A DNA stretch of 64,000 nucleotides from Rhodospirillales bacterium (GTDB lineage: Bacteria > Pseudomonadota > Alphaproteobacteria > Rhodospirillales > Thalassospiraceae): positions 310,001 to 374,000 of the forward strand of contig JAHQVT010000006.1 of assembly GCA_019634165.1 (NCBI GenBank), given 5' to 3'. A program made the position numbers and the translations under genes. This document shows positions 1 to 64,000 of this stretch, one piece after another. The first letter of the stretch is position 1, and every line of letters begins with the position of its first letter. Below the pieces are notes generated by a model. That model ran no database searches. It was not told the origin of the DNA and worked only from the letters and a program-made list of their open reading frames with translations.

Positions 1-1
1 G

Positions 2-253
2 GCGTCATGGGTTCGAACCCATGGGAAACTTGAACTGCTTGCTGAACCGAAGCTAAACGTAACAATGTTTAGGGCCATTGGTAGCGATGATGACAATCGG
101 GCGTTGCTTGATCGGATCAATGCAACGGGCAAGGTGTTTATGACGCCGACTGTTTATGGCGGGCGGTTTGGTTTCCGTGCAGCGTTTAGCAACTGGCGGA
201 CACAGGATCATGATCTTATGATCGTCAAACAAGCGATTGATGCTGTTCTTTAA
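2..253 (+). CDS. PLP-dependent (aromatic amino acid type) decarboxylase, C-terminal end
   Basis: The reading frame is open from the left edge and ends at TAA 251-253, so only the last 83 residues are here. They read as the C-terminal lobe of a group II pyridoxal-phosphate decarboxylase: a LNVTMFRAI strand, a DDDNRALLDRINATGKVFMT helix-strand that matches the small domain of aromatic-L-amino-acid and glutamate decarboxylases, and GRFGFRAAFSNWRT close to the end. The catalytic lysine and PLP-binding domain lie outside the window, so the substrate cannot be judged. An ATG at 65 is internal to the frame and not a start. The assignment to the fold family is fairly firm; the exact enzyme is open. 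Confidence 0.7.
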   Translation, partial: ASWVRTHGKLELLAEPKLNVTMFRAIGSDDDNRALLDRINATGKVFMTPTVYGGRFGFRAAFSNWRTQDHDLMIVKQAIDAVL

Positions 254-326
254 AGCCGCACACAGTTATCGGTTGTGCAGGCAATTTCGTTTCGCTGCGC
301 GTATATGCTGACGTTAGGATACCATT

Positions 327-1154
327 ATGAAGACGCGGACTTTTCCCATCTATCAGGTCGATGCCTTTACCGATGTTTTGTTTGCGGGCAACCCGGCGGC
401 GGTTGTGCCTTTGCAAGGCTGGTTGGGCGATGATGTGATGCAAAAAATTGCGATGGAAAACAATCTGTCGGAAACAGCATTCTTTGTGCCATGTGATACC
501 GGGGGTGAGGCGGACTATCATATCCGGTGGTTTACACCGACCGTTGAAGTCCCGCTGTGTGGGCATGCAACATTGGCCAGTGCCTTTGTCATATTTAACC
601 AGCTTGGCTTTGATGGTGATTTGGTCAAGCTTCATAGTCAAAGTGGTATTTTGACTGCCAAACGCGATGGCGATGCAATTGTTCTGGATTTCCCAAAACA
701 ACCGATCAAAAGCAATCCCACCCCAGGTGGCGTGATTGCAGCCCTTGGCGGTGCTGCGCCAACAGAAACATTCGGGGTTGCAAGTCGCGATACGGATCAT
801 GTTGTCGTTTATAGTGATGCCAAGATCGTTCGCGATATGCGTCCTGATATGTCTGCACTTGGAAAATTGGAAGGCAGAGGCGTAATTGTTACCGCACCGG
901 GGGATAAAACCGGTCTTGATATGATTTCGCGCTTTTTCGTGCCGGCAATTGGCATCAATGAAGACCCGGTTACGGGGTATATGCATTGTGTCGTGGCACC
1001 TTATTGGGCCGATAAGCTTGGGCAGAAGGACGTGGTTGGATATCAGGCGTCTGCGCGCGGCGGGGTTGTTGCCTGTTCTGTGGATGGTGATCGCGTAGCG
1101 CTTAAGGGTGAAGCGGTGCTGTATCTCAAAGGTGAAATCAACGTTCCAGATTAA
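327..1154 (+). CDS. PhzF family isomerase/epimerase-like protein
   Basis: 275 residues, a normal length for the PhzF/diaminopimelate-epimerase-like fold. Visible family signatures are QVDAFTDVLFAGNPAAVV near the N-terminus, the NLSETAFF segment carrying the conserved acid/base glutamate (about residue 49), the EVPLCGHATLAS segment (about residues 73-84) and DPVTGYMHC near residue 215. In characterised PhzF the glutamate isomerises dihydro-hydroxyanthranilate. Most family members stand alone, as here, without phenazine genes, and have no proven substrate. It lies 73 nt after the decarboxylase and is followed by a terminator hairpin, so it probably forms a one-gene unit or ends the upstream one. 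Family confidence is high, function unknown. Confidence 0.88.
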   Translation: MKTRTFPIYQVDAFTDVLFAGNPAAVVPLQGWLGDDVMQKIAMENNLSETAFFVPCDTGGEADYHIRWFTPTVEVPLCGHATLASAFVIFNQLGFDGDLVKLHSQSGILTAKRDGDAIVLDFPKQPIKSNPTPGGVIAALGGAAPTETFGVASRDTDHVVVYSDAKIVRDMRPDMSALGKLEGRGVIVTAPGDKTGLDMISRFFVPAIGINEDPVTGYMHCVVAPYWADKLGQKDVVGYQASARGGVVACSVDGDRVALKGEAVLYLKGEINVPD

Positions 1155-1191
1155 GCTAAAAAGTCCAATCTAGGCATGTGAATTAAAAAAT

Positions 1192-1218
1192 ACGGGCAGC
1201 AGAATTGTTGCCCGTTTT
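1192..1218 (+). terminator. Rho-independent terminator after the PhzF-like gene
   Basis: ACGGGCA (1192-1198) pairs with TGCCCGT (1209-1215) over a 10-nt loop and runs into TTTT. An A-rich stretch on the left side (AATTAAAAAAT) could let the same stem work on the other strand. Confidence 0.7.
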
Positions 1219-1370
1219 GCCGTGAAATGCCGCGAGTTTTATGCGGTTTCTCGCAAATGGAGAAATACCGATTAATCCGCATTGAACCGTTGTGACGCTG
1301 TTTTTCTGTTGACCGAACTGTAGGGCTTTCGTCTAAGTAAAGACAAAATACGATGATTGTGGACAGATCA

Positions 1371-1402
1371 CACGGATCAATCCGTGGATTGGAAACCACA
1401 AG
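1371..1402 (+). promoter_or_regulatory. Two small inverted repeats in the leader of the SLC13-type gene
   Basis: CACGGAT-CA-ATCCGTG (1371-1386) is a perfect 7-bp-arm palindrome. It overlaps a second hairpin, GTGG-attggaaa-CCAC (about 1384-1399). Both sit 30-60 nt before the GTG start at 1432, so they are either an operator or a folded 5' leader. No known riboswitch family was recognised. Confidence 0.35.
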
Positions 1403-1431
1403 GGTGCTGGTTTTACAGGGGAAGATTTATC

Positions 1432-3303
1432 GTGATCGAAAGTGTTGTCGCCAGTTCTGCGACGCCAATGCAGATGTGGATGGTTCTTGCACTTGTTGCT
1501 GGATCGCTTGTTCTGTACGGGCTTGAACGCATTTCGCTTGAGCTGACCAGCATGGCGCTGATCGCGACCTTGTTGCTGTTTTTCAATTTCTTCCCGCTTC
1601 TTGATGCCAATGGATCAAACCTTCTTGGCCCGGATACCATTATGTCGGGCTTTGCCAATCCGGCATTGCTGACAGTTTTGTCGTTGCTTGTCATCGGGCA
1701 GGGCATGGTTTTGACCGGTGGCGTGAGTTACATCGCCGGATTGATCACTGAACATGGTGGCAAAAACGCGTCTGTTGCGATTTTTGTCGGCCTGTTTGTT
1801 GTGATGCTGATGTCGGCATTTCTGAATAATACGCCCGTCGTTGTTATCTTTATTCCAATTATTCAGGCACTTGCGGAGCGTATTGAACGTTCGCCAAGTG
1901 CTTTGATGATCCCGCTTTCCTATGCAGCCATTCTGGGTGGGATGACGACCCTGATTGGGTCTTCGACCAACCTTTTGGTATCAAGCTCGCTGATTGAACT
2001 TGGCATGCCGGGGCTTGAGTTCTTTGAATTCACGACAGTTGGCAGCGTCTTGGCGATTACCGGGTTTTTCTATGTCCTGTTCATTGCGCCGCGCTTGTTG
2101 CCTGCGTTGGCATCCATGCGCAGCAAGCTTGCCAATCCAGACAGCAGTGGCAAACAGTTCATTGCTCAGATTACGGTCGGCCCGGCATCGCTTATGATCG
2201 GAACCCGCCCGGTTGCGGGTTTCTTTAAGAACCTGCCAAACATCACCATTCAAATGATGGTGCGCCGCGAACATGCGGAATTGCCACCATTTGAAGACGA
2301 TATGGAAATTCAAGCAGGGGACGTGCTTGTCGTTGCAGCGACGCGTAAGGCCCTGACAGAAGCGATCGAAAAAGATCCGGGGCTTTTGCACTCGGACGCC
2401 GCAGCGGTTAGCAGCGATGGCGATGACACCCCGCAAAAATCAACACAGCTTTTGGCCGAAGTCATGTTGCCGCCGGGGTCGCGTTTGATCGGCTTTAACC
2501 TTGAGCAGATCGGTTTCCGTTATCAGTATAAATGCCTTGTTTTGGGTATTCAGCGCCGGTCGCGGATGATCCGAACCCAAATGACCGAAATCCGACTTGA
2601 AGCGGGTGACGTGTTGCTGGTTCAAGGGCGTTCCGAGGATGTTGAAGCCCTTCGAACAATCCGTGATGTGGTGTTGCTTGAATGGTCAACACGGACATTG
2701 CCGCGCCCGTTCCATGCCCGTCGCGCGGCAACCATTTTCCTTGGTGTAATTGCGCTGGCTGCGACCGGAGTTGTTCCGATTATGGTTTCAAGTTTCATCG
2801 GTGCGGGTCTTATGATTGCATCGGGTGCGCTAAACCTGCGTCAGGCCTCGCGTGCGATTGACCGAAAAATCGTACTTCTGGTGGCAGCGGCCCTTGCTCT
2901 TGGCAATGCCTTGCAATTGACCGGAGGTGCCGAATTTGTCGCCGACCAATTGCTTGTCGCAACAAGCGGCGCGCCAGCACCTGTTATCTTGTCACTGTTC
3001 TTCCTGATCGTTGCGGTCTTTACCAACGTTTTGTCCAACAATGCCTGTGCGGTTTTGTTTACCCCGATCGGAATTGGAATGGCACAACAGCTTGGCGTGC
3101 CGCCACATGTTTTTGCGATTGCGGTGGTAATGGCGGCCAACTGTTCGTTTGCGTCCCCGGTTGGATATCAGACGAACCTTCTGGTTATGGGCCCCGGTCA
3201 CTATCGTTTCATTGACTTTCTTAAAGCAGGGACGCCTTTGATTATCCTGCTTTGGATAGCATTTAGCCTATTTGCACCGTGGTATTATGATATTCCGATG
3301 TGA
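1432..3303 (+). CDS. SLC13/DASS-type anion permease with central TrkA-C (RCK_C) domains
   Basis: Polytopic inner-membrane transporter of 623 residues. Start chosen at GTG 1432 because AGGGGAAG (1417-1424) sits 7 nt before it; the longer frame from ATG 1357 adds an unlikely soluble N-terminus. Order: a first block of membrane helices (about residues 10-225) containing the NNTPVVVIFIPI re-entrant-type motif, two soluble TrkA-C modules (about 240-410; the phrases GDVLVVAATRKAL and GDVLLVQGRSEDV mark their ends), then a second membrane block with NVLSNNACAVLFTPIGIGMA. This is the layout of bacterial SLC13-like proteins that move sulfate, dicarboxylates or other anions, with the RCK_C modules probably binding a regulatory ligand. 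The substrate cannot be read from the sequence. Convincing family call. Confidence 0.85.
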   Translation: MIESVVASSATPMQMWMVLALVAGSLVLYGLERISLELTSMALIATLLLFFNFFPLLDANGSNLLGPDTIMSGFANPALLTVLSLLVIGQGMVLTGGVSYIAGLITEHGGKNASVAIFVGLFVVMLMSAFLNNTPVVVIFIPIIQALAERIERSPSALMIPLSYAAILGGMTTLIGSSTNLLVSSSLIELGMPGLEFFEFTTVGSVLAITGFFYVLFIAPRLLPALASMRSKLANPDSSGKQFIAQITVGPASLMIGTRPVAGFFKNLPNITIQMMVRREHAELPPFEDDMEIQAGDVLVVAATRKALTEAIEKDPGLLHSDAAAVSSDGDDTPQKSTQLLAEVMLPPGSRLIGFNLEQIGFRYQYKCLVLGIQRRSRMIRTQMTEIRLEAGDVLLVQGRSEDVEALRTIRDVVLLEWSTRTLPRPFHARRAATIFLGVIALAATGVVPIMVSSFIGAGLMIASGALNLRQASRAIDRKIVLLVAAALALGNALQLTGGAEFVADQLLVATSGAPAPVILSLFFLIVAVFTNVLSNNACAVLFTPIGIGMAQQLGVPPHVFAIAVVMAANCSFASPVGYQTNLLVMGPGHYRFIDFLKAGTPLIILLWIAFSLFAPWYYDIPM

Positions 3304-3333
3304 AGCCCCGTACACGTAAATGCAGGGTGATCG

Positions 3334-3377
3334 ACACAAATGGGCCAGCCATGCAAAATTGGCTGGCCCATTTGTGT
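3334..3377. terminator. 17-bp perfect inverted repeat between SLC13-type gene and serC
   Basis: The arm at 3334-3350 (ending TGGGCCAGCC) is exactly complementary to 3361-3377 (beginning GGCTGGCCCA), with a 10-nt loop. No T tract follows directly, so it could be a non-canonical terminator or an mRNA 3'-end stabiliser for the upstream permease gene. Confidence 0.5.
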
Positions 3378-3477
3378 GGAAGGCGTTTGACTTTTGCCTT
3401 TGTCTCAATAGGATCAGCCCCCTAATTTGATCTGGAATGATCCGGTTGGGTTGTTCTTTTTGCTCAGGAATATGCCG

Positions 3478-4668
3478 ATGGCCCAGAATGCCAAGAACAC
3501 CGATTTCGCAAAGCCCGCACTTCGTCCAACCAGCCCGAACTTTTCGTCGGGTCCGTGCAAGAAGCGCCCGGGTTGGTCCGCAGCAGGACTTGAAACCGAA
3601 GTACTTGGCAGGTCGCATCGTTCCAAACTGGGCAAGCAGCGCCTTGAAGAGGTCATTGACCGTTCGCGTGCTGTTTTAAACCTTCCTGACGACTATCTTT
3701 TGGGCGTGGTTCCCGCATCTGATACGGGTGCGGTTGAGATGGCGCTTTGGTCGATGCTTGGTGCGCGCGGTGTTGATATGCTGGCATGGGAAAGCTTCGG
3801 TGCGACTTGGGTTACCGATGTCATCAAGCAGCTTAAACTTGACGACGTGCGTACGCTTGAAGCGGGTTATGGCGATTTGCCAGACCTTGGATCAGTTGAT
3901 TTCGATCGCGATGTTGTCTTTACCTGGAATGGAACGACAGCAGGCGTGCGTGTGCCTAATGGTGACTGGATTGCCGATGACCGCAAAGGTCTTACCATTT
4001 GTGATGCGACCTCGGCGATTTTTGCCATGGAACTGCCGTGGGATAAACTCGATGTTGTGACCTATAGCTGGCAGAAGGTTTTGGGCGGCGAGGGTGGCCA
4101 TGGGGTGATTATCCTAAGCCCGCGTGCAGTCGAACGGCTTGAAAGCCATACTCCTGCATGGCCAATGCCGAAAATCTTCCGGATGACCAAGGGCGGCAAG
4201 CTGATTGATGGCATCTTCCGCGGTGAAACCATCAATACGCCCTCGATGCTTGTGGTTGAAGACGCGATTGATGCCCTGAAATGGGCAGAAGGACTTGGTG
4301 GCCTCAAAGGGTTGCTAAGCCGTACGTGTGAAAGCCGCAGCCATCTTGACGCATGGCTTGCGACCAGTGATTGGGCTGCCGACCTTGCCGCTGATCCGGC
4401 AACAGCATCCAATACATCAATGTGCATCAAGATTGTCGATCCTTGGGCGTTGACTCTGCCTGCTGATCAGCAGGCATTACTGCCAAAAAAGATTTCGCAG
4501 CTTCTTGAAGCAGAAAATATTGCACTTGATATCAATGGATATCGCGATGCGCCTCCGGGTCTGCGAATTTGGGGTGGGGCAACGGTCGAACCCAGCGATA
4601 TCAAGGCTCTTTTGCCGTGGCTTGATTGGGCATATTCGGTGGTAAAAGCCGAATTTGACGCTGGTTAA
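3478..4668 (+). CDS. serC: Phosphoserine aminotransferase (alphaproteobacterial type)
   Basis: Converts 3-phosphohydroxypyruvate and glutamate to phosphoserine and 2-oxoglutarate in serine synthesis, and also serves pyridoxine synthesis in many bacteria. 396 residues from ATG 3478, which has AGGAA 8 nt upstream; ATG 3472 is an alternative. Visible motifs are [13 protein letters not shown] at the N-terminus, the [16 protein letters not shown] substrate-binding region, [28 protein letters not shown] and the PLP Schiff-base lysine in [14 protein letters not shown]. The sequence type is the long alphaproteobacterial/archaeal SerC rather than the E. coli type. The usual alphaproteobacterial neighbour serA is not present; the next gene is hisZ, 155 nt away. 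Confidence 0.92.
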
Positions 4669-4823
4669 CCGATATTTTGTACGTATTATTTGCGTTTTGG
4701 GGGTTTTCCCCGTTGCTCTGTCCGGCACAACACGGTAGTAACCGCTACCGGATAGTGAGCCTTGAGTGAAACTCAGGATATTATCAAGTCGAATTTGCGC
4801 GCCCAGTCCGGAAAGCACACATA

Positions 4824-5990
4824 ATGACCGAACTCGCCAGGAAAGCTCTTTTGCCCGCCGGCCTGCAGGATGTCCTGCCAGGAACCGCCGCACGGGAAGC
4901 CGAAATCCGCGAAAAGCTGATGGCCAGTTTGGCGCATGCAGGCTATGACCGGGTTAAAACCCCGCTGGTCGAGTTTGAAGAAAGCCTTCTTGAAGGTGCA
5001 GCACCCGAACTTGCCACCCAAACATTCCGCCTTATGGATCCAGAGTCGCGTCGTATGATGGGACTGCGTTCTGATATGACTCCACAGGTCGGCCGGATTG
5101 CAGCAACCCGTTTGGTCGATGCGCCGCGTCCATTGCGCTTGTCTTATTCCGGTGATGTATTGCGGATTAAAGGGTCGCACCTGCGCCCCGAACGTCAGTT
5201 CGCACAGGTTGGTGCGGAATTGATTGGTGTGTCCAGTGCAGCGGCGGATACCGAGATTGTTCTTCTTGCACTTGAAGCCCTTGAAAGCATCGCTCTGCCA
5301 GATGTTTCGGTTGACTTGAACCTTCCGACCCTGCCGGTACGTTTGTTTGATGCATTTGGTGTGACGCCTGATGATCGCGAATCGCTGACTGAGGCGCTTG
5401 AACGCCGTGATGTCGCGGCTTTGCGTGCTTTGGATGGCAAGGTTACCGATGTGCTTGTTGCGCTGCTTGAGGCGGCTGGTCCGGCCAAGACGGCGTTGCC
5501 GAAACTGAAAAAACTTGAACTCCCACTTGGGGCGTCTGAAGAATTGCATCGCCTGATTGATGTTGCCGAACGTGTTCTGGCATCAGGGCTTGAGGCTGCT
5601 CTTACGATTGATCCGGTGGAAATGGCTGGTTTCCGGTATCAGACCGGTGTCAGCTTTACCCTGTTTGCACGCAATGTGCGTGGTGAAATTGGCCGGGGCG
5701 GACGTTACCGTGCCGGTGGTGCTGCGGGTGAGGCGGCAACAGGTATGTCGCTTTATATGGATAGTATCCTTCGTGGACTTCCAGACGGTGCACCGGTTCA
5801 GCGTGTTTATCTTCCGCTGGGAACGCCCCAACGTGAAGCACGTAAATTGCGTACCGAAGGCCATTATACTGTGGCCGCGCTTGAAGGTGCTGCTGAGGCC
5901 AAAACAGAAGATGCTGCCCGTGTCGAAGCACGTCGTATGGGCTGTGACTATATTTACCTTGGCGGCCAGGTCGTGCCGCTTAAGGCGTAA
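4824..5990 (+). CDS. hisZ: ATP phosphoribosyltransferase regulatory subunit
   Basis: 388 residues resembling a class II aminoacyl-tRNA synthetase catalytic core (histidyl-tRNA synthetase paralogue): [17 protein letters not shown], the motif-2-like [44 protein letters not shown], and a C-terminal [13 protein letters not shown] in place of the HisRS histidine loop. It lacks the C-terminal anticodon-binding domain, which separates HisZ from HisS. HisZ pairs with a short-form HisG to make the first enzyme of histidine synthesis, so the genome should carry a short hisG elsewhere. It is 35 nt from purA on the same strand and probably co-transcribed, the usual alphaproteobacterial arrangement. Confidence 0.9.
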
Positions 5991-6025
5991 TCGAACGAAA
6001 TCTTTATCGCGCAAGGAGTTTTGCG

Positions 6026-7321
6026 ATGACCAATGTTGCCGTGATCGGTTCCCAGTGGGGGGACGAAGGTAAAGGCAAGATCGTCGACTGGCTGTCCGAA
6101 CGGGCCGATGTCGTTGTGCGTTTCCAGGGTGGTCATAACGCCGGTCATACTTTGGTGATCGACGGAACCGTCTATAAGTTAAGCCTGCTGCCATCTGGCA
6201 TTGTTCGTCAGAACAAGCTGTCAGTTATAGGTAACGGCGTTGTTGTTGATCCATGGGCGCTGTTGGCCGAAATCGGTCGCCTGAGTGAGCAAGGTGTAAG
6301 CATTACGCCGGAAAATCTGCGTCTGGCGGAAAATGCCTGCCTGATTCTTCCGTTGCATGGCAACCTTGACCGCGCACGTGAAGCAGCGGCTTCGGGTGAT
6401 AACAAGATCGGCACGACCGGTCGTGGCATTGGCCCGGCATATGAGGACCGTGTTGGTCGTCGTGCGATCCGTGTTGGTGATCTTGCAGACGTTGATTTGC
6501 TTGAAGCCAAGGTCGAGAACCTTCTAACTCATCATAACGCGCTTCTGCGTGGCCTTGGTCAGCCAGAAGTCGACGGCGCAGAGCTGCTTACGCAGCTTAA
6601 AGAAATCGCACCGAAAATCCTGCCATTCTCTGACACGGTTTGGAAATCGCTGAACCAGTTCAAGGAAGCTGGCAAGCGCATCCTGTTTGAGGGCGCACAG
6701 GGAACGATGCTTGATATTGATCATGGCACATACCCGTTTGTAACGTCATCAAACACCGTATCGGGTCAGGCTGCAGCCGGTTCCGGCATGGGGCCATCCG
6801 GTGTTGGTTACGTTCTTGGGATTACCAAAGCTTACACCACGCGTGTCGGCGAAGGTCCGTTCCCGTCTGAGCTGTTTGATGCTGATGGCGAACGCTTGGG
6901 CGAACGCGGTCACGAGTTTGGTGTTGTGACTGGTCGCAAGCGCCGCTGTGGCTGGTTTGATGCGGCCCTTGTCCGTCAGTCGGTCAAGGTTAATGGCATT
7001 ACCGGTATTGCCCTGACCAAGCTTGACGTTCTTGATGGCTTTGATGAAATCAAGATCTGCACTGGTTATGACATTGATGGTGAAATCTATGACCATCTTC
7101 CGGCAAACCAGCGTCTGCAAGCAAAAGCCAAACCAGTTTATGAAACCATCGAAGGTTGGTCCGATACCACCATGGGTGCGCGTAGCTGGGCCGATCTTCC
7201 GGCTGCCGCGATCAAATATGTTCGTCGTATTGAAGAGCTGATCGAAGCACCTGTTGCGTTGCTTTCGACCAGCCCTGAACGTGATGACACCATTCTTGTC
7301 CACGATCCGTTCAGTGCCTAA
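6026..7321 (+). CDS. purA: Adenylosuccinate synthetase
   Basis: Joins IMP and aspartate with GTP hydrolysis, the first committed step from IMP to AMP. 431 residues, typical length. The start ATG has AAGGAG 7-8 nt upstream. Diagnostic motifs are [16 protein letters not shown] (P-loop) at the N-terminus, [10 protein letters not shown] with the catalytic histidine, [45 protein letters not shown] and [10 protein letters not shown]. Every catalytic segment is intact. It closes the hisZ-purA unit and is followed 26 nt later by a strong terminator. Confidence 0.97.
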
Positions 7322-7346
7322 TATCCAATTCGTGCTCTGCACCGTG

Positions 7347-7377
7347 AAAGCCACCAGTTTCGACTGGTGGCTTTTTT
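7347..7377 (+). terminator. Rho-independent terminator of hisZ-purA
   Basis: Perfect 12-bp stem AAAGCCACCAGT / ACTGGTGGCTTT closed by a TTCG tetraloop (7359-7362) and followed by T6. Textbook intrinsic terminator. Confidence 0.93.
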
Positions 7378-7422
7378 CGTGGAATTTGAATGATTTGGTC
7401 AGATTTCATAATGCATGCGACA

Positions 7423-7534
7423 CTGATAACAGCTTGCTCCTGTGAGTTATCAGAAGTATCGTTTTATCAACCTTTTGAGGGTAGCGTATTGATTGACGTG
7501 TCAGGAAGGCAGCCATTCAGAGCAAGCGTGACAC
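7423..7534 (+). promoter_or_regulatory. Paired inverted repeats upstream of the pseudokinase gene
   Basis: CTGATAAC (7423-7430) and GTTATCAG (7446-7453) are exact complements 15 nt apart. GTGTCA (7498-7503) and TGACAC (7529-7534) form a second pair. They lie in the 194-nt gap between the purA terminator and the pseudokinase start, so they are candidate operator or leader structures. No matching regulator was identified. Confidence 0.3.
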
Positions 7535-7571
7535 TCAGGGATCAAAAATTCGGTAATGAAATATCGGGATC

Positions 7572-9725
7572 ATGGCAGAGCAAGCTGAAGATCAGGAACA
7601 GGACGTTTCGAAAAGTGCTGTGCAACAGCCGGCGATGGACGCGCCGGGTGGCGGCGGACCTGTGGCTGCAGAATCCAGTGAAGAACCCGAAGCGGGGGAC
7701 GAGGCGAAAGCCGGTGTCGAAAGCCCGAGCGGTAATCGAAGTGTCGAGATCGGCAATTTCCGTGTTTTCATGGATTTGCGGCTGGCTGAGTTCGATATGG
7801 GGCACTGCAAGGCCTATTCGGCAGATAATCTGCGTCGTAATGAAGGCAGTGCCTTTGCGATTGTCGCTGATCCGGCTCTGCCGACCCGTTTCGACCTGAT
7901 TAACTTCTTCACCGGTGTGCATTTGGCCGGGCAAATTGACCTTCTTGATAGCGAAATAGCGCATTGGCCGCCCTTTGGTCGTAAGACCATGGTGCTTTTC
8001 TATGAAAAGCCAAAAGGGGGCCGTGTTGCCGTAAAATCAGAAAAGAAAAAACTGGCAATCGACGAGCACGATCTTGGCTCCGTTGTGGTCGAGCCATTGA
8101 TGAATGTATTGCAGGCACTTGGCGAAAAGGGACTGGCGCATCGCAATATCCGGGCAAGCAACCTATTTTTTGCTGATCCGCTACGCGAAAAAGTTGCTTT
8201 GGGTGACTGTGCTGGTGGACCGCCGGGATATGACCAGCCGCTTGTTTATGAAACGACAGCCCGAATGAGTGCTGATCCTGCGGGGCGCGGGATTGGTAAC
8301 GGGACAGATGATTTGTATGCGCTTGGTGTTTTGTTGGCAGAGCTTGGGATTGGGCATTTGCCGCTTAATAAGCTTAGCGATCAGGAAATTATGGACCTAA
8401 AGCTGTCGAAGGGGTCGTTTCAGGCGATTGCCTCGCAGGAGAGGCTCCCTCTTATTCTGATTGAGCCAGTACGTGGGTTGTTATGTGACGATCCCGAAGA
8501 AAGATGGGGCTTTAACGAACTTAATGCTTGGATTGATGGTCGCCGAACCAAGCCTGTTCAAGCGAATTCTGAAAAGCGCGCTGCGCGTTCACAAAACCTG
8601 TCTGGGCGGGATTACTATACCGTGCGTGCCCTTGCTCAAGGGATGGCAAAGAATTGGGTTGCGTCACTTGCGCCGTTGCGCGACGGCACGATTGAAATAT
8701 GGCTTAGACGTGGTTTAGCCGACAATGACCGTGCGAAAGCCTTGGCTGATGCGATGCGCCAGTTACAATGGGCTGGTGCCGATAAACGGTCTGCCGAGGA
8801 TGTTCTTATCGCACGCGCCATTTTGATCATGGATCCAAGCGGCCCTGTGCGCTTCAAGGGCTTTTCATCGATGGTTGATGGTTTTGGCTATATGTTGTCT
8901 TACGATGTCCAGCATGGTCGTGGCCCGCAACGTTTTGCCGATGTGGTTGTGCGTGATGTGCCAGCATTCTGGTTCGGGCGTCAGGAAGGATTTAGCCCGG
9001 AAGTTCACCGTCTACAGCAATTATATAAAAATTTGCGTTACTATATTCAGCAACAAAGTGCTGGATATGGGTATGAGCGCTGTTTGTACGCCACAGTGCG
9101 CAATCAACATTGCCTAAGCCCGATGGTTGAACAGGAATTCGTTGTCGAAATTTCTCAGCTTTTACCTGCACTTGAGATAGCAGCAGCAGAAGCATCTGAA
9201 GATACATGGCCGGTAGATCGTCACATCGCAGCCTTTATCGCAACCCGTCTTGAGGATGATGTTGAAGGTCAGCTAATGGCGATGCAAAATCCGTCTGATG
9301 AAGTCGAATATAGTCGTGCGATTATTAGTATGTTGGCAATTGTCCAGTGGCGTCATGGCCCGGATAATTTGCAAAACCTTTCGCACTGGGTTGCGCGACT
9401 GATGGAGCCCGCGGTCAAGGTGTTCCACAGCAAGGCGCGTCGTGAACGGGTTGAAAACGAAATCCCGAAATTGGCAAAACGCGGCAATTTGGTCGAACTT
9501 TACAACCTGATCAATGATGAACAGGAACGGCGTAAGGATCAGTCCGAGTTTGTCGAAGCTGTTGCAGAATACTCCGAAGCTGAGAGCGAGGTTTTTGACC
9601 TTGAATCTTCCGGACCTGCGCGCCTTGAATTGGCCGAAAAAGTTGGTCAGCAGGCCGCAGCGTTTGCTTCAACAATGATTGCATTGCTGACTGTATCGGC
9701 ACTGTTTTTGATGCATATGTTCTAA
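7572..9725 (+). CDS. C-terminally membrane-anchored pseudokinase-like protein
   Basis: 717 residues. After an acidic, Gly/Pro-rich tail (1-55), residues about 56-330 look like a eukaryotic-type protein kinase lobe. A catalytic-loop-like HRNIRASNLFF (190-200) corresponds to HRD-x-K-x-x-N, a metal-site-like GDCAGGP (211-217) corresponds to DFG, and GTDDLYALGVLLAELG matches helix F. The catalytic Asp is Asn (192), the loop Lys is Arg (194), and no beta-3 Lys is evident, whereas Asn197 and Asp212 are kept. A pseudokinase is therefore inferred, perhaps still binding nucleotide. Residues 350-690 form a helical region without recognised domains, and the last 20 residues are one hydrophobic segment, suggesting a tail anchor with the bulk in the cytoplasm. 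It is followed 9 nt later by a small membrane protein gene, a likely partner. Fold call moderate, function unknown. Confidence 0.65.
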   Translation: MAEQAEDQEQDVSKSAVQQPAMDAPGGGGPVAAESSEEPEAGDEAKAGVESPSGNRSVEIGNFRVFMDLRLAEFDMGHCKAYSADNLRRNEGSAFAIVADPALPTRFDLINFFTGVHLAGQIDLLDSEIAHWPPFGRKTMVLFYEKPKGGRVAVKSEKKKLAIDEHDLGSVVVEPLMNVLQALGEKGLAHRNIRASNLFFADPLREKVALGDCAGGPPGYDQPLVYETTARMSADPAGRGIGNGTDDLYALGVLLAELGIGHLPLNKLSDQEIMDLKLSKGSFQAIASQERLPLILIEPVRGLLCDDPEERWGFNELNAWIDGRRTKPVQANSEKRAARSQNLSGRDYYTVRALAQGMAKNWVASLAPLRDGTIEIWLRRGLADNDRAKALADAMRQLQWAGADKRSAEDVLIARAILIMDPSGPVRFKGFSSMVDGFGYMLSYDVQHGRGPQRFADVVVRDVPAFWFGRQEGFSPEVHRLQQLYKNLRYYIQQQSAGYGYERCLYATVRNQHCLSPMVEQEFVVEISQLLPALEIAAAEASEDTWPVDRHIAAFIATRLEDDVEGQLMAMQNPSDEVEYSRAIISMLAIVQWRHGPDNLQNLSHWVARLMEPAVKVFHSKARRERVENEIPKLAKRGNLVELYNLINDEQERRKDQSEFVEAVAEYSEAESEVFDLESSGPARLELAEKVGQQAAAFASTMIALLTVSALFLMHMF

Positions 9726-9734
9726 GGGGTCGGC

Positions 9735-10211
9735 ATGGCAAGAGGTAAAAAACAAAAAGGCGGCCGTAGTGCATTTTCAGGCTTGTCGGTGATCGCATCG
9801 GCCGTGCTGCTGTTTATGGTCGCATTGCCGACATTCATTACGCTCACTGTCGGATTGCTGCCATCTATGGCGGCCTTCATGTTTGACCGGAGTCCGGGGC
9901 GGACGATGGCACGATGTGTTTTTGGTCTGAACTTTTCTGGTGTCGCACCTTATATCCTAGAACTTTGGCAGATACCCGCTCAGACAGTTGGTGGGGCCAC
10001 TCAGCAGATTTTTCAGCCACTTGCACTGTCGATTATGTATGGGGCAGCGGGTCTTGGCTGGTTGTTGTATCTTGCTATGCCGCCGATCGTTGCCAATGTT
10101 TTGAACCTTTCCGCACAGCGTCGGGTGGGGGAGCTGCGTAAAACCCAGCGAGGGCTTATCAAAACATGGGGCGATAGCTTGATTAAAGAAGTCGATCGCT
10201 CAGGAAATTAG
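9735..10211 (+). CDS. Small integral membrane protein paired with the pseudokinase
   Basis: 158 residues, no recognised family. A basic N-terminus (ARGKKQKGGR) precedes two or three hydrophobic segments at about residues 17-50 and one at about 96-122, and the C-terminus is charged. The start is 9 nt after the pseudokinase stop with GGGG before the ATG, so the two are co-transcribed and probably act together at the inner membrane. It ends before the convergent rpoH terminator. Confidence 0.7.
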   Translation: MARGKKQKGGRSAFSGLSVIASAVLLFMVALPTFITLTVGLLPSMAAFMFDRSPGRTMARCVFGLNFSGVAPYILELWQIPAQTVGGATQQIFQPLALSIMYGAAGLGWLLYLAMPPIVANVLNLSAQRRVGELRKTQRGLIKTWGDSLIKEVDRSGN

Positions 10212-10249
10212 AGCGCCTTTATCGCGGTCCTAAATTCACGAAGAAGCTC

Positions 10250-10278
10250 AAAAAAAACGGCGGGCAAATTGTCCGCCG
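10250..10278 (-). terminator. Terminator of rpoH
   Basis: Read on the minus strand, CGGCGG-ACAATTTGC-CCGCCG is followed by T8. It sits 52 nt past the rpoH stop and between convergent genes. Confidence 0.85.
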
Positions 10279-10330
10279 TAGTTTGTTTCTAGAGGGGAAG
10301 TAGGACAGTTGTAAGTTTGCAGTAGTGTTT

Positions 10331-11197
10331 TTAATGCGGCAGATCGGTATGGATGGATTTACGAACTTTTTCGAAAGCCCGTACTTCAATTTGCCGGATG
10401 CGTTCACGTGAAATACCATAAGCAACGCTGAGATTCTCAAGTGTCACCGGGCTTTCAAGAAGCCGACGCTGTGTCAGGATATCGCGTTCTCGATCATTGA
10501 GATGCGACATGGCACTTTTCAGCATATCCATACGCTGCAGGAATTCTTCACGCTTCCCGTAAAGGGTTTCCTGATCTTCATCTTCACTTTCGATCCAGTC
10601 GACCCATTCACCATCGCCGTCAATTCGTACAGGCGCATTAAGTGAATGATCCGGCCCGGCAAGGCGACGGTTCATCATGATCACGTCATCTTCGGAAACG
10701 CTAAGCTTGGTGGCGATGAACTCGACCTGTTCGGGCTTCAAATCCCCTTCATCAATTGCCTGCATCTGGCTTTTGAGCTTACGAAGATTGAAAAACAGTT
10801 TTTTCTGCGAGGCCGTTGTGCCCATTTTCACGAGCGACCAAGAATGAAGGATATATTCCTGAATGGCAGCACGGATCCACCACATGGCGTAGGTGGCAAG
10901 ACGGAAACCTTTGTCCGGGTCGAAACGTTTCACGGACTGAAGCAGTCCAACATTTCCTTCGGAGATCAGCTCGTTAATCGGCAGGCCATATCCGCGATAG
11001 CTCATCGCGATTTTGGCAACCAGTCGAAGGTGGCTGGTAATCATTTTTTCTGCAGACTTGTCACAACTCTTGTCGCGGAAGTCACAAGCGTATGTCGTTT
11101 CCTGTTCTGGGGTGAGCATAGGGTAACGACGGATACGCTGTAAGTATACAGTCAGACCATCTTTAGAAATGACTGGAAGTGCATTTCCTTGTTTCAT
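10331..11197 (-). CDS. rpoH: RNA polymerase heat-shock sigma factor (sigma-32)
   Basis: 288 residues. Region 2 is clear: HLRLVAKIAMSYRGYGLPINELISEGNVGLL, then FRLATYAMWWIRAAIQEYIL for the -10 reading helix. The RpoH box QKKLFFNLRKLK (about residues 131-142) separates RpoH from RpoD and RpoS. Region 4.2 ends in the helix-turn-helix LENLSVAYGISRERIRQIE. It directs RNA polymerase to heat-shock promoters. The start ATG has GGGAGG 7 nt upstream and a near-consensus sigma-70 promoter further up. Some alphaproteobacteria carry several rpoH copies, so this may not be the only one. Confidence 0.95.
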   Translation of the reverse strand: MKQGNALPVISKDGLTVYLQRIRRYPMLTPEQETTYACDFRDKSCDKSAEKMITSHLRLVAKIAMSYRGYGLPINELISEGNVGLLQSVKRFDPDKGFRLATYAMWWIRAAIQEYILHSWSLVKMGTTASQKKLFFNLRKLKSQMQAIDEGDLKPEQVEFIATKLSVSEDDVIMMNRRLAGPDHSLNAPVRIDGDGEWVDWIESEDEDQETLYGKREEFLQRMDMLKSAMSHLNDRERDILTQRRLLESPVTLENLSVAYGISRERIRQIEVRAFEKVRKSIHTDLPH

Positions 11198-11253
11198 CTA
11201 AGCCTCCCGTTTTACTTCGTAAAGGTGCCGTTATCCTCTGGCACTTTCGAAAG

Positions 11254-11281
11254 ACTATACGACAGTATTAGATGTCGTCAA
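11254..11281 (-). promoter_or_regulatory. Sigma-70-type promoter of rpoH
   Basis: On the minus strand, TTGACG (11281-11276), a 16-nt spacer and TATAGT (11259-11254), about 57 nt before the rpoH start codon. Close to consensus at both hexamers. Confidence 0.65.
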
Positions 11282-11306
11282 TATTTTTTAGACCTTAATG
11301 GCTAGG

Positions 11307-12305
11307 TTAAACTATTCCTTGGGATAGGTTCAGGGTGTCAATAAGGATCAATAAGTCGTCGGGAAGGGGGGCTGTGGTCGAAATGTATTCACCAGTTCGA
11401 GGATGCATAAACCCAAGAGTTCTGGCGTGTAGAGCCTGTTTGTTGAAGGTGAGAAATAGGCTTTGCACCGCTGGGTTGAATTTTTGTAAATTTTTGTTTC
11501 TGCCGTAAACAGGATCACAGACAAGTGAGTGCCCAATATGGGTCATATGGACCCGGATTTGGTGCGTTCGGCCGGTTGAAAGGCGGCACTCAACCAGCGA
11601 TGCTAACGAGTCGTCGCGAACTTGAAGTGTTTTGTAGTGTGTCAGTGCATATTTACCTGCGGATTTGAGCACTGTCATCTTCTTGCGGTTGCGCGGACTA
11701 CGGCCAATATTGCCCTCGATATCGCCGGCCAAGGGGCGTGGGACGCCCCACACAACTGCAAGGTATGCTCGGTCGATATTTTCCTTATCTTCGGAAAATA
11801 GCGTCGAGAGCGCGCGATGAGCCGTGTCATTCTTGGCCACAACCATTGCGCCGCTGGTGTCTTTATCAAGCCGATGAACAATGCCTGGTCGTTTTACGCC
11901 GCCGATCCCCGACAGGCTATCGCCGCAATGGGCGAGAAGCGCGTTGACCAAAGTCCCCGTTTCGTTACCCGCGGCGGGATGAACAACCATCCCTGCAGGC
12001 TTGTTAATCACCAGAAGGTCATCATCCTCATAAAGAACATCTAGCTTGATATTTTCTGGTTCTGGGTCGGCGACTTCTGCTGGGGGGATAACGAGGGTAA
12101 ACACATCACCCTGTTTGACCTTTGTCGACATTTTGCGAACTGGCTGATCATTTAGGGTTAAGTGATCATTTTCAATCAATGCCTTGATCCGGGACCGTGA
12201 CTGTTCTGGCCATGCTGTTGCAAGCACCTTGTCAAGGCGGGCACCTTCGTCGTCATGTGTCGCATGATAGCTCAGTGTTTCAGGCATTTGATCACTATGG
12301 GTCAT
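11307..12305 (-). CDS. RluA/RluD-family 23S rRNA pseudouridine synthase
   Basis: 332 residues from ATG 12305; the frame stays open upstream to 12503 but that part is low-complexity and unlike the family. An N-terminal S4 RNA-binding domain (DEGARLDKVLATAWPEQSRS) is followed by the synthase domain with LLVINKPAGMVVHPAAGN and the catalytic-aspartate motif GIVHRLDKDTSGAMVVAK. Then come STGRTHQIRVHM and DPVYG. S4 plus this catalytic core is the RluD layout, which modifies helix 69 of 23S rRNA, but paralogues such as RluC share it. It lies upstream of rpoH on the same strand. Neither candidate start has a clear ribosome-binding site, so the N-terminus is uncertain. Confidence 0.88.
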   Translation of the reverse strand: MTHSDQMPETLSYHATHDDEGARLDKVLATAWPEQSRSRIKALIENDHLTLNDQPVRKMSTKVKQGDVFTLVIPPAEVADPEPENIKLDVLYEDDDLLVINKPAGMVVHPAAGNETGTLVNALLAHCGDSLSGIGGVKRPGIVHRLDKDTSGAMVVAKNDTAHRALSTLFSEDKENIDRAYLAVVWGVPRPLAGDIEGNIGRSPRNRKKMTVLKSAGKYALTHYKTLQVRDDSLASLVECRLSTGRTHQIRVHMTHIGHSLVCDPVYGRNKNLQKFNPAVQSLFLTFNKQALHARTLGFMHPRTGEYISTTAPLPDDLLILIDTLNLSQGIV

Positions 12306-12631
12306 GTGTTTCTGTTTTATCGTACTTGCCAGTTGGTGGATATCGTCTGGTATCTGTCTGTGCTCATTGTTCTGGGGCAGTTTGTAATCTCTTTGCACCC
12401 AAATGCAATGTATTGCGATCCAATGACGGGAGCCAAAGGCGCGAGATATAGCAAAGGGCCGACGGTCTGGGAATTGTTTGGTTCGCAAAACAGGTTTTTG
12501 CAAGCTAGGAACATGGTGTTGTTACCTTGCAATTAGCTACGCTTGCGGTTATGGCCTTAAGCTATATTTTGTGTGGTCGGGCTTTGTCGTCGAGCATGCG
12601 GGTTTAAACAGTTTTGTTAGTTGGAAAAACG
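12306..12631. other. Divergent intergenic region with no recognised gene
   Basis: 326 nt between the pseudouridine synthase (minus) and the DUF6476-like gene (plus). The left 200 nt are open on the minus strand as an upstream extension of the synthase frame. The right part is AT-rich and should hold the two promoters, but I see no convincing -35/-10 pair, palindrome or RNA fold. Confidence 0.4.
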
Positions 12632-13018
12632 ATGCGTGCAGTTAAGGTTTTGGTTGCGTTCATGGGGGTGCTGATCGTGATTGGTATCGGGCTTGTTGCC
12701 TATGGTCTATCACTTGAGAAGAACAGCAGCGAGCAGGGCGAAACTGCAACCAGTCAAACACCATCCGTTCCAGTGGCTGGCGAGAAGAAAATCATAAGTA
12801 CAGCTTCGCCAAACCAGGCGTCGCAACCAATCGCACCGTTTGGCGATATTACGGTTGATATCAAAGCAGGTGAAGGTTTGATCGATTACACGGTAACGGG
12901 TGATCAGGTCACATTGCATATCGAAGGACCAGATGGTTCAGGCGCGCGACTTGTCATTGTTTCGCTGACAGACAAACAGGTTCTTGGCCGCATCTTGCTT
13001 GAAACAAACGGACAATAA
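12632..13018 (+). CDS. DUF6476-like single-pass membrane protein
   Basis: 128 residues from ATG 12632; a TTG at 12614 would add six residues. One N-terminal transmembrane helix (KVLVAFMGVLIVIGIGLVAYGL) is followed by a Ser/Thr/Pro-rich linker. A C-terminal beta-rich module ends in RLVIVSLTDKQVLGRILLE. The pattern of anchor, linker and short VIVSL-x-GRIL domain matches the uncharacterised alphaproteobacterial family I know as DUF6476, whose genes often lie by rluD and rpoH as here. It is 26 nt from the M67 peptidase gene and probably co-transcribed. Function unknown. Confidence 0.7.
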   Translation: MRAVKVLVAFMGVLIVIGIGLVAYGLSLEKNSSEQGETATSQTPSVPVAGEKKIISTASPNQASQPIAPFGDITVDIKAGEGLIDYTVTGDQVTLHIEGPDGSGARLVIVSLTDKQVLGRILLETNGQ

Positions 13019-13044
13019 CGGAAGATAAAAGGGGGCAGGCTGCG

Positions 13045-13563
13045 ATGGGGGATGGTCTTGGTGAGAACGACAAGGATGGTAAAAATCCAGCAGGCCAAGC
13101 CAGTGTCTATCTTTCTGCACGTCTTCATGACGAAATCCGGGATCTTTCAGCCCTGCAGTGGCCAGAAGAATCTTGTGGCCTTTTAATCGCATCAGGCGAA
13201 ACGCCTAACCGCATTCATCGGGTTGTCGTGGCACGCAATGTTGCGCCAGACCCGCTGAAAACGTTTGAAATTGATCCCCAAACCCTGATCGCTACATACC
13301 GCACGGTAAGAAATAGTTCTGAAGTCGTTGTCGGCTGCTTTCATTCTCATCCCAATGGGCATGCCCTGCCGTCGAACTCTGATAGGGCGCGTGCGGATGA
13401 GGACGGGTTCTTGTGGCTGATTGTTGCAACTGCGTATAACGGTGCGCTTAAAAGCGGAATGTATCGGGCGCAACATCAGGAGACATTGTCCGGTGAGGAT
13501 GGCGAAAATATCCGCTATTTCCGCCGGTGCACCTTAATTGACGATATTGTTGAACCGTTTTGA
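13045..13563 (+). CDS. M67-type JAMM/MPN+ zinc metallopeptidase
   Basis: 172 residues. The JAMM metal motif is complete: the glutamate in WPEESCGLLI, then HSHPNGHALPSNSD (His-x-His-x10-Asp). This predicts a zinc peptidase of the Mov34/MPN/PAD-1 superfamily. Bacterial members cleave C-terminal extensions from ubiquitin-like sulfur carriers or act in cysteine and cofactor synthesis, but no sulfur-carrier gene is nearby, so the substrate is open. There is a purine-rich GGGGGCAGG before the start. Second gene of the unit begun by the DUF6476-like gene. Confidence 0.85.
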   Translation: MGDGLGENDKDGKNPAGQASVYLSARLHDEIRDLSALQWPEESCGLLIASGETPNRIHRVVVARNVAPDPLKTFEIDPQTLIATYRTVRNSSEVVVGCFHSHPNGHALPSNSDRARADEDGFLWLIVATAYNGALKSGMYRAQHQETLSGEDGENIRYFRRCTLIDDIVEPF

Positions 13564-13593
13564 GTGGTGTTTCCAGACGGCTGCAATGGCTGT

Positions 13594-14691
13594 CTAGCCG
13601 GCTGTTTTTGCCAGTCCGGTCATTGCAGAGCGTGTCGAGCCCGGCTGTTCCATCACTGTTTCAAGTGCAAGGACCAAAGCCTGTTCCAACTTGCCTTGCG
13701 CAACCATTTCCTTAAGGATCGCAATCGATTTTGAAACGGTAAAACGTGGCTTGTAAGCACGTTCTTCAAGCAGGGCGCCCATAATGTCACATATGGTCAG
13801 GATACGGGTCATATCCGGAATTTGATTGGCTGTCAGGCCATCGGGATATCCACTGCCATTCAGATATTCATGATGATATTTGACACTGTGTAAAACGCTT
13901 GGGTCGATGTTTCCCTGCTCATTTAACTTGTTATAGCCATCTACCGGATGGCGCTTAACAATTTCGTATTCTTCGACTGTAAGCTTGCCCGGCTTATCAA
14001 GGATCGCATCGGGTATCCAGACCTTGCCAATGTCATGCAAAAGTCCAGCTTGGGTTAATTTTGCAATATCGGATTTGCTCATTCCGGTGTTTTGTGCAAA
14101 TGCGCAGGCAAGACCAGTTACCAGTAAAATATGCTGGAATGTCGATTGGTGATAAATGCGAACCGTGCTGAGCCATTCTGAAATGCCAAGATCGGCAATA
14201 GATTCAGCAATATTGCGGCCAGCTTCACCGATTTTATCAATATCAACAGCAGAGTTTCTTTTGACTTCCTCAAAGCTGTCTTTGATGGCCTTCGCACCTG
14301 CTTGCGCAGCGGCCGTCGCGGTTTTGCTTGTGACGAAGGTCTGTATGCGACGCTCATCAATATAGGAGGCCAGTGATTTTTCCGACAGTGGCTTTACGAT
14401 TGTTTTGCGTGCGCCAAGGGCTGCTGCTTGCAATTCATCTTGCAGATCGTTTTTGCCAATCGCAATGATTTGCTCAGAACCGCGTTGCGATACCTTACGA
14501 AAAGCCCGCAGGCGCGAAAGCATTTCAGGATCGCGAAGGTCAACATCAACCATCAACAGCATTGTGCCCGCGGGTATCGGCTTTTGCGGGTCAAGTAGAT
14601 GTACGTCAAACCCCATCAATGCCTTGGGCAGCAACTGACGGTGTTCTCCATCGCAAAGGATATGAACGATATTATTATTTTTGTCTAACAC
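13594..14691 (-). CDS. HD-GYP domain protein with N-terminal receiver-like domain (paralogue A)
   Basis: 365 residues. Residues 1-115 look like a CheY-type receiver: a MLLMVDVDLRDP strand with candidate phospho-aspartate and KTIVKPLSE with the conserved lysine, but the N-terminal acidic pair is weak. Residues about 170-340 are an HD-GYP phosphodiesterase: LLHDIGKVWIPDAILDKPGKLT, IVKRHPVDGY and HHEYLNGSGYPDGL. HD-GYP enzymes hydrolyse cyclic di-GMP, so this is a predicted cytoplasmic signalling enzyme. It starts at GTG 14691 with no clear ribosome-binding site; alignment with its neighbour supports that start. The next gene upstream is a close paralogue. Confidence 0.87.
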   Translation of the reverse strand: MLDKNNNIVHILCDGEHRQLLPKALMGFDVHLLDPQKPIPAGTMLLMVDVDLRDPEMLSRLRAFRKVSQRGSEQIIAIGKNDLQDELQAAALGARKTIVKPLSEKSLASYIDERRIQTFVTSKTATAAAQAGAKAIKDSFEEVKRNSAVDIDKIGEAGRNIAESIADLGISEWLSTVRIYHQSTFQHILLVTGLACAFAQNTGMSKSDIAKLTQAGLLHDIGKVWIPDAILDKPGKLTVEEYEIVKRHPVDGYNKLNEQGNIDPSVLHSVKYHHEYLNGSGYPDGLTANQIPDMTRILTICDIMGALLEERAYKPRFTVSKSIAILKEMVAQGKLEQALVLALETVMEQPGSTRSAMTGLAKTAG

Positions 14692-15004
14692 GATGCTTGC
14701 TTGATTTGTGTGTTCCCCATATCCAACGAGCTATGCTCGCCGGGCGCAAAGTTCAAGTGGTAGGAGCCGACAATTTAGCAGAGTTTTCACTTGAATTATC
14801 GAAAGCCGATCTTCTGACCAAGATTAAGGCCTGCGGAACGATGTGCAACAAAGAATATACGTTGTCGAAGGTTTTTAGCTCGATCGCAATGATGGGTTGT
14901 TAAATGACCATGGGGCGCAAGCACGCAGACGCATTTGGACGTTCACGGGCAAAGAGCCACAACCGCGTGTCAAGGTGCAATCAAAGAATAAAAGGCATCA
15001 AGGT
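14692..15004. other. Intergenic region between the two HD-GYP genes
   Basis: 313 nt. It must hold the end of paralogue B's transcript and the promoter of paralogue A. The only structure seen is a small inverted repeat CGAGC-TAT-GCTCG (14727-14739), 36 nt before paralogue A. No gene is evident. Confidence 0.4.
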
Positions 15005-16126
15005 TTAAGTAGCGATGGGGCTTAATTCATTTCTGCTGTCAAACAGATCGCGCTTTGGCGATTGGAAAGATGAAATCTCGCAATCGAACATCTGCGCAAG
15101 CGCAACCACAAGGGCGCGTTCCACCTTGCCTTGGTTCGCCATAGAGAAAAGAACAGAAAGCGCTTCTTGCACGCTAAAGGGTTCTTTGTAGGGACGCTTT
15201 TCAAGAAGAGCGCCCATGATGTCGCAGATCGTAAGAACGCGCGTCAGATCCTTGATCTCATGTGCGAGCAATCCATCAGGGTATCCACTTCCGTCTAGAT
15301 ACTCATGATGATGCAAAACAGCATCCAAAATATCAGGGTGAATGTCGCCTTGGTTCACAAGCCGCTGATAACCATCTTTTGGGTGGCGTTTTACAACAGC
15401 AAATTCTTCGGCAGTTAATTTTCCGGTTTTGTCCAAGATCGGGGAGGGCGTCCAGATTTTGCCGATATCATGCAAAAGCCCAGCTTGGGTAAGCTTTGCG
15501 ATGTCCTGGCTGCTCATGCCGACACCTTGGGCAAACGCACATGCAATGCCGGTGACAAGCAGGACATGCTGAAAAGTCGAGTGGTGATAAATTCTGACAG
15601 TATCAAGCCAATCCAGAACGCCAAGATCAGCAACCGATTCAGCAAGTTGCTGCCCGGTTTCACCAATAAGGTTTATATCGATTGGTTCTTTCTGGGCGGC
15701 TTGTTCAAAAATTTCACGCATCGCACGGGCTGATGCCGCAATGATGGACTTTGTTGTATTGGTGGCAAACCGATGAGGCGTTCTTAATTCCTCAATCACG
15801 ATGGCAAGGCCGATTTCGCTTAATGGTTTTAGGATCGTTTTGCGTGCGCCCAAGGCACTTGCTTGGCGCTGATGCTGCCGGTCACCTTTATCGACAGTAA
15901 TGAAAATCTGACTATCAGGCTTGGCCACGTTGCGAAATGCACGAATTTTCTCAACCGAAACCGGGTTTTTAAGGTCAATATCGGCAAGCAATATGTCGAT
16001 ATCTGCCGGGACGGGTTTGGTTGCATCGAGAAAACGTACATCAACGCCCATGACCGCAGTTGGCAATTTGCTGCTGAGGTCACTTTCACAAAGTACATGC
16101 AGTATCGAGCGCAAATTCGCAGCCAT
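15005..16126 (-). CDS. HD-GYP domain protein with N-terminal receiver-like domain (paralogue B)
   Basis: 373 residues with the same layout as the gene just downstream: a receiver-like N-terminus (DILLADIDLKNP, KTILKPLSE), a linker with IDINLIGETGQQLAESVADLG, then HD-GYP motifs LLHDIGKIWTPSPILDKTG, VVKRHPKDGY and HHEYLDGSGYPDGL. The two are plainly a tandem duplication, nearly identical over the HD-GYP core and more diverged at both ends. Predicted cyclic di-GMP phosphodiesterase in the cytoplasm. No dedicated histidine kinase adjoins either gene, so the input is unknown. Confidence 0.87.
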   Translation of the reverse strand: MAANLRSILHVLCESDLSSKLPTAVMGVDVRFLDATKPVPADIDILLADIDLKNPVSVEKIRAFRNVAKPDSQIFITVDKGDRQHQRQASALGARKTILKPLSEIGLAIVIEELRTPHRFATNTTKSIIAASARAMREIFEQAAQKEPIDINLIGETGQQLAESVADLGVLDWLDTVRIYHHSTFQHVLLVTGIACAFAQGVGMSSQDIAKLTQAGLLHDIGKIWTPSPILDKTGKLTAEEFAVVKRHPKDGYQRLVNQGDIHPDILDAVLHHHEYLDGSGYPDGLLAHEIKDLTRVLTICDIMGALLEKRPYKEPFSVQEALSVLFSMANQGKVERALVVALAQMFDCEISSFQSPKRDLFDSRNELSPIAT

Positions 16127-16217
16127 GTCAGATCCTGACTATTCAAAAATAATCGGTCGCAAGGTTGCTATACTCGTATAACGGGAAGATCAAGTGTTAA
16201 TGACGATTTAAAGCTAC

Positions 16218-17246
16218 TTATCTGTTCAAAACATCCAAAAGATTATCCCTTCCGATAGTGCCAACTATACCACCATCGCGATCAACTACAGCGAATGGCT
16301 GTGCTTCTGTGGAGCCTAGAAAATATGGGATAATTTCATCAAGCGGCGTGTCGTGATTGATCTTGTTTTCAGTCATCTGTTCGGTGGGGGCTTGATCAGA
16401 TATAGGTTGCATAACCGATCGCGCACGTAAAACCCGCCCACGGTTCACATCACGGGTAAAGGCCTTTACATAGTCATCCGCCGGATGAAGCACGATTTCT
16501 TCGGGGCGTCCGACTTGGATCAGTTTCCCGTCTTTTAAGATCGCAATGCGGTCGCCAAGTTTAAGTGCTTCGTCAAGATCATGGGTGATAAAGACAATGG
16601 TTTTGTGAAGCTCGGTTTGAAGCTTCATCAACTCATCTTGCATGTCGCTTCGGATCAATGGATCAAGGGCGGAAAATGCCTCGTCCATCAACAGAACTTC
16701 AGGATCAGTGGCAAGGGCACGGGCAAGGCCAACACGTTGCTGCATGCCGCCGGACAACTGATCGGGGAATTTGGCTTCATACCCGGCTAAACCAACGCGC
16801 TCGATCCATTTGGCCGCAGCAGCCTCGCGGATTTTGCGTGGTTGTCCCTGAATTTCAAGCCCATAGGCAACGTTATCCATCACATTGCGATGGGGAAGCA
16901 GGCCAAACCGTTGAAACACCATGCCAAGCCGTTTCCGGCGAAACGCATTCAATGTCGGAATATCCATCGCAAGGATGTCTTCACCGCCAAAGGATATTTC
17001 CCCAGAAGTCGGGTCAATCAGCCGGTTAAGATGACGGATCAGGGTGGATTTACCTGAACCAGACAGGCCCATGACGACAAAGGTTTCCCCCTGTTCAATC
17101 GAAAGCGAGACATCATGTAAGCCAACCGTATGCCCGGTCGCAGCTAGGATTTCATCCTTGTCCGAACCGGCCTTGGCAAGTTCAAGTGCGCTTTTGGGAT
17201 TGGGGCCAAAGATTTTGAAAATATTGCGGATTTCGATATAGCTCAT
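16218..17246 (-). CDS. proV: Glycine betaine/proline ABC transporter ATP-binding protein
   Basis: 342 residues. Walker A GLSGSGKSTLIRHL, signature LSGGMQQRVGLARAL, Walker B VLLMDEAFSALDP and the switch histidine in VFITHDLDEALKLGD. The N-terminal extension (IRNIFKIFGPNPKSALELA) and a C-terminal CBS-like region (about 275-342: DEIIPYFLGSTEAQPFAVVD, GGIVGTIGRDNLLDVL) are typical of ProV/OpuAA, where the CBS region senses ionic strength. Its start directly abuts the stop of proW, so the two are co-translated. Powers osmoprotectant uptake. Confidence 0.93.
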   Translation of the reverse strand: MSYIEIRNIFKIFGPNPKSALELAKAGSDKDEILAATGHTVGLHDVSLSIEQGETFVVMGLSGSGKSTLIRHLNRLIDPTSGEISFGGEDILAMDIPTLNAFRRKRLGMVFQRFGLLPHRNVMDNVAYGLEIQGQPRKIREAAAAKWIERVGLAGYEAKFPDQLSGGMQQRVGLARALATDPEVLLMDEAFSALDPLIRSDMQDELMKLQTELHKTIVFITHDLDEALKLGDRIAILKDGKLIQVGRPEEIVLHPADDYVKAFTRDVNRGRVLRARSVMQPISDQAPTEQMTENKINHDTPLDEIIPYFLGSTEAQPFAVVDRDGGIVGTIGRDNLLDVLNR

Positions 17247-18110
17247 CTAAGCATCCTCCGCCGACGGATTGCGTTGCGATCGCTTGCCATAGGCTTGGCC
17301 GATCCGGTCAAACACGACCGCCAAAAGAACAATCGCAATCCCGGCCTCCATCCCCGCACCAACATCCAATCGCTGAATGCCCATCAAAACCTGTTCGCCC
17401 AAACCACGCGCGCCAATCATGGATGCAATCACCACCATGGAAATCGACATCATGGTGGTTTGATTGATCCCGGCCATGATGTTGGGAAGGGCAAGGGGCA
17501 ACTGAACCCCGAACAGGATTTGCTTACGGCTGGCGCCAAAGGACCGCGATGCTTCAATGACTTCGGGGTCGACCAGTCGAATGCCCAAATCGGTCAGGCG
17601 CATAACCGGTGGGGCGGCATAAATCACTGTGGCCAAAATGGCGGGAACCTTCCCCAACCCAAACAGCATCAGGGCAGGGATCAGATACACAAAACTTGGC
17701 ATGGTCTGCATGGTATCAAGGATCGGCAGCATCACGGCACGCAACCGGTTTGAAAGCGCCATGGCAATCCCGACCGGAACACCGATGATGACCGAAAGCG
17801 ATGTGGCAACAATCATCAGCGCCAAGGTCTGCATCGCCTTGTCCCACAGACCCAACATGCCAATGGCAAACATCGCGACCACAAGCACGAGGACAAGCTT
17901 CCAATTCTTGCTGGCATGCCATGTGATGGCAGCAATAGCGATCAATACAACCCACCAAGGTGCGCCGCGCAACACCTGTTCCAACGCGACCAAAACGGTC
18001 AATAAGCTATCGGCAAAGGCCTCGAACGCCGCGCCATAATTGATCACCAGCCAATCAACAAACTGATTAACCCACTTGCCCAACGGCACATTCAATTGTT
18101 CTGGAAACAT
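17247..18110 (-). CDS. proW: Glycine betaine/proline ABC transporter permease
   Basis: 287 residues. A hydrophilic N-terminal stretch and an early hydrophobic segment precede the BPD_transp_1 core with about six helices. The coupling-loop region reads VIEASRSFGASRKQILFGVQLPLALPNIMAG, and SLSVIIGVPVGIAMALSNR opens the core. Matches ProW/OpuAB. Upstream gene of the proW-proV pair; the cognate binding protein proX lies 2 kb away on the same strand, separated by two unrelated genes. Confidence 0.92.
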   Translation of the reverse strand: MFPEQLNVPLGKWVNQFVDWLVINYGAAFEAFADSLLTVLVALEQVLRGAPWWVVLIAIAAITWHASKNWKLVLVLVVAMFAIGMLGLWDKAMQTLALMIVATSLSVIIGVPVGIAMALSNRLRAVMLPILDTMQTMPSFVYLIPALMLFGLGKVPAILATVIYAAPPVMRLTDLGIRLVDPEVIEASRSFGASRKQILFGVQLPLALPNIMAGINQTTMMSISMVVIASMIGARGLGEQVLMGIQRLDVGAGMEAGIAIVLLAVVFDRIGQAYGKRSQRNPSAEDA

Positions 18111-18292
18111 AATGGCGCTACGCCCGATTTGCCCAATAAATCAACGAGCGTAGCAGCCTAACAAGATCATTTCCCGTGCGCGACCGTTAATCGTAAATGA
18201 TAATCGTAAATGATCCGATCCATTTGGCTTCTAATCTGAAAGGCAGGGGACATCGTATTGAGAATGGAAATGGTACTATTGGCGAGGGTTCG

Positions 18293-18670
18293 ATGATCAC
18301 GGTATTTTATGATGGTAAATGCGGCCTGTGTTCGCGCGAAATCAATTACTACCGCAATATAGCGCCAAAGGGCGTTTTCGAATGGCGGGACGTCACGGAA
18401 CATGCAGGTGATCTTGAAAAGCACGGCATTTCCCTTGTCCAAGGTCTAAAACAGATGCATGCCAAGGACGCAGATGGGCAATGGCATGCGGGGGCTGATG
18501 CGTTCATTCTGATCTGGCTACAGCTCAGCATTTGGCGCACTTTGGCAATGGTTGTCGCACTGCCGATCATTAGTCAGATCGCAAACCTTGTCTATCGTCT
18601 ATGGGCCGCATGGCGCTTCAAACGCCTTACGCATTGTCAGCTTGCCGTGGCGCATGACCCAGAGGGGTGA
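18293..18670 (+). CDS. DCC-family (DUF393) thiol-disulfide oxidoreductase-like protein
   Basis: 125 residues from ATG 18293, preceded by GAGGG; an in-frame start at 18197 adds 32 unlikely residues. The signature YDGKCGLCSREINYY carries the CxxC pair near the N-terminus, and a helical segment with LSIWRTLAMVVALPII follows. DCC proteins have a thioredoxin-like fold and are predicted redox proteins without a settled role. It is oppositely oriented to all its neighbours and lies inside the split proX...proWV locus. Confidence 0.82.
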   Translation: MITVFYDGKCGLCSREINYYRNIAPKGVFEWRDVTEHAGDLEKHGISLVQGLKQMHAKDADGQWHAGADAFILIWLQLSIWRTLAMVVALPIISQIANLVYRLWAAWRFKRLTHCQLAVAHDPEG

Positions 18671-18680
18671 ACGTTTTTGC

Positions 18681-18965
18681 CTATTTCAGTTTGAAGCGGT
18701 TGCGGATACCCAGCAGCAAAAGAAACAGCAGGATTGCTGACAACAGTGTTTGGACACTTGCAACGACAGTGGCACCTCCGGGAATGACATTACCAAAAAG
18801 GCAGTCATATGCCTGAGTCACAATCGTCCGGTCAGCCAATCCCGGAACCAGCAACCCTTTGGCAAAGGCCAATTGGTAAGCGGTGTTTACTTGTGAACCG
18901 GCACCCGCCAAACAGTCCCTTGTTCGTGCAACATCCAAGGGTGTCGCCATTGCAATGTAATGCAC
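18681..18965 (-). pseudogene. Frameshifted C-terminal part of the pentapeptide-repeat protein
   Basis: This frame overlaps the end of the pentapeptide-repeat gene in a different register. It encodes 94 residues ending in a transmembrane helix and basic tail (LLSAILLFLLLLGIRNRFKLK), preceded by YQLAFAKGLLVPGLADRTIV and QAYDCLFG. This is the usual C-terminus of membrane-anchored pentapeptide-repeat proteins. The main frame instead ends in a hydrophilic sequence (QWRHPWMLHEQG) with no membrane segment. An indel near 18940-18970 is the simplest explanation. The GTG at 18965 is unlikely to be a true start. Confidence 0.6.
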
Positions 18966-19978
18966 AGCGGACTTGCGATAGATCGACCGTAATCAGAAAA
19001 CTCCTCGAACAAAAAACTTAGCCACCAGTTCGGATCGCTTGGTGTGTCAACCATTAGCCGGCGGGTTCTGAGCTGTTCGGCAAAGAAATCAACCTCATGC
19101 TTGTGGTCATGCCCCTGAATGGCAAGGCGTTTGAGTGCGCGATAATTGGCAGTGACTGTGAAGTCCGGTTCATCGGATAATCTTCCTTGCTTGATGATGA
19201 TGCTGTCAATGTGGACATCATCAAGCAGGGGCGCTTCTTCGCAATGTGTTTGTCTGAAGTCCGGCACTTCGGAAAAACAAGCGCCACTGAGATCGAACGC
19301 CTGTTTGATCTGCGCGGAATTAAACGAAGCCTCAGTAATAAATTTGACCTGCGAGAAGTTTGCGGGTTTTTCAAAGCATGCGCTATTGAACCTTGCGTTC
19401 CCCTCAAAGGTCGCCTTCCTGAAACCCGCACGCTCTGAGAAGGTCGACCCGCTGAACGACGCGTCCCCCATGAAGGATGTCTCGTCAAAAACCGCGCCCT
19501 TTAAGAAGATAGCATCGTTGAACCTCGCATCTCCCGAGAAGGTCGTGCGTTTGAACAAAGCGTCTCCCAAGAAGTTCGCCTCTCTGAATTTCGTGCTCTC
19601 TGCAAAGGTAGTCTCATAGAACCACGCGATCCCCGAGAAAGTCGCACTGTCAAACGACGCATTACCCGAGAAGGTCACTGCGTTGAACGTCACGCTTCCC
19701 TCAAAGATCGCAACTTCCCAAGTCGAAACCGATGGAAACAGCCAACCATTGAAAGAGGTTCCGTCTGGAAACCGTTCAGGAGAGTCCGAACTGGAAAATA
19801 TGGCACGGGCATCTTCGAGCCATTTTTTGGTTTCGTCAGTGATTGGCTGGTTGGGAACATTGATGCGCCACTTGCCATTTTCCTCCAGCGCCTTCCGTTT
19901 GGCCAACATGTCGTTCGCCCACTCATTCCATGCTTCCGGTCCCTTCTTAAACAGGGCGAGTGTCTGCTTCTGATCCAT
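18887..19978 (-). CDS. Pentapeptide-repeat protein, apparently frameshifted near its 3' end
   Basis: 363 residues. After an N-terminal region (1-90: NEWANDMLAKRKALEENGKW), about residues 95-240 are repeats of the form A(D/N/S)LxF, such as FSGNASFDSATFSGIAWF, FLGDALFKRTTFSGDARF and FEGNARFNSACF. These predict a right-handed quadrilateral beta-helix. A segment after it (ALKRLAIQGHDHKHEVDFFAEQLRTRR) is typical of membrane-anchored members of this family. The last 30 residues, after FSDYGRSIASPL, do not fit: the expected membrane part continues in another frame (18681-18965). The gene is probably inactive or a truncated variant. Function of such proteins is unknown. Confidence 0.72.
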   Translation of the reverse strand: MDQKQTLALFKKGPEAWNEWANDMLAKRKALEENGKWRINVPNQPITDETKKWLEDARAIFSSSDSPERFPDGTSFNGWLFPSVSTWEVAIFEGSVTFNAVTFSGNASFDSATFSGIAWFYETTFAESTKFREANFLGDALFKRTTFSGDARFNDAIFLKGAVFDETSFMGDASFSGSTFSERAGFRKATFEGNARFNSACFEKPANFSQVKFITEASFNSAQIKQAFDLSGACFSEVPDFRQTHCEEAPLLDDVHIDSIIIKQGRLSDEPDFTVTANYRALKRLAIQGHDHKHEVDFFAEQLRTRRLMVDTPSDPNWWLSFLFEEFSDYGRSIASPLCITLQWRHPWMLHEQGTVWRVPVHK

Positions 19979-20081
19979 GCGGCTCCCAACACCATCGGCG
20001 GTCTATGTTGTTTATCTGATTAAACGTGGCTTGGTGGTGCTTTGCAATCAGGAAGTGTGGGTATGCGTGCGGTCAACCACA

Positions 20082-20115
20082 AAACACCCCACAAGATTGC
20101 TCCTGCAGGGTGTTT
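20082..20115 (-). terminator. Probable terminator of proX
   Basis: AAACACCC (20082-20089) and GGGTGTTT (20108-20115) form an 8-bp stem. On the minus strand it follows the proX stop by about 24 nt and runs into TTTTG. Confidence 0.55.
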
Positions 20116-20138
20116 GATCGCTTTACGTTTTTTGTTGC

Positions 20139-21173
20139 TTACATCGCACTTTCAACGCGCGCCGCAACATCATCCGGCACCCAAGCTTTCCAGACATCTG
20201 GCTTGGATTTCAGGAAATACATCGCGGCCCCATCGGGCTTTTCGTTGTTTTCCTGCATATAGGCCAGCATTTCAGAAACAAGCGCATTGCTGGTCTCATA
20301 CTGGGTCAGGAAGTCGATCAGTTTAGGCGCTGATTTTTTGAAGTCCGAATTCACACCCACCGTCACCGTACTTTGCGGATAGGCGGTTGCCTTTGTCGGG
20401 TTTTCATCGGTTTTCAGCGCATCAAAGATCGCTTTGTCATAGTCCGGTTCTTCAAGACGGTAGCTGTCATAAAGACCCATTACCCAAGTCGGCCCCCAAT
20501 AATAATAAAGGGCCGGTTTTCCACGCTTATGGGCCGATGCGATGGCGGCTGATAATGCTGCCCCCGTACCGGGACGGAAATTGGTAAAGCTTTCATCAAG
20601 GTCATAGGCCATCAGTTTCGATGAATTGACCTTTTCACAGACCCAGCCCGACGGGCAGTTGTAAAAACGGCCTTTGCCGGGTTCTTCGGCGTCTTCAAAC
20701 AAATCGGCATATTTTGGCAGATCGTCGACCGATTTAAGATCGGGTGCCATCGGTTCGATCCCGCGTTTGGCATCGCCTTCGATGACATAGCGCGGCACGA
20801 ACCAGCCTTCGACGGCGTCATTGAAATTGACCCCGATCTGGCTAACAGTTCCGGCTGCCTCGGCCTTGGTCCAGGCTTCGGCAACATTGTCGCGCCAGAT
20901 TTCCATGACGACATCAATGTCACCTTTGCCCGTGCCGGTCAAAAGCGGGATGACATCGCCGGGTAGGGCATCGGTTTTGCAGCCATAGCCTTTTTCAATG
21001 ATGAAACGGGCAACCGCATTGTGGAACAGGGCGCTGTCATAGTTCAGCCCGGCAAACATGACCGGACGATCTATTTCGCAGGTCGCATCCTGTGCCTGTG
21101 CGGTTGACGAGAATTGGGTAAATGCAAGGCCAGCGGCCATCAGCATTGCGGCTCCGGTAGGCAGGGTTTTCAT
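20139..21173 (-). CDS. proX: Glycine betaine/proline ABC transporter periplasmic binding protein
   Basis: 344 residues with a cleavable signal peptide (LPTGAAMLMAAGLAFTQF ... AQAQ, cleavage near residue 28). OpuAC/ProX-type domain: PVMFAGLNYDSALFHNAVAR, a conserved Asp-Leu region, WVCEKVNSSKLMAYDL and ALYYYWGPTWVMGLYDS. The aromatic-rich YYYWGPTW segment is the sort that forms the betaine cage. It delivers osmoprotectant to ProW/ProV, which are encoded 2 kb further along the same strand. It ends in its own terminator, so it is probably transcribed apart from proWV. Confidence 0.9.
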   Translation of the reverse strand: MKTLPTGAAMLMAAGLAFTQFSSTAQAQDATCEIDRPVMFAGLNYDSALFHNAVARFIIEKGYGCKTDALPGDVIPLLTGTGKGDIDVVMEIWRDNVAEAWTKAEAAGTVSQIGVNFNDAVEGWFVPRYVIEGDAKRGIEPMAPDLKSVDDLPKYADLFEDAEEPGKGRFYNCPSGWVCEKVNSSKLMAYDLDESFTNFRPGTGAALSAAIASAHKRGKPALYYYWGPTWVMGLYDSYRLEEPDYDKAIFDALKTDENPTKATAYPQSTVTVGVNSDFKKSAPKLIDFLTQYETSNALVSEMLAYMQENNEKPDGAAMYFLKSKPDVWKAWVPDDVAARVESAM

Positions 21174-21511
21174 CTTTCTGTCCCTTCGTTGTTGCGGTCC
21201 GGAAACGCATCAAATGCATGGTCTTTGCAGCCTTTGACCGCAGGGTTCGGATCGGTGTTGATCCTGTATGAACTTGACCGTGCCCCTGATACAGGTTCGG
21301 CGATTTTAGACATGGCTCCAAAATGGACGCAACCCCCGGTATGTGATGTAACGGCGACGTGATCACGTCTTGGTGCTGATATCATTGCAGAATGCTCCTG
21401 ACAGGTATGGCAGGAGATGTCAGGTAAACTGGTTTGAATGCGCGACGATAATTCCGTGAAATTCGGAGCATGTATCGTTATGTTGAGCGAAACAAACCTG
21501 TGGGGCCCGTC
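21174..21511. other. Divergent control region between proX and the exonuclease gene
   Basis: 338 nt without a gene. It holds a perfect 14-bp palindrome GACGTGATCACGTC (21356-21369) and a hairpin CCTGACA-N14-TGTCAGG (about 21398-21425). Both lie 180-250 nt upstream of proX and could be operator sites for the osmoprotectant gene. No regulator gene adjoins. Confidence 0.4.
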
Positions 21512-22345
21512 ATGATGCATTCCAGTCTGTTCGTCTTTGATATCGAAACTGTTCCCGATATCGACGTATTGCCGCAATTGACCGGGCAAACCGCCCCTGA
21601 TCCCGAAACCGGGCGCAAGATGCTTGAAGAATATCATCTTGAAGTGACCAATGGGCGCAACGGTTTTGCCCGTCAGCCATTTCATAAAGTGGTCGCGATC
21701 AGTTTCCTGCGGGCAACGATCCAGCGCGACGGCGATGTCGAAATGTATGAGATCGATGAATTGCGATCAGGTGGGGAATTGACGTCTGAGGAAAAGGACC
21801 TTGTGAACGGGTTCTTTTCATATTGTGGGAAATTGTTCCCGCGTCTTGTCAGTTTCAATGGCCGTGGGTTTGATATTCCGGTGTTGAAATATCGCGCGAT
21901 GAAGCACGGCGTGTCGGCACGCTGGCTGCATCAGGCAACGAATAAGTGGGAAAACTATACGTCGCGTTATGCGCCGAACTGGCATTGTGATTTGGCCGAA
22001 GTTCTTTCCGATTACGGGGCGTCTGCACGCACCAAAATGAATGAAGTTTGTGCCGCCCTTGATCTTCCGGGCAAAACCGGGGTCGATGGCAGCAAGGTTT
22101 CCGAGATGTTTGACAATGGCGAGGTTGATGCCATTCGTCGATATTGCGAAACCGATGTTCTCAATACCTATTTGCTGTATCTGCGCCATGCGCTTCATAC
22201 CGGATTGACCGATCATGATAGCTATAACCATGCGATTAATTTGACGGTTGGGTGGCTTGAAGAACGGGCAGGGGATGTTCCGGCCTATCAGGAGTTCCTT
22301 GATGCTTGGCGGACATCAAGTGGCGGTTCTTTCAACGTTTTATAG
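21512..22345 (+). CDS. Predicted 3'-5' exonuclease (PolB-like DEDD, DNA_pol_B_exo2 type)
   Basis: 277 residues from ATG 21512; an upstream in-frame start at 21470 is less likely. Three exonuclease motifs are visible: FVFDIETVPD (Exo I, Asp and Glu), VSFNGRGFDIPVLKYRA (Exo II) and the terminal YCETDVLNTYLLYLR (Exo III). This matches stand-alone proteins resembling the proofreading domain of family B DNA polymerases, found in many proteobacteria without a polymerase domain. Substrate and pathway are unproven, most likely DNA or RNA trimming. Single gene, with the iron-transport locus following. Confidence 0.82.
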   Translation: MMHSSLFVFDIETVPDIDVLPQLTGQTAPDPETGRKMLEEYHLEVTNGRNGFARQPFHKVVAISFLRATIQRDGDVEMYEIDELRSGGELTSEEKDLVNGFFSYCGKLFPRLVSFNGRGFDIPVLKYRAMKHGVSARWLHQATNKWENYTSRYAPNWHCDLAEVLSDYGASARTKMNEVCAALDLPGKTGVDGSKVSEMFDNGEVDAIRRYCETDVLNTYLLYLRHALHTGLTDHDSYNHAINLTVGWLEERAGDVPAYQEFLDAWRTSSGGSFNVL

Positions 22346-22379
22346 TCGATTTGGGGTGGTCGATGGGGCTTTGCCGTAA

Positions 22380-22395
22380 TGTGAGGTAAGTCACA
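22380..22395. promoter_or_regulatory. Perfect CRP-type operator upstream of the iron-binding-protein genes
   Basis: TGTGA-GGTAAG-TCACA, an exact match to the TGTGA-N6-TCACA consensus of CRP-family regulators. It lies 131-146 nt before the first binding-protein start. A possible promoter, TTTGGA (22408-22413), 17 nt, AATAAT (22431-22436), would put the site near -55. The same perfect motif recurs beside the CRP-type gene at 54438. Confidence 0.6.
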
Positions 22396-22462
22396 CTGAC
22401 AGGTTGGTTTGGATAGAACGGTGTTGAAATAATAATCAGTTGCACTTAATTGCAATCGCGGG

Positions 22463-22477
22463 TGCAAATGATTTGCA
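22463..22477. promoter_or_regulatory. Fur-type 7-1-7 palindrome
   Basis: TGCAAAT-G-ATTTGCA is a perfect inverted repeat in the 7-1-7 arrangement of Fur-family boxes, 49 nt before the iron-binding-protein start. A related TTGCA...TGCAA element lies just before it (about 22440-22455). Iron-responsive repression is inferred from the gene content; the regulator is not in the window. Confidence 0.55.
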
Positions 22478-22525
22478 GAATTAATGCGACGGGAAATCTG
22501 GCGCGTTTCAAAAGGGATCGTTCAA

Positions 22526-23542
22526 ATGGATATTAAAAAACTAATCGGTGGTGCCGTATTGGGTGCCACTACGCTAGTGGCGGGTGCCGTATCGGCCGAA
22601 GAAGTAAATGTTTATTCCCTGCGTCAGGCGTTCTTGGTTGAACCGCTATTTGAAAAATTCACCGAACAGACCGGCGTTAAGGTCAATGTGATCTTTGCTG
22701 AAAAAGGTTTGGTTGAGCGCATCAAACAAGAAGGTGCCAACAGCCCGGCCGACATCCTGATGACGGTTGATATCAGCCGTATCCAGCAGGCGGTTGATGC
22801 TGGTGTTACCCAATCAGTATCAAATGACGTGATTGCGGCGAATGTTCCGGCCCATCTTCGTGATCCGGATGGTCACTGGTTCGCACTGACCCAGCGTGGT
22901 CGCGCGATTTATGCATCGAAAGACCGTGTCGCAGAAGGCGAAATCACGAGCTATGAAGACCTTGCTGATCCGAAATGGAAAGGCCGCATTTGTACGCGTT
23001 CGGGTGCGCATGTTTATAACGTTGCGCTGTTTGCATCGATGGTTTCTGTGCACGGTGAAGAAAAAGCCAAAGATTGGCTTGAAGGCCTGAAAGGCAACCT
23101 TGCCCGCAAACCACAGGGTAATGACCGTGCTCAGGTAAAAGCTATCAAAGAAGGTGTTTGTGATCTGTCGATCGGCAACACCTATTACTACGGCAAAATG
23201 ATCGCCAATGAAGAACAGCGTGCTTGGGCCGATGCAGTTAACCTTGTCTTCCCGAACCAGAATGATCGTGGCATGTCGATGAATATTTCCGGCATGAGCC
23301 TGATCAAAGGTGCACCGAACCAAGGAAATGCTATCAAACTGATGGAATTCCTGACCGATGATGTTGCTCAGAAAATCTATGCAGAAGTAAACTATGAATA
23401 CCCGGTCAAGCCGGGTGCTGAGTGGGCCGAGAATGTCAAATCCTGGGGTACGTTTAAGGCCGATGATCTGTCTTTGGCGGAAATTGCACGGCTTAGCCCC
23501 GATGCGATCAAAATGGTCGATCAGGTCGGCTATAACGAATAG
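22526..23542 (+). CDS. Fe(III) ABC transporter periplasmic binding protein, copy 1
   Basis: 338 residues from ATG 22526, with a signal peptide (KKLIGGAVLGATTLVAGAVS, cleavage after SAE or nearby). Mature protein begins EEVNVYSLRQAFLVEPLF, as in FutA/IdiA/FbpA-type ferric-binding proteins. Metal-site features are the Tyr-rich GNTYYYGKMI (two iron-binding tyrosines in this family) and the N-terminal VYSLRQ loop. It captures Fe3+ in the periplasm for an FbpB-type permease encoded at 25970. First of three tandem paralogues; a double hairpin follows its stop, so it is probably expressed above the genes that follow. Confidence 0.9.
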   Translation: MDIKKLIGGAVLGATTLVAGAVSAEEVNVYSLRQAFLVEPLFEKFTEQTGVKVNVIFAEKGLVERIKQEGANSPADILMTVDISRIQQAVDAGVTQSVSNDVIAANVPAHLRDPDGHWFALTQRGRAIYASKDRVAEGEITSYEDLADPKWKGRICTRSGAHVYNVALFASMVSVHGEEKAKDWLEGLKGNLARKPQGNDRAQVKAIKEGVCDLSIGNTYYYGKMIANEEQRAWADAVNLVFPNQNDRGMSMNISGMSLIKGAPNQGNAIKLMEFLTDDVAQKIYAEVNYEYPVKPGAEWAENVKSWGTFKADDLSLAEIARLSPDAIKMVDQVGYNE

Positions 23543-23545
23543 TCA

Positions 23546-23567
23546 AACCGTTTATCGGTAAACGGTT
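23546..23567 (+). terminator. First of two tandem hairpins after iron-binding-protein copy 1
   Basis: AACCGTTTA-TCGG-TAAACGGTT, a perfect 9-bp stem with a tetraloop, begins 3 nt after the stop codon. Without a T tract it looks like an mRNA 3' stabiliser in front of the true terminator. Confidence 0.55.
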
Positions 23568-23572
23568 ATGCG

Positions 23573-23604
23573 AAAGGGATGGCATCACGCCATCCCTTTT
23601 TCTT
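23573..23604 (+). terminator. Rho-independent terminator after iron-binding-protein copy 1
   Basis: AAAGGGATGGC-ATCAC-GCCATCCCTTT (11 bp) running into TTTTTCTTTT. Strong intrinsic terminator, or an attenuator between copy 1 and the rest of the locus. Confidence 0.88.
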
Positions 23605-23780
23605 TTGGAAATGTCGATGTGTGCAGGACCACGCGAAATTTCGATTTGGTGCTTTTACATGGCTCGGTTGTGGTTTTCGTGCTTGCAAAAGCCGGGGAGA
23701 GGGCATTAATTTCCCCAGAAGCAAATACAAATCATTCCTAATTGCTGTACATTCAGACGGCTCATCCAAAAGAGGCATTC

Positions 23781-24806
23781 ATGATTTCTCTGCGTAAAAC
23801 GGTTTATGGCCTTGTTGCAATCGCAATTGGACTTTCCGCGGTTCAAGCCGCCAGTGCCGCAGAAGAAGTTAATGTCTATTCCTTGCGCCAGCCATTTCTG
23901 ATCAAACCAATGTTCAAACGCTTTACCGAAGAAACCGGTATCCGGGTGAATACGCTGTATTCCCAAAGTGGCTTGGTCGAACGGATCAAGCATGAAGGGC
24001 GCAACAGCCCGGCCGATTTGCTTTTGACGGTGGATATCGGGCGCATTCAAGATGCGGTTGATGCCGATATTGCCCAGCCAATTCAAAGCAATATTCTTGA
24101 TGCAAACATCCCCGCCCAGTTCCGTGACGAAAGCCATCTCTGGGTTGGTCTGACCACCCGTGCGCGTGTGATTTATACATCCCTTGATCGTGTGGCAGCG
24201 GATGCGATCGGCAGTTACGAAGACCTTGCCGATCCAAAATGGAAGGGGCGGGTGTGCGTGCGTTCGGGGATGCATGTTTATAATATTGCCTTGATTGCAT
24301 CGATGATTGCCCATCATGGCCAAGAAGATGCCAAGGCGTGGCTAACAGCGGTCAAAGACAATCTTGCCCGCAAACCACAAGGTGCCGATACCGACCAGAT
24401 CGAAGCGGTGTCACAGGGTGTGTGTGATATCGCACTTGGGAATTCTTACTATTACGGCAAGATGCTTGATGATCCGAACAAGGCGCCTGCGGCCAAGAAG
24501 GTTCGCATTGTCTTCCCCAATCAGGCAGACCGAGGGACGCATGTAAATATCTCGGGCGTTGCCTTGATGAAAAATGCTCCGAACAAGGACAATGCCCTTA
24601 AGCTGGTTGAGTTTCTTTCAAATGATGAAGCCCAGCATATGTATGCCGATATCAACTTTGAATATCCTGTGAAGCCGGGCGTTGCATGGTCGGAAATGGT
24701 ACAATCCTGGGGAACGTTCCGTCATGACGCGTTGTCGCTTAATGCCATTGCCGCCAATCGTAGTGCTGCAATCCGCCTGATTGATGAAGTTGGGTTTAAC
24801 GAATGA
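23781..24806 (+). CDS. Fe(III) ABC transporter periplasmic binding protein, copy 2
   Basis: 341 residues from ATG 23781, which has AAGAGG upstream. Signal peptide (KTVYGLVAIAIGLSAVQAAS, cleavage near AAEE). It shares EEVNVYSLRQPFLIKPMF, SGLVERIKHEGRNSPADLLL, VRSGMHVYNIALIASMI, LARKPQGADTDQIEAV and the iron-site GNSYYYGKML with copy 1. It ends in a conserved aromatic/acidic tail. Preceded by the terminator of copy 1 and a weak Fur-like TACAAAT-C-ATTCCTA (about 23723-23737), so it may have its own promoter. No terminator is visible after it. Confidence 0.88.
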   Translation: MISLRKTVYGLVAIAIGLSAVQAASAAEEVNVYSLRQPFLIKPMFKRFTEETGIRVNTLYSQSGLVERIKHEGRNSPADLLLTVDIGRIQDAVDADIAQPIQSNILDANIPAQFRDESHLWVGLTTRARVIYTSLDRVAADAIGSYEDLADPKWKGRVCVRSGMHVYNIALIASMIAHHGQEDAKAWLTAVKDNLARKPQGADTDQIEAVSQGVCDIALGNSYYYGKMLDDPNKAPAAKKVRIVFPNQADRGTHVNISGVALMKNAPNKDNALKLVEFLSNDEAQHMYADINFEYPVKPGVAWSEMVQSWGTFRHDALSLNAIAANRSAAIRLIDEVGFNE

Positions 24807-24939
24807 GCATTGCGTGTTGCTTGTTAATTGTTCTTTCTACCCTAAAAATATCAAAACAGAATTTGTCAGAATTGTTTTCATTCCTTCTTCGGGTAACCAT
24901 GTATAGAGGCCTGAAAGATATTAAGAATGGCAACCATTG

Positions 24940-25956
24940 ATGAATTTCAAGCCTATCAATTTGTTCCTTTGCATTGGATTATTTACAGCAGGCCTTGGCA
25001 ATGTTGCCCATGCTGGCGGTGAAGTTAATGTTTATACAGAACGGCAGCCAGAGTTTGTGCAGCCGGTGTTTGACCGTTTCACCAAAGCAACAGGTATTCG
25101 CGTTAATGCCCTGTATTCGCAAGCAGACCTTGTGGATCGTATCCGTCGCGAGGGAAAAAATACGCCTGCCGATATTCTGCTGGCAATGAATGTTGGCCGA
25201 TTGGTAGAGGCTGGTGAAGCCGGCATTGCGTCCCCGATCAATGATGAGGTGGTTGCGCAAAATATTCCTTCGGACTATCGCGGCAAAGACAACCTTTGGG
25301 TGGGGCTGACATCACGCGCCAGAGTGTTCGTTACCTCACGCGATGCGACCAAAAGTTTGGTTGTCAAAAGTTACGAAGAACTTGCCAGTCCGGAATTTAG
25401 GGGGCAGGTCTGCATTCGGTCTGGTTATCATGAATATAACCTTGGTCTGATTGGATCGATGATTGCCCGTCACGACGTTGATTTCACACGGGACTGGTTG
25501 CGTTTCCTGAAAAGCAATTTGGCGCGTAAGCCGCAAGGCAATGATGTTGACCAAATTGCAGCAGTGGCGGCTGGTGAGTGCGGTGTGGCTGTCGTGAATT
25601 CGTATTACTACGGCAAGATGCTTGATAATCCGGCAAGGCGATCAGCGGCCAGCAAAGTCCACATCGTGTTTCCCAATCAGGAAACTGGCGGAACCCATAT
25701 GAATATTACGGGTGCTGTTCTGGTGAAAGGGGCGCCCAACCGGGAAAACGCCCTTAAACTGATAGAATTCATGTCGAGCAGTGAAATTCAGCATGTCTAT
25801 GCCGATGCTAATTTTGAATATCCGGTTGGGATTGTTTGGCCGGAAATGTTGCGTTCTTGGGGTGAATTTACGTCGGAACAATTGCCTTTAACCATGATAG
25901 CAGGCTATCAGGAACAGGCTAAACAGCTTTTGGACGAAGTGGCCTTTGACGACTGA
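24940..25956 (+). CDS. Fe(III) ABC transporter periplasmic binding protein, copy 3
   Basis: 338 residues from ATG 24940; the TTG just before is in frame but less likely. Signal peptide (INLFLCIGLFTAGLGNVAHA). The mature start is GGEVNVYTERQPEFVQPVF: the family SLRQ loop is replaced by TERQ. The Tyr cluster VNSYYYGKML is kept. The most diverged of the three copies, so it may differ in ligand form, for example ferric citrate or free Fe3+. Its stop lies 13 nt before the most likely start of the permease gene, which suggests that copy 3 is the subunit most tightly co-expressed with the permease. Confidence 0.86.
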   Translation: MNFKPINLFLCIGLFTAGLGNVAHAGGEVNVYTERQPEFVQPVFDRFTKATGIRVNALYSQADLVDRIRREGKNTPADILLAMNVGRLVEAGEAGIASPINDEVVAQNIPSDYRGKDNLWVGLTSRARVFVTSRDATKSLVVKSYEELASPEFRGQVCIRSGYHEYNLGLIGSMIARHDVDFTRDWLRFLKSNLARKPQGNDVDQIAAVAAGECGVAVVNSYYYGKMLDNPARRSAASKVHIVFPNQETGGTHMNITGAVLVKGAPNRENALKLIEFMSSSEIQHVYADANFEYPVGIVWPEMLRSWGEFTSEQLPLTMIAGYQEQAKQLLDEVAFDD

Positions 25957-25969
25957 GGCGGGAAGAACC

Positions 25970-27730
25970 TTGAACAACGCTTGCAATACGCAAAAAGGCG
26001 AAGATATTCGCTCTACCGCCATTGGTGAAACACTTGATCCGATGCAGATGCCAACCGGCCGCACTGCAATGCGCTGGTTGCCGCGCGGACAGTCGACCAT
26101 ATGGTTGATCGGGGCATTTGTTGTGGCGATGATGGTCGCCGCGCCGATCATTGCAGTGGCCTATCTGGCATTCTTTCCCACTGAAAATATATGGCCGCAT
26201 CTGGCTTCGACCATGTTGCCCAGATACCTGAAAAACACGGGCATTTTGATGCTGGGTGTTGGTGTTGGTGTGGTTTTGATCGGGGTATCAAGTGCATGGG
26301 TCGTGACCATGTGCAAATTGCCGGGCAAGCGTTTCTTTGAATGGGCGATGCTACTGCCGATGGCGGTTCCGGCCTATATCGTTGCTTATGTCTATACCGA
26401 TCTTCTGGAATATGCTGGTCCGGTTCAGCGTTTGTTACGTGATATGTTTGGCTGGCAGTCGGCCGCGGATTATTGGTTCCCCGATATCAGAACCAAGGGT
26501 GGGGCGATTATTGTCCTTAGTCTTACATTGTACCCCTACGTCTATATGCTCGCCCGGGCGGCATTTCTTGCGCAATCGGTATGTGTCATCGAAGCTGCCC
26601 GCATTTTAGGGCGCAGTTCATGGAGTTCATTCGTAACGGTCGCCTTGCCATTGGCAAGGCCTGCGATTGTCGTCGGCGTTGTGATTGCGTTGATGGAAAC
26701 ATTGAACGATTTCGGCACGATTGATTTCTTTGCCGTTCATACGCTGACCGCGGGTGTTTTCAATGTCTGGCTTGGTATGGGCAATGCAGGCGGGGCTGCG
26801 CAGATCGCATTGACGATGCTGGCTGTTGTGATTGCTCTTTTGGTTATTGAGCGCTATTCGCGCCGCCGTCAGCGATTTCACGACACCACCAACCGCTTTC
26901 AGGAATTGCCGGGCTACGATCTTGCTCCGGTTGCAAAGGTTGGGGCGTTGGCGGTGTGTATTTTACCGATCCTGCTTGGCTTTGTGTTGCCGTCCCTTGT
27001 TCTGATTTATTATTCGGTTGGGTATTTCGAGCAAAGCTGGACGCCAGACTTCTTTGAATTTGCGGGCAATAGTTTGCTGGTGTCGGGACTGGCAACCCTT
27101 GTTGCTGTGGGTTGTGCTGTTTTTATGGCCTATGCGTTGCGACTGTTCCCGCAAAACTTGTTGAAGTTTTTTGTGCGTTTGTCATCGGTCGGCTATGCCG
27201 TGCCGGGGGCTGTTTTGGCGATTGGTGTTTTGATCCCGTTCGCGCGCTTTGATAACGCACTTGATGCAGTCATGCGTGAAACTTTTGGGGTCTCAACCGG
27301 GTTGTTGCTAAGTGGGACTGTCTTTGCCTTGGTATTCGCCTATGCGGTGCGGTTTATGGCTGTTTCCTATGGCGCGATTGAGGCCGCCCTTGGCAAAGTG
27401 CGGCCAAGCATGGATGACGCAGCGCGAACCTTGGGTGAAAGCCCGTGGGGCACGCTTAGACGCATTCATTTCCCGATGGTGCGTGGTGGGATTTTGGCAG
27501 CCTCTGTTTTGGTGTTTGTCGATGGCATGAAAGAATTGCCCGCAACATTGATCTTGCGACCGTTCAATTTCGATACATTGGCGACGCATGTTTATCAGTT
27601 TGCCAAGGACGAAATGATTGAGCAGGCTGCACTCGGTGCATTGACGATCGTTGTTGTCGGGGTGATACCTGTCATAATGCTGAGCCGGGCGATTTCAAAA
27701 TCGCGGCCGGGCCACAGTGGGCAGTCTTAA
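25970..27730 (+). CDS. Fe(III) ABC transporter permease (FbpB type)
   Basis: Inner-membrane permease of about 586 residues with two fused BPD_transp_1 halves and about 12 helices. Coupling-loop motifs are EAARILGRSSWSSFVTVALPLARPAIVVG (first half) and DAARTLGESPWGTLRRIHFPMVRGGI (second), the duplicated EAA layout of FbpB/SfuB. Start is uncertain: TTG 25970 has GGGAAG upstream, but a TTG at 25946 overlapping copy 3, or an internal ATG near 26042, are possible. The ATP-binding subunit expected beside it is absent; the next gene is moeA, so the ATPase must come from elsewhere. Confidence 0.9.
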   Translation: MNNACNTQKGEDIRSTAIGETLDPMQMPTGRTAMRWLPRGQSTIWLIGAFVVAMMVAAPIIAVAYLAFFPTENIWPHLASTMLPRYLKNTGILMLGVGVGVVLIGVSSAWVVTMCKLPGKRFFEWAMLLPMAVPAYIVAYVYTDLLEYAGPVQRLLRDMFGWQSAADYWFPDIRTKGGAIIVLSLTLYPYVYMLARAAFLAQSVCVIEAARILGRSSWSSFVTVALPLARPAIVVGVVIALMETLNDFGTIDFFAVHTLTAGVFNVWLGMGNAGGAAQIALTMLAVVIALLVIERYSRRRQRFHDTTNRFQELPGYDLAPVAKVGALAVCILPILLGFVLPSLVLIYYSVGYFEQSWTPDFFEFAGNSLLVSGLATLVAVGCAVFMAYALRLFPQNLLKFFVRLSSVGYAVPGAVLAIGVLIPFARFDNALDAVMRETFGVSTGLLLSGTVFALVFAYAVRFMAVSYGAIEAALGKVRPSMDDAARTLGESPWGTLRRIHFPMVRGGILAASVLVFVDGMKELPATLILRPFNFDTLATHVYQFAKDEMIEQAALGALTIVVVGVIPVIMLSRAISKSRPGHSGQS

Positions 27731-27751
27731 TCAGGTAACGCGATCCTTGAT

Positions 27752-29005
27752 ATGAAAAACATCAAACCCGGTCTGACTTTGCTTTCTGATGCATTGGACA
27801 TTGCATTCTCGGAAGTGCCTGTACGTGCATCCATCGAAGAGCGCCAACTTATTGAATGCTATGGCGCGGTCCTGCGCGAAAATGTGACTGCCAATGTGTC
27901 TGTGCCATCGGTCGATAATTCGGCGATGGATGGTTACGCTTTGCGCCATGCCGATCTTAAGACATTAAAAGGTCCGGTCAAAGTCAGCGGCGTTTCGCTG
28001 GCAGGTCACCCCTATGTGGGCACAATTCCAAAAGGGACTGCTATTCGTATCGCAACGGGGGCTGCTATTCCTGATGGTGCGGATTGTGTGATCATCCAGG
28101 AAAATGTTTCTGCCAACGATGACGAAACCATCATTGAAATCAGTGATGACGTTATTGCACGCACAACCCTCAACCAGAATATCCGATGGGCCGGAGAAGA
28201 CATCAAAGCTGGCGACGTGATCCTGAGCGAAGGCATGGTGCTTCGGCCGCAAGATATTGCGATTGCTGCGGGGCAGGGACGTGGCGCACTTAAGGTATCA
28301 AAGCCCCTGTCGGTTGCCGTATTTTCAACTGGTGATGAATTGGCAAAACCCGGTGATGCACTGCCACCCGGTGGAATTTATGATTCCAACCGTTTTGCGA
28401 TGATCGGCATGCTGCGTGAAATTGGGTGCAACGTAACCGATCTTGGATTATTGGCAGATAATTTTGACGTACTGCGTAACGCGCTTGGTGATGCAGCCCA
28501 AACCCATGATGTGATTATGACGTCTGGTGGAGTATCAGTTGGCAAGGCCGACTTGCTTAAGCCCGTTGTTGATCAGCTTGGTGAGATCACGGCATGGAAA
28601 CTTGCGATCAAACCCGGAAAACCGTTGATGCGCGGTAAGATCGGCGATTGTCTGGTGATTGGTCTGCCGGGCAATCCGGTTTCTGTTCTGGTGTCTGGTC
28701 TGCTTTATGTTATGCCGCTGCTGCGTCATGCTATGGGCGCACTGCGTTCGCAAACTGAACCGGTGCGCATTCCGGTTTGTGCAGGTTTTGACTTTAAACG
28801 TGGTACAGGGCGCCGCGAATGGTTGCGCGCACGCCTTGTGCAAAACGACGACGGCGTGTTTGAAGCAGTAGCCTTTAATTCGACGAGTTCTGGTATGCTG
28901 TCATCGATGGTTTGGGCTGATGGCTTGATCGAACTTGCCGAGGGATGCGGCAAGGTTTCCAAAGGCGACACAGTTCTGTACTTGCCGCTTCGTGGCCTTC
29001 AATAA
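27752..29005 (+). CDS. moeA: Molybdopterin molybdenumtransferase
   Basis: 417 residues. Inserts molybdate into adenylylated molybdopterin, the last step of molybdenum cofactor synthesis. Motifs: VPSVDNSAMDGYAL (domain I/III), RIATGAAIPDGADCVI, FSTGDELAKPG and YDSNRFAMIGML of the MoaB/Mog-like domain, TSGGVSVGKADL, KPGKPLMRG and LPGNPVSVLV, then a C-terminal beta-domain. Full length and intact. It starts 21 nt after the permease, so it may share its transcript although the functions differ. Confidence 0.93.
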   Translation: MKNIKPGLTLLSDALDIAFSEVPVRASIEERQLIECYGAVLRENVTANVSVPSVDNSAMDGYALRHADLKTLKGPVKVSGVSLAGHPYVGTIPKGTAIRIATGAAIPDGADCVIIQENVSANDDETIIEISDDVIARTTLNQNIRWAGEDIKAGDVILSEGMVLRPQDIAIAAGQGRGALKVSKPLSVAVFSTGDELAKPGDALPPGGIYDSNRFAMIGMLREIGCNVTDLGLLADNFDVLRNALGDAAQTHDVIMTSGGVSVGKADLLKPVVDQLGEITAWKLAIKPGKPLMRGKIGDCLVIGLPGNPVSVLVSGLLYVMPLLRHAMGALRSQTEPVRIPVCAGFDFKRGTGRREWLRARLVQNDDGVFEAVAFNSTSSGMLSSMVWADGLIELAEGCGKVSKGDTVLYLPLRGLQ

Positions 29006-29016
29006 ACCAGTTAAAA

Positions 29017-29030
29017 CTGATCTAAATCAT
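29017..29030. promoter_or_regulatory. FNR-like half-consensus palindrome
   Basis: CTGAT-CTAA-ATCAT matches TTGAT-N4-ATCAA at 8 of 10 conserved positions. It is centred about 66 nt before the ATG of the beta-CASP gene; TAAATT (29051-29056) could be the -10 element, which puts the site near -39.5. Suggestive only. Confidence 0.35.
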
Positions 29031-29089
29031 TGCGCAGGCAATTGGTTTTCTAAATTCTTGAATAGTTTACAGTGCGTAAGGATGAAGTC

Positions 29090-30664
29090 ATGACAGTTTC
29101 GGTTACATTTTGTGGAGCAGCAGGCGGTGTGACCGGTTCGTGCTATCTCCTACAAACAGATCACGGCAGCATCCTTGTCGATTGCGGTATGTTTCAGGGC
29201 AGCAAAACGGTGCGGGAACTCAATTATGGTCCGTTTCCATTTGAAGCAAAGGACATTGAAGCGGTTCTTCTAACCCATGCCCATATCGATCATTCCGGGC
29301 TTTTGCCCAAACTTGTTAAGGCCGGATACAAGAAGTCGATTTTTGCAACCGAACCAACCTGTGACCTTCTGACCTATATGCTGCCGGACTCCGGTTACAT
29401 TCAAGAAAGCGAGGTCGAACGGCTAAACCGCCGCAACGCGCGACGTGGTCGCGACGCTGTTGAGCCGATCTATACCCGCAAGGATGCTGAACATACTCTT
29501 ACACGGTTAAAAACCGTCGATTACCACAAGTGGTTAGAAATCTTGCCGGGGATTCGGGCACGGTTTTGGGATGCAGGTCATTTGTTGGGATCAGCGTCGA
29601 TCGAAATCGAAGCTGCGGCAAAAGAAGCAGATGGCAAGCCGACCCGTATGCTGTTTTCCGGTGATCTTGGCACGGGTGAGGCTGTATTTAACGATGCCCC
29701 CGAAGCACCATCAGATCTGGATTATCTGTTTGTCGAGACGACCTATGGTGATCGGACCCGGCCAGACATGACCGATGATGAACGCCGGGATTTGTTAAAG
29801 CAGGAAGTGTGCGACGCGCTTAAGGCAGGCGGGAACCTTATTATTCCGAGTTTCGCGGTGGCGCGGACACAGGAACTGCTTGTGGATCTTGCGCATCTGT
29901 TTAATCGCGGTGAATTACCACAAGCAAACGTGTTTGTTGATAGTCCGCTTGCCCAGCGTGCAACAGAAGTGTTTGCCAAGCATCTTGACCGTAGTGATGC
30001 CCACGCACTATCCCATCCGAAATTTCATATGGTTCCGGATGTTCAGGCCAGTAAACAACTGGCAAATGTTTCAAGTGGCGCAATCATTATTTCGGCCAGT
30101 GGCATGTGTGATGCCGGTCGCATTCGTTATCATCTTAAAAACAACCTATGGCGTTCGAATTCTACTGTGCTTTTGGTTGGTTTTCAGGCTGCAGGATCGT
30201 TCGGAAGCGTTTTGCAGCGTGGTGTGAAACGGGTTCGGATTCACGGTGATGAAATCGAAGTACGTGCACGTATCCGCACACTTGATGTGTATTCCGGGCA
30301 TGCCGATCAAACCATGTTGTTAAGTTGGACCAAAGACAGGCAGCCTATTGCGCATCGCATTTTCTTAACCCACGGCGAACAAGGTGCACGGGTTGCTTTC
30401 CAGCAGGCATTGATCGACCAAGGCATTCCTGCCGATCAGATTTCATTGCCGATGCTAGATGAAACCGTGGCCTTGCAAAATGGTGGTGTGAAGGCTGCTA
30501 TTCCGAAGCCTAGAATTTCTGGTGAAGAACTGTCGCGTGATGACTGGCACAACCTATATGCTGGAACGGTCACAGCACTTTCTGAAAAAATCAGGTCGCT
30601 TGAAACTGATCAACAAAGACGTGAAGTCCTAGAAAAAGTCTTGCGTGACATTGGTTCAGTGTGA
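29090..30664 (+). CDS. Metallo-beta-lactamase/beta-CASP family hydrolase (RNA-type)
   Basis: 524 residues from ATG 29090, with AAGGATG before it; a GTG at 29072 is in frame. N-terminal MBL fold: SILVDCGMFQG, then LTHAHIDHSGLLPKL (HxHxDH, two-metal site), later WDAGHLLGSASIEI and FSGDLG. The middle beta-CASP cap has NLIIPSFAVARTQELLVDL. The C-terminal RMMBL part has SASGMCDAGRIRYHLKNNL, GFQAAGSFG and SGHADQ plus FLTHGEQGARVAF. This is the layout of bacterial relatives of CPSF73/YSH1 nucleases; most are thought to cut RNA, but this one has no proven substrate. An FNR-like site upstream hints at oxygen- or redox-linked expression. Confidence 0.88.
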   Translation: MTVSVTFCGAAGGVTGSCYLLQTDHGSILVDCGMFQGSKTVRELNYGPFPFEAKDIEAVLLTHAHIDHSGLLPKLVKAGYKKSIFATEPTCDLLTYMLPDSGYIQESEVERLNRRNARRGRDAVEPIYTRKDAEHTLTRLKTVDYHKWLEILPGIRARFWDAGHLLGSASIEIEAAAKEADGKPTRMLFSGDLGTGEAVFNDAPEAPSDLDYLFVETTYGDRTRPDMTDDERRDLLKQEVCDALKAGGNLIIPSFAVARTQELLVDLAHLFNRGELPQANVFVDSPLAQRATEVFAKHLDRSDAHALSHPKFHMVPDVQASKQLANVSSGAIIISASGMCDAGRIRYHLKNNLWRSNSTVLLVGFQAAGSFGSVLQRGVKRVRIHGDEIEVRARIRTLDVYSGHADQTMLLSWTKDRQPIAHRIFLTHGEQGARVAFQQALIDQGIPADQISLPMLDETVALQNGGVKAAIPKPRISGEELSRDDWHNLYAGTVTALSEKIRSLETDQQRREVLEKVLRDIGSV

Positions 30665-30736
30665 GAGCAATTAGCTAGGAAAACAATAAAACGGCAAAAA
30701 TCCCAATGAACGGATTTACTTGCCAATGAGGGGTAT

Positions 30737-30766
30737 CCTGCACATTCTAATATTCGGATGTACAGG
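30737..30766. promoter_or_regulatory. Imperfect inverted repeat at the glycan operon promoter
   Basis: CCTGCACATTC and GGATGTACAGG are complementary at 9 of 11 positions over a 30-bp span. The repeat ends just before GTATATAGG, an extended -10-like sequence (30767-30775), and 33 nt before the first glycosyltransferase start. Candidate operator for the operon beginning at 30799. Confidence 0.35.
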
Positions 30767-30798
30767 TATATAGGATCACTGCGCAGACAGGCGGGTAT

Positions 30799-32001
30799 AT
30801 GTCAATCGTAGGGAACTCTGGTTATCGGGTTCTTATTTATAGCCACGACACCTTTGGGCTGGGGCATTTGCGCCGTTGCCGAACCATTGCGCATGCGCTG
30901 GTTTCGCGCAGAGACGATGTTTCTGTTCTTATTCTGTCCGGGTCACCCATTATCGGCAGTTTTGAATTCCGGTCACGAGTCGATTTTGTTCGTATTCCGG
31001 GTGTGATCAAACTGTCTAATGGTGAATACACGTCGCTCAATCTTAACATTGATGTTGATCAGATTCTCGCAATGCGCGAATCGATCATTAAGCACACGGC
31101 AGACGTGTTTAACCCTGATATCTTTATTGTTGATAAGGAACCGCTTGGCTTGCGCGGCGAAGTGGAGTCGACATTGGAGATGTTGCGTCATCGTCGCACC
31201 CGTCTTGTGATGGGATTGCGTGACGTAATGGATGATCCGGTTAATCTGCGTGAAGAATGGGACCGCAAAAAGTGCGTGCCAGCACTGGCCGATCTTTATG
31301 ACGAGATTTGGGTCTATGGTTTGAAGGAAATCTGCAACCCGCTTGAAGGTATTGATCTTCCGGCAGGGGTTGAAGAAAAGATGTCCTATACCGGTTATCT
31401 TCCGCGTACTGCAACACGTCGACCTACCCCGGAACATGGTGCGCTTGGTTTGGAAGAACCATACTATCTTGTGACACCTGGTGGCGGTGGTGACGGTATA
31501 AATCTGGTCGATTGGGTGATCAGTGCTTATGAAGCGGACCCGACGATTGCTGTGCCATCGCTGATTGTTCTTGGCCCCTTCATGGCGCCTGCGGAACAGA
31601 AGATGTTTATGGAACGCGCTGAGAAGATCGAAAAGCTTTCCGTTATTACCTTTGATGCCAATGTTGAAATGCTGATGGATAGATCGGCAGGTGTCATTGC
31701 GATGGGTGGCTACAATACGTTCTGTGAAATTCTTTCCTTTGATAAACCTGCCGTTATCGTTCCGCGTACGGTGCCGCGTCTTGAACAATATGTGCGGGCA
31801 TCCGCCGCCGAAAAACTCGGCCTGATCAAAATGCTGACTGAGGAAGGTGGCCGCGACTCGCGTGAAATGGCCGATGTGCTCCATGGGTTGATTGATCAAC
31901 CCAAACCGTCACATGTGACTGTCCCCAATCTCATGGGTGGACTTGATCGGGTTGGGGATCTTGTGGATCGCTGGCTTCCGCCACAAATGGCTGCTGAATA
32001 A
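30799..32001 (+). CDS. MurG/GT28-like glycosyltransferase
   Basis: 400 residues, first gene of the long glycan/transport operon. GT-B fold: the N-terminal RVLIYSHDTFGLGHLRRC carries a GHLRR motif like the GGTGGH loop of MurG and PseG-type enzymes. The C-terminal half has LVTPGGGGDG and AMGGYNTFCEILSFDKPAVIVPR, a nucleotide-sugar site like that of GT28 proteins. Soluble, so probably cytoplasmic or peripheral at the inner membrane. Sugar donor and acceptor are unknown. It resembles the later gene at 35066, so the operon carries two distantly related enzymes of this type. Confidence 0.78.
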   Translation: MSIVGNSGYRVLIYSHDTFGLGHLRRCRTIAHALVSRRDDVSVLILSGSPIIGSFEFRSRVDFVRIPGVIKLSNGEYTSLNLNIDVDQILAMRESIIKHTADVFNPDIFIVDKEPLGLRGEVESTLEMLRHRRTRLVMGLRDVMDDPVNLREEWDRKKCVPALADLYDEIWVYGLKEICNPLEGIDLPAGVEEKMSYTGYLPRTATRRPTPEHGALGLEEPYYLVTPGGGGDGINLVDWVISAYEADPTIAVPSLIVLGPFMAPAEQKMFMERAEKIEKLSVITFDANVEMLMDRSAGVIAMGGYNTFCEILSFDKPAVIVPRTVPRLEQYVRASAAEKLGLIKMLTEEGGRDSREMADVLHGLIDQPKPSHVTVPNLMGGLDRVGDLVDRWLPPQMAAE

Positions 32002-32020
32002 ACCATCAGGAACAGAATTG

Positions 32021-33298
32021 ATGACACGCGACAGTCTTGCAATCGTGGTAAAGGGCTATCCGCGATTGTCGGAAACCTTCATTGCGCAAGAAATTCTGGG
32101 AATTCAACAGGCGGGTATTCCCTATCGGATTGTTTCACTACGTCATCCCACCGATAAAAAACGCCATCCGATCAATGAACGCATTACCGGTGACGTCGAT
32201 TACCTTCCTGAATATGTCTATCAGGAACCGTTGCGGGTTTTGCGGGGGTGGTTTAAGGCGCGCAAACTTCCGGGATATCGCCGTGCTCTGAATATATGGT
32301 GGCAGGATTACCGCCGTGACCGCACGTCAAACCGTGCGCGTCGTTTCGCCCAAGCGTTGGTCATGGCAGCCGAACTTCCCGATGATATTACGCGCGTTTA
32401 TGCCCATTTCCTTCATACGCCAGCATCGGTCGCACGGTATTGCGCAATCATGCGGAATTTACCGTGGTCTTGTTCTGCTCATGCCAAGGATATTTACACC
32501 AGCGAAGACTGGGATATGCTTGAAAAATTGCGCGATATGGACTGGTTGGTGACCTGTACGAAAGCCAATGTCGACTATTTACGTGCACTTGCAGAGGAGC
32601 CAGCAAAGGTCAACCTGCTGTATCACGGACTAGATTTCTCGCGCTTTCCAGAAGAATTGCCGAAACGTGTCCTGCGCGATGGCAGCGATGCGAGCGATCC
32701 TGTAACCATCCTGTCGGTTGGACGTTTGGTCGGGAAAAAGGGATATGACGATCTTTTGCGTGCGCTTGCCAAGCTTCCCGAAACACTCCATTGGCGCTTT
32801 GTTCATATTGGCGGTGGCAACGGCGATGAATACAAAAAATTGTCAGAGAACCTTGGCATAGCGGATCGTTGTGACTGGCAAGGGGCGCGCGACCAAAAAG
32901 AAGTTATTGCGGCTTGTCAGTCATCTGATCTGTTCGTTCTCGCCAGCCGGATAGAGCAAGATGGGGATCGTGATGGGTTGCCCAATGTTTTGATGGAAGC
33001 GCAGCTTTGCGGGCTGGCAGCAGTTTCCACCGCGATTTCAGCTATTCCAGAACTGATTGTAGACGGGGTAAATGGCAAACTTGTCGCGCAACGCGATCCC
33101 GATGCGTTGGCCCATGCATTGGAAAAAATGATTGTTGATCCAGCTTTGCGGAGCGACATGGGGCGCAAAGGCAACGAAATTGTCCGGCGTGATTTTTCTT
33201 TCTATCGCGGGATGAAAGAATTGGCCCAACGGTTTGGTGTCACGAACCAGAACAAAGAAGAAAAAAGCGGTACGATCCAACAGCCGGCAGCAGAGTAG
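32021..33298 (+). CDS. GT4-type glycosyltransferase
   Basis: 425 residues from ATG 32021, preceded by AGGAACAG; a start at 31937 would overlap the previous gene. N-terminal AIVVKGYPRLSETFIAQEI is typical of bacterial GT4 enzymes of exopolysaccharide clusters. The C-terminal domain shows VGRLVGKKGYDDLLRALAKL and the donor-site SRIEQDGDRDGLPNVLMEAQ with its conserved EX7E-like acids, then AVSTAISAIPELI. Retaining transferase fold (GT-B). It begins 19 nt after the first gene. The substrate is not readable. Confidence 0.85.
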   Translation: MTRDSLAIVVKGYPRLSETFIAQEILGIQQAGIPYRIVSLRHPTDKKRHPINERITGDVDYLPEYVYQEPLRVLRGWFKARKLPGYRRALNIWWQDYRRDRTSNRARRFAQALVMAAELPDDITRVYAHFLHTPASVARYCAIMRNLPWSCSAHAKDIYTSEDWDMLEKLRDMDWLVTCTKANVDYLRALAEEPAKVNLLYHGLDFSRFPEELPKRVLRDGSDASDPVTILSVGRLVGKKGYDDLLRALAKLPETLHWRFVHIGGGNGDEYKKLSENLGIADRCDWQGARDQKEVIAACQSSDLFVLASRIEQDGDRDGLPNVLMEAQLCGLAAVSTAISAIPELIVDGVNGKLVAQRDPDALAHALEKMIVDPALRSDMGRKGNEIVRRDFSFYRGMKELAQRFGVTNQNKEEKSGTIQQPAAE

Positions 33299-33309
33299 GA
33301 GGCAGGCAT

Positions 33310-34467
33310 TTGCAAGTTGCCTTTTATGCTCCGCTAAAGCCCATTGATCATCCTGTACCATCTGGCGACCGGTTGATTGCGCGTATGCTGTGCGATGCGT
33401 TGAAATCTGCGGGGATGGAGATCGACATTGCTTCGCGTCTTCGCAGCCGTGTTGCGGATGGCAATATCTTAAAGCAAGCACGTTTGGCTGAGTTGGGCAC
33501 CAAGCTGGCGGGGCGGTTGCTGCGGCAATATCAATCTGGGTTTCGGCCACGTCCCGATATTTGGTTTACTTACCATCTATATTACAAGGCGCCAGATTGG
33601 GTCGGTCCAATTGTCGCCAACGCCCTTGATATTCCATACGTTGTCGCCGAAGCATCATTCGCCCCTAAGCGTGCTGATGGCCCATGGCAGCAAAGCCATG
33701 CTGCGGTCGAAACGGCATTGAGGCATGCGGATGCCGTTTTTTCATTAAACCGTGCCGATATGGAATGCCTGCAGCCAATCTGCGCACCCGGTTCGCTTCA
33801 TTTCCTGCCACCCTTTACGCAGGTTGAAAATTGGTCGGTTACAAGCCGCAGGGCGATTAACCCCGACTGTGTTCGGCTGGTAACGACTGCCATGATGCGT
33901 AATGGAGATAAGCTTGAGTCATATGAGATACTCGCGCGGTCCTTGGGGCAACTTTTGCGAACAGGTGTTGATAACTGGTATCTGACCGTGATCGGCGATG
34001 GTCCGGCACGTTCAGATGTGGAAACGGCGTTTGATACGCAAATGCTTACGGCACGCCATGTTTCATTCTCAGGATTGTGTGTGCCAGAGCAAACCCGTGA
34101 GATACTGGGTAACTCTGATCTGTTTGTCTGGCCCGCAGTTAATGAAGCATTTGGTATGGCTTTGTTAGAAGCCCAAGCGGCAGGCTTGCCTGTCTTGGCC
34201 GGGGATGTCGGCGGGGTTTCTGGGATTGTATCTGAGGGGGTAACCGGTTGGCTTGTGCCTGTGGGTGATGAAGCTGCCTTTACCGACAGGTTGGTAAGTT
34301 GTTTGACCTGTGACGTTACAGCCCTGCGCCAAACAGGTGACGCTGGCGCATCCAAGGCACTACAGCATCACACCGTTGCTGCGGCAGCCAATATCCTTGG
34401 CGGGACGTTACGCACACTTGCTTCTGAACATGGCGTGGGATCATCCATCGGGCGGGACGGATTATGA
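33310..34467 (+). CDS. GT4-type glycosyltransferase
   Basis: 385 residues from a TTG start at 33310, chosen because AGGAGG (33297-33302) is 7 nt before it. The N-terminal half (FYAPLKPIDHPVPSGDRLIARML) binds the acceptor. The C-terminal half has VIGDGPARSDVE, FSGLCVPEQTREIL, FVWPAVNEAFGMALLEAQAA with the EX7E-type motif and GLPVLAGDVGGVSGIV. A GT-B retaining glycosyltransferase. It overlaps the phosphatase start by 4 nt (ATGA), so the two are translationally coupled. Confidence 0.85.
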   Translation: MQVAFYAPLKPIDHPVPSGDRLIARMLCDALKSAGMEIDIASRLRSRVADGNILKQARLAELGTKLAGRLLRQYQSGFRPRPDIWFTYHLYYKAPDWVGPIVANALDIPYVVAEASFAPKRADGPWQQSHAAVETALRHADAVFSLNRADMECLQPICAPGSLHFLPPFTQVENWSVTSRRAINPDCVRLVTTAMMRNGDKLESYEILARSLGQLLRTGVDNWYLTVIGDGPARSDVETAFDTQMLTARHVSFSGLCVPEQTREILGNSDLFVWPAVNEAFGMALLEAQAAGLPVLAGDVGGVSGIVSEGVTGWLVPVGDEAAFTDRLVSCLTCDVTALRQTGDAGASKALQHHTVAAAANILGGTLRTLASEHGVGSSIGRDGL

Positions 34468-35069
34468 GTACTATTCGTTTTGCATTGTTGCGTCATGGTG
34501 TAACGGATTGGAATGCGCAAAAACGTATTCAAGGTCGATCTGATGTTTCGCTGCGGGCTGAAACGGTTCAAGCTTATCGCAATTATCGATTGCCCGCTGA
34601 TTGGCAGAATGTCCCATGGTTCTGCACGCCTTTGTCGCGAACACGCGAAACAGCGGATGCGTTGGCGATTTCACCAATTATGGTTGAAAATGCCTTTATC
34701 GAAATGGATTGGGGGCAGTGGGAAGGAAGAAGACTTCCTGAACTTCGTTCCGAGCTTGGCGATACTATGCGTGCAAACGAAGATCGTGGATGGGATTTTC
34801 GGCCCGATGGTGGAGAAAGCCCGCGCGATGTCTTGCAGCGCGTCGAAAGGTTCCTTTGCTACAGTGATGTCCCGACATTCGGTGCCGTCACCCATAAAGG
34901 TGTTATTCGCGCGGTTTATGCTGCGGCCCGACCATGGAACATGATGGGGAAAATCCCCGATCATTTGAATTGGGAATGTTTGCACGTTTTTAGTTGGTCT
35001 TCGGATTCCGGGTTGTCGATCTGCGAACTCAATGTACCGTTGAGAACACTAGGAGAGGCAGGCCAATGA
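34464..35069 (+). CDS. Histidine phosphatase family protein
   Basis: 201 residues. The RHG motif LLRHGVTDWNAQKRIQG supplies the phospho-accepting histidine, CTPLSRTRETADAL the second arginine, IEMDWGQWEGR the acid and VTHKGVIRAV the second histidine. Family covers phosphoglycerate mutases and many sugar-phosphate phosphatases. Set between two glycosyltransferases and overlapping both by 4 nt, it probably removes a phosphate from a phosphosugar or phosphoglycerate intermediate made by this operon, in the way GpgP follows GpgS, but that is only an analogy. Confidence 0.85.
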   Translation: MSTIRFALLRHGVTDWNAQKRIQGRSDVSLRAETVQAYRNYRLPADWQNVPWFCTPLSRTRETADALAISPIMVENAFIEMDWGQWEGRRLPELRSELGDTMRANEDRGWDFRPDGGESPRDVLQRVERFLCYSDVPTFGAVTHKGVIRAVYAAARPWNMMGKIPDHLNWECLHVFSWSSDSGLSICELNVPLRTLGEAGQ

Positions 35070-36208
35070 CGGATGTCATGGTGTATGTGCAGCATCTGTT
35101 GGGCATTGGTCATGTGCGCCGTATGGCATTGATTAATCGTGCTATCCGAGACCGTGGTTTGACAGTGTCTGTTGCCAGTGGGGGTGTCCCAGATGACGGA
35201 TTGGATTTTTCAGCCGATCACGTGGTTCAGCTTTCCCCCTGTAAAACAGCAGATAGCAGTTTTTCTGGGCTTGTCGACCCGAATGGCGATGTGCTTGGCG
35301 ATGATTGGAAAGAACTGCGCAAAACAGAACTTCTTTCTGCTTTTAGGGTGATCGCGCCGAAGCTTTTATTGGTTGAAATGTTTCCGTTTGGCCGTCGCGC
35401 ATTTCGGTTTGAGCTAATCCCGTTGTTTGAAGCCGCGCGGGCAGCAAATATTCCAATCGTTTGTTCTGTGCGCGATTTGCTGGTGCGTAAAAAGGATATT
35501 GGCAAAACCCGTTGGATGTGTGACATCGCCCGGCAATATCTTGATGCTGTTCTGGTGCATGGTGACCCGGAACTTTTTGGGTTTGATCACAGTTTTGAAT
35601 GCGCAGATGAAATTGCCGATTTGATTATCCACACAGGATATGTCGCACCGGCAATGGCAGAGGACCCTTCAGGGAGAAAAGAGGAAGACCGCAAAGGTGT
35701 TTTAGTTTCCGCTGGCGGTGGTGCTGTTGGTGCAGAATTGATTGGTCTTGCGATTGCCGCCCGCCAATATTCCGAAACATACGCACATGAGCCATGGGAT
35801 ATCGTTGCAGGGCCACATTTTCCCGATGATCATTTCGACGCATTGTTAAAGGTGATGCCAGAAGGAATGGTGCTACACCGTTTCTTACCGGACTTCAGGG
35901 AACGTATGGGGCGGGCTTCGGTATCGGTATCGCAAGCTGGCTACAATACGCTGATGGATGTGCTTTCAACCCAAACACCAGCCGTGATGGTACCCTTCGC
36001 ACAAGGTGGCGAAAGCGAGCAAACCGAGCGCGCAGAAATTCTTTCAAAAGAAGGGGTTATTTCCCTGCTTGATCTTGATGGCCTGTCTGCGCAATCATTA
36101 GCAAAACAAATAGATGGTGCCAGACGGCCAAGTGATTTCACAATTGCACTGAATGGCGCACAAAAAACTGCGATGATTATCGCAGAGATGATTAAGGGCA
36201 AGGCATGA
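35066..36208 (+). CDS. MurG/GT28-like glycosyltransferase
   Basis: 380 residues from ATG 35066 within an ATGA overlap with the phosphatase stop; GGAG lies upstream. N-terminal DVMVYVQHLLGIGHVRRMAL has the same GH(V/L)RR motif as the first gene. The C-terminal domain has VLVSAGGGAVGAEL, SVSQAGYNTLMDVL and PAVMVPFAQGGESEQTERAEIL, like the UDP-sugar site of MurG. A GT-B protein, predicted cytoplasmic. The next gene overlaps by 4 nt. Confidence 0.78.
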   Translation: MTDVMVYVQHLLGIGHVRRMALINRAIRDRGLTVSVASGGVPDDGLDFSADHVVQLSPCKTADSSFSGLVDPNGDVLGDDWKELRKTELLSAFRVIAPKLLLVEMFPFGRRAFRFELIPLFEAARAANIPIVCSVRDLLVRKKDIGKTRWMCDIARQYLDAVLVHGDPELFGFDHSFECADEIADLIIHTGYVAPAMAEDPSGRKEEDRKGVLVSAGGGAVGAELIGLAIAARQYSETYAHEPWDIVAGPHFPDDHFDALLKVMPEGMVLHRFLPDFRERMGRASVSVSQAGYNTLMDVLSTQTPAVMVPFAQGGESEQTERAEILSKEGVISLLDLDGLSAQSLAKQIDGARRPSDFTIALNGAQKTAMIIAEMIKGKA

Positions 36209-36963
36209 GCAGTTGGGATCATTTGCGTAACGAGCTTGATCGCTGGCAATCCGCAGGACGGACCGCCACGGCATGGTGGCGTGATGATGATGCTGTGACT
36301 GTGACCCCGGACCTTGAAACCATTCTTGCGTTTGAACAGGACTATAAAGTCCCGCTGGCATTGGCGGTTATCCCGGCCGATCTGCAAAATGATCTTGTCG
36401 AACGTTTGGTGGAAACGGTTGATACCCGTGTGCTGCAACACGGATGGTCGCACCAAAACCACATGCCCGCCGGGCGCAAGAAACAAGAACTTGATGATGT
36501 TCGTGATATTGGGGATGTCGTATCAGACCTGCGAAAAGGGTTCTCGGTTCTAAAATCCCGATTTGGCAGCCGTTTTTTGCCGGTTGTTGTACCACCTTGG
36601 AACAGGGTTGCAGAAGATGTCGTTGCTTCGTTGTCTTCCTTAGGCTTTCATGGGATTAGCACATTTAATCCGCGCAAATCTTTCGAACCTTACAAAGGTT
36701 TGATACAGGTAAATACACATGTAGACGTTATTGATTGGCGTGGCACACGCGGGTTTGTCGGCGAAGATGCTGCTCTTGGTGCTATGGTCGAACATCTTGT
36801 TGCACGTAGAACCGCACAGGTGGATGCAGCAGAGCCAACCGGCATTCTAACCCATCACATGGTGCATGATAAAAGCACGACCAAGTTTCTCGACAATCTG
36901 TTTTCAATGGAGCATTCAGCTCTGAATTGGCTGAAAATACCTGGAGTATTTCCATGGCAATAA
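36205..36963 (+). CDS. Polysaccharide deacetylase-like (CE4/NodB-type) protein
   Basis: 252 residues. CE4-like signatures: TAWWRDDDAV (catalytic and metal Asp pair), QHGWSHQNH (metal His-x3-His) and VVVPPWNR (motif 3 with catalytic-site Trp/Arg), then HGISTFNPR. There is no signal peptide, so unlike most exported NodB enzymes it should act in the cytoplasm on the sugar or lipid-linked intermediate built by the neighbouring transferases. Removing an acetyl group from GlcNAc-type sugars is the usual chemistry. Overlaps the previous gene by 4 nt and the next by 10 nt. Confidence 0.82.
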   Translation: MSSWDHLRNELDRWQSAGRTATAWWRDDDAVTVTPDLETILAFEQDYKVPLALAVIPADLQNDLVERLVETVDTRVLQHGWSHQNHMPAGRKKQELDDVRDIGDVVSDLRKGFSVLKSRFGSRFLPVVVPPWNRVAEDVVASLSSLGFHGISTFNPRKSFEPYKGLIQVNTHVDVIDWRGTRGFVGEDAALGAMVEHLVARRTAQVDAAEPTGILTHHMVHDKSTTKFLDNLFSMEHSALNWLKIPGVFPWQ

Positions 36964-37586
36964 GCCCAAAAGCGCATGCGGACCAAGACGAAATCGCGGG
37001 TTCTGAACCGCTGACTGATCCGGTGAAACCCGCTGGTGCCGGTGATGGTGACGTTCAGATGATGGCATATCCACCAAAACTAATGGCGCCCGACTTGGCG
37101 AAATCAGTTGTCGGATTGTTGATCTGTGGTGTGATTGCGTTGATCCCCGATATGCTGTCGATCATCAAATGGACGGCGGCAGGATTGGCGTTGTTGTTTG
37201 TGTTTTATTTCGCCCGCACGCTGATGCGTTTTCAGTCAAAGCTGTATGTATCGGAATATGGTATCCGTCTTTCAGATATACGCGGGGGGACGGCTTTTGC
37301 GTGGCCGGAACTTTCAAAATTCCGCTTGCGTTATTTCAGTACCAAACGTGATGGAAATAAAGGTTGGTTTGAACTGACGCTTCAGGCAGGTGAGACAAAG
37401 ATTGTCGCAGAATCAACACTGGACGGTTTTGACGATCTGCTTGAAATTTCACGTGATTGGGCGAAAGATAACCATCTTCTTGTTGATGACGTCACAAGAA
37501 CAAACCTGATGCGGATGGACGAAGCAGAAACTCTTGTTCAGGCAGCCGCGTCTGAACGCACACAAGGTGGTGCTAAACGAACATGA
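36954..37586 (+). CDS. Two-helix membrane protein with PH-like domain, unknown family
   Basis: 210 residues from ATG 36954, which has GGAG at about 36942 and overlaps the deacetylase by 10 nt. A disordered N-terminus is followed by two adjacent transmembrane helices (about residues 48-85: VGLLICGVIALIPDML, AAGLALLFVFYF). A soluble beta-rich region follows (KLYVSEYGIRLSDIRGGTAF, FAWPELSKFRLRYF) that looks like a bacterial PH-type module. Not assigned to a named family. Its place between deacetylase and ABC ATPase suggests a membrane organiser for the glycan enzymes. Confidence 0.7.
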   Translation: MAISPKAHADQDEIAGSEPLTDPVKPAGAGDGDVQMMAYPPKLMAPDLAKSVVGLLICGVIALIPDMLSIIKWTAAGLALLFVFYFARTLMRFQSKLYVSEYGIRLSDIRGGTAFAWPELSKFRLRYFSTKRDGNKGWFELTLQAGETKIVAESTLDGFDDLLEISRDWAKDNHLLVDDVTRTNLMRMDEAETLVQAAASERTQGGAKRT

Positions 37587-39511
37587 ACGATATTCTGCGT
37601 ATCAAGGACTTGAAAGTCGAATTTGTCTTACCGCATATGCGGGTAAAGGCTGTCGAAAATGTAAGTTTCCGAATTGGTGCGCAAGAAACGGTCGCCTTGG
37701 TCGGGGAATCAGGATCAGGCAAAAGCACGATCTCGCAGGCCATTATGGGTTTGCTGCCAAAGTCAGCGCAGATTACCAATGGGTCAATCATCTTTGCTGA
37801 CCCCAAAAAGCCCGGCACGCGGGTTGATATTGCCATGCTTGATCGCAGCGGTAAGGAAATGCGCGCAATCCGCGGTGGCCGCATTTCGATGATTTTCCAA
37901 GAACCCATGAGTTCGCTGTCACCTTTGCACACCATTGGTGATCAGATTTGTGAAGCTGTGCGTCTGCATCGCAATGTGGGCCGGGTAGAGGCCCGTGAGC
38001 TAGCTGTTGAAATGTTGACGCTTATTGGGTTTCCCCAACCTAAAAGGGCGCTTAAGACATATCCGTTTGAATTGTCCGGTGGGCTTCGTCAACGTGCGAT
38101 GATTGCAATGGCGCTGGTGTGTCGCCCGGCATTGTTGGTTGCCGACGAACCAACCACAGCACTTGATGTAACGATTCAGGCGCAAATTCTGCGACTTATC
38201 AAAGAAGTGCAAAGCGAACTACAGATGTCCGTTTTGTTGATTACGCATGATCTTGGCGTAGTTGCGAACATGGCAGACCGAATGGTCGTTATCTATGATG
38301 GCCGCGTTGTTGAGTCTGGTAAAACCGACGACGTGTTTATCAATCCGGGGCATGCTTATACCCAGTCGCTATTGGCTGCTGTGCCGCATTTTGACATGGG
38401 GCCAGATGAACGCCTTCGTCCCTTGCGCGAGATTAAGCCCAAAACCGGAAGTTTGCTTGCTAAAATTGCCGAGCGAGAGACGCCACGCGAAGCAAAAGAA
38501 GTCCCTGCTGCATTGGCTTTGCACCCGGCTATGGCCAGTGAACCTGTTTTGTCGGTACGCCATCTCAGCAAAAGCTTTGCCATCCGCAAAGGAAACTGGA
38601 TCAAATCAGAAGAACAGATGGTCCCGGCCGTTTCTGATGTATCGCTTACCGTGAACCGTGGGGAATGTGTTGGTTTGGTCGGTGAAAGTGGTTGTGGCAA
38701 AACAACCCTGTCCAAACTGATCATGCGCGCGATGGAACCCGATGATGGGTCCATTCTTTTTCGCGGTGAAAGTGGTCAGATGACGGAATTGACCGGCCTT
38801 GATGAAGATCAGTTAAACCCATACCGAAAACGTATACAGTTTGTGTTTCAGGACCCGTTTGGATCGCTTAATCCGCGTATGACGGTTCAGGATATCATTA
38901 CCGAACCGATGATCATTCACGGGGTTGGAGACAGTGAGTATCGTAAAAAAATGGTGCTGGAATTGATGGATCTGGTGGGGCTTGATCCCCGGTTCCTAAG
39001 CCGCTATCCGCACAGCTTTTCGGGTGGGCAGCGCCAGCGTATCGGTATCGCACGCGCGCTTAGCTTAAAGCCGGATCTTTTGATTTTCGATGAACCAACT
39101 TCTGCACTTGATGTATCAGTTCAGGCGCAAATACTTAATTTGTTGAAGGATTTACAGCGCGATCTTAATTTGACGTATCTGTTTATCTCTCACAATTTGG
39201 CGGTGGTTGATTACATTGCGGACCGGATTGCAGTGATGTGTGCCGGGCGCATTGTTGAGTCCGCACCACGCGAGCAACTGTTTAGAAACCCACTTCATCC
39301 CTATACGCAGGCATTGCTGAATGCCGTGCCATTTGCTGATCTCGAACACCTGTTAGATTTTGATAAGATTGTCGATGGTAAGGCCTCTGATCCGGCGCGC
39401 TGGCCTGCACCCTTTACGATCAATGACACCAGTGCACCAAAAATGATGCAATTCTCCGAAGACCATTTTGTACGTGCTGAACGTGCCGACTTTACGGAGA
39501 TCGCGATATGA
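37583..39511 (+). CDS. Fused ABC ATP-binding protein, oligopeptide/nickel type (DppD-DppF or YejF-like)
   Basis: 642 residues with two nucleotide-binding domains. NBD1 (about 1-280): [29 protein letters not shown] and [16 protein letters not shown]2 (about 320-600): [29 protein letters not shown] and [13 protein letters not shown]. Each carries the C-terminal oligopeptide ABC tail ([28 protein letters not shown]). Drives import by the permeases at 41517 and 42512. Start ATG overlaps the previous stop (ATGA), so it belongs to the same transcript as the glycan genes. Confidence 0.92.
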
Positions 39512-41439
39512 TCTGCTTCCCCATCCGCTCTAATTTTTCGGTACGCCGTGTGCTTGCCACTATGGTGGTTGGTGCTGGTGTCATCGGTGCTTCATTTATG
39601 CCTGTTTCTGCTCATGCTGAAGTTCCGTATTTCGAAGATGCTGTCGCAAAGGGGACGTTGCCGCCGATGCTTGAGCGGCTGCCAGAGCATCCAAACGTTA
39701 TCGATTTCGGTGCAGAAAATAAGACCATCGGCAAATATGGTGGGGAGTTCGTCACCATTATGGGCCGGTCGAAAGATATCCGCATGGCGGTTGTCTATGG
39801 TTATGCGCGTTTGGTCGGATATGATCAGGACTTGAACTTAAAAGCGGACATTCTCGAAGCAATGGATGTCAATGAAGAGGGCAATGTCTTTACCCTTCAT
39901 ATCCGCAAAGGTCACAAATGGTCGGATGGCGCACCTTTTACAGCCGAGGATTTCCGCTATTACTGGGAAGATATCGTCAATAACGATGAATTATTTCCGG
40001 TTGGACCGCCGCGCTTTTGGTTTGTTGGTGATGAACCAGCAACCTTTGAGATTCTTGATGAATTTACGGTACGCTATAGCTGGTCACAGCCCAACCCGTT
40101 CTTTCTTGCTGAACTTGCGGCTACACGCCCACCATTCATCTATCGGCCTGCCCATTATCTGAAACAGTTTCACGAAAAATACCGTGAGCATGATCAGCTT
40201 GAGGCCATTGTCACCGAACGCGGATTGCGCAGTTGGGCCGTCCTGCATACGGACATGGACCGCCCATACAGATTGTCGAACATCAACCGCCCGTCACTTG
40301 AACCGTGGTTGATCACGACGGAAGAACCGTCTGACCGGTTTGTCTTTGTACGGAACCCATTTTATCACCGTGTCGATCCAGAAGGAAACCAACTGCCCTA
40401 TATCGACCGGATGATCTTTAATATCTCAAATTCCAAGCTGGTGCCGGCCAAGGTCGGGGCAGGTGAGGTTGACCTGCAAAGCCGTATTCTGTCGTTAAAG
40501 GACTACACGTTCCTTAAGCAGTCTGAAGCAAAGCAGAACTATCAGGTTCGTTTGTGGGATGTTGGTGCAGGTTCTTATGCGGCCTTGTATCCTAATCTGA
40601 CTTGTACGGACCCGGTATGGCGAAGCACCCTTCGTGACGTGCGGTTCCGCCGCGCCTTGTCGTTGGCGATCAATCGTACCGAAATCAACCGCGTTTTATT
40701 CTTTGGTTTGGCACAGCCGACCAACAACACAGTTTTGCGCAAAAGCCCACTATTTAAGCCGGAATACCGTGAAAGCTTTACCAATTTCGATCTTAAGGCC
40801 GCCAATGCGTTGCTTGATGAGATGGGACTGGATCAACGTGATAGCGATGGCATCCGTTTGATGTCCGACGGTCGCCCGATGGAAATCATTGTCGAAACCA
40901 CCGGTGAAAACCCGGAACATGACGATATGCTTGAACTGATTGGGGATAGCTGGCGTCAGGTTGGGGTGAAGATGTTCGTCAAAGGCCTGCAACGCGAAGT
41001 ATTACGGAACCGGGCCTATAGCGGCGAAACCATTATGTCGATCTTCAACGGGGTTGATAACGGCCTTGCAACGCCAAATTCGGTGCCATCTGAATTTGTC
41101 CCGGTTCAACAAGACAGTCTGCAATGGCCAAAATGGGGCCAGTACTATCAGACCGACGGTGAAGCCGGTGAAGCACCAGATTTGCCTGCCGCCAAGGAAC
41201 TAATGGAACAGTATCGCAAATGGCAGACCAGCAATGAAAAAGGCCGCAAAGAAGCCTGGCAGAGCATTCTTGATATCAATTCCGAAAACATGTTCTCAAT
41301 TGGTTTGATCGGGAATGTACCGCAGCCAGTTGTGGTGGATAAAGATCTTCGCAATGTGCCGGAAAAAGGCATACATAGCTGGGAGCCCGGTGCGTTCTTT
41401 GGGATTTATCGTCCCGATACGTTCTGGTGGGATCGATAA
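39508..41439 (+). CDS. Periplasmic binding protein, SBP_bac_5 family
   Basis: 643 residues with a signal peptide (VRRVLATMVVGAGVIGASFM, cleavage near AHAE). The SBP_bac_5 body is marked by VFTLHIRKGHKWSDGAPFTAEDF, PYIDRMIFNISNS, RDVRFRRALSLAINRTEIN and AANALLDEMGLDQRDSDG. Family 5 proteins bind peptides, glycosylated compounds or opines. The length is at the upper end for DppA and fits longer alphaproteobacterial forms. Overlaps the ATPase stop by 4 nt. A stem-loop follows, consistent with higher expression than the permeases. Confidence 0.9.
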   Translation: MICFPIRSNFSVRRVLATMVVGAGVIGASFMPVSAHAEVPYFEDAVAKGTLPPMLERLPEHPNVIDFGAENKTIGKYGGEFVTIMGRSKDIRMAVVYGYARLVGYDQDLNLKADILEAMDVNEEGNVFTLHIRKGHKWSDGAPFTAEDFRYYWEDIVNNDELFPVGPPRFWFVGDEPATFEILDEFTVRYSWSQPNPFFLAELAATRPPFIYRPAHYLKQFHEKYREHDQLEAIVTERGLRSWAVLHTDMDRPYRLSNINRPSLEPWLITTEEPSDRFVFVRNPFYHRVDPEGNQLPYIDRMIFNISNSKLVPAKVGAGEVDLQSRILSLKDYTFLKQSEAKQNYQVRLWDVGAGSYAALYPNLTCTDPVWRSTLRDVRFRRALSLAINRTEINRVLFFGLAQPTNNTVLRKSPLFKPEYRESFTNFDLKAANALLDEMGLDQRDSDGIRLMSDGRPMEIIVETTGENPEHDDMLELIGDSWRQVGVKMFVKGLQREVLRNRAYSGETIMSIFNGVDNGLATPNSVPSEFVPVQQDSLQWPKWGQYYQTDGEAGEAPDLPAAKELMEQYRKWQTSNEKGRKEAWQSILDINSENMFSIGLIGNVPQPVVVDKDLRNVPEKGIHSWEPGAFFGIYRPDTFWWDR

Positions 41440-41461
41440 ACGGCTTGATCACGTAACACGG

Positions 41462-41495
41462 CGTTTCACTGCCAACGAGGGAAGGCGGTGAAACG
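41462..41495 (+). other. Intercistronic stem-loop between binding protein and permease
   Basis: CGTTTCAC (41462-41469) and GTGAAACG (41488-41495) form an 8-bp stem over an 18-nt loop, without a T tract. Such hairpins often protect binding-protein mRNA from 3' decay. Confidence 0.5.
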
Positions 41496-41516
41496 ACAGG
41501 GGGAGCAATACCGCCG

Positions 41517-42515
41517 ATGCTGACCTATTTGGCAAGACGGCTTTTTGTAATGGTGCCAACACTGATCTTGATCAGTCTGTTGGTGTTCGTGATCATTCAG
41601 CTTCCACCGGGGGACTTTTTAAGCACGTACCTTAACGAGCTTCAGGCCCAGGGTGAGGCCGTTGATCCGGCAAAAATCGAATTTTTGAAGCATCAATACG
41701 GCTTGGATCAGCCGATTTATGTCCAGTATATCGACTGGGCGTGGGGGCTTTTGCATGGCGATCTTGGTTTTTCATTTGAATATAATCTGCCAGTAAGTGA
41801 CGTCGTCGGGGATCGCCTGTGGTTGTCCTTGGTTCTGAATTTCAGCACGGTTCTGTTTATCTATATCGTTAGCTTTCCCATCGGGATTTATTCAGCAACC
41901 CGGCAATATAGCTGGGGCGATTATGGTTTCACCTTGCTTGGTTTTCTTGGCCTTGCCATGCCGAACTTTCTGTTCGCGCTGATCTTGCTTTATTATGCCA
42001 ATGTTGTGTTTGGCACCTCGATCGGTGGGTTGATGGACCCGGAATTCATCAATCAAGGGTGGTCGTTCGCCAAAATCATGTCAGTTGTCGAACATCTTTG
42101 GGCGCCGGTCCTTGTGATCGGAACATCGGGCACAGCATCCATGATCCGCCGATTGCGGGCCAATCTGCTTGATGAACTTAGCAAGCAATATGTCGTCACA
42201 GCCCACGCCAAGGGGCTATCTCCGACAAAGGTACTGTTCAAATACCCGCTTCGCATGGCGTTAAATCCGTTTATTGCTGATATCGGTAATATCCTGCCGC
42301 AGGTGGTTTCTGGATCTGTTCTGGTGTCTGTGGTGATGTCCTTGCCAACCACCGGGCCAATGTTACTTGCAGCCTTGCAAAGTCAGGATATGTATCTGGC
42401 GGGATCGTTCCTGATGTTCTTGGCACTTCTCACTGTTGTCGGGATGTTTGTCTCGGATGTTTTGCTTGCTTGGCTTGATCCTCGCATTCGTTTGCAAGGA
42501 GGGGTCGGGAAATGA
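41517..42515 (+). CDS. ABC transporter permease, oligopeptide type (DppB-like)
   Basis: 332 residues. Six-helix BPD_transp_1 permease with the DppB N-terminal domain (RRLFVMVPTLILISLLVFV, then the periplasmic KHQYGLDQPIYVQYIDW). The coupling loop contains GTSGTASMIRRLRANLLDEL and VTAHAKGLSPTKVLFKYPLR. Partner of the permease that overlaps it by 4 nt. Confidence 0.92.
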   Translation: MLTYLARRLFVMVPTLILISLLVFVIIQLPPGDFLSTYLNELQAQGEAVDPAKIEFLKHQYGLDQPIYVQYIDWAWGLLHGDLGFSFEYNLPVSDVVGDRLWLSLVLNFSTVLFIYIVSFPIGIYSATRQYSWGDYGFTLLGFLGLAMPNFLFALILLYYANVVFGTSIGGLMDPEFINQGWSFAKIMSVVEHLWAPVLVIGTSGTASMIRRLRANLLDELSKQYVVTAHAKGLSPTKVLFKYPLRMALNPFIADIGNILPQVVSGSVLVSVVMSLPTTGPMLLAALQSQDMYLAGSFLMFLALLTVVGMFVSDVLLAWLDPRIRLQGGVGK

Positions 42516-43681
42516 GCATTGGTGATGATCGGCGCAATGAGCATTATGTTGACCCAGCACCATTTAATCCGTGGGAACGCGAAGAACTAACGCCCGAGCA
42601 AGAAAAGTACTTTCTTGCCTCGCAATGGCAGTTGATGTGGTGGCGTCTGAAACGCCATCGGTTGGCGTATCTGTCATTGATCATTTTGGTGATCATGTAT
42701 GCATCGGTGTTGATTGTTGAATTCATCGCGCCCTACGCACAGGAAACACGTAATTCCGAATTCATCCATCACCCACCACAGGCCATTCATTTGTTCCATG
42801 ATGGTGAATTTGTCGGGCCATTTACGTATGGCACTGATTTCTCGGTGGATATGGAAACGCTTAAACCGACCTATGCGCCAAATATGGATAGGGTCGATCA
42901 GCTGCGGTTCTTCTGTTCTGGGGACGGGTATGAGTTTTGGGGCATGATCGAGATGGATTTCCATTTCGTCTGTCCTGCAGAAGACGGCACGATGTTTGTG
43001 TTTGGCACCGACCGTTTGGGGCGCGATATGCTATCGCGCATCTTTTATGGTGCACGTGTTTCACTGACCATCGGGCTTGTCGGGATATCGGTTAGTTTCT
43101 TCTTGGGGATTTTGATTGGTGGAGCTGCGGGCTATTACGGCGGCTGGGTTGATGCGACGGCACAGCGCACGATTGAAGTCATTCGATCCTTGCCCGAAAT
43201 ACCGCTTTGGATGGCACTTTCAGCAGCCTTGCCGGTAACCTGGAGCCCCATTCTGATCTATTTCGGGATTACCATCATTCTTGGACTGATTGATTGGACG
43301 GGGCTTGCACGTGCGGTGCGATCAAAACTTCTGGCACTGCGTGAAGAAGACTATGCCCTTGCTGCCCGTTTGATGGGGGCAAAGCCAAAGCGTATTGTTG
43401 CGCGTCATCTTCTGCCGAACTTTGCCAGCCATTTGATCGCATCAGTAACACTTTCGATCCCGAACATGATCCTTGGCGAAACTGCGCTGAGTTTCCTTGG
43501 GTTGGGCTTAAGGGCGCCGGTGACAAGCTGGGGGGTGTTGCTGAACGAGGCACAAAACATCAACGCTGTTGCTGTTTATCCGTGGCTGATGCTGCCGGTG
43601 GTTCCGGTCGTAATCGTTGTTCTGGCGTTTAACTTCCTTGGCGACGGATTGCGTGACGCGGCTGATCCATACAAGAACTGA
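42512..43681 (+). CDS. ABC transporter permease, oligopeptide type (DppC-like, with long periplasmic insert)
   Basis: 389 residues. The N-terminal part has a cytoplasmic helix (WQLMWWRLKRHRLAYLSL) and first membrane helix. A large insert of about 120 residues follows (about 75-195: HHPPQAIHLFHDGEFVGPFT, YAPNMDRVDQLRFFCSGDG), then FGTDRLGRDMLSRIFYGARV of the DppC type. The coupling loop is DYALAARLMGAKPKRIVARH. The insert is larger than in DppC and is seen in permeases of longer substrates such as YejE. Last gene clearly coupled in the operon; overlaps its partner by 4 nt. Confidence 0.9.
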   Translation: MSIGDDRRNEHYVDPAPFNPWEREELTPEQEKYFLASQWQLMWWRLKRHRLAYLSLIILVIMYASVLIVEFIAPYAQETRNSEFIHHPPQAIHLFHDGEFVGPFTYGTDFSVDMETLKPTYAPNMDRVDQLRFFCSGDGYEFWGMIEMDFHFVCPAEDGTMFVFGTDRLGRDMLSRIFYGARVSLTIGLVGISVSFFLGILIGGAAGYYGGWVDATAQRTIEVIRSLPEIPLWMALSAALPVTWSPILIYFGITIILGLIDWTGLARAVRSKLLALREEDYALAARLMGAKPKRIVARHLLPNFASHLIASVTLSIPNMILGETALSFLGLGLRAPVTSWGVLLNEAQNINAVAVYPWLMLPVVPVVIVVLAFNFLGDGLRDAADPYKN

Positions 43682-43688
43682 TCCTTTA

Positions 43689-44195
43689 ATGGTTTGTGTT
43701 TCTCCAAATCTTGAAACGGAACGCCTTGTTCTTCGTCCCATGACAATGGGGGATTGGCCTGGGTACGCGGAGCTGATGCTATCAGAACGTGCAGTTCATA
43801 TGGGCGGCCCATTTGATATGGCTGGGACGTGGGGGATGTTCTGCAGTGATGCTGCTCAATGGTGTTTGATGGGCCATGGTGCACTGATGGTTGATGAAAA
43901 AACGACAAGGCAATGCGTGGGGCAGGTTTGCATTAATTACGGACCATTGTTCCCCGAGCATGAATTGGGGTGGTTGCTTTTCCCATTTGCAGAGGGAAGA
44001 GGAATTGCTGCAGAGGCTGCAATTACCATGCGCAAATGGGCTTTTGAGGTGCGTGGACTAAAGACATTGGTCAGCTATATTGCGCCGCGAAATATGCGCT
44101 CAATTCACCTGGCTGAACGCCTTGGTGCGTCTTTGGATCCTGATGCCGCCCGTCCTGACCCAGACGACCTTGTTTATCGACATTTTCCCGACTAA
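43689..44195 (+). CDS. GNAT-family N-acetyltransferase
   Basis: 168 residues from ATG 43689, 7 nt after the permease stop; an upstream start at 43617 would overlap it. RimJ/RimL-type GNAT: LETERLVLRPMTMGDWPGYAELM, VGQVCINYGPLFPEHELGW, the acetyl-CoA loop FAEGRGIAAEAAITMRKWAF and ARNMRSIHLAERLGA. Substrate unknown. Co-directional with the transport genes and probably in their transcript; followed by a convergent gene 9 nt later. Confidence 0.86.
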   Translation: MVCVSPNLETERLVLRPMTMGDWPGYAELMLSERAVHMGGPFDMAGTWGMFCSDAAQWCLMGHGALMVDEKTTRQCVGQVCINYGPLFPEHELGWLLFPFAEGRGIAAEAAITMRKWAFEVRGLKTLVSYIAPRNMRSIHLAERLGASLDPDAARPDPDDLVYRHFPD

Positions 44196-44204
44196 GTGGG
44201 CACT

Positions 44205-45062
44205 TTACTTTTTACGAAGCCACAGGCTGGTCTCATGCGCCCCTTCGGGGATGTGAATGCCATTGGCGATTGATCCTTCAATCAGATCACCAAGTCGGGT
44301 TGTGGCATAGGCACTGGACCACAGGATTTCAAATCCGTTGCCTGCCAGAAGTGATGCAACACCTTGCTGTTCGTTGTAGCCGCGCCATTGCCAGATTTCC
44401 GGGTAGTCATCGGGCAGGGTGATGTCATGGATATGAATGATCGTGCCACTGGGCAATGTCGGAATGATTGACGAGAACAGTAAATCAACATCTGTTCCAG
44501 GCATCATGATGTGGCTTGAATCAATCGAAAGAATATCGCCACCGGTAAGGGTTGCAAAAATCGCCGGATTGGCCTTTTGAACAATGGTTTTTTCAATGGT
44601 AATGGGCAGTTTTGCAATATCTGCACGTGGGGCCGGATCAATCGCGTGAAATGCGGTTGCTAGGTCGCCGTCTTTAATCGCGCGGTAATAAAACCGGGTG
44701 GAATGACCAGACCCGATTTCAATGATTCGATCCGGGCGGAATTCACGGGTGATGATATATGCCATCATGCCATCAAGACGCGGAAACCAGCTTTGCTGCC
44801 AACGCGGTTCAGGCGGTGTCGCATTGCCAAAGCTTGCAAATTCTTCCTGATATGTCGCCGCCTTGGCCAACCATGCCTTCATGGTTGGCGCTGCTTCTTC
44901 CATCATGGCTTCAATTGCCGGATAGGATGGACGTCCAACCGCTTTTGCCGTCTCGTTGGCATAACGATAAGGAATGAAATAGCCCGCAGGAGAACTGCCA
45001 AACAGGGTTTTTAACCCGAATTTCCATCGACGCATTCTGCTAGAGAACGGCATGGTGGTCAT
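44205..45062 (-). CDS. Class I SAM-dependent methyltransferase-like protein
   Basis: 285 residues. Rossmann-type SAM motif RIIEIGSGHSTRFYYRAI (about 110-127), then HAIDPAPRADIAKL, DILSIDSSHIMMPGTDVDLL and IHIHDITLPDDYPE, the order of Methyltransf_24-like proteins. These include sugar- and natural-product methyltransferases, and some lack proven activity. Start uncertain between MTTMPFS, MPFS and MRRWK. Convergent with the GNAT gene, 9 nt apart. Confidence 0.72.
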   Translation of the reverse strand: MTTMPFSSRMRRWKFGLKTLFGSSPAGYFIPYRYANETAKAVGRPSYPAIEAMMEEAAPTMKAWLAKAATYQEEFASFGNATPPEPRWQQSWFPRLDGMMAYIITREFRPDRIIEIGSGHSTRFYYRAIKDGDLATAFHAIDPAPRADIAKLPITIEKTIVQKANPAIFATLTGGDILSIDSSHIMMPGTDVDLLFSSIIPTLPSGTIIHIHDITLPDDYPEIWQWRGYNEQQGVASLLAGNGFEILWSSAYATTRLGDLIEGSIANGIHIPEGAHETSLWLRKK

Positions 45063-45125
45063 ATTGGCATCCCTTTGAATTGACGGTGTGAAACAGGGGG
45101 GCTTTATCTTAAGTAAAGGGTGGCT

Positions 45126-46337
45126 TTAGTCACAAAATGTCTGGTCTTCACCACGCCAGCTTCGCATAAGCCAGAATGAAAATACCAGTGCAATTCCTGA
45201 AAGAATGGCCATAGCATAGTAGGCTTGCGACCCAAAATTCTCATAAAGCGGGCCGGATGCCCAAATACTGCTGCCCAAAAAGACCCCCATTGAAAGGGTC
45301 GCCATAAGGCTTTGTGCCGAGGTGGCCAAGGCTTGAGGAATGGCGCGGGCAATGAAGCTTACAGCGGCCAAATGCGTAATGCCAAAGGTCATGGCGTGCA
45401 GCGGTTGAACCAGAATAATCAGCCAAAGATTGTCGCTTGATCCCAAAACAAGCCAACGTACGATTCCGGCGAATGCACCGAGCGCAAACAACATGCCCGG
45501 ATGGCGTCCACGAACGAACCGGCCTGCAACGGCAAACAATGCAATTTCTGCGATCACGCCGATCGACCAGAAAGTACCAATCATTTCATGAGAATAACCG
45601 ACCGTTTCCCAATGGACCGAGGCAAAGCTGTAATAGGTTCCGTGTGCACCTTGTGCAAAGCCGATGCAACCAAGATAGATCAGAAACACCGGTTTGCGTA
45701 AAAGGTAAATCAGCGATGAGCCAGACCGCAATGGGCGGTCAGTCTGTGGATCAGGCATACGGGTTGTGATGGCAAAATTCACAATCCCGGCAACGAACAA
45801 CATCCAGACAATCCATGATGTCGACGTGCCGTCCAAAACCCAACCCGCACCGTAGGATGCAATAATGAATGCAAGCGACCCCCAAAGACGCACGCGACCG
45901 TAATCGAGATCACGTGCCTTGCATTCATGGACCGTAATTGTGGTGCCAAGCGGCAAAAGCGGCGAAAAGGTAAATCCAATCACCACAGACAGGCCTGCCA
46001 ACCACCAGAAGTTACTTGAAATCGGGAATGCTAATATCGACAGAACGTAAATTCCTGCCAGCCAAAGCATCGGGGTTTTGCGGTTGCCGGTGCGATCAGC
46101 GCGCTGGGCAATCAACGGGTCGGCAAAGACACGCACCCAGTTTGGCAAAGAGAGTAAAATGCCGATTTCACCAGCAGACAATCCTTGTGCCTTTAACCAT
46201 ACTGGCCAGTAAGGCAGGAAAACACCCTGGATCAGAAATAAGCCAACAAAAAACAGGGCAAGTATCGTTGCCGTTTGCATACGATCAGAGCCGTGGTCTG
46301 AAGATTGATTGTTGGAGGACATCTGCGGGGTTTTCAT
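45126..46337 (-). CDS. Major facilitator superfamily transporter (MFS_1_like / HcaT-type)
   Basis: 403 residues, 12 predicted helices. IQGVFLPYWPVWLKAQGLS and PNWVRVFADPLIAQRADRTG are characteristic of the MFS_1_like branch that includes HcaT-type phenylpropionate permeases. The second half begins near LIYLLRKPVFLIYL. Its ATG lies in a 4-nt overlap with the mnmC stop, so it is translated from the same message as mnmC and dusA. Substrate unknown. Confidence 0.85.
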   Translation of the reverse strand: MKTPQMSSNNQSSDHGSDRMQTATILALFFVGLFLIQGVFLPYWPVWLKAQGLSAGEIGILLSLPNWVRVFADPLIAQRADRTGNRKTPMLWLAGIYVLSILAFPISSNFWWLAGLSVVIGFTFSPLLPLGTTITVHECKARDLDYGRVRLWGSLAFIIASYGAGWVLDGTSTSWIVWMLFVAGIVNFAITTRMPDPQTDRPLRSGSSLIYLLRKPVFLIYLGCIGFAQGAHGTYYSFASVHWETVGYSHEMIGTFWSIGVIAEIALFAVAGRFVRGRHPGMLFALGAFAGIVRWLVLGSSDNLWLIILVQPLHAMTFGITHLAAVSFIARAIPQALATSAQSLMATLSMGVFLGSSIWASGPLYENFGSQAYYAMAILSGIALVFSFWLMRSWRGEDQTFCD

Positions 46338-48391
46338 GCCGTAATTTGCCGTCGTTTAAGTCCACGAACAATAAAGCGGGCAGGGTGGACGGCATCCATC
46401 AGCACTTTTTCCAATGGCAGAGGCATGTCGCAAATCTCACTGGCAAGAATTTCGGCGGCAAGCGGGGCACCGATCAATCCACGCGCCCCAAATCCAGTAC
46501 AGATATACACGTCTTTGTGGTAAGGCGCATTGATATATCGCGCGCCTTTTTTGCCTTTGTCTAGATCGGGATAGGCCGAAAGATATTGCTCAAAGTCCGG
46601 GGCAGGACCAATAACCGGTAAGTGATCCTGAGTCGTCGTTCGCAAAGCGGCACGGCCGTTCAAGTTTGTTGATGAAAGACGTTCGGCAATATCGGGAAAG
46701 ATTTTGCCCAATTGATTAATATTTTGGGCGTGATCAGTGTCGCGAAGATCGGTTTGTTCATCATCGCGCAGAAATGTCGCACCGAACACATGCATGCCGT
46801 CTCTGGCCGGGGTGATATGGCCCTTATAGCTAAGAACGCACTTGATGTTAGCGCTATCATACAGCTTAGCAATAAGCGTTTCCGGGCAGTAACTGATTTG
46901 GCCACGCACGGGAATTAATTGATCAACTAACCACTTTGTTTGCGAAAGCGTGCTTGTTTCCGTTGCACCGGCAATGATGACCGAATCATATGGTCCAAAT
47001 GCACGGCCATCACTGCTGATCAATGTTTTGCCTTGTTGCGTGTCGCCAATATCAGCAATGGTCGTCGATAAATGAGTTTCGATGCCGTTGGTTAATGCCC
47101 GCACGAAAGAAGGTGGACTGACCCACCCAGCAGACGGGTAAAACACCCCGCCCATGGGGACGGGCAGGCCAAAGCATGCGCTGGCCTCATCGCGCGACAT
47201 TTCTTGGATAAGGTCTGGTTTGTCGGCAAGTCTTGCTAATAAGCCTTCTTGACGTTCCTGTTTGCGCGCACTGGTCGCAAGGTCAAGCACGCCACAAAAA
47301 CCCGCATCTATCAGGCCATCATCGGCAAGACGTTTAATTTTACGATGACTGAACCGAAAACCGGCTTCAAAGAAACGCCCCATAATGGCGTCATCAGCCG
47401 TGAAATAGGGTTCAATCATACCAATTGGATTGCCTGATGCCGCGTTTGCCAACTGATCGCGTTTTTCAAAGATCGTGACATCACATCCGCGACTGCGCAA
47501 AGCATCCGCGCAGGCCGCACCGGCCATGCCCCCGCCGATTATGGCAACGGATTTGGCAGTTCTATTCTTGGGAAGGTTAAACCATGGATCATCGGTAAAA
47601 TGAAACCGGTTTCTGCCATCCGATTGCATTGTTCTGGCGGGAAAAGTCGCGGTGATCATGTCCCGCTTATATTCAAATCCCTTGCGTTTGCTGACTGCAA
47701 ACCCGGCACTTTCAAGTCCGTCGCGGACGATGCGTGCGGCACTAAAGGTTGCAAGTGTTGCGCCATGGGGAGATGAAGCTACCGCAAGGGCTGCAAACAG
47801 GGAAGGCGCCCACATATCGGGATTTCGTGAAGGGGAAAAGCCATCAAGGAACCAACAGTCAATATCGCCTTCATACCCCGACCAGCATTTGTTGGCATCG
47901 CCAATCATAAGTGTGATGCTTACCGCACCATTGCCAAGAATGAAGCGATGGGTGCCGGGCAGCATGGTTTCGGTCGGCCAAATATCGCCTAGTTCTGCAG
48001 AAAATTCTGATAGTTCCGGCCAGTTTTGATGAGCGCGCATCATGTGGTCGCGCGCGAGGGGGTATTTTTCAACCGAGACGAAATGAAGACGTTTTGATTT
48101 ATCGTGGTCTTGTGACCATGCTTGCCACGCGGCCAAAAAATTCAAGCCACTGCCAAAACCGGTTTCGCCAATGGTAAAGTTTTCGATGTCTTGCCAAGCG
48201 GCCGGAAGGTTGTTGCCTTCAAGGAACACATAGCGTGTTTCAGCCAAGCCATTCTTTGGGCTGTAATATACGTCCCCAAAATGCGGGGAAAATGGCACAT
48301 TGCCATCGCGCCAAGTTATGTCGCCAGCATTTGTCATGCTGGCGACATCTGACTTTGTTTCTGGCGCGGTCGGAATGTCGTCGGCTGTCAT
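46334..48391 (-). CDS. mnmC: Bifunctional tRNA mnm5s2U34 methyltransferase / FAD oxidoreductase
   Basis: 685 residues. Residues 1-250: methyltransferase (MnmC2) with GETGFGSGLNFLAAWQAW and DCWFLDGFSPSRNPDMWAP. From about residue 285: FAD domain (MnmC1) with AIIGGGMAGAACADALRSRG and FEKRDQLANAASGNPIGMIE, ending in CTGFGARGLIGAPLAAEIL. The C-terminal part oxidatively removes carboxymethyl from cmnm5U34, and the N-terminal part methylates the product, finishing wobble-uridine modification of tRNA. Full fusion. Overlaps dusA by 4 nt upstream and the MFS gene by 4 nt downstream. Confidence 0.93.
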   Translation of the reverse strand: MTADDIPTAPETKSDVASMTNAGDITWRDGNVPFSPHFGDVYYSPKNGLAETRYVFLEGNNLPAAWQDIENFTIGETGFGSGLNFLAAWQAWSQDHDKSKRLHFVSVEKYPLARDHMMRAHQNWPELSEFSAELGDIWPTETMLPGTHRFILGNGAVSITLMIGDANKCWSGYEGDIDCWFLDGFSPSRNPDMWAPSLFAALAVASSPHGATLATFSAARIVRDGLESAGFAVSKRKGFEYKRDMITATFPARTMQSDGRNRFHFTDDPWFNLPKNRTAKSVAIIGGGMAGAACADALRSRGCDVTIFEKRDQLANAASGNPIGMIEPYFTADDAIMGRFFEAGFRFSHRKIKRLADDGLIDAGFCGVLDLATSARKQERQEGLLARLADKPDLIQEMSRDEASACFGLPVPMGGVFYPSAGWVSPPSFVRALTNGIETHLSTTIADIGDTQQGKTLISSDGRAFGPYDSVIIAGATETSTLSQTKWLVDQLIPVRGQISYCPETLIAKLYDSANIKCVLSYKGHITPARDGMHVFGATFLRDDEQTDLRDTDHAQNINQLGKIFPDIAERLSSTNLNGRAALRTTTQDHLPVIGPAPDFEQYLSAYPDLDKGKKGARYINAPYHKDVYICTGFGARGLIGAPLAAEILASEICDMPLPLEKVLMDAVHPARFIVRGLKRRQITA

Positions 48392-49383
48392 GCAGACAGG
48401 GCCTCATCATCCTGTTCTGGAACCAGTGCAAGGGCTTCGCGAATGACCTCGGTTCTGGCCCCTTTGCGATGGGCATTCTCGCTTAGATATCGACGCCACT
48501 GTTTGGCACCCCGCATTTGCTGGAACAGGCCAAGCATGTGACGGGTGACATGACCGATGGTTCCGTTTTCTTCTGTAAGGTGCTGCTCAATATAGGGCAG
48601 CATCGCTTCGACAACCTGATGTCTGCTCAGTGGTTTGCTATCGTCGCCATAAAAGCGCCGGTCCACATCAAACAGAACAGACGGGTTCTGATAAGCTTCA
48701 CGCCCGATCATAACCCCATCAACATGGTTCAGATGATCTTGCGCTTCATCAAGCGTCTTGATCCCGCCATTGATCAGAATTTCAAGTTCTGGGAATTCTT
48801 GCTTAAGCTGATAGACAAGTTCGTATCTCAGCGGAGGAACTTCGCGGTTCTCTTTGGGCGACAGTCCCTTAAGCCACGCCTTGCGGGCATGCACGATGAA
48901 GGTTGTACAACCGGCATTGGCAACCGTTTCTGTGAACCGTTTCAGGGAGGGATAATCTTCTTGGTCATCAATGCCGATGCGGTTCTTGACCGTTACGGGG
49001 GCGTCACTGGTGGCAATCATTGATTTGACGCAGTTTGCCACCACATCGGGTGTTCCCATCAGACAGGCGCCAAACGCACCGTTCTGCACGCGATCAGAAG
49101 GGCATCCGCAATTTAAGTTAATCTCGTCATAAGCATATGGGTTGGCAATATCACAAGCACGCGCCAGATCATCCGGGTCACTACCGCCAAGTTGAAGCGC
49201 AATCGGGTGTTCGGCATCATTATAGCGAAGATGCCGTTCCACGCCGCCATGAATGATCGCGCCTGTGGTGACCATTTCGGTATAGAGCAACGTATGACGA
49301 CTGATTTGCCGCAAAAAATAGCGATCATGCCGGTCCGTCCAATCCATCATTGGGGCAACGGAAATACGTCGATTAACAGTCAT
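48388..49383 (-). CDS. dusA: tRNA-dihydrouridine(20/20a) synthase
   Basis: 331 residues from ATG 49383; an in-frame ATG at 49404 is possible and neither has a clear ribosome-binding site. TIM-barrel FMN enzyme: SVAPMMDWTDRHDRYFLRQ, NLNCGCPSDRVQNGAFGACL with the catalytic cysteine, VKNRIGID, FIVHARKAWLKGLSPKENR and LINGGIKTLDE, then a helical RNA-binding tail. The RKAWLxGLSPKxNR segment is typical of DusA as against DusB/C. Reduces U20/U20a in the tRNA D-loop. Stop overlaps the mnmC start by 4 nt, grouping two tRNA-modification genes. Confidence 0.94.
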   Translation of the reverse strand: MTVNRRISVAPMMDWTDRHDRYFLRQISRHTLLYTEMVTTGAIIHGGVERHLRYNDAEHPIALQLGGSDPDDLARACDIANPYAYDEINLNCGCPSDRVQNGAFGACLMGTPDVVANCVKSMIATSDAPVTVKNRIGIDDQEDYPSLKRFTETVANAGCTTFIVHARKAWLKGLSPKENREVPPLRYELVYQLKQEFPELEILINGGIKTLDEAQDHLNHVDGVMIGREAYQNPSVLFDVDRRFYGDDSKPLSRHQVVEAMLPYIEQHLTEENGTIGHVTRHMLGLFQQMRGAKQWRRYLSENAHRKGARTEVIREALALVPEQDDEALSA

Positions 49384-49525
49384 GGGTCTACCGATTGTCT
49401 TCAAACTGGGTGAATGGGCTTGCCGTAGTCAAAGCGCGGTCTTTATATATGTTCCGGGATTTAGGGTCAAAACCGATTGCGAGATGCATGGCTGCATCCC
49501 AAAGAATTAAAACACAGGAATTGAT

Positions 49526-49879
49526 ATGGTTACGATTTACGGCATCAAGAATTGCGACACCGTGCGTAAGGCCCTCAAATGGTTCGATGCAAAGGGTATT
49601 GAAAACAAACTTCATGATTTCCGCGTTGATGGCATTGATGCCAAGATGATCGAAAGTTGGCTTGATGAAGTCGGTGGTAAGGTTTTGATCAACAAGCGTG
49701 GTCCAAGTTATCGCAATCTTTCTGACGATGACAAAGCAACGTTGGAACAGGGTGGTGCCGCCGCAGCGGCAGTTCTTGCTGCTAACCCGACCGTGATCAA
49801 ACGGCCGGTTGTCGATTTCGGTGCAACCCGGACGGTTGCATATGATGAAGCACGCTGGGTCGAATTGGCTGGGCTTTAA
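49526..49879 (+). CDS. ArsC/Spx/MgsR-family thioredoxin-fold protein (YffB type)
   Basis: 117 residues. IYGIKNCDTVRKALKWFDAKG places a single cysteine (about residue 10) where arsenate reductase has its active cysteine, and a further family motif, LINKRGPSYR, is present. Lacks the extra cysteines of classical ArsC and is most like YffB-type proteins, glutathione-dependent thiol reductases by family inference. It is 11 nt before the HAD gene and probably co-transcribed. Confidence 0.83.
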   Translation: MVTIYGIKNCDTVRKALKWFDAKGIENKLHDFRVDGIDAKMIESWLDEVGGKVLINKRGPSYRNLSDDDKATLEQGGAAAAAVLAANPTVIKRPVVDFGATRTVAYDEARWVELAGL

Positions 49880-49890
49880 GGATTTCGAAT

Positions 49891-50568
49891 ATGTCAAAGC
49901 CCGTCGTTCGTGGGGTAATATTTGATTGTGATGGTGTTCTTGTTGATACCGAAACACTGGCCTGCAAGGTGCTGACAGATCAGCTTTGTGACTATGGCTG
50001 TGATATGGATATGAACAAAACCCATGACCTTTTCATTGGCGGCACACTTGCGATGGTGCCGCCTAAAATGAAAGAACTGTTTGGTATCATTTTGCCCGAT
50101 GATTGGTTGTTGGAATGCTATGAGCGCACGTTTGTTGCCTTTCGCAATGATCTGCTTCCATATCCCGATCTGGCGCCGATTTTAGATTTGTTGGATATGC
50201 ACAACATTCCTATGGCAATTGGCAGCAATGGCCCACACGACAAGATGGATGTGTCTTTGGGGAAAGTCGGTCTTAAAGAACGCTTTCGGGACCGGATTTG
50301 TTCGGCACATGATGTTGCCAATCCCAAACCACATCCAGATGTTTATCTTTTCGCCGCCCAAAAGATGGGGCTTATGGCTTCTGAATGTATTGTGGTTGAT
50401 GACAGCCAGAATGGCGTGCGGGCAGGTGTGGCATCTGGTGCGACCACCATTGGGTTGGTTGACATTACGCCGGGCAGTTATTTGCGAGATGCTGGTGCTG
50501 ATTGCATCGCCGAAGACCACAAGGCGCTTTATTCCCTGTTAGAAGGTTGGTTAAGGAAAGATGGGTAA
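49891..50568 (+). CDS. HAD superfamily phosphatase, PGM/GPH-like
   Basis: 225 residues. Motif I GVIFDCDGVLVDTE (nucleophile Asp), motif II in MAIGSNGPHDKM, motif III around AHDVANPKPHPDVY, and motif IV IVVDDSQNGVRAG. The cap is the helical subclass I type, as in phosphoglycolate phosphatase and beta-phosphoglucomutase. Sugar-phosphate or small-metabolite phosphatase; substrate unknown. Starts 11 nt after the ArsC-like gene. Confidence 0.87.
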   Translation: MSKPVVRGVIFDCDGVLVDTETLACKVLTDQLCDYGCDMDMNKTHDLFIGGTLAMVPPKMKELFGIILPDDWLLECYERTFVAFRNDLLPYPDLAPILDLLDMHNIPMAIGSNGPHDKMDVSLGKVGLKERFRDRICSAHDVANPKPHPDVYLFAAQKMGLMASECIVVDDSQNGVRAGVASGATTIGLVDITPGSYLRDAGADCIAEDHKALYSLLEGWLRKDG

Positions 50569-50603
50569 CGAATTGTTATTGCAATAACAATTAAAGAAAA
50601 AAT

Positions 50604-50635
50604 CGGGTGGCGACCAACAGGGTTCCACCCGTTTT
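50604..50635. terminator. Bidirectional terminator between HAD gene and ggt
   Basis: CGGGTGG-N14-CCACCCG with TTTT on the plus side and, on the minus side, ATTTTTTC after the stem. It can end both convergent transcripts. Confidence 0.8.
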
Positions 50636-50650
50636 GAATTCAAAGCGGGA

Positions 50651-52456
50651 TTACTGACCAATGACAATGCCTTCGCGCCGAAGGTCTGCCCCGCCAATCA
50701 ATCCGTCTTCTGCGATCATGATGGTATGAATGCCGGAGTTGAGATCGCGAATACTTGTTTTGTAGCCTATTTTTTCTAATGCCGGCGCAAGATGTTCGGC
50801 AGTTGTCCCCGCTTCAAGGTCAAAGGTGCCAAACCGGTTGATAAGATGAGGCATATTGATTGCGGATTGAGGGTCAGCTTTCCAATCAATCATTGCGATC
50901 AGCGATTTTACAACATAGCCGATAATTCGTGACCCGCCCGGGGAACCCGTTATGAAGGCCGGTTTTCCATTTTTCATGACGATTGTTGGGGCCATTGAGG
51001 ATCGTGGGCGTTTACCCGGTGCCAGAGCATTGGCAATGGGGATACCGTCTGAATGGGTACGGAAAGAAAAATCGGTCAGTTCATTGTTTAGCATGAACCC
51101 GTTGACCATCAATCGCGACCCAAAGCCGTTTTCAATTGTTGTGGTCATGGACACAGCGTTGCCATAGATGTCGACGATTGAAAAATGGCTGGTGCTAGGC
51201 AGTTCTATGGACTCATCATCTGCAAGCTTCATCGCGTGGCTAAATTCCGGAAGACCGGATTCGACTGTTTCAAGAGCGTTTTCACCTTCAAGTAGTCTGG
51301 AACGTTCCGCGAGATAGGATGGGTCCAACAATCCGCTAAGTGGCATGGGAACATAATCGACATCGGCCATGTATAGCCCGCGATCGGCAAAGGCCAATCG
51401 CGATGCATCGCCAATCAGGCGCCAGCTTTCTGGTGAATTCGGACCAAGGGCAGCAAGGTCATAGGGGGCCAATAGACCTAGAATTTGCCCAACAGTCAGC
51501 GCCCCAGAAGAAGGTGGACCCATACCGCAGACACTGTATTCACGGTAATCAATACAAACCGGTGGTCGTTCCTTGACCTGATATTGGGCAAAATCCTTAA
51601 GGGATAGAACGCCGGGATTCCAACGTGCATCGGTGATTTTGGCAACGATATCCTTGGCAATCTGGCCGTGATAAAAATTTGCGGTCCCGTTTGCGGCCAA
51701 ATCTTGCAATGTCGCGGCATATTGCGGGTTTTGAAGAACCGCGCCAGCGGGTAAGGGCGCGCCGGTTTGGTCAAAGAAATACTCTTTGGCCTTCGTGTCG
51801 CGCAGCAGCCTTTCCTGATCTGCTGCAATCAGTTCGGCCAGTCTTGGTGAAACTTCAAAGCCACTGGTTGCGGTGTCGATTGCGGGAACGAACAAATCTT
51901 TCCAAGGGCGAAGTCCCCATTTTTCGTGTGCGGTTTTCATCAGTGCAGGGGTGCCCGGCGTGCCAACTGAACGGCCACCGACAACCGCATCGTAAAATTT
52001 AAGTGGCTCGCCATTATCGTCTTGAAACAGGGTAGGTGTTGCGTCAAGCGGTGCGGTTTCACGTCCGTCCAATGTCGTAAGTTTGCCCGATTGGGCATCG
52101 AAATACACCAGAAAGGCACCGCCACCAACACCAGATGATTGAGGCTCAACCAGCCCCAGCATGGCCTGAATGGCGACCATCGCATCAATAGCATTACCCC
52201 CAGCCCTGAGAATATCGGCACCGGATTCAACTGCATGTGGGTTGGCAGCACTGATCATCCAGTTTTGGGCCTGAATCGGTTGGGGCGTGTCAATTCTTGC
52301 AGTAGTCGTAGCGCTTTCAGGGGCAATGGCATCTGTGCTTTGTTGGCTCATTGCCGGATTTATGAACGCAGCAAACAATCCGATGCTGGTGCAGATTGTC
52401 AATGCAATCGGGCCGATGGTTCTGGATGTTGAGGATGCAGGGGCAATGAGGGGCAT
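50651..52456 (-). CDS. ggt: Gamma-glutamyltransferase
   Basis: 601 residues. Signal peptide-like N-terminus (PIALTICTSIGLFAAFINPA), then AANPHAVESGADILRAGGNAIDA. The autoprocessing site is recognisable as LPSTSHFSIVDIYGNAVSMT, where the threonine before SHF is the predicted nucleophile that starts the small subunit. Substrate-loop features NGFGSRLMV and PGKRPRSSMAPTIV follow, with the oxyanion-type GSPGGSRII. Secreted to the periplasm, it cleaves glutathione and other gamma-glutamyl compounds. Full length; no operon partner evident, although an alpha/beta-hydrolase gene lies upstream on the same strand. Confidence 0.92.
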   Translation of the reverse strand: MPLIAPASSTSRTIGPIALTICTSIGLFAAFINPAMSQQSTDAIAPESATTTARIDTPQPIQAQNWMISAANPHAVESGADILRAGGNAIDAMVAIQAMLGLVEPQSSGVGGGAFLVYFDAQSGKLTTLDGRETAPLDATPTLFQDDNGEPLKFYDAVVGGRSVGTPGTPALMKTAHEKWGLRPWKDLFVPAIDTATSGFEVSPRLAELIAADQERLLRDTKAKEYFFDQTGAPLPAGAVLQNPQYAATLQDLAANGTANFYHGQIAKDIVAKITDARWNPGVLSLKDFAQYQVKERPPVCIDYREYSVCGMGPPSSGALTVGQILGLLAPYDLAALGPNSPESWRLIGDASRLAFADRGLYMADVDYVPMPLSGLLDPSYLAERSRLLEGENALETVESGLPEFSHAMKLADDESIELPSTSHFSIVDIYGNAVSMTTTIENGFGSRLMVNGFMLNNELTDFSFRTHSDGIPIANALAPGKRPRSSMAPTIVMKNGKPAFITGSPGGSRIIGYVVKSLIAMIDWKADPQSAINMPHLINRFGTFDLEAGTTAEHLAPALEKIGYKTSIRDLNSGIHTIMIAEDGLIGGADLRREGIVIGQ

Positions 52457-52581
52457 GTTCCAGACCTTTTATGATGGTGCACAGCAGGTGTTGATGCTTT
52501 GTTCAGAGGCCAATGAATGCATACCCGTATCGTGGCAGATGCAGGTGTGTTTGTGCCGTAATAAAATGGCGACGATTGGGG

Positions 52582-53418
52582 TCAGACCGCGGCCTTGTTA
52601 CCCTTGCTACGCTGCTGGGTGACAAGTTTGACTTGTAGCCATTCCAATATGGTCTCAGCGACGTCTTCCCAGTGCTTATCAAGCATCATGGCATGGTGAA
52701 TATTGTTAATAAGGGCGTAATCCGCGCCGTATCGTTTGGCAGTGTGATGGGTTAATTCACTTTGGATGATCTCATCATCACGTCCACCGATCACAAGCAT
52801 CGAAGGTGCATCTTCGGCAGAAAGAAAGACGGGATTAGCCCCCATCATATCCATCAATGCACGCTGACTTTCCGTTTCGAGGCGGCCGAAATAGATCAGG
52901 CCTTCATCTTCGGCAATGTCAGGTGACAGCATTGCCCTGCCAAGCCGGTCACGCAGATAGGTGTGGGGGCCAATGGCTTGAAGCCAAAACATCTGGAAAA
53001 ACAAATCAGGTTGGGCCATTGCCATCATGGCATTGCTTGCAACAAGACCTTCGGGTGGAACAGACGCCATCAATATCGCGGCTTCTGCGCTATGGCGTTC
53101 CAGATATTTCTGAATGATATAGCCACCCATCGCATGGCCGATAAGAATAGGTTTCTGGCCAAGGGTCTCGACGACTTCTTCCAGATCTTCGACATAATCA
53201 TCGATCGAGGACAGGTTGCGCAATTTTCGTCCGCCACTTCCGCCATGTCCCCGCAGGGAAAATGAGACTGTCTCAAACCCCTGATCTGCAAACCAAGCAA
53301 GAAAGTGCTCGTTCCAGCACCAAGCACCAGTGAAGGCGCCGTGCACGAAGACGATAGGGTGTTTGCTTTTGGGTTTGCCCACCGGGCTTCGGCGGAAAAT
53401 TTCCAGTTCTGGACTCAT
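52582..53418 (-). CDS. Alpha/beta-hydrolase fold protein with Ser-to-Ala nucleophile
   Basis: 278 residues from ATG 53418, with AGGAG upstream; a start at 53463 is less likely. The fold is clear: PIVFVHGAFTGAWCWNEHF oxyanion region, VSFSLRGHGGSGG, the elbow GHAMGGYIIQKYL, LVIGGRDDEIIQ (acid) and IHHAMMLDKHW (histidine). The nucleophile elbow, normally G-x-S-x-G, reads G-H-A-M-G: codon GCG at the serine position (minus strand, near 53129). Hydrolysis by the usual mechanism is therefore unlikely, so the protein is either a non-hydrolytic relative or a binding protein. The divergent neighbour is the CRP-type regulator, with two palindromes between. Confidence 0.82.
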   Translation of the reverse strand: MSPELEIFRRSPVGKPKSKHPIVFVHGAFTGAWCWNEHFLAWFADQGFETVSFSLRGHGGSGGRKLRNLSSIDDYVEDLEEVVETLGQKPILIGHAMGGYIIQKYLERHSAEAAILMASVPPEGLVASNAMMAMAQPDLFFQMFWLQAIGPHTYLRDRLGRAMLSPDIAEDEGLIYFGRLETESQRALMDMMGANPVFLSAEDAPSMLVIGGRDDEIIQSELTHHTAKRYGADYALINNIHHAMMLDKHWEDVAETILEWLQVKLVTQQRSKGNKAAV

Positions 53419-53488
53419 GGCAGGTCTCCTAGAGGTAACAGGATCAATGCAAGATGAAGTCATGTTGGAAAACCGTGGGCTATGTTCG

Positions 53489-53507
53489 CATATGCAACAT
53501 GCATATG
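53489..53507. promoter_or_regulatory. 19-bp palindrome CATATGCA-ACA-TGCATATG
   Basis: Perfect 8-bp arms with a 3-nt centre, between the divergent alpha/beta-hydrolase and CRP-type genes, about 70 nt upstream of the hydrolase start. Typical of a dimeric helix-turn-helix operator; it is not a TGTGA-type CRP site. Confidence 0.5.
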
Positions 53508-53547
53508 TCTATTATGATATATGATCAGGGCTACTTGTTCGCAATGA

Positions 53548-53560
53548 TTGTCAGTGACAA
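53548..53560. promoter_or_regulatory. 13-bp palindrome TTGTCA-G-TGACAA
   Basis: Perfect 6-bp arms with one central base in the same divergent region, about 100 nt before the CRP-type start. Candidate operator or autoregulatory site. It is unlike the TGTGA-N6-TCACA site found elsewhere. Confidence 0.4.
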
Positions 53561-53660
53561 GTTGTTTGCCTATGATTGGTTGTAGAGAGTGGGATAAGAA
53601 TAGGGCGCACCAAGCTTGCCGCCTATATAAGAACAACAGCGCAACAAAAAGCATGTGGAC

Positions 53661-54341
53661 ATGGTCAAATTATCTGTCGTTGGTATTTTCGCGGACTTGG
53701 ACGAAGATGCACTTGCTGATGTCGAACGTCACATCAATCGCAAAACCTATGCTGCCGGGGCACAAATTATTGAACCGGAATCCGACAGTTCTGACGTTTA
53801 CCTGATCCTTTCTGGGCGGGTGCGTATTGTGAACTATTCCCTGTCTGGACGGGAAATCACACTTGAAGAAATTGGCGCAGGTGGGTGTGTCGGACAACTT
53901 TCAGCCATAGACGGGGAGCCTAGATCAGCGTGTGTGTTTGCCGTGAGCAACACGGATGTAGGTATTCTAAGCCCGGCGAACTTTGAAAAAGTGGTCAAAA
54001 GTCACCCGTCGGTTGCTTGGAATGTCATTGGTGAATTGGCAAGAATTGTACGCACGTCAACCCGTCGGATCGTGGATGTCAGCACGCTTGGGGCGAATGA
54101 GCGGGTTGTGGCCGAGATTTTGCGTCGCGCACAAGAGATTAGCAATGATGGCGGTTCGGCAACACTATCACCTGTTCCTGTTCATTCAGAAGTAGCAGGC
54201 CGTGTTAGCACGTCGCGTGAAACGGTGGCCCGCGTGATGGGAAGCCTTGGCCGCAAGGGGCTGGTCACAAAGGTTGATAGTGGTCTCTATGTGCCTGATG
54301 TCCGGCGATTGGAAGAGTTCCTTAGTGAATCAATTCATTAA
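53661..54341 (+). CDS. CRP/FNR-family transcriptional regulator, CRP-like
   Basis: 226 residues from ATG 53661; a GTG at 53655 is equally possible since neither has a ribosome-binding site. N-terminal cyclic-nucleotide-binding domain: IIEPESDSSDVYLILSGRV, then EIGAGGCVGQLSAIDGEPRSACV, where the phosphate-cassette RS pair is kept and the glutamate that contacts ribose is replaced by Gln. No FNR-type N-terminal cysteine cluster. C-terminal winged helix with recognition helix STSRETVARVMGSLGRKGL: R, E and R at the positions that read TGTGA in CRP. It should therefore bind TGTGA-N6-TCACA, present at 54438, 97 nt past its own stop, and at 22380. Confidence 0.88.
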   Translation: MVKLSVVGIFADLDEDALADVERHINRKTYAAGAQIIEPESDSSDVYLILSGRVRIVNYSLSGREITLEEIGAGGCVGQLSAIDGEPRSACVFAVSNTDVGILSPANFEKVVKSHPSVAWNVIGELARIVRTSTRRIVDVSTLGANERVVAEILRRAQEISNDGGSATLSPVPVHSEVAGRVSTSRETVARVMGSLGRKGLVTKVDSGLYVPDVRRLEEFLSESIH

Positions 54342-54437
54342 ATCCATATGCACTTTGGGTGTGTTTGGTCCTGACCTTGATGATTTCAGGTTATTGAAGG
54401 GTCAAAGTTGATAAGTTTCATAATATTTTACCAGCGA

Positions 54438-54453
54438 TGTGACGACTGTCACA
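54438..54453. promoter_or_regulatory. Perfect CRP-type operator, class II position
   Basis: TGTGA-CGACTG-TCACA, an exact consensus match, centred at 54445.5. A -10-like TATTAA (54475-54480) predicts a start at 54487, which puts the operator centre at -41.5, the standard class II activator position. Confidence 0.6.
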
Positions 54454-54474
54454 GAATTGGGCAGGGTGCGCAGG

Positions 54475-54480
54475 TATTAA
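54475..54480 (+). promoter_or_regulatory. Predicted -10 element of the small RNA promoter
   Basis: TATTAA. There is no good -35 hexamer; the perfect CRP-type operator occupies that region, as expected for an activator-dependent promoter. Confidence 0.4.
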
Positions 54481-54486
54481 TATTGT

Positions 54487-54569
54487 TGTGACGGGCATTT
54501 CGATTGTCCGGCACATCTCCCCCAAGAGAGTTTACTGGCCGTACATTATTATGTACGGCCACTTTTTTT
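54487..54569 (+). ncRNA. Predicted CRP-controlled small RNA (about 83 nt)
   Basis: Predicted from structure only. Starting near 54487, the transcript folds as a 5' hairpin (CGGGCA / UGUCCG, 6 bp, 7-nt loop). A small stem UCUC-CCCCAA-GAGA follows with a C-rich loop that could pair with Shine-Dalgarno sequences. It ends in an 11-bp terminator stem and T7. No open reading frame of note lies in it. It sits between the CRP-type gene and DUF423. The C-rich hairpin loop is like the anti-Shine-Dalgarno loops of known alphaproteobacterial sRNAs. Alternatively it is a premature-termination leader of the DUF423 gene. Confidence 0.45.
54536..54569 (+). terminator. Rho-independent terminator of the predicted sRNA
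   Basis: T-GGCCGTACAT (54536-54546), TATT loop, ATGTACGGCC-A (54551-54561), then C and T7 (54563-54569). Very strong; it has no protein gene immediately upstream, since the CRP-type gene ended 195 nt before. Confidence 0.9.
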
Positions 54570-54653
54570 GCGTTTTCGCATGGTAAGAATCATCTTGGAT
54601 GACTAGTCTTGCGCGATCATTTTGATTTAGCAGCGCAATAGGGGAACCCACAT

Positions 54654-55028
54654 ATGCGAATTTCTGTTGTTATGGCGGGTGTGAATGGGGCAATGGCGGT
54701 TGGTCTTGGTGCGTTTGCAGCGCATGGTTTGACCGGTAGCGAGATGGATTATGCCCGTGGCCTGGTCGAGAAGGGCGCGCATTACCAGCTTGTTCATGCT
54801 GTTGCCTTGGCTGCGATTGCGGGTCTTGTTCACCATGTTCCTGATGAGGAATGCTTGCGTCTTGCTGCTTACGCCATGTTGGCGGGCATTCTGCTGTTCT
54901 GTGGTTCGCTATATGTCATCGCCTTTAGCGGTATCGCAGCTTTTGGTGCTGTTGCGCCAATTGGCGGCTTGGCCCTTATTGGTGGCTGGTTGCTGTTGGC
55001 AGCAGCGGGGTATCGCTGCTTTCGCTAA
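54654..55028 (+). CDS. DUF423 family inner-membrane protein
   Basis: 124 residues with about four membrane helices. A hallmark GAFGAHGL-like motif appears as GLGAFAAHGL, and YQLVHAVALAAIAGL and FSGIAAFGAVAPIGGLALIGGW follow. This family (YgdD-like) is widespread, small and uncharacterised. AGGGGAA precedes the ATG. Single gene, terminated by a strong bidirectional hairpin. Confidence 0.9.
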   Translation: MRISVVMAGVNGAMAVGLGAFAAHGLTGSEMDYARGLVEKGAHYQLVHAVALAAIAGLVHHVPDEECLRLAAYAMLAGILLFCGSLYVIAFSGIAAFGAVAPIGGLALIGGWLLLAAAGYRCFR

Positions 55029-55090
55029 ACCGTTCAAAACGGCACGTGATAGGTGGACCTGCACCGTATCGATTTTTAGAACAGCGTAAA

Positions 55091-55122
55091 AAAAAGACGT
55101 GTCCCGAAGGACACGTCTTTTT
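55091..55122. terminator. Bidirectional terminator between DUF423 and rpmG
   Basis: AAAAAGACGTGTCC-CGAA-GGACACGTCTTTTT: 14 bp, tetraloop, A tract on one side and T tract on the other. Confidence 0.92.
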
Positions 55123-55158
55123 AAAAGTCTGGTTGTAATCAGATTCCGAAGAACCAGA

Positions 55159-55326
55159 TTACTTCATTTTCGCTTCTTTGAACACGACGTGCTTACGCAC
55201 GACCGGGTCGTACTTGCGAAACTGGAATTTCTCGGTGGTATTCCGCGGGTTCTTCTTAACAACATAGAAGTAACCGGTATCTGCGGTGCTTACCAACTTT
55301 ACGAGGATCGAAGCGGGCTTCGCCAT
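55159..55326 (-). CDS. rpmG: 50S ribosomal protein L33
   Basis: 55 residues, reading [20 protein letters not shown], then [20 protein letters not shown] and a basic end. Typical of proteobacterial L33. It has no cysteines, so it is the zinc-independent form. Found by eye on the minus strand between DUF423 and the Ctp protease. Own promoter and terminator, so a single-gene unit. Confidence 0.96.
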
Positions 55327-55365
55327 GTCTCTGCATCCTGTGTTCAGGTGTATCTCAGGCGCCGG

Positions 55366-55393
55366 AACATAAAGGTTATCGCCAGAGTGTCAA
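55366..55393 (-). promoter_or_regulatory. Sigma-70 promoter of rpmG
   Basis: On the minus strand, TTGACA (55393-55388), a 16-nt spacer and TATGTT (55371-55366), about 40 nt before the start codon. Consensus -35. Confidence 0.7.
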
Positions 55394-55420
55394 GCCATTT
55401 TGGCAAAAAAGAATGCATTT

Positions 55421-57028
55421 TTAATGCGTCTCGAAAGTGTCGGCGATTTCCTGCTGTCCGATGAAGGCAAGATGCTTGTAATCAGGGCTATTTTTCAACA
55501 ATTGCAGCGCAACTTCGACGTCAAATACATCGCCATTCGCGTTTGCCGGGCAAACATTTCGAAGTTCCCGACGGCTTTTTTCATCCTGATAATCAAGGTT
55601 GCGCCATTTCACCATCAGCGCGGCAATTTGGTCGCGTTGTGAGAGCGCATCGCTCACCGGATGAACTGCGTTCTTACCATCATCAGACTGCGTGCAAATA
55701 GCCGGGAAAATCCCGATCCTGTCAAACGTGTAGCCCGAAGGGGCGGTCATGCGAGACCAGGTAAAGGTCAGTGTCCCATGATTGGGTAAGTCATTGATTG
55801 CTTGAACGGACCCTTTGCCAAAGCTCGTAGAGCCTACCAGAACGGCGCGGTTGCGGTCTTGTAGGGCTGCGGCGACCAATTCAGCCGATGAGGCCGTGCG
55901 GCCATCAATCAGAACGACAAGCGGCACACCATTTGTCAGATCGCGGCTGTCGGCCTTGAAAATATGGCGCGCCGCAGTCACGCGCGAGAATGTATTGCCG
56001 ATCGGACCATTTTCCAAGAACAGGTCGGCGACAGCAACACCTTGCTGCAATAAACCGCCGCGATTCCCGCGAAGATCCAAAATGACGCCCTTCAGGCCGT
56101 CCTTATAAAGCTGCGCTTTGAGAATGTTATCGCCAAGTACAGTTGCGGTTGCACTGTTAAAGCTGGTGACGCGGGCAATCAGAATGTTGTCGCGGAATTC
56201 GGCAAAGACCGTTCGGTCAATCACACGTTTGCGCATGATTTCCATCGGTGTTACAGCGTCTGAACCTGCAGTATTAACTTCTATGACGACGCTGCTGCCT
56301 TCTTCACCGTGAAGAAGGGCTGCGGCAAATGTGCTGGCCTTGCCATACATATCCTGACCGTCCACCGTCATAATCTGATCCCCGGGATGGAGGCCGGCAT
56401 TCGCCGCAGGGCTTTCAGGGTGTACGAGCTTAACCACAGGATATCCGGCACCACCGATCAGGCGCACACCGATCCCGATATAACCATCACGCCGGTTACG
56501 GGCGGATGCTGCCTGTTTTGGGCCTTCATACCGGCTATAGCGGTCTAGATTACGGATGGCACCGCTTACGAGTGCGGATTGGACATCAAGTGTGGGACTA
56601 TTACGCAAAAGTGGTGAATAAGCACGATAGGCGCCAAGACCGCGCAGCGTGATCTCAGACCAGACTAGAGTGCCTTCTGGGCTGACCGGATCATAAGCTG
56701 CTTGCGGTAATGTGATCGTTTGGATGGTTCGATTGTCATAGTGCAGTACCAGATCATCGGGGGTGATGCCGACCCGAATATCGGGATCAATTTCTGAAAG
56801 TCCATCAAGGGTGTTAACCAGAATTTGATCGCGGCTGATCGGATCAATGTAGCGTGAAGCCACAAGTTCTATGGTCTGGCTGATCAGTTCCCGGGTTTGA
56901 GGATCATCCGGTGCTGTTATCCCGGTAACCTGCGGCGTTCCACATGCTGCTTGGATCAAACAAAACCCAACCGCCGCGCCAATGCGCCGCCAACGGTGTA
57001 AACCGTTCTGCAGACGAAGGTTTTCCAT
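55421..57028 (-). CDS. S41 C-terminal processing peptidase, predicted lipoprotein
   Basis: 535 residues from ATG 57028; the frame stays open to 57112 but this start places a signal peptide first. Lipobox FCLIQAACG implies lipid anchoring in the periplasm. A PDZ domain follows (IGIGVRLIGGAGYPVVKLV, SPAANAGLHPGDQIMTVDG). The S41 protease core has GVILDLRGNRGGLL, the catalytic serine in DGRTASSAELVAAAL and the lysine in GSTSFGKGSVQ: a Ser/Lys dyad. It resembles CtpA/Prc, which trim or degrade periplasmic proteins, but the lipoprotein form and divergent C-terminus are less usual. The upstream neighbour on the same strand is DUF983. Confidence 0.85.
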   Translation of the reverse strand: MENLRLQNGLHRWRRIGAAVGFCLIQAACGTPQVTGITAPDDPQTRELISQTIELVASRYIDPISRDQILVNTLDGLSEIDPDIRVGITPDDLVLHYDNRTIQTITLPQAAYDPVSPEGTLVWSEITLRGLGAYRAYSPLLRNSPTLDVQSALVSGAIRNLDRYSRYEGPKQAASARNRRDGYIGIGVRLIGGAGYPVVKLVHPESPAANAGLHPGDQIMTVDGQDMYGKASTFAAALLHGEEGSSVVIEVNTAGSDAVTPMEIMRKRVIDRTVFAEFRDNILIARVTSFNSATATVLGDNILKAQLYKDGLKGVILDLRGNRGGLLQQGVAVADLFLENGPIGNTFSRVTAARHIFKADSRDLTNGVPLVVLIDGRTASSAELVAAALQDRNRAVLVGSTSFGKGSVQAINDLPNHGTLTFTWSRMTAPSGYTFDRIGIFPAICTQSDDGKNAVHPVSDALSQRDQIAALMVKWRNLDYQDEKSRRELRNVCPANANGDVFDVEVALQLLKNSPDYKHLAFIGQQEIADTFETH

Positions 57029-57123
57029 TTGTGATGGATCGATATCGACCACGCGAATAATCCGATTAAATATGGGAACCGAATTTGGGTATTCTATAGG
57101 AAAAACTGGCATTTAGCCAACGA

Positions 57124-57552
57124 CTATCCTTTGATCCGCATCGCCCATTGGGTGCCAAGAACCGCCCCTTTGATAAAGGGTAAAAATCCAAGGCACAGCA
57201 AAACTGTTGCCGGAAGCCAGATTGATAACTGCAGGCCAAATGATGGTTTTATGGATTGCTCCATCATCAATACGCCGGGAACCACGATATGTCCGACCAG
57301 AAAAATCGTGAAATAAGGCGGTGCATCATCACACCTGTATTCCCCGATAGGGTGGTGGCAAGAATTGCATTCGCTGCGGAGCTTTAGGTATCCGCCAAAG
57401 GCAAAGCCATTTCCACAATTGGGGCATTTGCGGCGGAAACCGCGGCGCAAGCCAAGGAAAAGGCGGCTGCTACTGCTTTGTGGGCCATTATCGGCGTTGT
57501 TATTGTGCGTGTGTTCCCGCGATTCAGGGGAGATATCTTTAGGCTCAGTCAT
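57124..57552 (-). CDS. DUF983 family membrane protein
   Basis: 142 residues. A charged N-terminus, then RGFRRKCPNCGNGFAFGGYL and CNSCHHPIGEYRCDDAPPYF, a CxxC...CxxC zinc-ribbon-like pair and the DDAPPYF signature of DUF983. Two membrane helices follow (FTIFLVGHIVVPGVL and WLPATVLLCLGFLPFIKG). Members often lie near cytochrome oxidase or ctpA genes; none of the former is here. Probable co-transcription with the protease gene downstream. Confidence 0.88.
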   Translation of the reverse strand: MTEPKDISPESREHTHNNNADNGPQSSSSRLFLGLRRGFRRKCPNCGNGFAFGGYLKLRSECNSCHHPIGEYRCDDAPPYFTIFLVGHIVVPGVLMMEQSIKPSFGLQLSIWLPATVLLCLGFLPFIKGAVLGTQWAMRIKG

Positions 57553-57739
57553 GGGGCGTTTTACTCCTGTTTCTTTCTAGCCCGCACTTGATCCGGGTGG
57601 CAAAAAGGGGCATTGAAACGGTAAGGCATCATCGTGATGTTCACGTGCACAGGCAAGAAAAATCGCTTGGACTAGATAAACTTCTGATCAAGATTTGTTT
57701 TGTTGACCAAGATAGAATACCGACCAAAGGAGTACCCCA

Positions 57740-58522
57740 GTGGGAAATGCAGACGCAATTGTCGCAAGTCTGAAACAGGACTTCATTGAGGACACCGTTG
57801 ATCGCATTGATCGTATTGAAACGATAATTGACCGCGTGGCAAGTGGACTGGATGGGGCGGCGGCCGGTATTGCCGAACTTCGCCGCGAGGCCCACACCGT
57901 AAAGGGGCTGGCCGGATCTTTTGGTTTTCCGTTGGTTGGGTCAATTGCCCATCGACTGGAAGATTACATCGCCGATATGACCGAGATTGACGATCTCGAA
58001 GCGGCGTCTCTGGTCGATTTTACCAGTTGGATTCGCGAAATCATTGAAAGCGGTACCAACCCGCCATCCGAGGAAGAAACCCGTATTCTGCGATCACTTC
58101 CGACCCGAAGTGTCAAAACAGATGATACAGCAGGAAAAAGCAATGCGGTTGTTGCACTCGATAAGGAAGTGTTGCTTGTGACCGCAACCGCCGTTCAGGC
58201 CAGTTTTTTGCAGCGTGAGTTGCGTCAAAAGGGTTTCCGTACCATTACCGCCCGAAATGCGGTTGAGGCGTTTGAAACGGTCGTGCAATCGCACCCTGAT
58301 GCGGTGATTACGGCGGCTGTTCTCGATGGTCTTAGTGGCATAGAACTGGTGCGTGCGCTTGCGGCGATGAAAACATTGGCGGACAAGAAGCTTGGCCTTT
58401 TGACCAGTTTTGATGCCAAGCATCCCGATCTTGAAGGACTGCCGGAGAATGTTGTTATCATTAACAACCGCGGCAAACAGACATCAGAACATCTGGCGAA
58501 ATTCATCGAAACCATGATGTAA
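57740..58522 (+). CDS. Hpt domain protein with C-terminal pseudo-receiver
   Basis: 260 residues from GTG 57740, with AAGGAG 7 nt upstream. Residues about 10-110 are an Hpt four-helix bundle; the phospho-accepting histidine lies in RREAHTVKGLAGSFGF. Residues about 140-260 follow the CheY fold (KEVLLVTATAVQASFLQREL, PDAVITAAVLDGLSGIELVRAL, LGLLTSFDAKH), but the acidic pair is TA and the phospho-Asp position is Ala. The conserved Lys is also missing. It is thus a phosphotransfer protein joined to a dead receiver. No kinase or response regulator adjoins, so its partners are unknown. Confidence 0.8.
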   Translation: MGNADAIVASLKQDFIEDTVDRIDRIETIIDRVASGLDGAAAGIAELRREAHTVKGLAGSFGFPLVGSIAHRLEDYIADMTEIDDLEAASLVDFTSWIREIIESGTNPPSEEETRILRSLPTRSVKTDDTAGKSNAVVALDKEVLLVTATAVQASFLQRELRQKGFRTITARNAVEAFETVVQSHPDAVITAAVLDGLSGIELVRALAAMKTLADKKLGLLTSFDAKHPDLEGLPENVVIINNRGKQTSEHLAKFIETMM

Positions 58523-58549
58523 TTGCTGTTCACGCAGGTTTAAGAACAA

Positions 58550-58573
58550 AAGGGCGGCCATTTGGCCGCCCTT
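58550..58573. terminator. Hairpin between the Hpt gene and rnr
   Basis: AAGGGCGGCC-ATTT-GGCCGCCCTT, a 10-bp perfect stem between convergent genes. The T tract is short on both sides, so termination strength is uncertain. Confidence 0.6.
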
Positions 58574-58601
58574 GGTCATTCTACTGGTGTTTTCCTTGGT
58601 C

Positions 58602-61022
58602 CTATTCGGGTTTGCTTCCGCCTTTGGGCGCATTGCGTGCTGTGCGGTTGGATGCCACCAGTTTACGTTGTTTTTTTGGCGTGGTTTTCTTTTTGCCAGG
58701 CTTGCCTTTGGTCGCCGATGTTCCACCCGGACCGTTGCCGTCACGCGGGGCTGATCGAAAACCGGGTTTGCTGCCGTGGCGATGGCTGCGGTCGCCGGGG
58801 CTTCCGCGTCGTTTATTTTGACCACGGCGGCCGCGTGGTCGTTCAACCAGATCACGCTCAGTAATATCGGCATGTTCGGCCAGACGTAGGGCCAGCGATC
58901 CTGTGGCCGCATCCGCATCGGCAATGCGCACAACCACGGCATCGCCAAGTTGGAACTTTTTGCCACGATTTTGCCCGACCAGCGCGTGGCTGGCAGCTTC
59001 ATGAACGTAATAGTCATCGGGCAAAGTAGAAATCGGCACAAGACCATCTGCACCGGTTTCATTTAGCGAAATGAACAAGCCAAAATGCGTAACCCCAGAA
59101 ATCTTGCCGGGGAATTCGGCACCGACTTTATCGGACATATAAGCCGCAACATAGCGATCAACAGCATCACGTTCAGCCATGGCTGCGCGGCGCTCTGTGC
59201 CTGAAATGTCTTCGCCAATTTGCTCGAACCGTTCGCCATCTTCTGGCGGCAATCCACCTTCGCCCAGTTTCAGTCCGGCAATTAAAGCGCGATGAACCAA
59301 GAGGTCGGCATAGCGTCGGATCGGGGATGTGAAATGGCCATATTTTTTCAATGCCAAGCCAAAATGCCCAATGTTATCGGGGCTATACATTGCTTGGGAT
59401 TGGCTGCGCAGAACGACCGTATTGATCAATTCAGATTCCGGCGTGTCTTTGGCCTTTTCAAGGATTTGGTTGAAGTCCCGCGGACGCAGAACGGCAGCCT
59501 TGTTAAGCGTGTAGCCCGCACCTTCAAGGAATTCCCGCAATGCTTCGAGCTTTTCCTCGCTTGGGGCATCGTGGATACGATACATGCAGGGCTGCTTGAT
59601 GCGTTCGAGTTCTTCGGCTGCACAAACATTGGCCGCGATCATGAATTCTTCGATCAGCTTGTGACTGTCAAATCGTGCGCGTGGCGCGATTGCGACAATC
59701 TGGCCTTGCTCGTTAAGTTCAATCTTGCGTTCTGGAACATCAAGTTCAAGCACACCACGACGTTTGCGGGCCTCTAGGAACGCATCAAATGCACCGTAAA
59801 GCGGCTTGATAATGCTATCGACCAGCGGACCGGTTGTGTCGTCTGGTTGGCCATCCTTGGCGCGCTGAACTTGATCATAGGTCAGGCGGGCTGCTGATCG
59901 CATCATACCACGGCAGAACTTATGGCGGATCTTATGACCATGCTTATCAAGCCACATCTCAACAGCCATACAGCCGCGGTCTTCGTGCGGAACCAGCGAA
60001 CACCAGCCGTTTGACAATTCAAATGGTAGCATCGGCACTACGCGATCCGGGAAGTAGCAACTATTGCCGCGTTTTACGGCTTCGCGGTCCAATGCATCGC
60101 CGGGGCGCACATACCAAGACACATCAGCAATCGCGACCATGATGTGCCAGCCGCCTTCATTTTCAGGATCGGTGTCGGCTTCGGCCCAAACGGCGTCATC
60201 GTAATCGCGCGCATCTGCACCATCAATGGTGACAAGCGGAATGTCGCGAAGGTCGGTTCGCTTGCTCAGCGGCGTTGCCTTGGAATCCCGTGCCTGAAGT
60301 TCGACTTCTGGCGGGAATTCAAACGGGATGCCGCGCGCATGGATGGACACAAGACTGATAGATTTTGGTTCGTTGATATTTCCAAGAACTTCTGTAATCC
60401 GGCCTTTGCGCAAACCAAAATGTTTGCCCGGCAGAATTTCAGTCAATACCAGTGCGCCAGCTTCAAGGTCTGGATGGTCATCCTTTGGAACAGCAATCTC
60501 ACCGCTATCCTTACGGTCCGTTGGGACAACGCGGCCTTCGCGTTCATTCGGGCGATAAAGCCCTAATACGCGTTGCGGGCCGCTGCCCAGAACCTTCATG
60601 ATGCTGGCTTCATAGGTGTGCTTGCCGGTATAGCGAAGTTTGGCAAGAATCTTGTCACCAATGCCCGGCGCACTTGGCCCGCCACGACGGATTGATTTGA
60701 CCAGAATGTGTGGCGGTTCGTAATCGTGTTTCCAAACGTTCGGTTTGGCTAGAACTTCACCTTCATCGTCGATGCCGGTGATTTCAAGTACCTCAACCGG
60801 GGGCAGGCGGTCTGGTCGGTCGAACCGCTTACGGCCTTTGACGACATCACCACCAATGTTCAGGTCTTTAAGAACCTTCTTAAGCTCGATCTTCGCTGCA
60901 CCTTTGATGTTAAAGGCGCGCGCAATATCGCGCTTGCCCACAGGCGTGGGGCTCATACTAATGAATTCGATGATTTCTTCCCGGCTTGGGAAGTATTTCT
61001 TGTCTTCTGTATCGTTCGCCAA
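58602..61022 (-). CDS. rnr: Ribonuclease R
   Basis: 806 residues from TTG 61022 (AAAGGA about 10 nt upstream); the next in-frame methionine would cut into the N-terminal helix-turn-helix. Order: HTH (REEIIEFISMSPTPVGKRDI), cold-shock/OB domains, RNB catalytic domain (IPLVTIDGADARDYDDAVWA with the metal aspartates; YFPDRVVPMLPFELSNGWCS; GHFGLALKKYGHFTSPIRRY), S1 domain (GLFISLNETGADGLV) and a basic Lys/Arg/Gly-rich tail of about 80 residues. Processive 3'-5' RNase that degrades structured RNA. 48 nt from topA and probably in the same transcript. Confidence 0.95.
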   Translation of the reverse strand: MANDTEDKKYFPSREEIIEFISMSPTPVGKRDIARAFNIKGAAKIELKKVLKDLNIGGDVVKGRKRFDRPDRLPPVEVLEITGIDDEGEVLAKPNVWKHDYEPPHILVKSIRRGGPSAPGIGDKILAKLRYTGKHTYEASIMKVLGSGPQRVLGLYRPNEREGRVVPTDRKDSGEIAVPKDDHPDLEAGALVLTEILPGKHFGLRKGRITEVLGNINEPKSISLVSIHARGIPFEFPPEVELQARDSKATPLSKRTDLRDIPLVTIDGADARDYDDAVWAEADTDPENEGGWHIMVAIADVSWYVRPGDALDREAVKRGNSCYFPDRVVPMLPFELSNGWCSLVPHEDRGCMAVEMWLDKHGHKIRHKFCRGMMRSAARLTYDQVQRAKDGQPDDTTGPLVDSIIKPLYGAFDAFLEARKRRGVLELDVPERKIELNEQGQIVAIAPRARFDSHKLIEEFMIAANVCAAEELERIKQPCMYRIHDAPSEEKLEALREFLEGAGYTLNKAAVLRPRDFNQILEKAKDTPESELINTVVLRSQSQAMYSPDNIGHFGLALKKYGHFTSPIRRYADLLVHRALIAGLKLGEGGLPPEDGERFEQIGEDISGTERRAAMAERDAVDRYVAAYMSDKVGAEFPGKISGVTHFGLFISLNETGADGLVPISTLPDDYYVHEAASHALVGQNRGKKFQLGDAVVVRIADADAATGSLALRLAEHADITERDLVERPRGRRGQNKRRGSPGDRSHRHGSKPGFRSAPRDGNGPGGTSATKGKPGKKKTTPKKQRKLVASNRTARNAPKGGSKPE

Positions 61023-61070
61023 GTTTGTGGCGTCCTTTCAATTATAATCCATTCAAAAGGAAGGCGGCGA

Positions 61071-63698
61071 TTAAGTCGCCGCCGCCTTTTTCGTGGTTTT
61101 CTTTTTCGCTGCAGGTTTTTTTGCAGTTTTCTTTTTAGCAGGCGTTGTTTTGGTCGCCGTTTTCTTGGCCGGGGCTTTGGACGTTTTGCCCGACTTGGCT
61201 TCCTTTTCCTTGATTGCCTTTATCGCCATTTCAAGCGTGATGTCATCGCGCTCTACATCGCGGATATTGGCGATTGTCTTTTTGTGTTTAACAAACGGTC
61301 CCCAGCGCCCGACAGCAACAAAAATCGGTTCATTGTCATCCGGGTGCTTGCCGATTTCCTTGCCGGCCTTTTCGCGTTTGTCTGCGACAAGCGTAATGGC
61401 GCGGTTTTCACCAATGGTCAGAACGTCATCATCAGCCTTAAGCGACGCGAAAATGCTGCCAGCTTGAATATAAGGTCCGAAACGGCCGATATTGGCTTTC
61501 ATTTCTTCGCCCGTATCCGGATAGATGCCGACAAAACGCGGTAAGGTCAGAAGTTCTTCTGCCTTGGATAGATCCACTACAGATGGTTCCAAACCTTTGG
61601 GAAGGGAAGTGCGTTTCGGTTTAACTTTTTTAGGTTTGCCGTTTTTGCCTTCAACTTCTTCTTCTTCACCAAGCTGCACGTAAACGCCATACGGGCCTTT
61701 GCGAAGTGTAATTTCCTTACCGGTTTCCTTGTCGATGCCAAGAACCTTTGGTCCAGCATCAAGTTCGGAATCGCTGCCGTTTTCATTGGCGACCAATGGA
61801 CGGGTAAAATTACAGTCCGGATAGTTCGAACAGCCAAGGAATGCCCCGAATTTGCCAAGCTTAAGGCTTAGCGTGCCATCGCTGCATTTCGGACATTTAT
61901 GTGGGTCAGTACCGTCTTCTCTGGTCGGGAAAAGATAGTTTTCCAGCATCACCTGAAGCGCATCAAGCACATCGGTAATTTTCAGTTCTTTGGCTTCGTC
62001 GACATTGCCTTTGAACGATTTCCAGAAATCCTTGAGAACATCCTTCCAGGCCAGTTTGCCCATCGAGACTTCATCAAGCTGGTTTTCCAGATCGGCTGTG
62101 AAGTTGTACTGCACATAGCGCTCAAAGAACTTCGATAGGAAGGCGGTTACCAAACGGCCGCGGTCCTGTGCGACAAAACGTCGGCGTTCGAGAAGAACAT
62201 AGTTACGATCCTGAAGCACCGAGATGATTGACGCATAGGTCGATGGGCGGCCGATGCCAAGTTCTTCCATCTTTTTAACCAGACTCGCCTCGGTGTAGCG
62301 GGGCGGCGGCTGGGTAAAGTGCTGATCAATGCTGACTTTACCAAGATTGGGCTTTTGACCTTCGGCAAGTGGCGGCAGACGACGATCTTTTTCGTCATCT
62401 GAATCATCATCTTTGCCTTCTTGATACAGCTTCAGGAAGCCATCAAATTTTACGACCGAACCGTTGGCGCGCAAAACAACATGATTGTCGTTTGATGACA
62501 GATCAACAGCCACCTGATCAAAACGGGCGTCTTCCATCTGACAGGCAACGGTACGTTTCCAGATCAAGGTGTAAAGGGCAAGTTGGTCCTTATCGAGATG
62601 ACGCGACACCTGATCAGGGCGACGGAACAAATCGGTTGGTCTGACCGCTTCGTGGGCCTCTTGGGCATTCTTGGCCTTGTTGGCAAAGCTGCGTGGACTT
62701 GCCGGAAGATAGGCTTCGCCATAATCCTTGCCGATTAGGCGGCGCGCTGCTGCCAATGCTTCCTGTGACAGGATCACGGCATCGGTACGCATATAGGTGA
62801 TCAGGCCGACGGTCTCGCCACCAATATCAACACCCTCATACAGGCGTTGGGCAAGCTGCATGGTGCGTTTTGCCCCAAAGCCAAGCTTACGCGATGCTTC
62901 CTGTTGCAAGGTTGAGGTGGTGAAAGGTGGCTGCGGACGACGTTTGACGTCTTTGCGCTCAACCTTGGAAACGGTGTAGCTGCGGCTTTCGACTTTTTCC
63001 TGTGCGACCTTGGCGGCGTTTTCATTGCCAAGGGCAAGTTTATCAAGCTTTTCGCCGTTCAGGTGGGTAAGGCGGGCTGAAAAATTGCCTTCGGGAACAG
63101 CAAAGCCTGCTTCAAGCGACCAGTATTCGTCGGCTTTAAATGCCTCGATTTCAATTTCACGCTCGCAGATCAGGCGCAAAGCAACCGACTGCACACGGCC
63201 AGCCGAACGCGAACCGGGCAGTTTGCGCCATAGAACCGGTGAAAGGTTAAACCCAACCAAATAATCCAATGCGCGGCGCGCCAGATAGGCATCGACCAGC
63301 TCTTGATTAAGTTCACGTGGATTGGCAATTGCTTCGGTTACGGCTTTCTTGGTGATCTCGTGGAACACGACGCGATGGACATCACGACCGCGGAGCAGCT
63401 TTTTCTGCTCGAGAACTTCAAGAATATGCCACGAAATTGCTTCCCCTTCGCGATCCGGGTCAGTCGCGAGGTAGATTGTGTCGGAGTCTCTGGCCGCAGC
63501 GGCAATTTCCTTGATCTGCTTTTCAGATCGACCGTCTGTCTCCCAGATCATCGAAAAATCGTTATCGGTATCTACCGATCCGTCTTTTGACGGTAGATCA
63601 CGGATGTGACCGAAAGAGGCCAGCACCTTATAATCATCACCGAGATATTTGTTGATCGTCTTTGCTTTGGCCGGTGATTCGACGATGACAAGATTCAT
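61071..63698 (-). CDS. topA: DNA topoisomerase I
   Basis: 875 residues. TOPRIM domain at the N-terminus (NLVIVESPAKAKTINKYL; LATDPDREGEAISWHI), the active-site tyrosine in GLITYMRTDAVILSQEAL, and one Cys4 zinc finger (CPKCSDGTLSLKLGKFGAF ... SNYPDC). More topoisomerase C-terminal repeats follow, ending in an Ala/Lys-rich tail like those of histone H1-type proteins. Relaxes negative supercoils. Gene order dprA-topA-rnr is common in alphaproteobacteria. Confidence 0.97.
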   Translation of the reverse strand: MNLVIVESPAKAKTINKYLGDDYKVLASFGHIRDLPSKDGSVDTDNDFSMIWETDGRSEKQIKEIAAAARDSDTIYLATDPDREGEAISWHILEVLEQKKLLRGRDVHRVVFHEITKKAVTEAIANPRELNQELVDAYLARRALDYLVGFNLSPVLWRKLPGSRSAGRVQSVALRLICEREIEIEAFKADEYWSLEAGFAVPEGNFSARLTHLNGEKLDKLALGNENAAKVAQEKVESRSYTVSKVERKDVKRRPQPPFTTSTLQQEASRKLGFGAKRTMQLAQRLYEGVDIGGETVGLITYMRTDAVILSQEALAAARRLIGKDYGEAYLPASPRSFANKAKNAQEAHEAVRPTDLFRRPDQVSRHLDKDQLALYTLIWKRTVACQMEDARFDQVAVDLSSNDNHVVLRANGSVVKFDGFLKLYQEGKDDDSDDEKDRRLPPLAEGQKPNLGKVSIDQHFTQPPPRYTEASLVKKMEELGIGRPSTYASIISVLQDRNYVLLERRRFVAQDRGRLVTAFLSKFFERYVQYNFTADLENQLDEVSMGKLAWKDVLKDFWKSFKGNVDEAKELKITDVLDALQVMLENYLFPTREDGTDPHKCPKCSDGTLSLKLGKFGAFLGCSNYPDCNFTRPLVANENGSDSELDAGPKVLGIDKETGKEITLRKGPYGVYVQLGEEEEVEGKNGKPKKVKPKRTSLPKGLEPSVVDLSKAEELLTLPRFVGIYPDTGEEMKANIGRFGPYIQAGSIFASLKADDDVLTIGENRAITLVADKREKAGKEIGKHPDDNEPIFVAVGRWGPFVKHKKTIANIRDVERDDITLEMAIKAIKEKEAKSGKTSKAPAKKTATKTTPAKKKTAKKPAAKKKTTKKAAAT

Positions 63699-63865
63699 TA
63701 CGTTTTTCGTGTCCGGTTCTTGCGCCCGAAGGCGATCATTATGCTGTGCTTCAATAACCCGAATGGTCGATACACATATATATAGTGTGTCAGTATTTCA
63801 GATCAGATTGCGCAAATTGCAGCAAATCACAACAATATTTGTCACGCCCTAATTCGACGCGACTC

Positions 63866-64000
63866 TCATTTGGCGATACGCGATACCCTATTTCCGGGGT
63901 GGCGTTCAACCCTTCCTGCAAGTTCGAGTTCAATCAAAATTGTCGAAACCTGTTCTGCCGACAAGCCAGACGTACGGATTAGCTCGTCGATTAATAGGGG
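63866..64000 (-). CDS. dprA: DNA-processing protein DprA, C-terminal end
   Basis: Only the last 44 residues are in the window (minus strand, stop TGA at 63868-63866). They read [20 protein letters not shown], then [18 protein letters not shown], the winged-helix DprA C-terminal domain. The Rossmann core lies beyond the right edge. DprA loads RecA on incoming single-stranded DNA in transformation. 167 nt upstream of topA. Confidence 0.85.

Follow-up and report, generated by a model that had tools for sequence, protein, structure and literature searches.

Between a crp-like regulator gene and a DUF423 gene, the genome of a Rhodospirillales bacterium carries a short stretch in which an initial annotation recognized a CRP-type operator placed before a predicted small RNA. 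The locus raises the question of whether such an RNA gene exists, whether it is controlled by the regulator encoded beside it, and what the RNA might do. The host genus is the marine Thalassospira, which NCBI places in the order Rhodospirillales; "the window" means the whole stretch of DNA analyzed (64,000 nt), and "the order" means the grouping of the genome collection used. We think it quite probable that positions 54487–54569 encode a trans-acting small RNA (sRNA) whose activator is the CRP-type product of the gene just upstream (Table 1). Judged from sequence, the best reading is a CRP-activated, probably Hfq-dependent sRNA that would mask Shine-Dalgarno (SD) sites by a CyaR-like logic; its CRP-type control appears well supported, and the masking and its targets are weakly suggested.

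Table 1. Features of the locus, in window coordinates
Feature	Position	Strand	Basis and remarks
crp-like regulator gene	53655–54341	+	cNMP-binding and Crp-type HTH domains; helix SRETVAR
CRP-type operator TGTGACGACTGTCACA	54438–54453		Perfect TGTGA-N6-TCACA; perfect in 29/29 Thalassospira
−10-like TATTAA	54475–54480	+	Class II offset; A2 in 28/29 Thalassospira and 65/81 other order loci
Predicted small RNA, 83 nt	54487–54569	+	Fold, conservation, covariance-model matches
5′ hairpin	54487–54515	+	Fold; sequence and type differ between lineages
C-rich core hairpin UCUC-CCCCAA-GAGA, proposed seed	54516–54529	+	Fold, conservation
Intrinsic terminator	54536–54569	+	11 pairs, then C and T7
DUF423 gene, downstream neighbor, not part of the RNA	54654–55028	+	Gene calls; 29/29 Thalassospira

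The Operator and the Predicted Promoter

The promoter elements claimed in the initial annotation are all in place: the perfect palindrome, TATTAA 21 nt past it, and a distance of 41.5 bp between the operator center (54445.5) and the predicted start (54487). Class II CRP promoters of E. coli have TGTGA-N6-TCACA near −41.5 and a −10 element at fixed spacing, and here a consensus operator is likewise accompanied by a −10 at a fixed offset, the start being assumed. Within the window, chance could account for the operator taken by itself, three sites with at most one mismatch standing against 2.18 expected; the whole genome holds nine exact sites and none for the reversed control pattern. It stands clear of chance because it is conserved, in all 29 Thalassospira genomes and in 81 of the 83 readable homologues found elsewhere in the order. 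Another perfect operator, TGTGAGGTAAGTCACA, lies at 22380–22395 of the window; an ORF encoding an extracellular solute-binding protein (PF13343; L100) follows about 90 nt downstream of it.

When the 81 order loci are stacked on the operator, 65 have A at −11 and 67 have T at −7, and an A/T-rich stretch appears 9–15 nt upstream of the operator. A2 and T6 of the hexamer occur together at offset 37 from the operator start in 63 of the 81, compared with 17 at most for any other offset from 20 to 61. This peak would correspond to class II spacing if the start, which is predicted, sits at the usual distance from the −10, and the spacing seems to hold independently of the R2 covariance model described below. 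The 21-nt spacer seen in 28 loci was set by the construction of the scan, and the evidence for spacing is the composition at the offset. At the exact offset the Thalassospira element is weaker, with T6 in only 5 of 29 loci, and in some of these the hexamer fits one base later. The likeness to E. coli class II promoters thus covers operator, spacing, and the upstream A/T-rich stretch; the differences are a regulator pocket with Q or H in Thalassospira and CRP binding and dependence that are here inferred from sequence.

The Predicted Small RNA

Behind the promoter, folding of the 83 nt recovers the structure originally described, with a hairpin at the 5′ end, UCUC-CCCCAA-GAGA, and a terminator of 11 bp and T7 that ends at 54569. 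Its folding energy is −34.7 kcal/mol (z −6.4), a stability that none of 200 shuffles reached, and the terminator scan returned 11 pairs followed by C and T7, a strong terminator. In having promoter-like signals of its own and an intrinsic terminator with a U-run, the predicted RNA resembles Hfq-type trans-acting sRNAs. The common hairpin is shared by 23 Thalassospira sequences, 17 of them distinct; 98.2% of their cells pair, which 0 of 500 shuffles attained. Covariation is modest, with two pairs changed on both sides, a figure equalled by 69 of 500 shuffles, and the core helix is invariant. In 27 of the 29 Thalassospira RNAs, closed ORFs range from 0 to 8 codons, and the other two reach 22 and 24 codons; this count takes in closed ORFs only, and a GTG frame of the own RNA runs past the terminator. 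The 1-nt indels between lineages argue against a conserved reading frame.

Conservation within Thalassospira

A perfect operator and the core AUCUCCCCCAAGAG lie between the crp-like gene and DUF423 in all 29 Thalassospira genomes. A sequence search with positions 54420–54580 matched 28 of 60 genomes, all of them Thalassospira, and missed the member G026, whose locus was recovered by a pattern search. Scanning the named genomes for operator, gap, and core returned 25 loci, 22 in Thalassospira and three in Sporosarcina. In the Sporosarcina loci (L046, L057, L062), which are apparently unrelated, a CRP-like operator is accompanied by a hairpin that looks like a terminator and contains TCTCCCCCAAGAG.

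The core 14-mer ATCTCCCCCAAGAG has one exact copy in 28 of the 29 genomes and two in G026. The second G026 copy lies on a 23S contig of that Thalassospira assembly (G026:C19:2980, L063), which we take to be Firmicute-like and which is probably contamination for that reason. Mimicry of 23S rRNA was considered because of this contig but rejected, the 14-mer being single-copy in the other 28 genomes. The distance from operator to core is 73 nt in four loci (L025–L028), 74 nt in L064, and 77–79 nt in the other 24. Three of the four shortest were folded (L025–L027) and have a 5′ hairpin of a different type; despite the shorter distance, a TA...T hexamer is kept at the class II offset in all four.

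A Family across the Order

Two covariance models were used, whose E-values are rough. The first, R1, was built from 28 Thalassospira RNAs and applied at E up to 0.01; it matched 69 of 317 order genomes, the 29 Thalassospira strongly and the others weakly. Forty weak matches were inspected, three of them second matches within Thalassospira, and in seven of the 40 a core ...TTCCCTCAAGAGCA... and a terminator came with a CRP-like operator. The remaining weak matches were set aside, as they looked like gene-end terminators or RF00519- or SorX-like RNAs. The second model, R2, combined 13 Thalassospira RNAs with these seven relatives and covered only the region from core to terminator, the operator being excluded. 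At E up to 0.001 it matched 168 of 317 order genomes, which represent 73 of 115 genera; in a class sample it matched 27 of 385 genomes, three of these 27 belonging to the order.

From the 139 non-Thalassospira order genomes with an R2 match at E up to 0.001, 84 matches were read, one per genome; G125 (with its match at a contig start) and G220 were among the best R2 matches left out, and second matches per genome were read only where they fell inside the inspected stretch. One of the 84 (L274) has no upstream sequence, leaving 83 readable loci, in 81 of which an operator of at least 8/10 stands 20–200 nt upstream: 58 score 10/10, 16 score 9/10, and 7 score 8/10. In the other two (L331, L332) no operator was found at 20–200 nt, the best score being 6/10. 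Since homology of the seven seed loci had been judged by eye with the operator in view, we also give the count without them, which is 74 of 76. Control regions returned far fewer sites of at least 8/10, namely 4 of 84 in the 20–200 nt downstream (none 10/10) and 3 of 81 at 420–600 nt upstream (none above 8/10). The class sample held 26 rows besides two from Thalassospira, 22 of which could be placed (four were clipped); the single in-order locus scored 10/10 and the 21 out-of-order loci 7/10 at most. The presence of operators at the order loci and their absence at these 21 means that the operator goes with the RNA and not with the model. Several of the out-of-order matches resemble RF00519 RNAs by eye.

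The initial annotation had made conservation of operator and RNA among relatives a test of its claim, and the claim survives it, since both are kept far beyond the genus. Operator, −10-like element at class II spacing, a C-rich core left mostly unpaired in predicted folds, and terminator are widely kept together in the order, and it is the 5′ part and the neighboring genes that change while operator, core, and terminator stay. Some relatives have longer 5′ parts, with predicted RNAs of up to 179 nt. Three shortened forms (L313, L328, L330) keep core and terminator with an operator 40–46 nt before the model match; they have no 5′ hairpin because only 2 to 8 nt precede CCCUC. Tandem copies of the sRNA, 140–203 nt apart and each with an operator, are present in L300, L303, and L306 (genomes G192, G247, and G195, respectively). 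Both operators are perfect in L300 and L306; those of L303 read TGTGATCTTCGTCACA and GGTGATGCCCATCACA. An extra operator-like site, TGTGACATTGGTCACT, followed by a terminator and lacking a core, is also seen upstream in L303.

The Regulator and the Neighboring Genes

The domains of the upstream protein (PF00027, 58.8 bits; PF13545, 34.7 bits) place it in the CRP/FNR superfamily. Against the CRP equivalog model NF008732 it scores 63.2 bits, the curated cut-off being 266, and its second-nearest solved structure is 7pza, a "putative cAMP-binding protein-catabolite gene activator" (2.9e-17). The helix SRETVAR, which we take to resemble that of E. coli CRP, is read in 28 of 29 Thalassospira loci, the remaining one (L012) being cut short. 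The E of the cyclic-nucleotide pocket motif is a residue with a role in CRP proper. It is present as GEL in all 22 readable order relatives, and Thalassospira has Q (GQL) in 20 and H (GHL) in 9 of 29, which makes the ligand of the Thalassospira regulator uncertain.

The claim that the sRNA is encoded beside its regulator holds for all 29 Thalassospira genomes and only in part beyond them, where a crp-like gene was found upstream in at least 23 of the other 84 loci and DUF423 downstream in at least 17; both are lower bounds because six loci have less than 800 nt upstream and three have less than 400 nt downstream. Among the 23 crp-like neighbors, 21 show TTRETVAR, L277 and L303 giving another string under the pattern used. 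It is quite unlikely, in our opinion, that another CRP/FNR-family protein of the cell is the actual regulator. In its favor, five stand-alone proteins of the CRP/FNR type that carry an HTH were read in the own genome, and no crp-like neighbor was found at 61 of the 84 order loci; yet SRETVAR occurs only in the adjacent protein, the other four having different helices, and the adjacency is complete in Thalassospira.

The downstream neighbor invites a different explanation: the stretch could serve DUF423 as a regulated leader or attenuator, its terminator being passed under some condition by RNA polymerase that started at the CRP-type promoter. DUF423 does follow in every Thalassospira genome, and in the window it starts only 85 nt past the T-run. 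An ordinary leader is nevertheless improbable because DUF423 was found at so few of the other order loci, where core, terminator, and operator remain; the strength of the terminator also speaks against it, and we give this possibility very little credence indeed.

Other families of the order also retain the arrangement crp–sRNA–DUF423. One locus of another family (L183) repeats what is seen in the window, with a crp-like gene, the sRNA, DUF423, and an S41 peptidase gene in convergent orientation, and by eye has a response-regulator-like ORF in between. In family f28 (L255, L262, L276, L290), a gene for a small protein with a CINRR-like motif precedes the sRNA and replaces the crp-like gene; the small protein of L255 is weakly like DUF1636 (18.8 bits, below the cut-off).

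Comparison with Known Systems

Enterobacteria are known to have CRP-controlled sRNAs with anti-SD motifs. CyaR (RyeE), a short sRNA of this group with a C-rich anti-SD motif and a terminator, is activated by CRP and gives E. coli CRP a repressive RNA arm. The predicted RNA described here is likewise short, with a putative C-rich anti-SD motif, a terminator, and a CRP control that is read from sequence, and it differs in its own sequence, its place in the genome, and the bacterial class. At gathering scores the window has no Rfam match, and 20 order loci returned tRNA only, neither CyaR nor RF00519 being found among them. The resemblance to CyaR would be one of logic, with no descent implied.

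As far as the available parts of the sources go, the closest described plan appears to be that of alphaR8/SisA. The alphaR8/MmgR/SisA-D RNAs (RF00519, suhB) are also alphaproteobacterial and have a C-rich core, a 5′ hairpin, and a terminator. The accessible text of PMC12559287 describes a C-rich seed of SisA that pairs near a start codon and reports no conserved motif upstream of sisA-D, whereas no part of the present locus is more constant than its promoter. Membership of the present RNA as a divergent form of RF00519 seems to us very unlikely. The plan is similar, the short forms L328 and L330 begin GUUUCCUCCC-like, and there are weak scores, of 24.1 bits here (L101, E 0.25) and 31.3 bits for L151; these scores stay below the gathering score of 41, none of the 20 order loci scanned reaches it, and all 29 Thalassospira genomes carry a separate RF00519 gene above the cut-off elsewhere. 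SorY (RF02651) and SorX (RF02784) are further C-rich sRNAs in Rfam, for which L151 is below the cut-offs (34.2 of 111 bits and 25.4 of 46.6 bits, respectively).

Other C-rich RNAs were seen along the way. Sub-threshold RF00519-like pairs, 371–391 nt apart, occur in several Thalassospira genomes and are possibly a further tandem C-rich sRNA; one such pair is at G019:C2:1104117 and 1103739, and similar ones are on G026:C33, G023:C11, G010:C115, G008:C9, and G003:C12. L145 and L171 (genomes G207 and G206) are SorX-like below the cut-off (43.3 and 36.9 of 46.6 bits) and have several C-rich stretches.

Regarding previous reports, 11 of 12 short strings are absent from the main text of PMC6413936, on small-RNA sequencing in Thalassospira, and CTCCCC occurs there once, in a listed sequence other than the core. 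One sRNA found through Rfam, BjrC80, is mentioned for Magnetospirillum gryphiswaldense in the accessible part of PMC9549626. In the literature searched on sRNAs of Thalassospira, Rhodospirillales, and alphaproteobacteria, mostly papers available without subscription, this RNA is unreported and no CRP-controlled anti-SD sRNA was found for alphaproteobacteria. On the comparative evidence we regard it as a real sRNA family, absent from Rfam and from the literature searched but of a kind already known.

The Core and Its Possible Targets

The masking model comes from two properties of the core CCCUC: structure prediction leaves it mostly unpaired in 80 of 81 order RNAs, and its sequence complements purine-rich SD regions; since a C-rich stretch has few pairing partners, the unpaired state is weak evidence. 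Sites of the form GGGGGAG-N3-12-ATG number 33 in the own genome, compared with 9 for the reversed control, and TTGGGGGAG gives 81 rows across 27 of 29 genomes, compared with 11, excesses that SD enrichment alone would produce in both cases. No genus-wide conserved target was found among 30 of the 33 own-genome sites and 29 of the 81 rows, which were examined as loci. The candidates that recur in a few genomes are a response regulator, a LivF-like ATPase, an ABC permease of the peptide type (17.0 bits in Pfam, below the cut-off), and a protein of roughly 194 aa that matches no Pfam family (L356, which is C5:20055 of the own genome, and L334 and L336). The SD region of the latter, UCUCUUUGGGGGAGA, nearly complements the sRNA hairpin, with a duplex of −27.7 kcal/mol in the own genome.

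A CRP-controlled sRNA that acts otherwise than by SD masking, as a sponge for an sRNA or mRNA or through protein binding, is unlikely in our opinion. With 14 nt exact in every Thalassospira genome, the core is more constant than a seed alone would need, the searches found no target conserved across the genus, and Caulobacter offers an example of an sRNA sponge (accessible part of PMC12559287). Against this stand the match of the core to SDs rich in purines and its resemblance in plan to alphaR8/SisA, where the seed, according to the same text, pairs close to a start codon.

Conclusions and Outlook

Masking of SD sites under CRP-type control remains the reading that we favor. In its sequence of events, a CRP-type dimer would bind at −41.5 and recruit RNA polymerase as a class II activator, the step most strongly indicated; Hfq would probably hold the RNA by its terminal U-run; and the C-rich core might then pair with purine-rich SD regions and block translation, by which the activator may gain a repressive RNA arm, these last steps being the most tentative.

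Taking the order as a whole, we lean slightly towards reading the RNA as an arm that the CRP regulon has had since the ancestor of the entire order. The crp gene and the sRNA would have been neighbors early, and the sRNA would later have been moved or duplicated, the copies read being nearly always accompanied by a CRP-type operator; in Thalassospira the seed would have been re-tuned from UUCCCUC to UCUCCCCC, with targets rewired or co-evolving. If this is true, a global regulator of the cyclic-nucleotide type would have a conserved RNA arm, and a family with so constant a promoter and with model matches in 73 of the 115 order genera examined offers a ready handle on that question. The different core of Thalassospira, in turn, makes the co-evolution of seed and targets testable.
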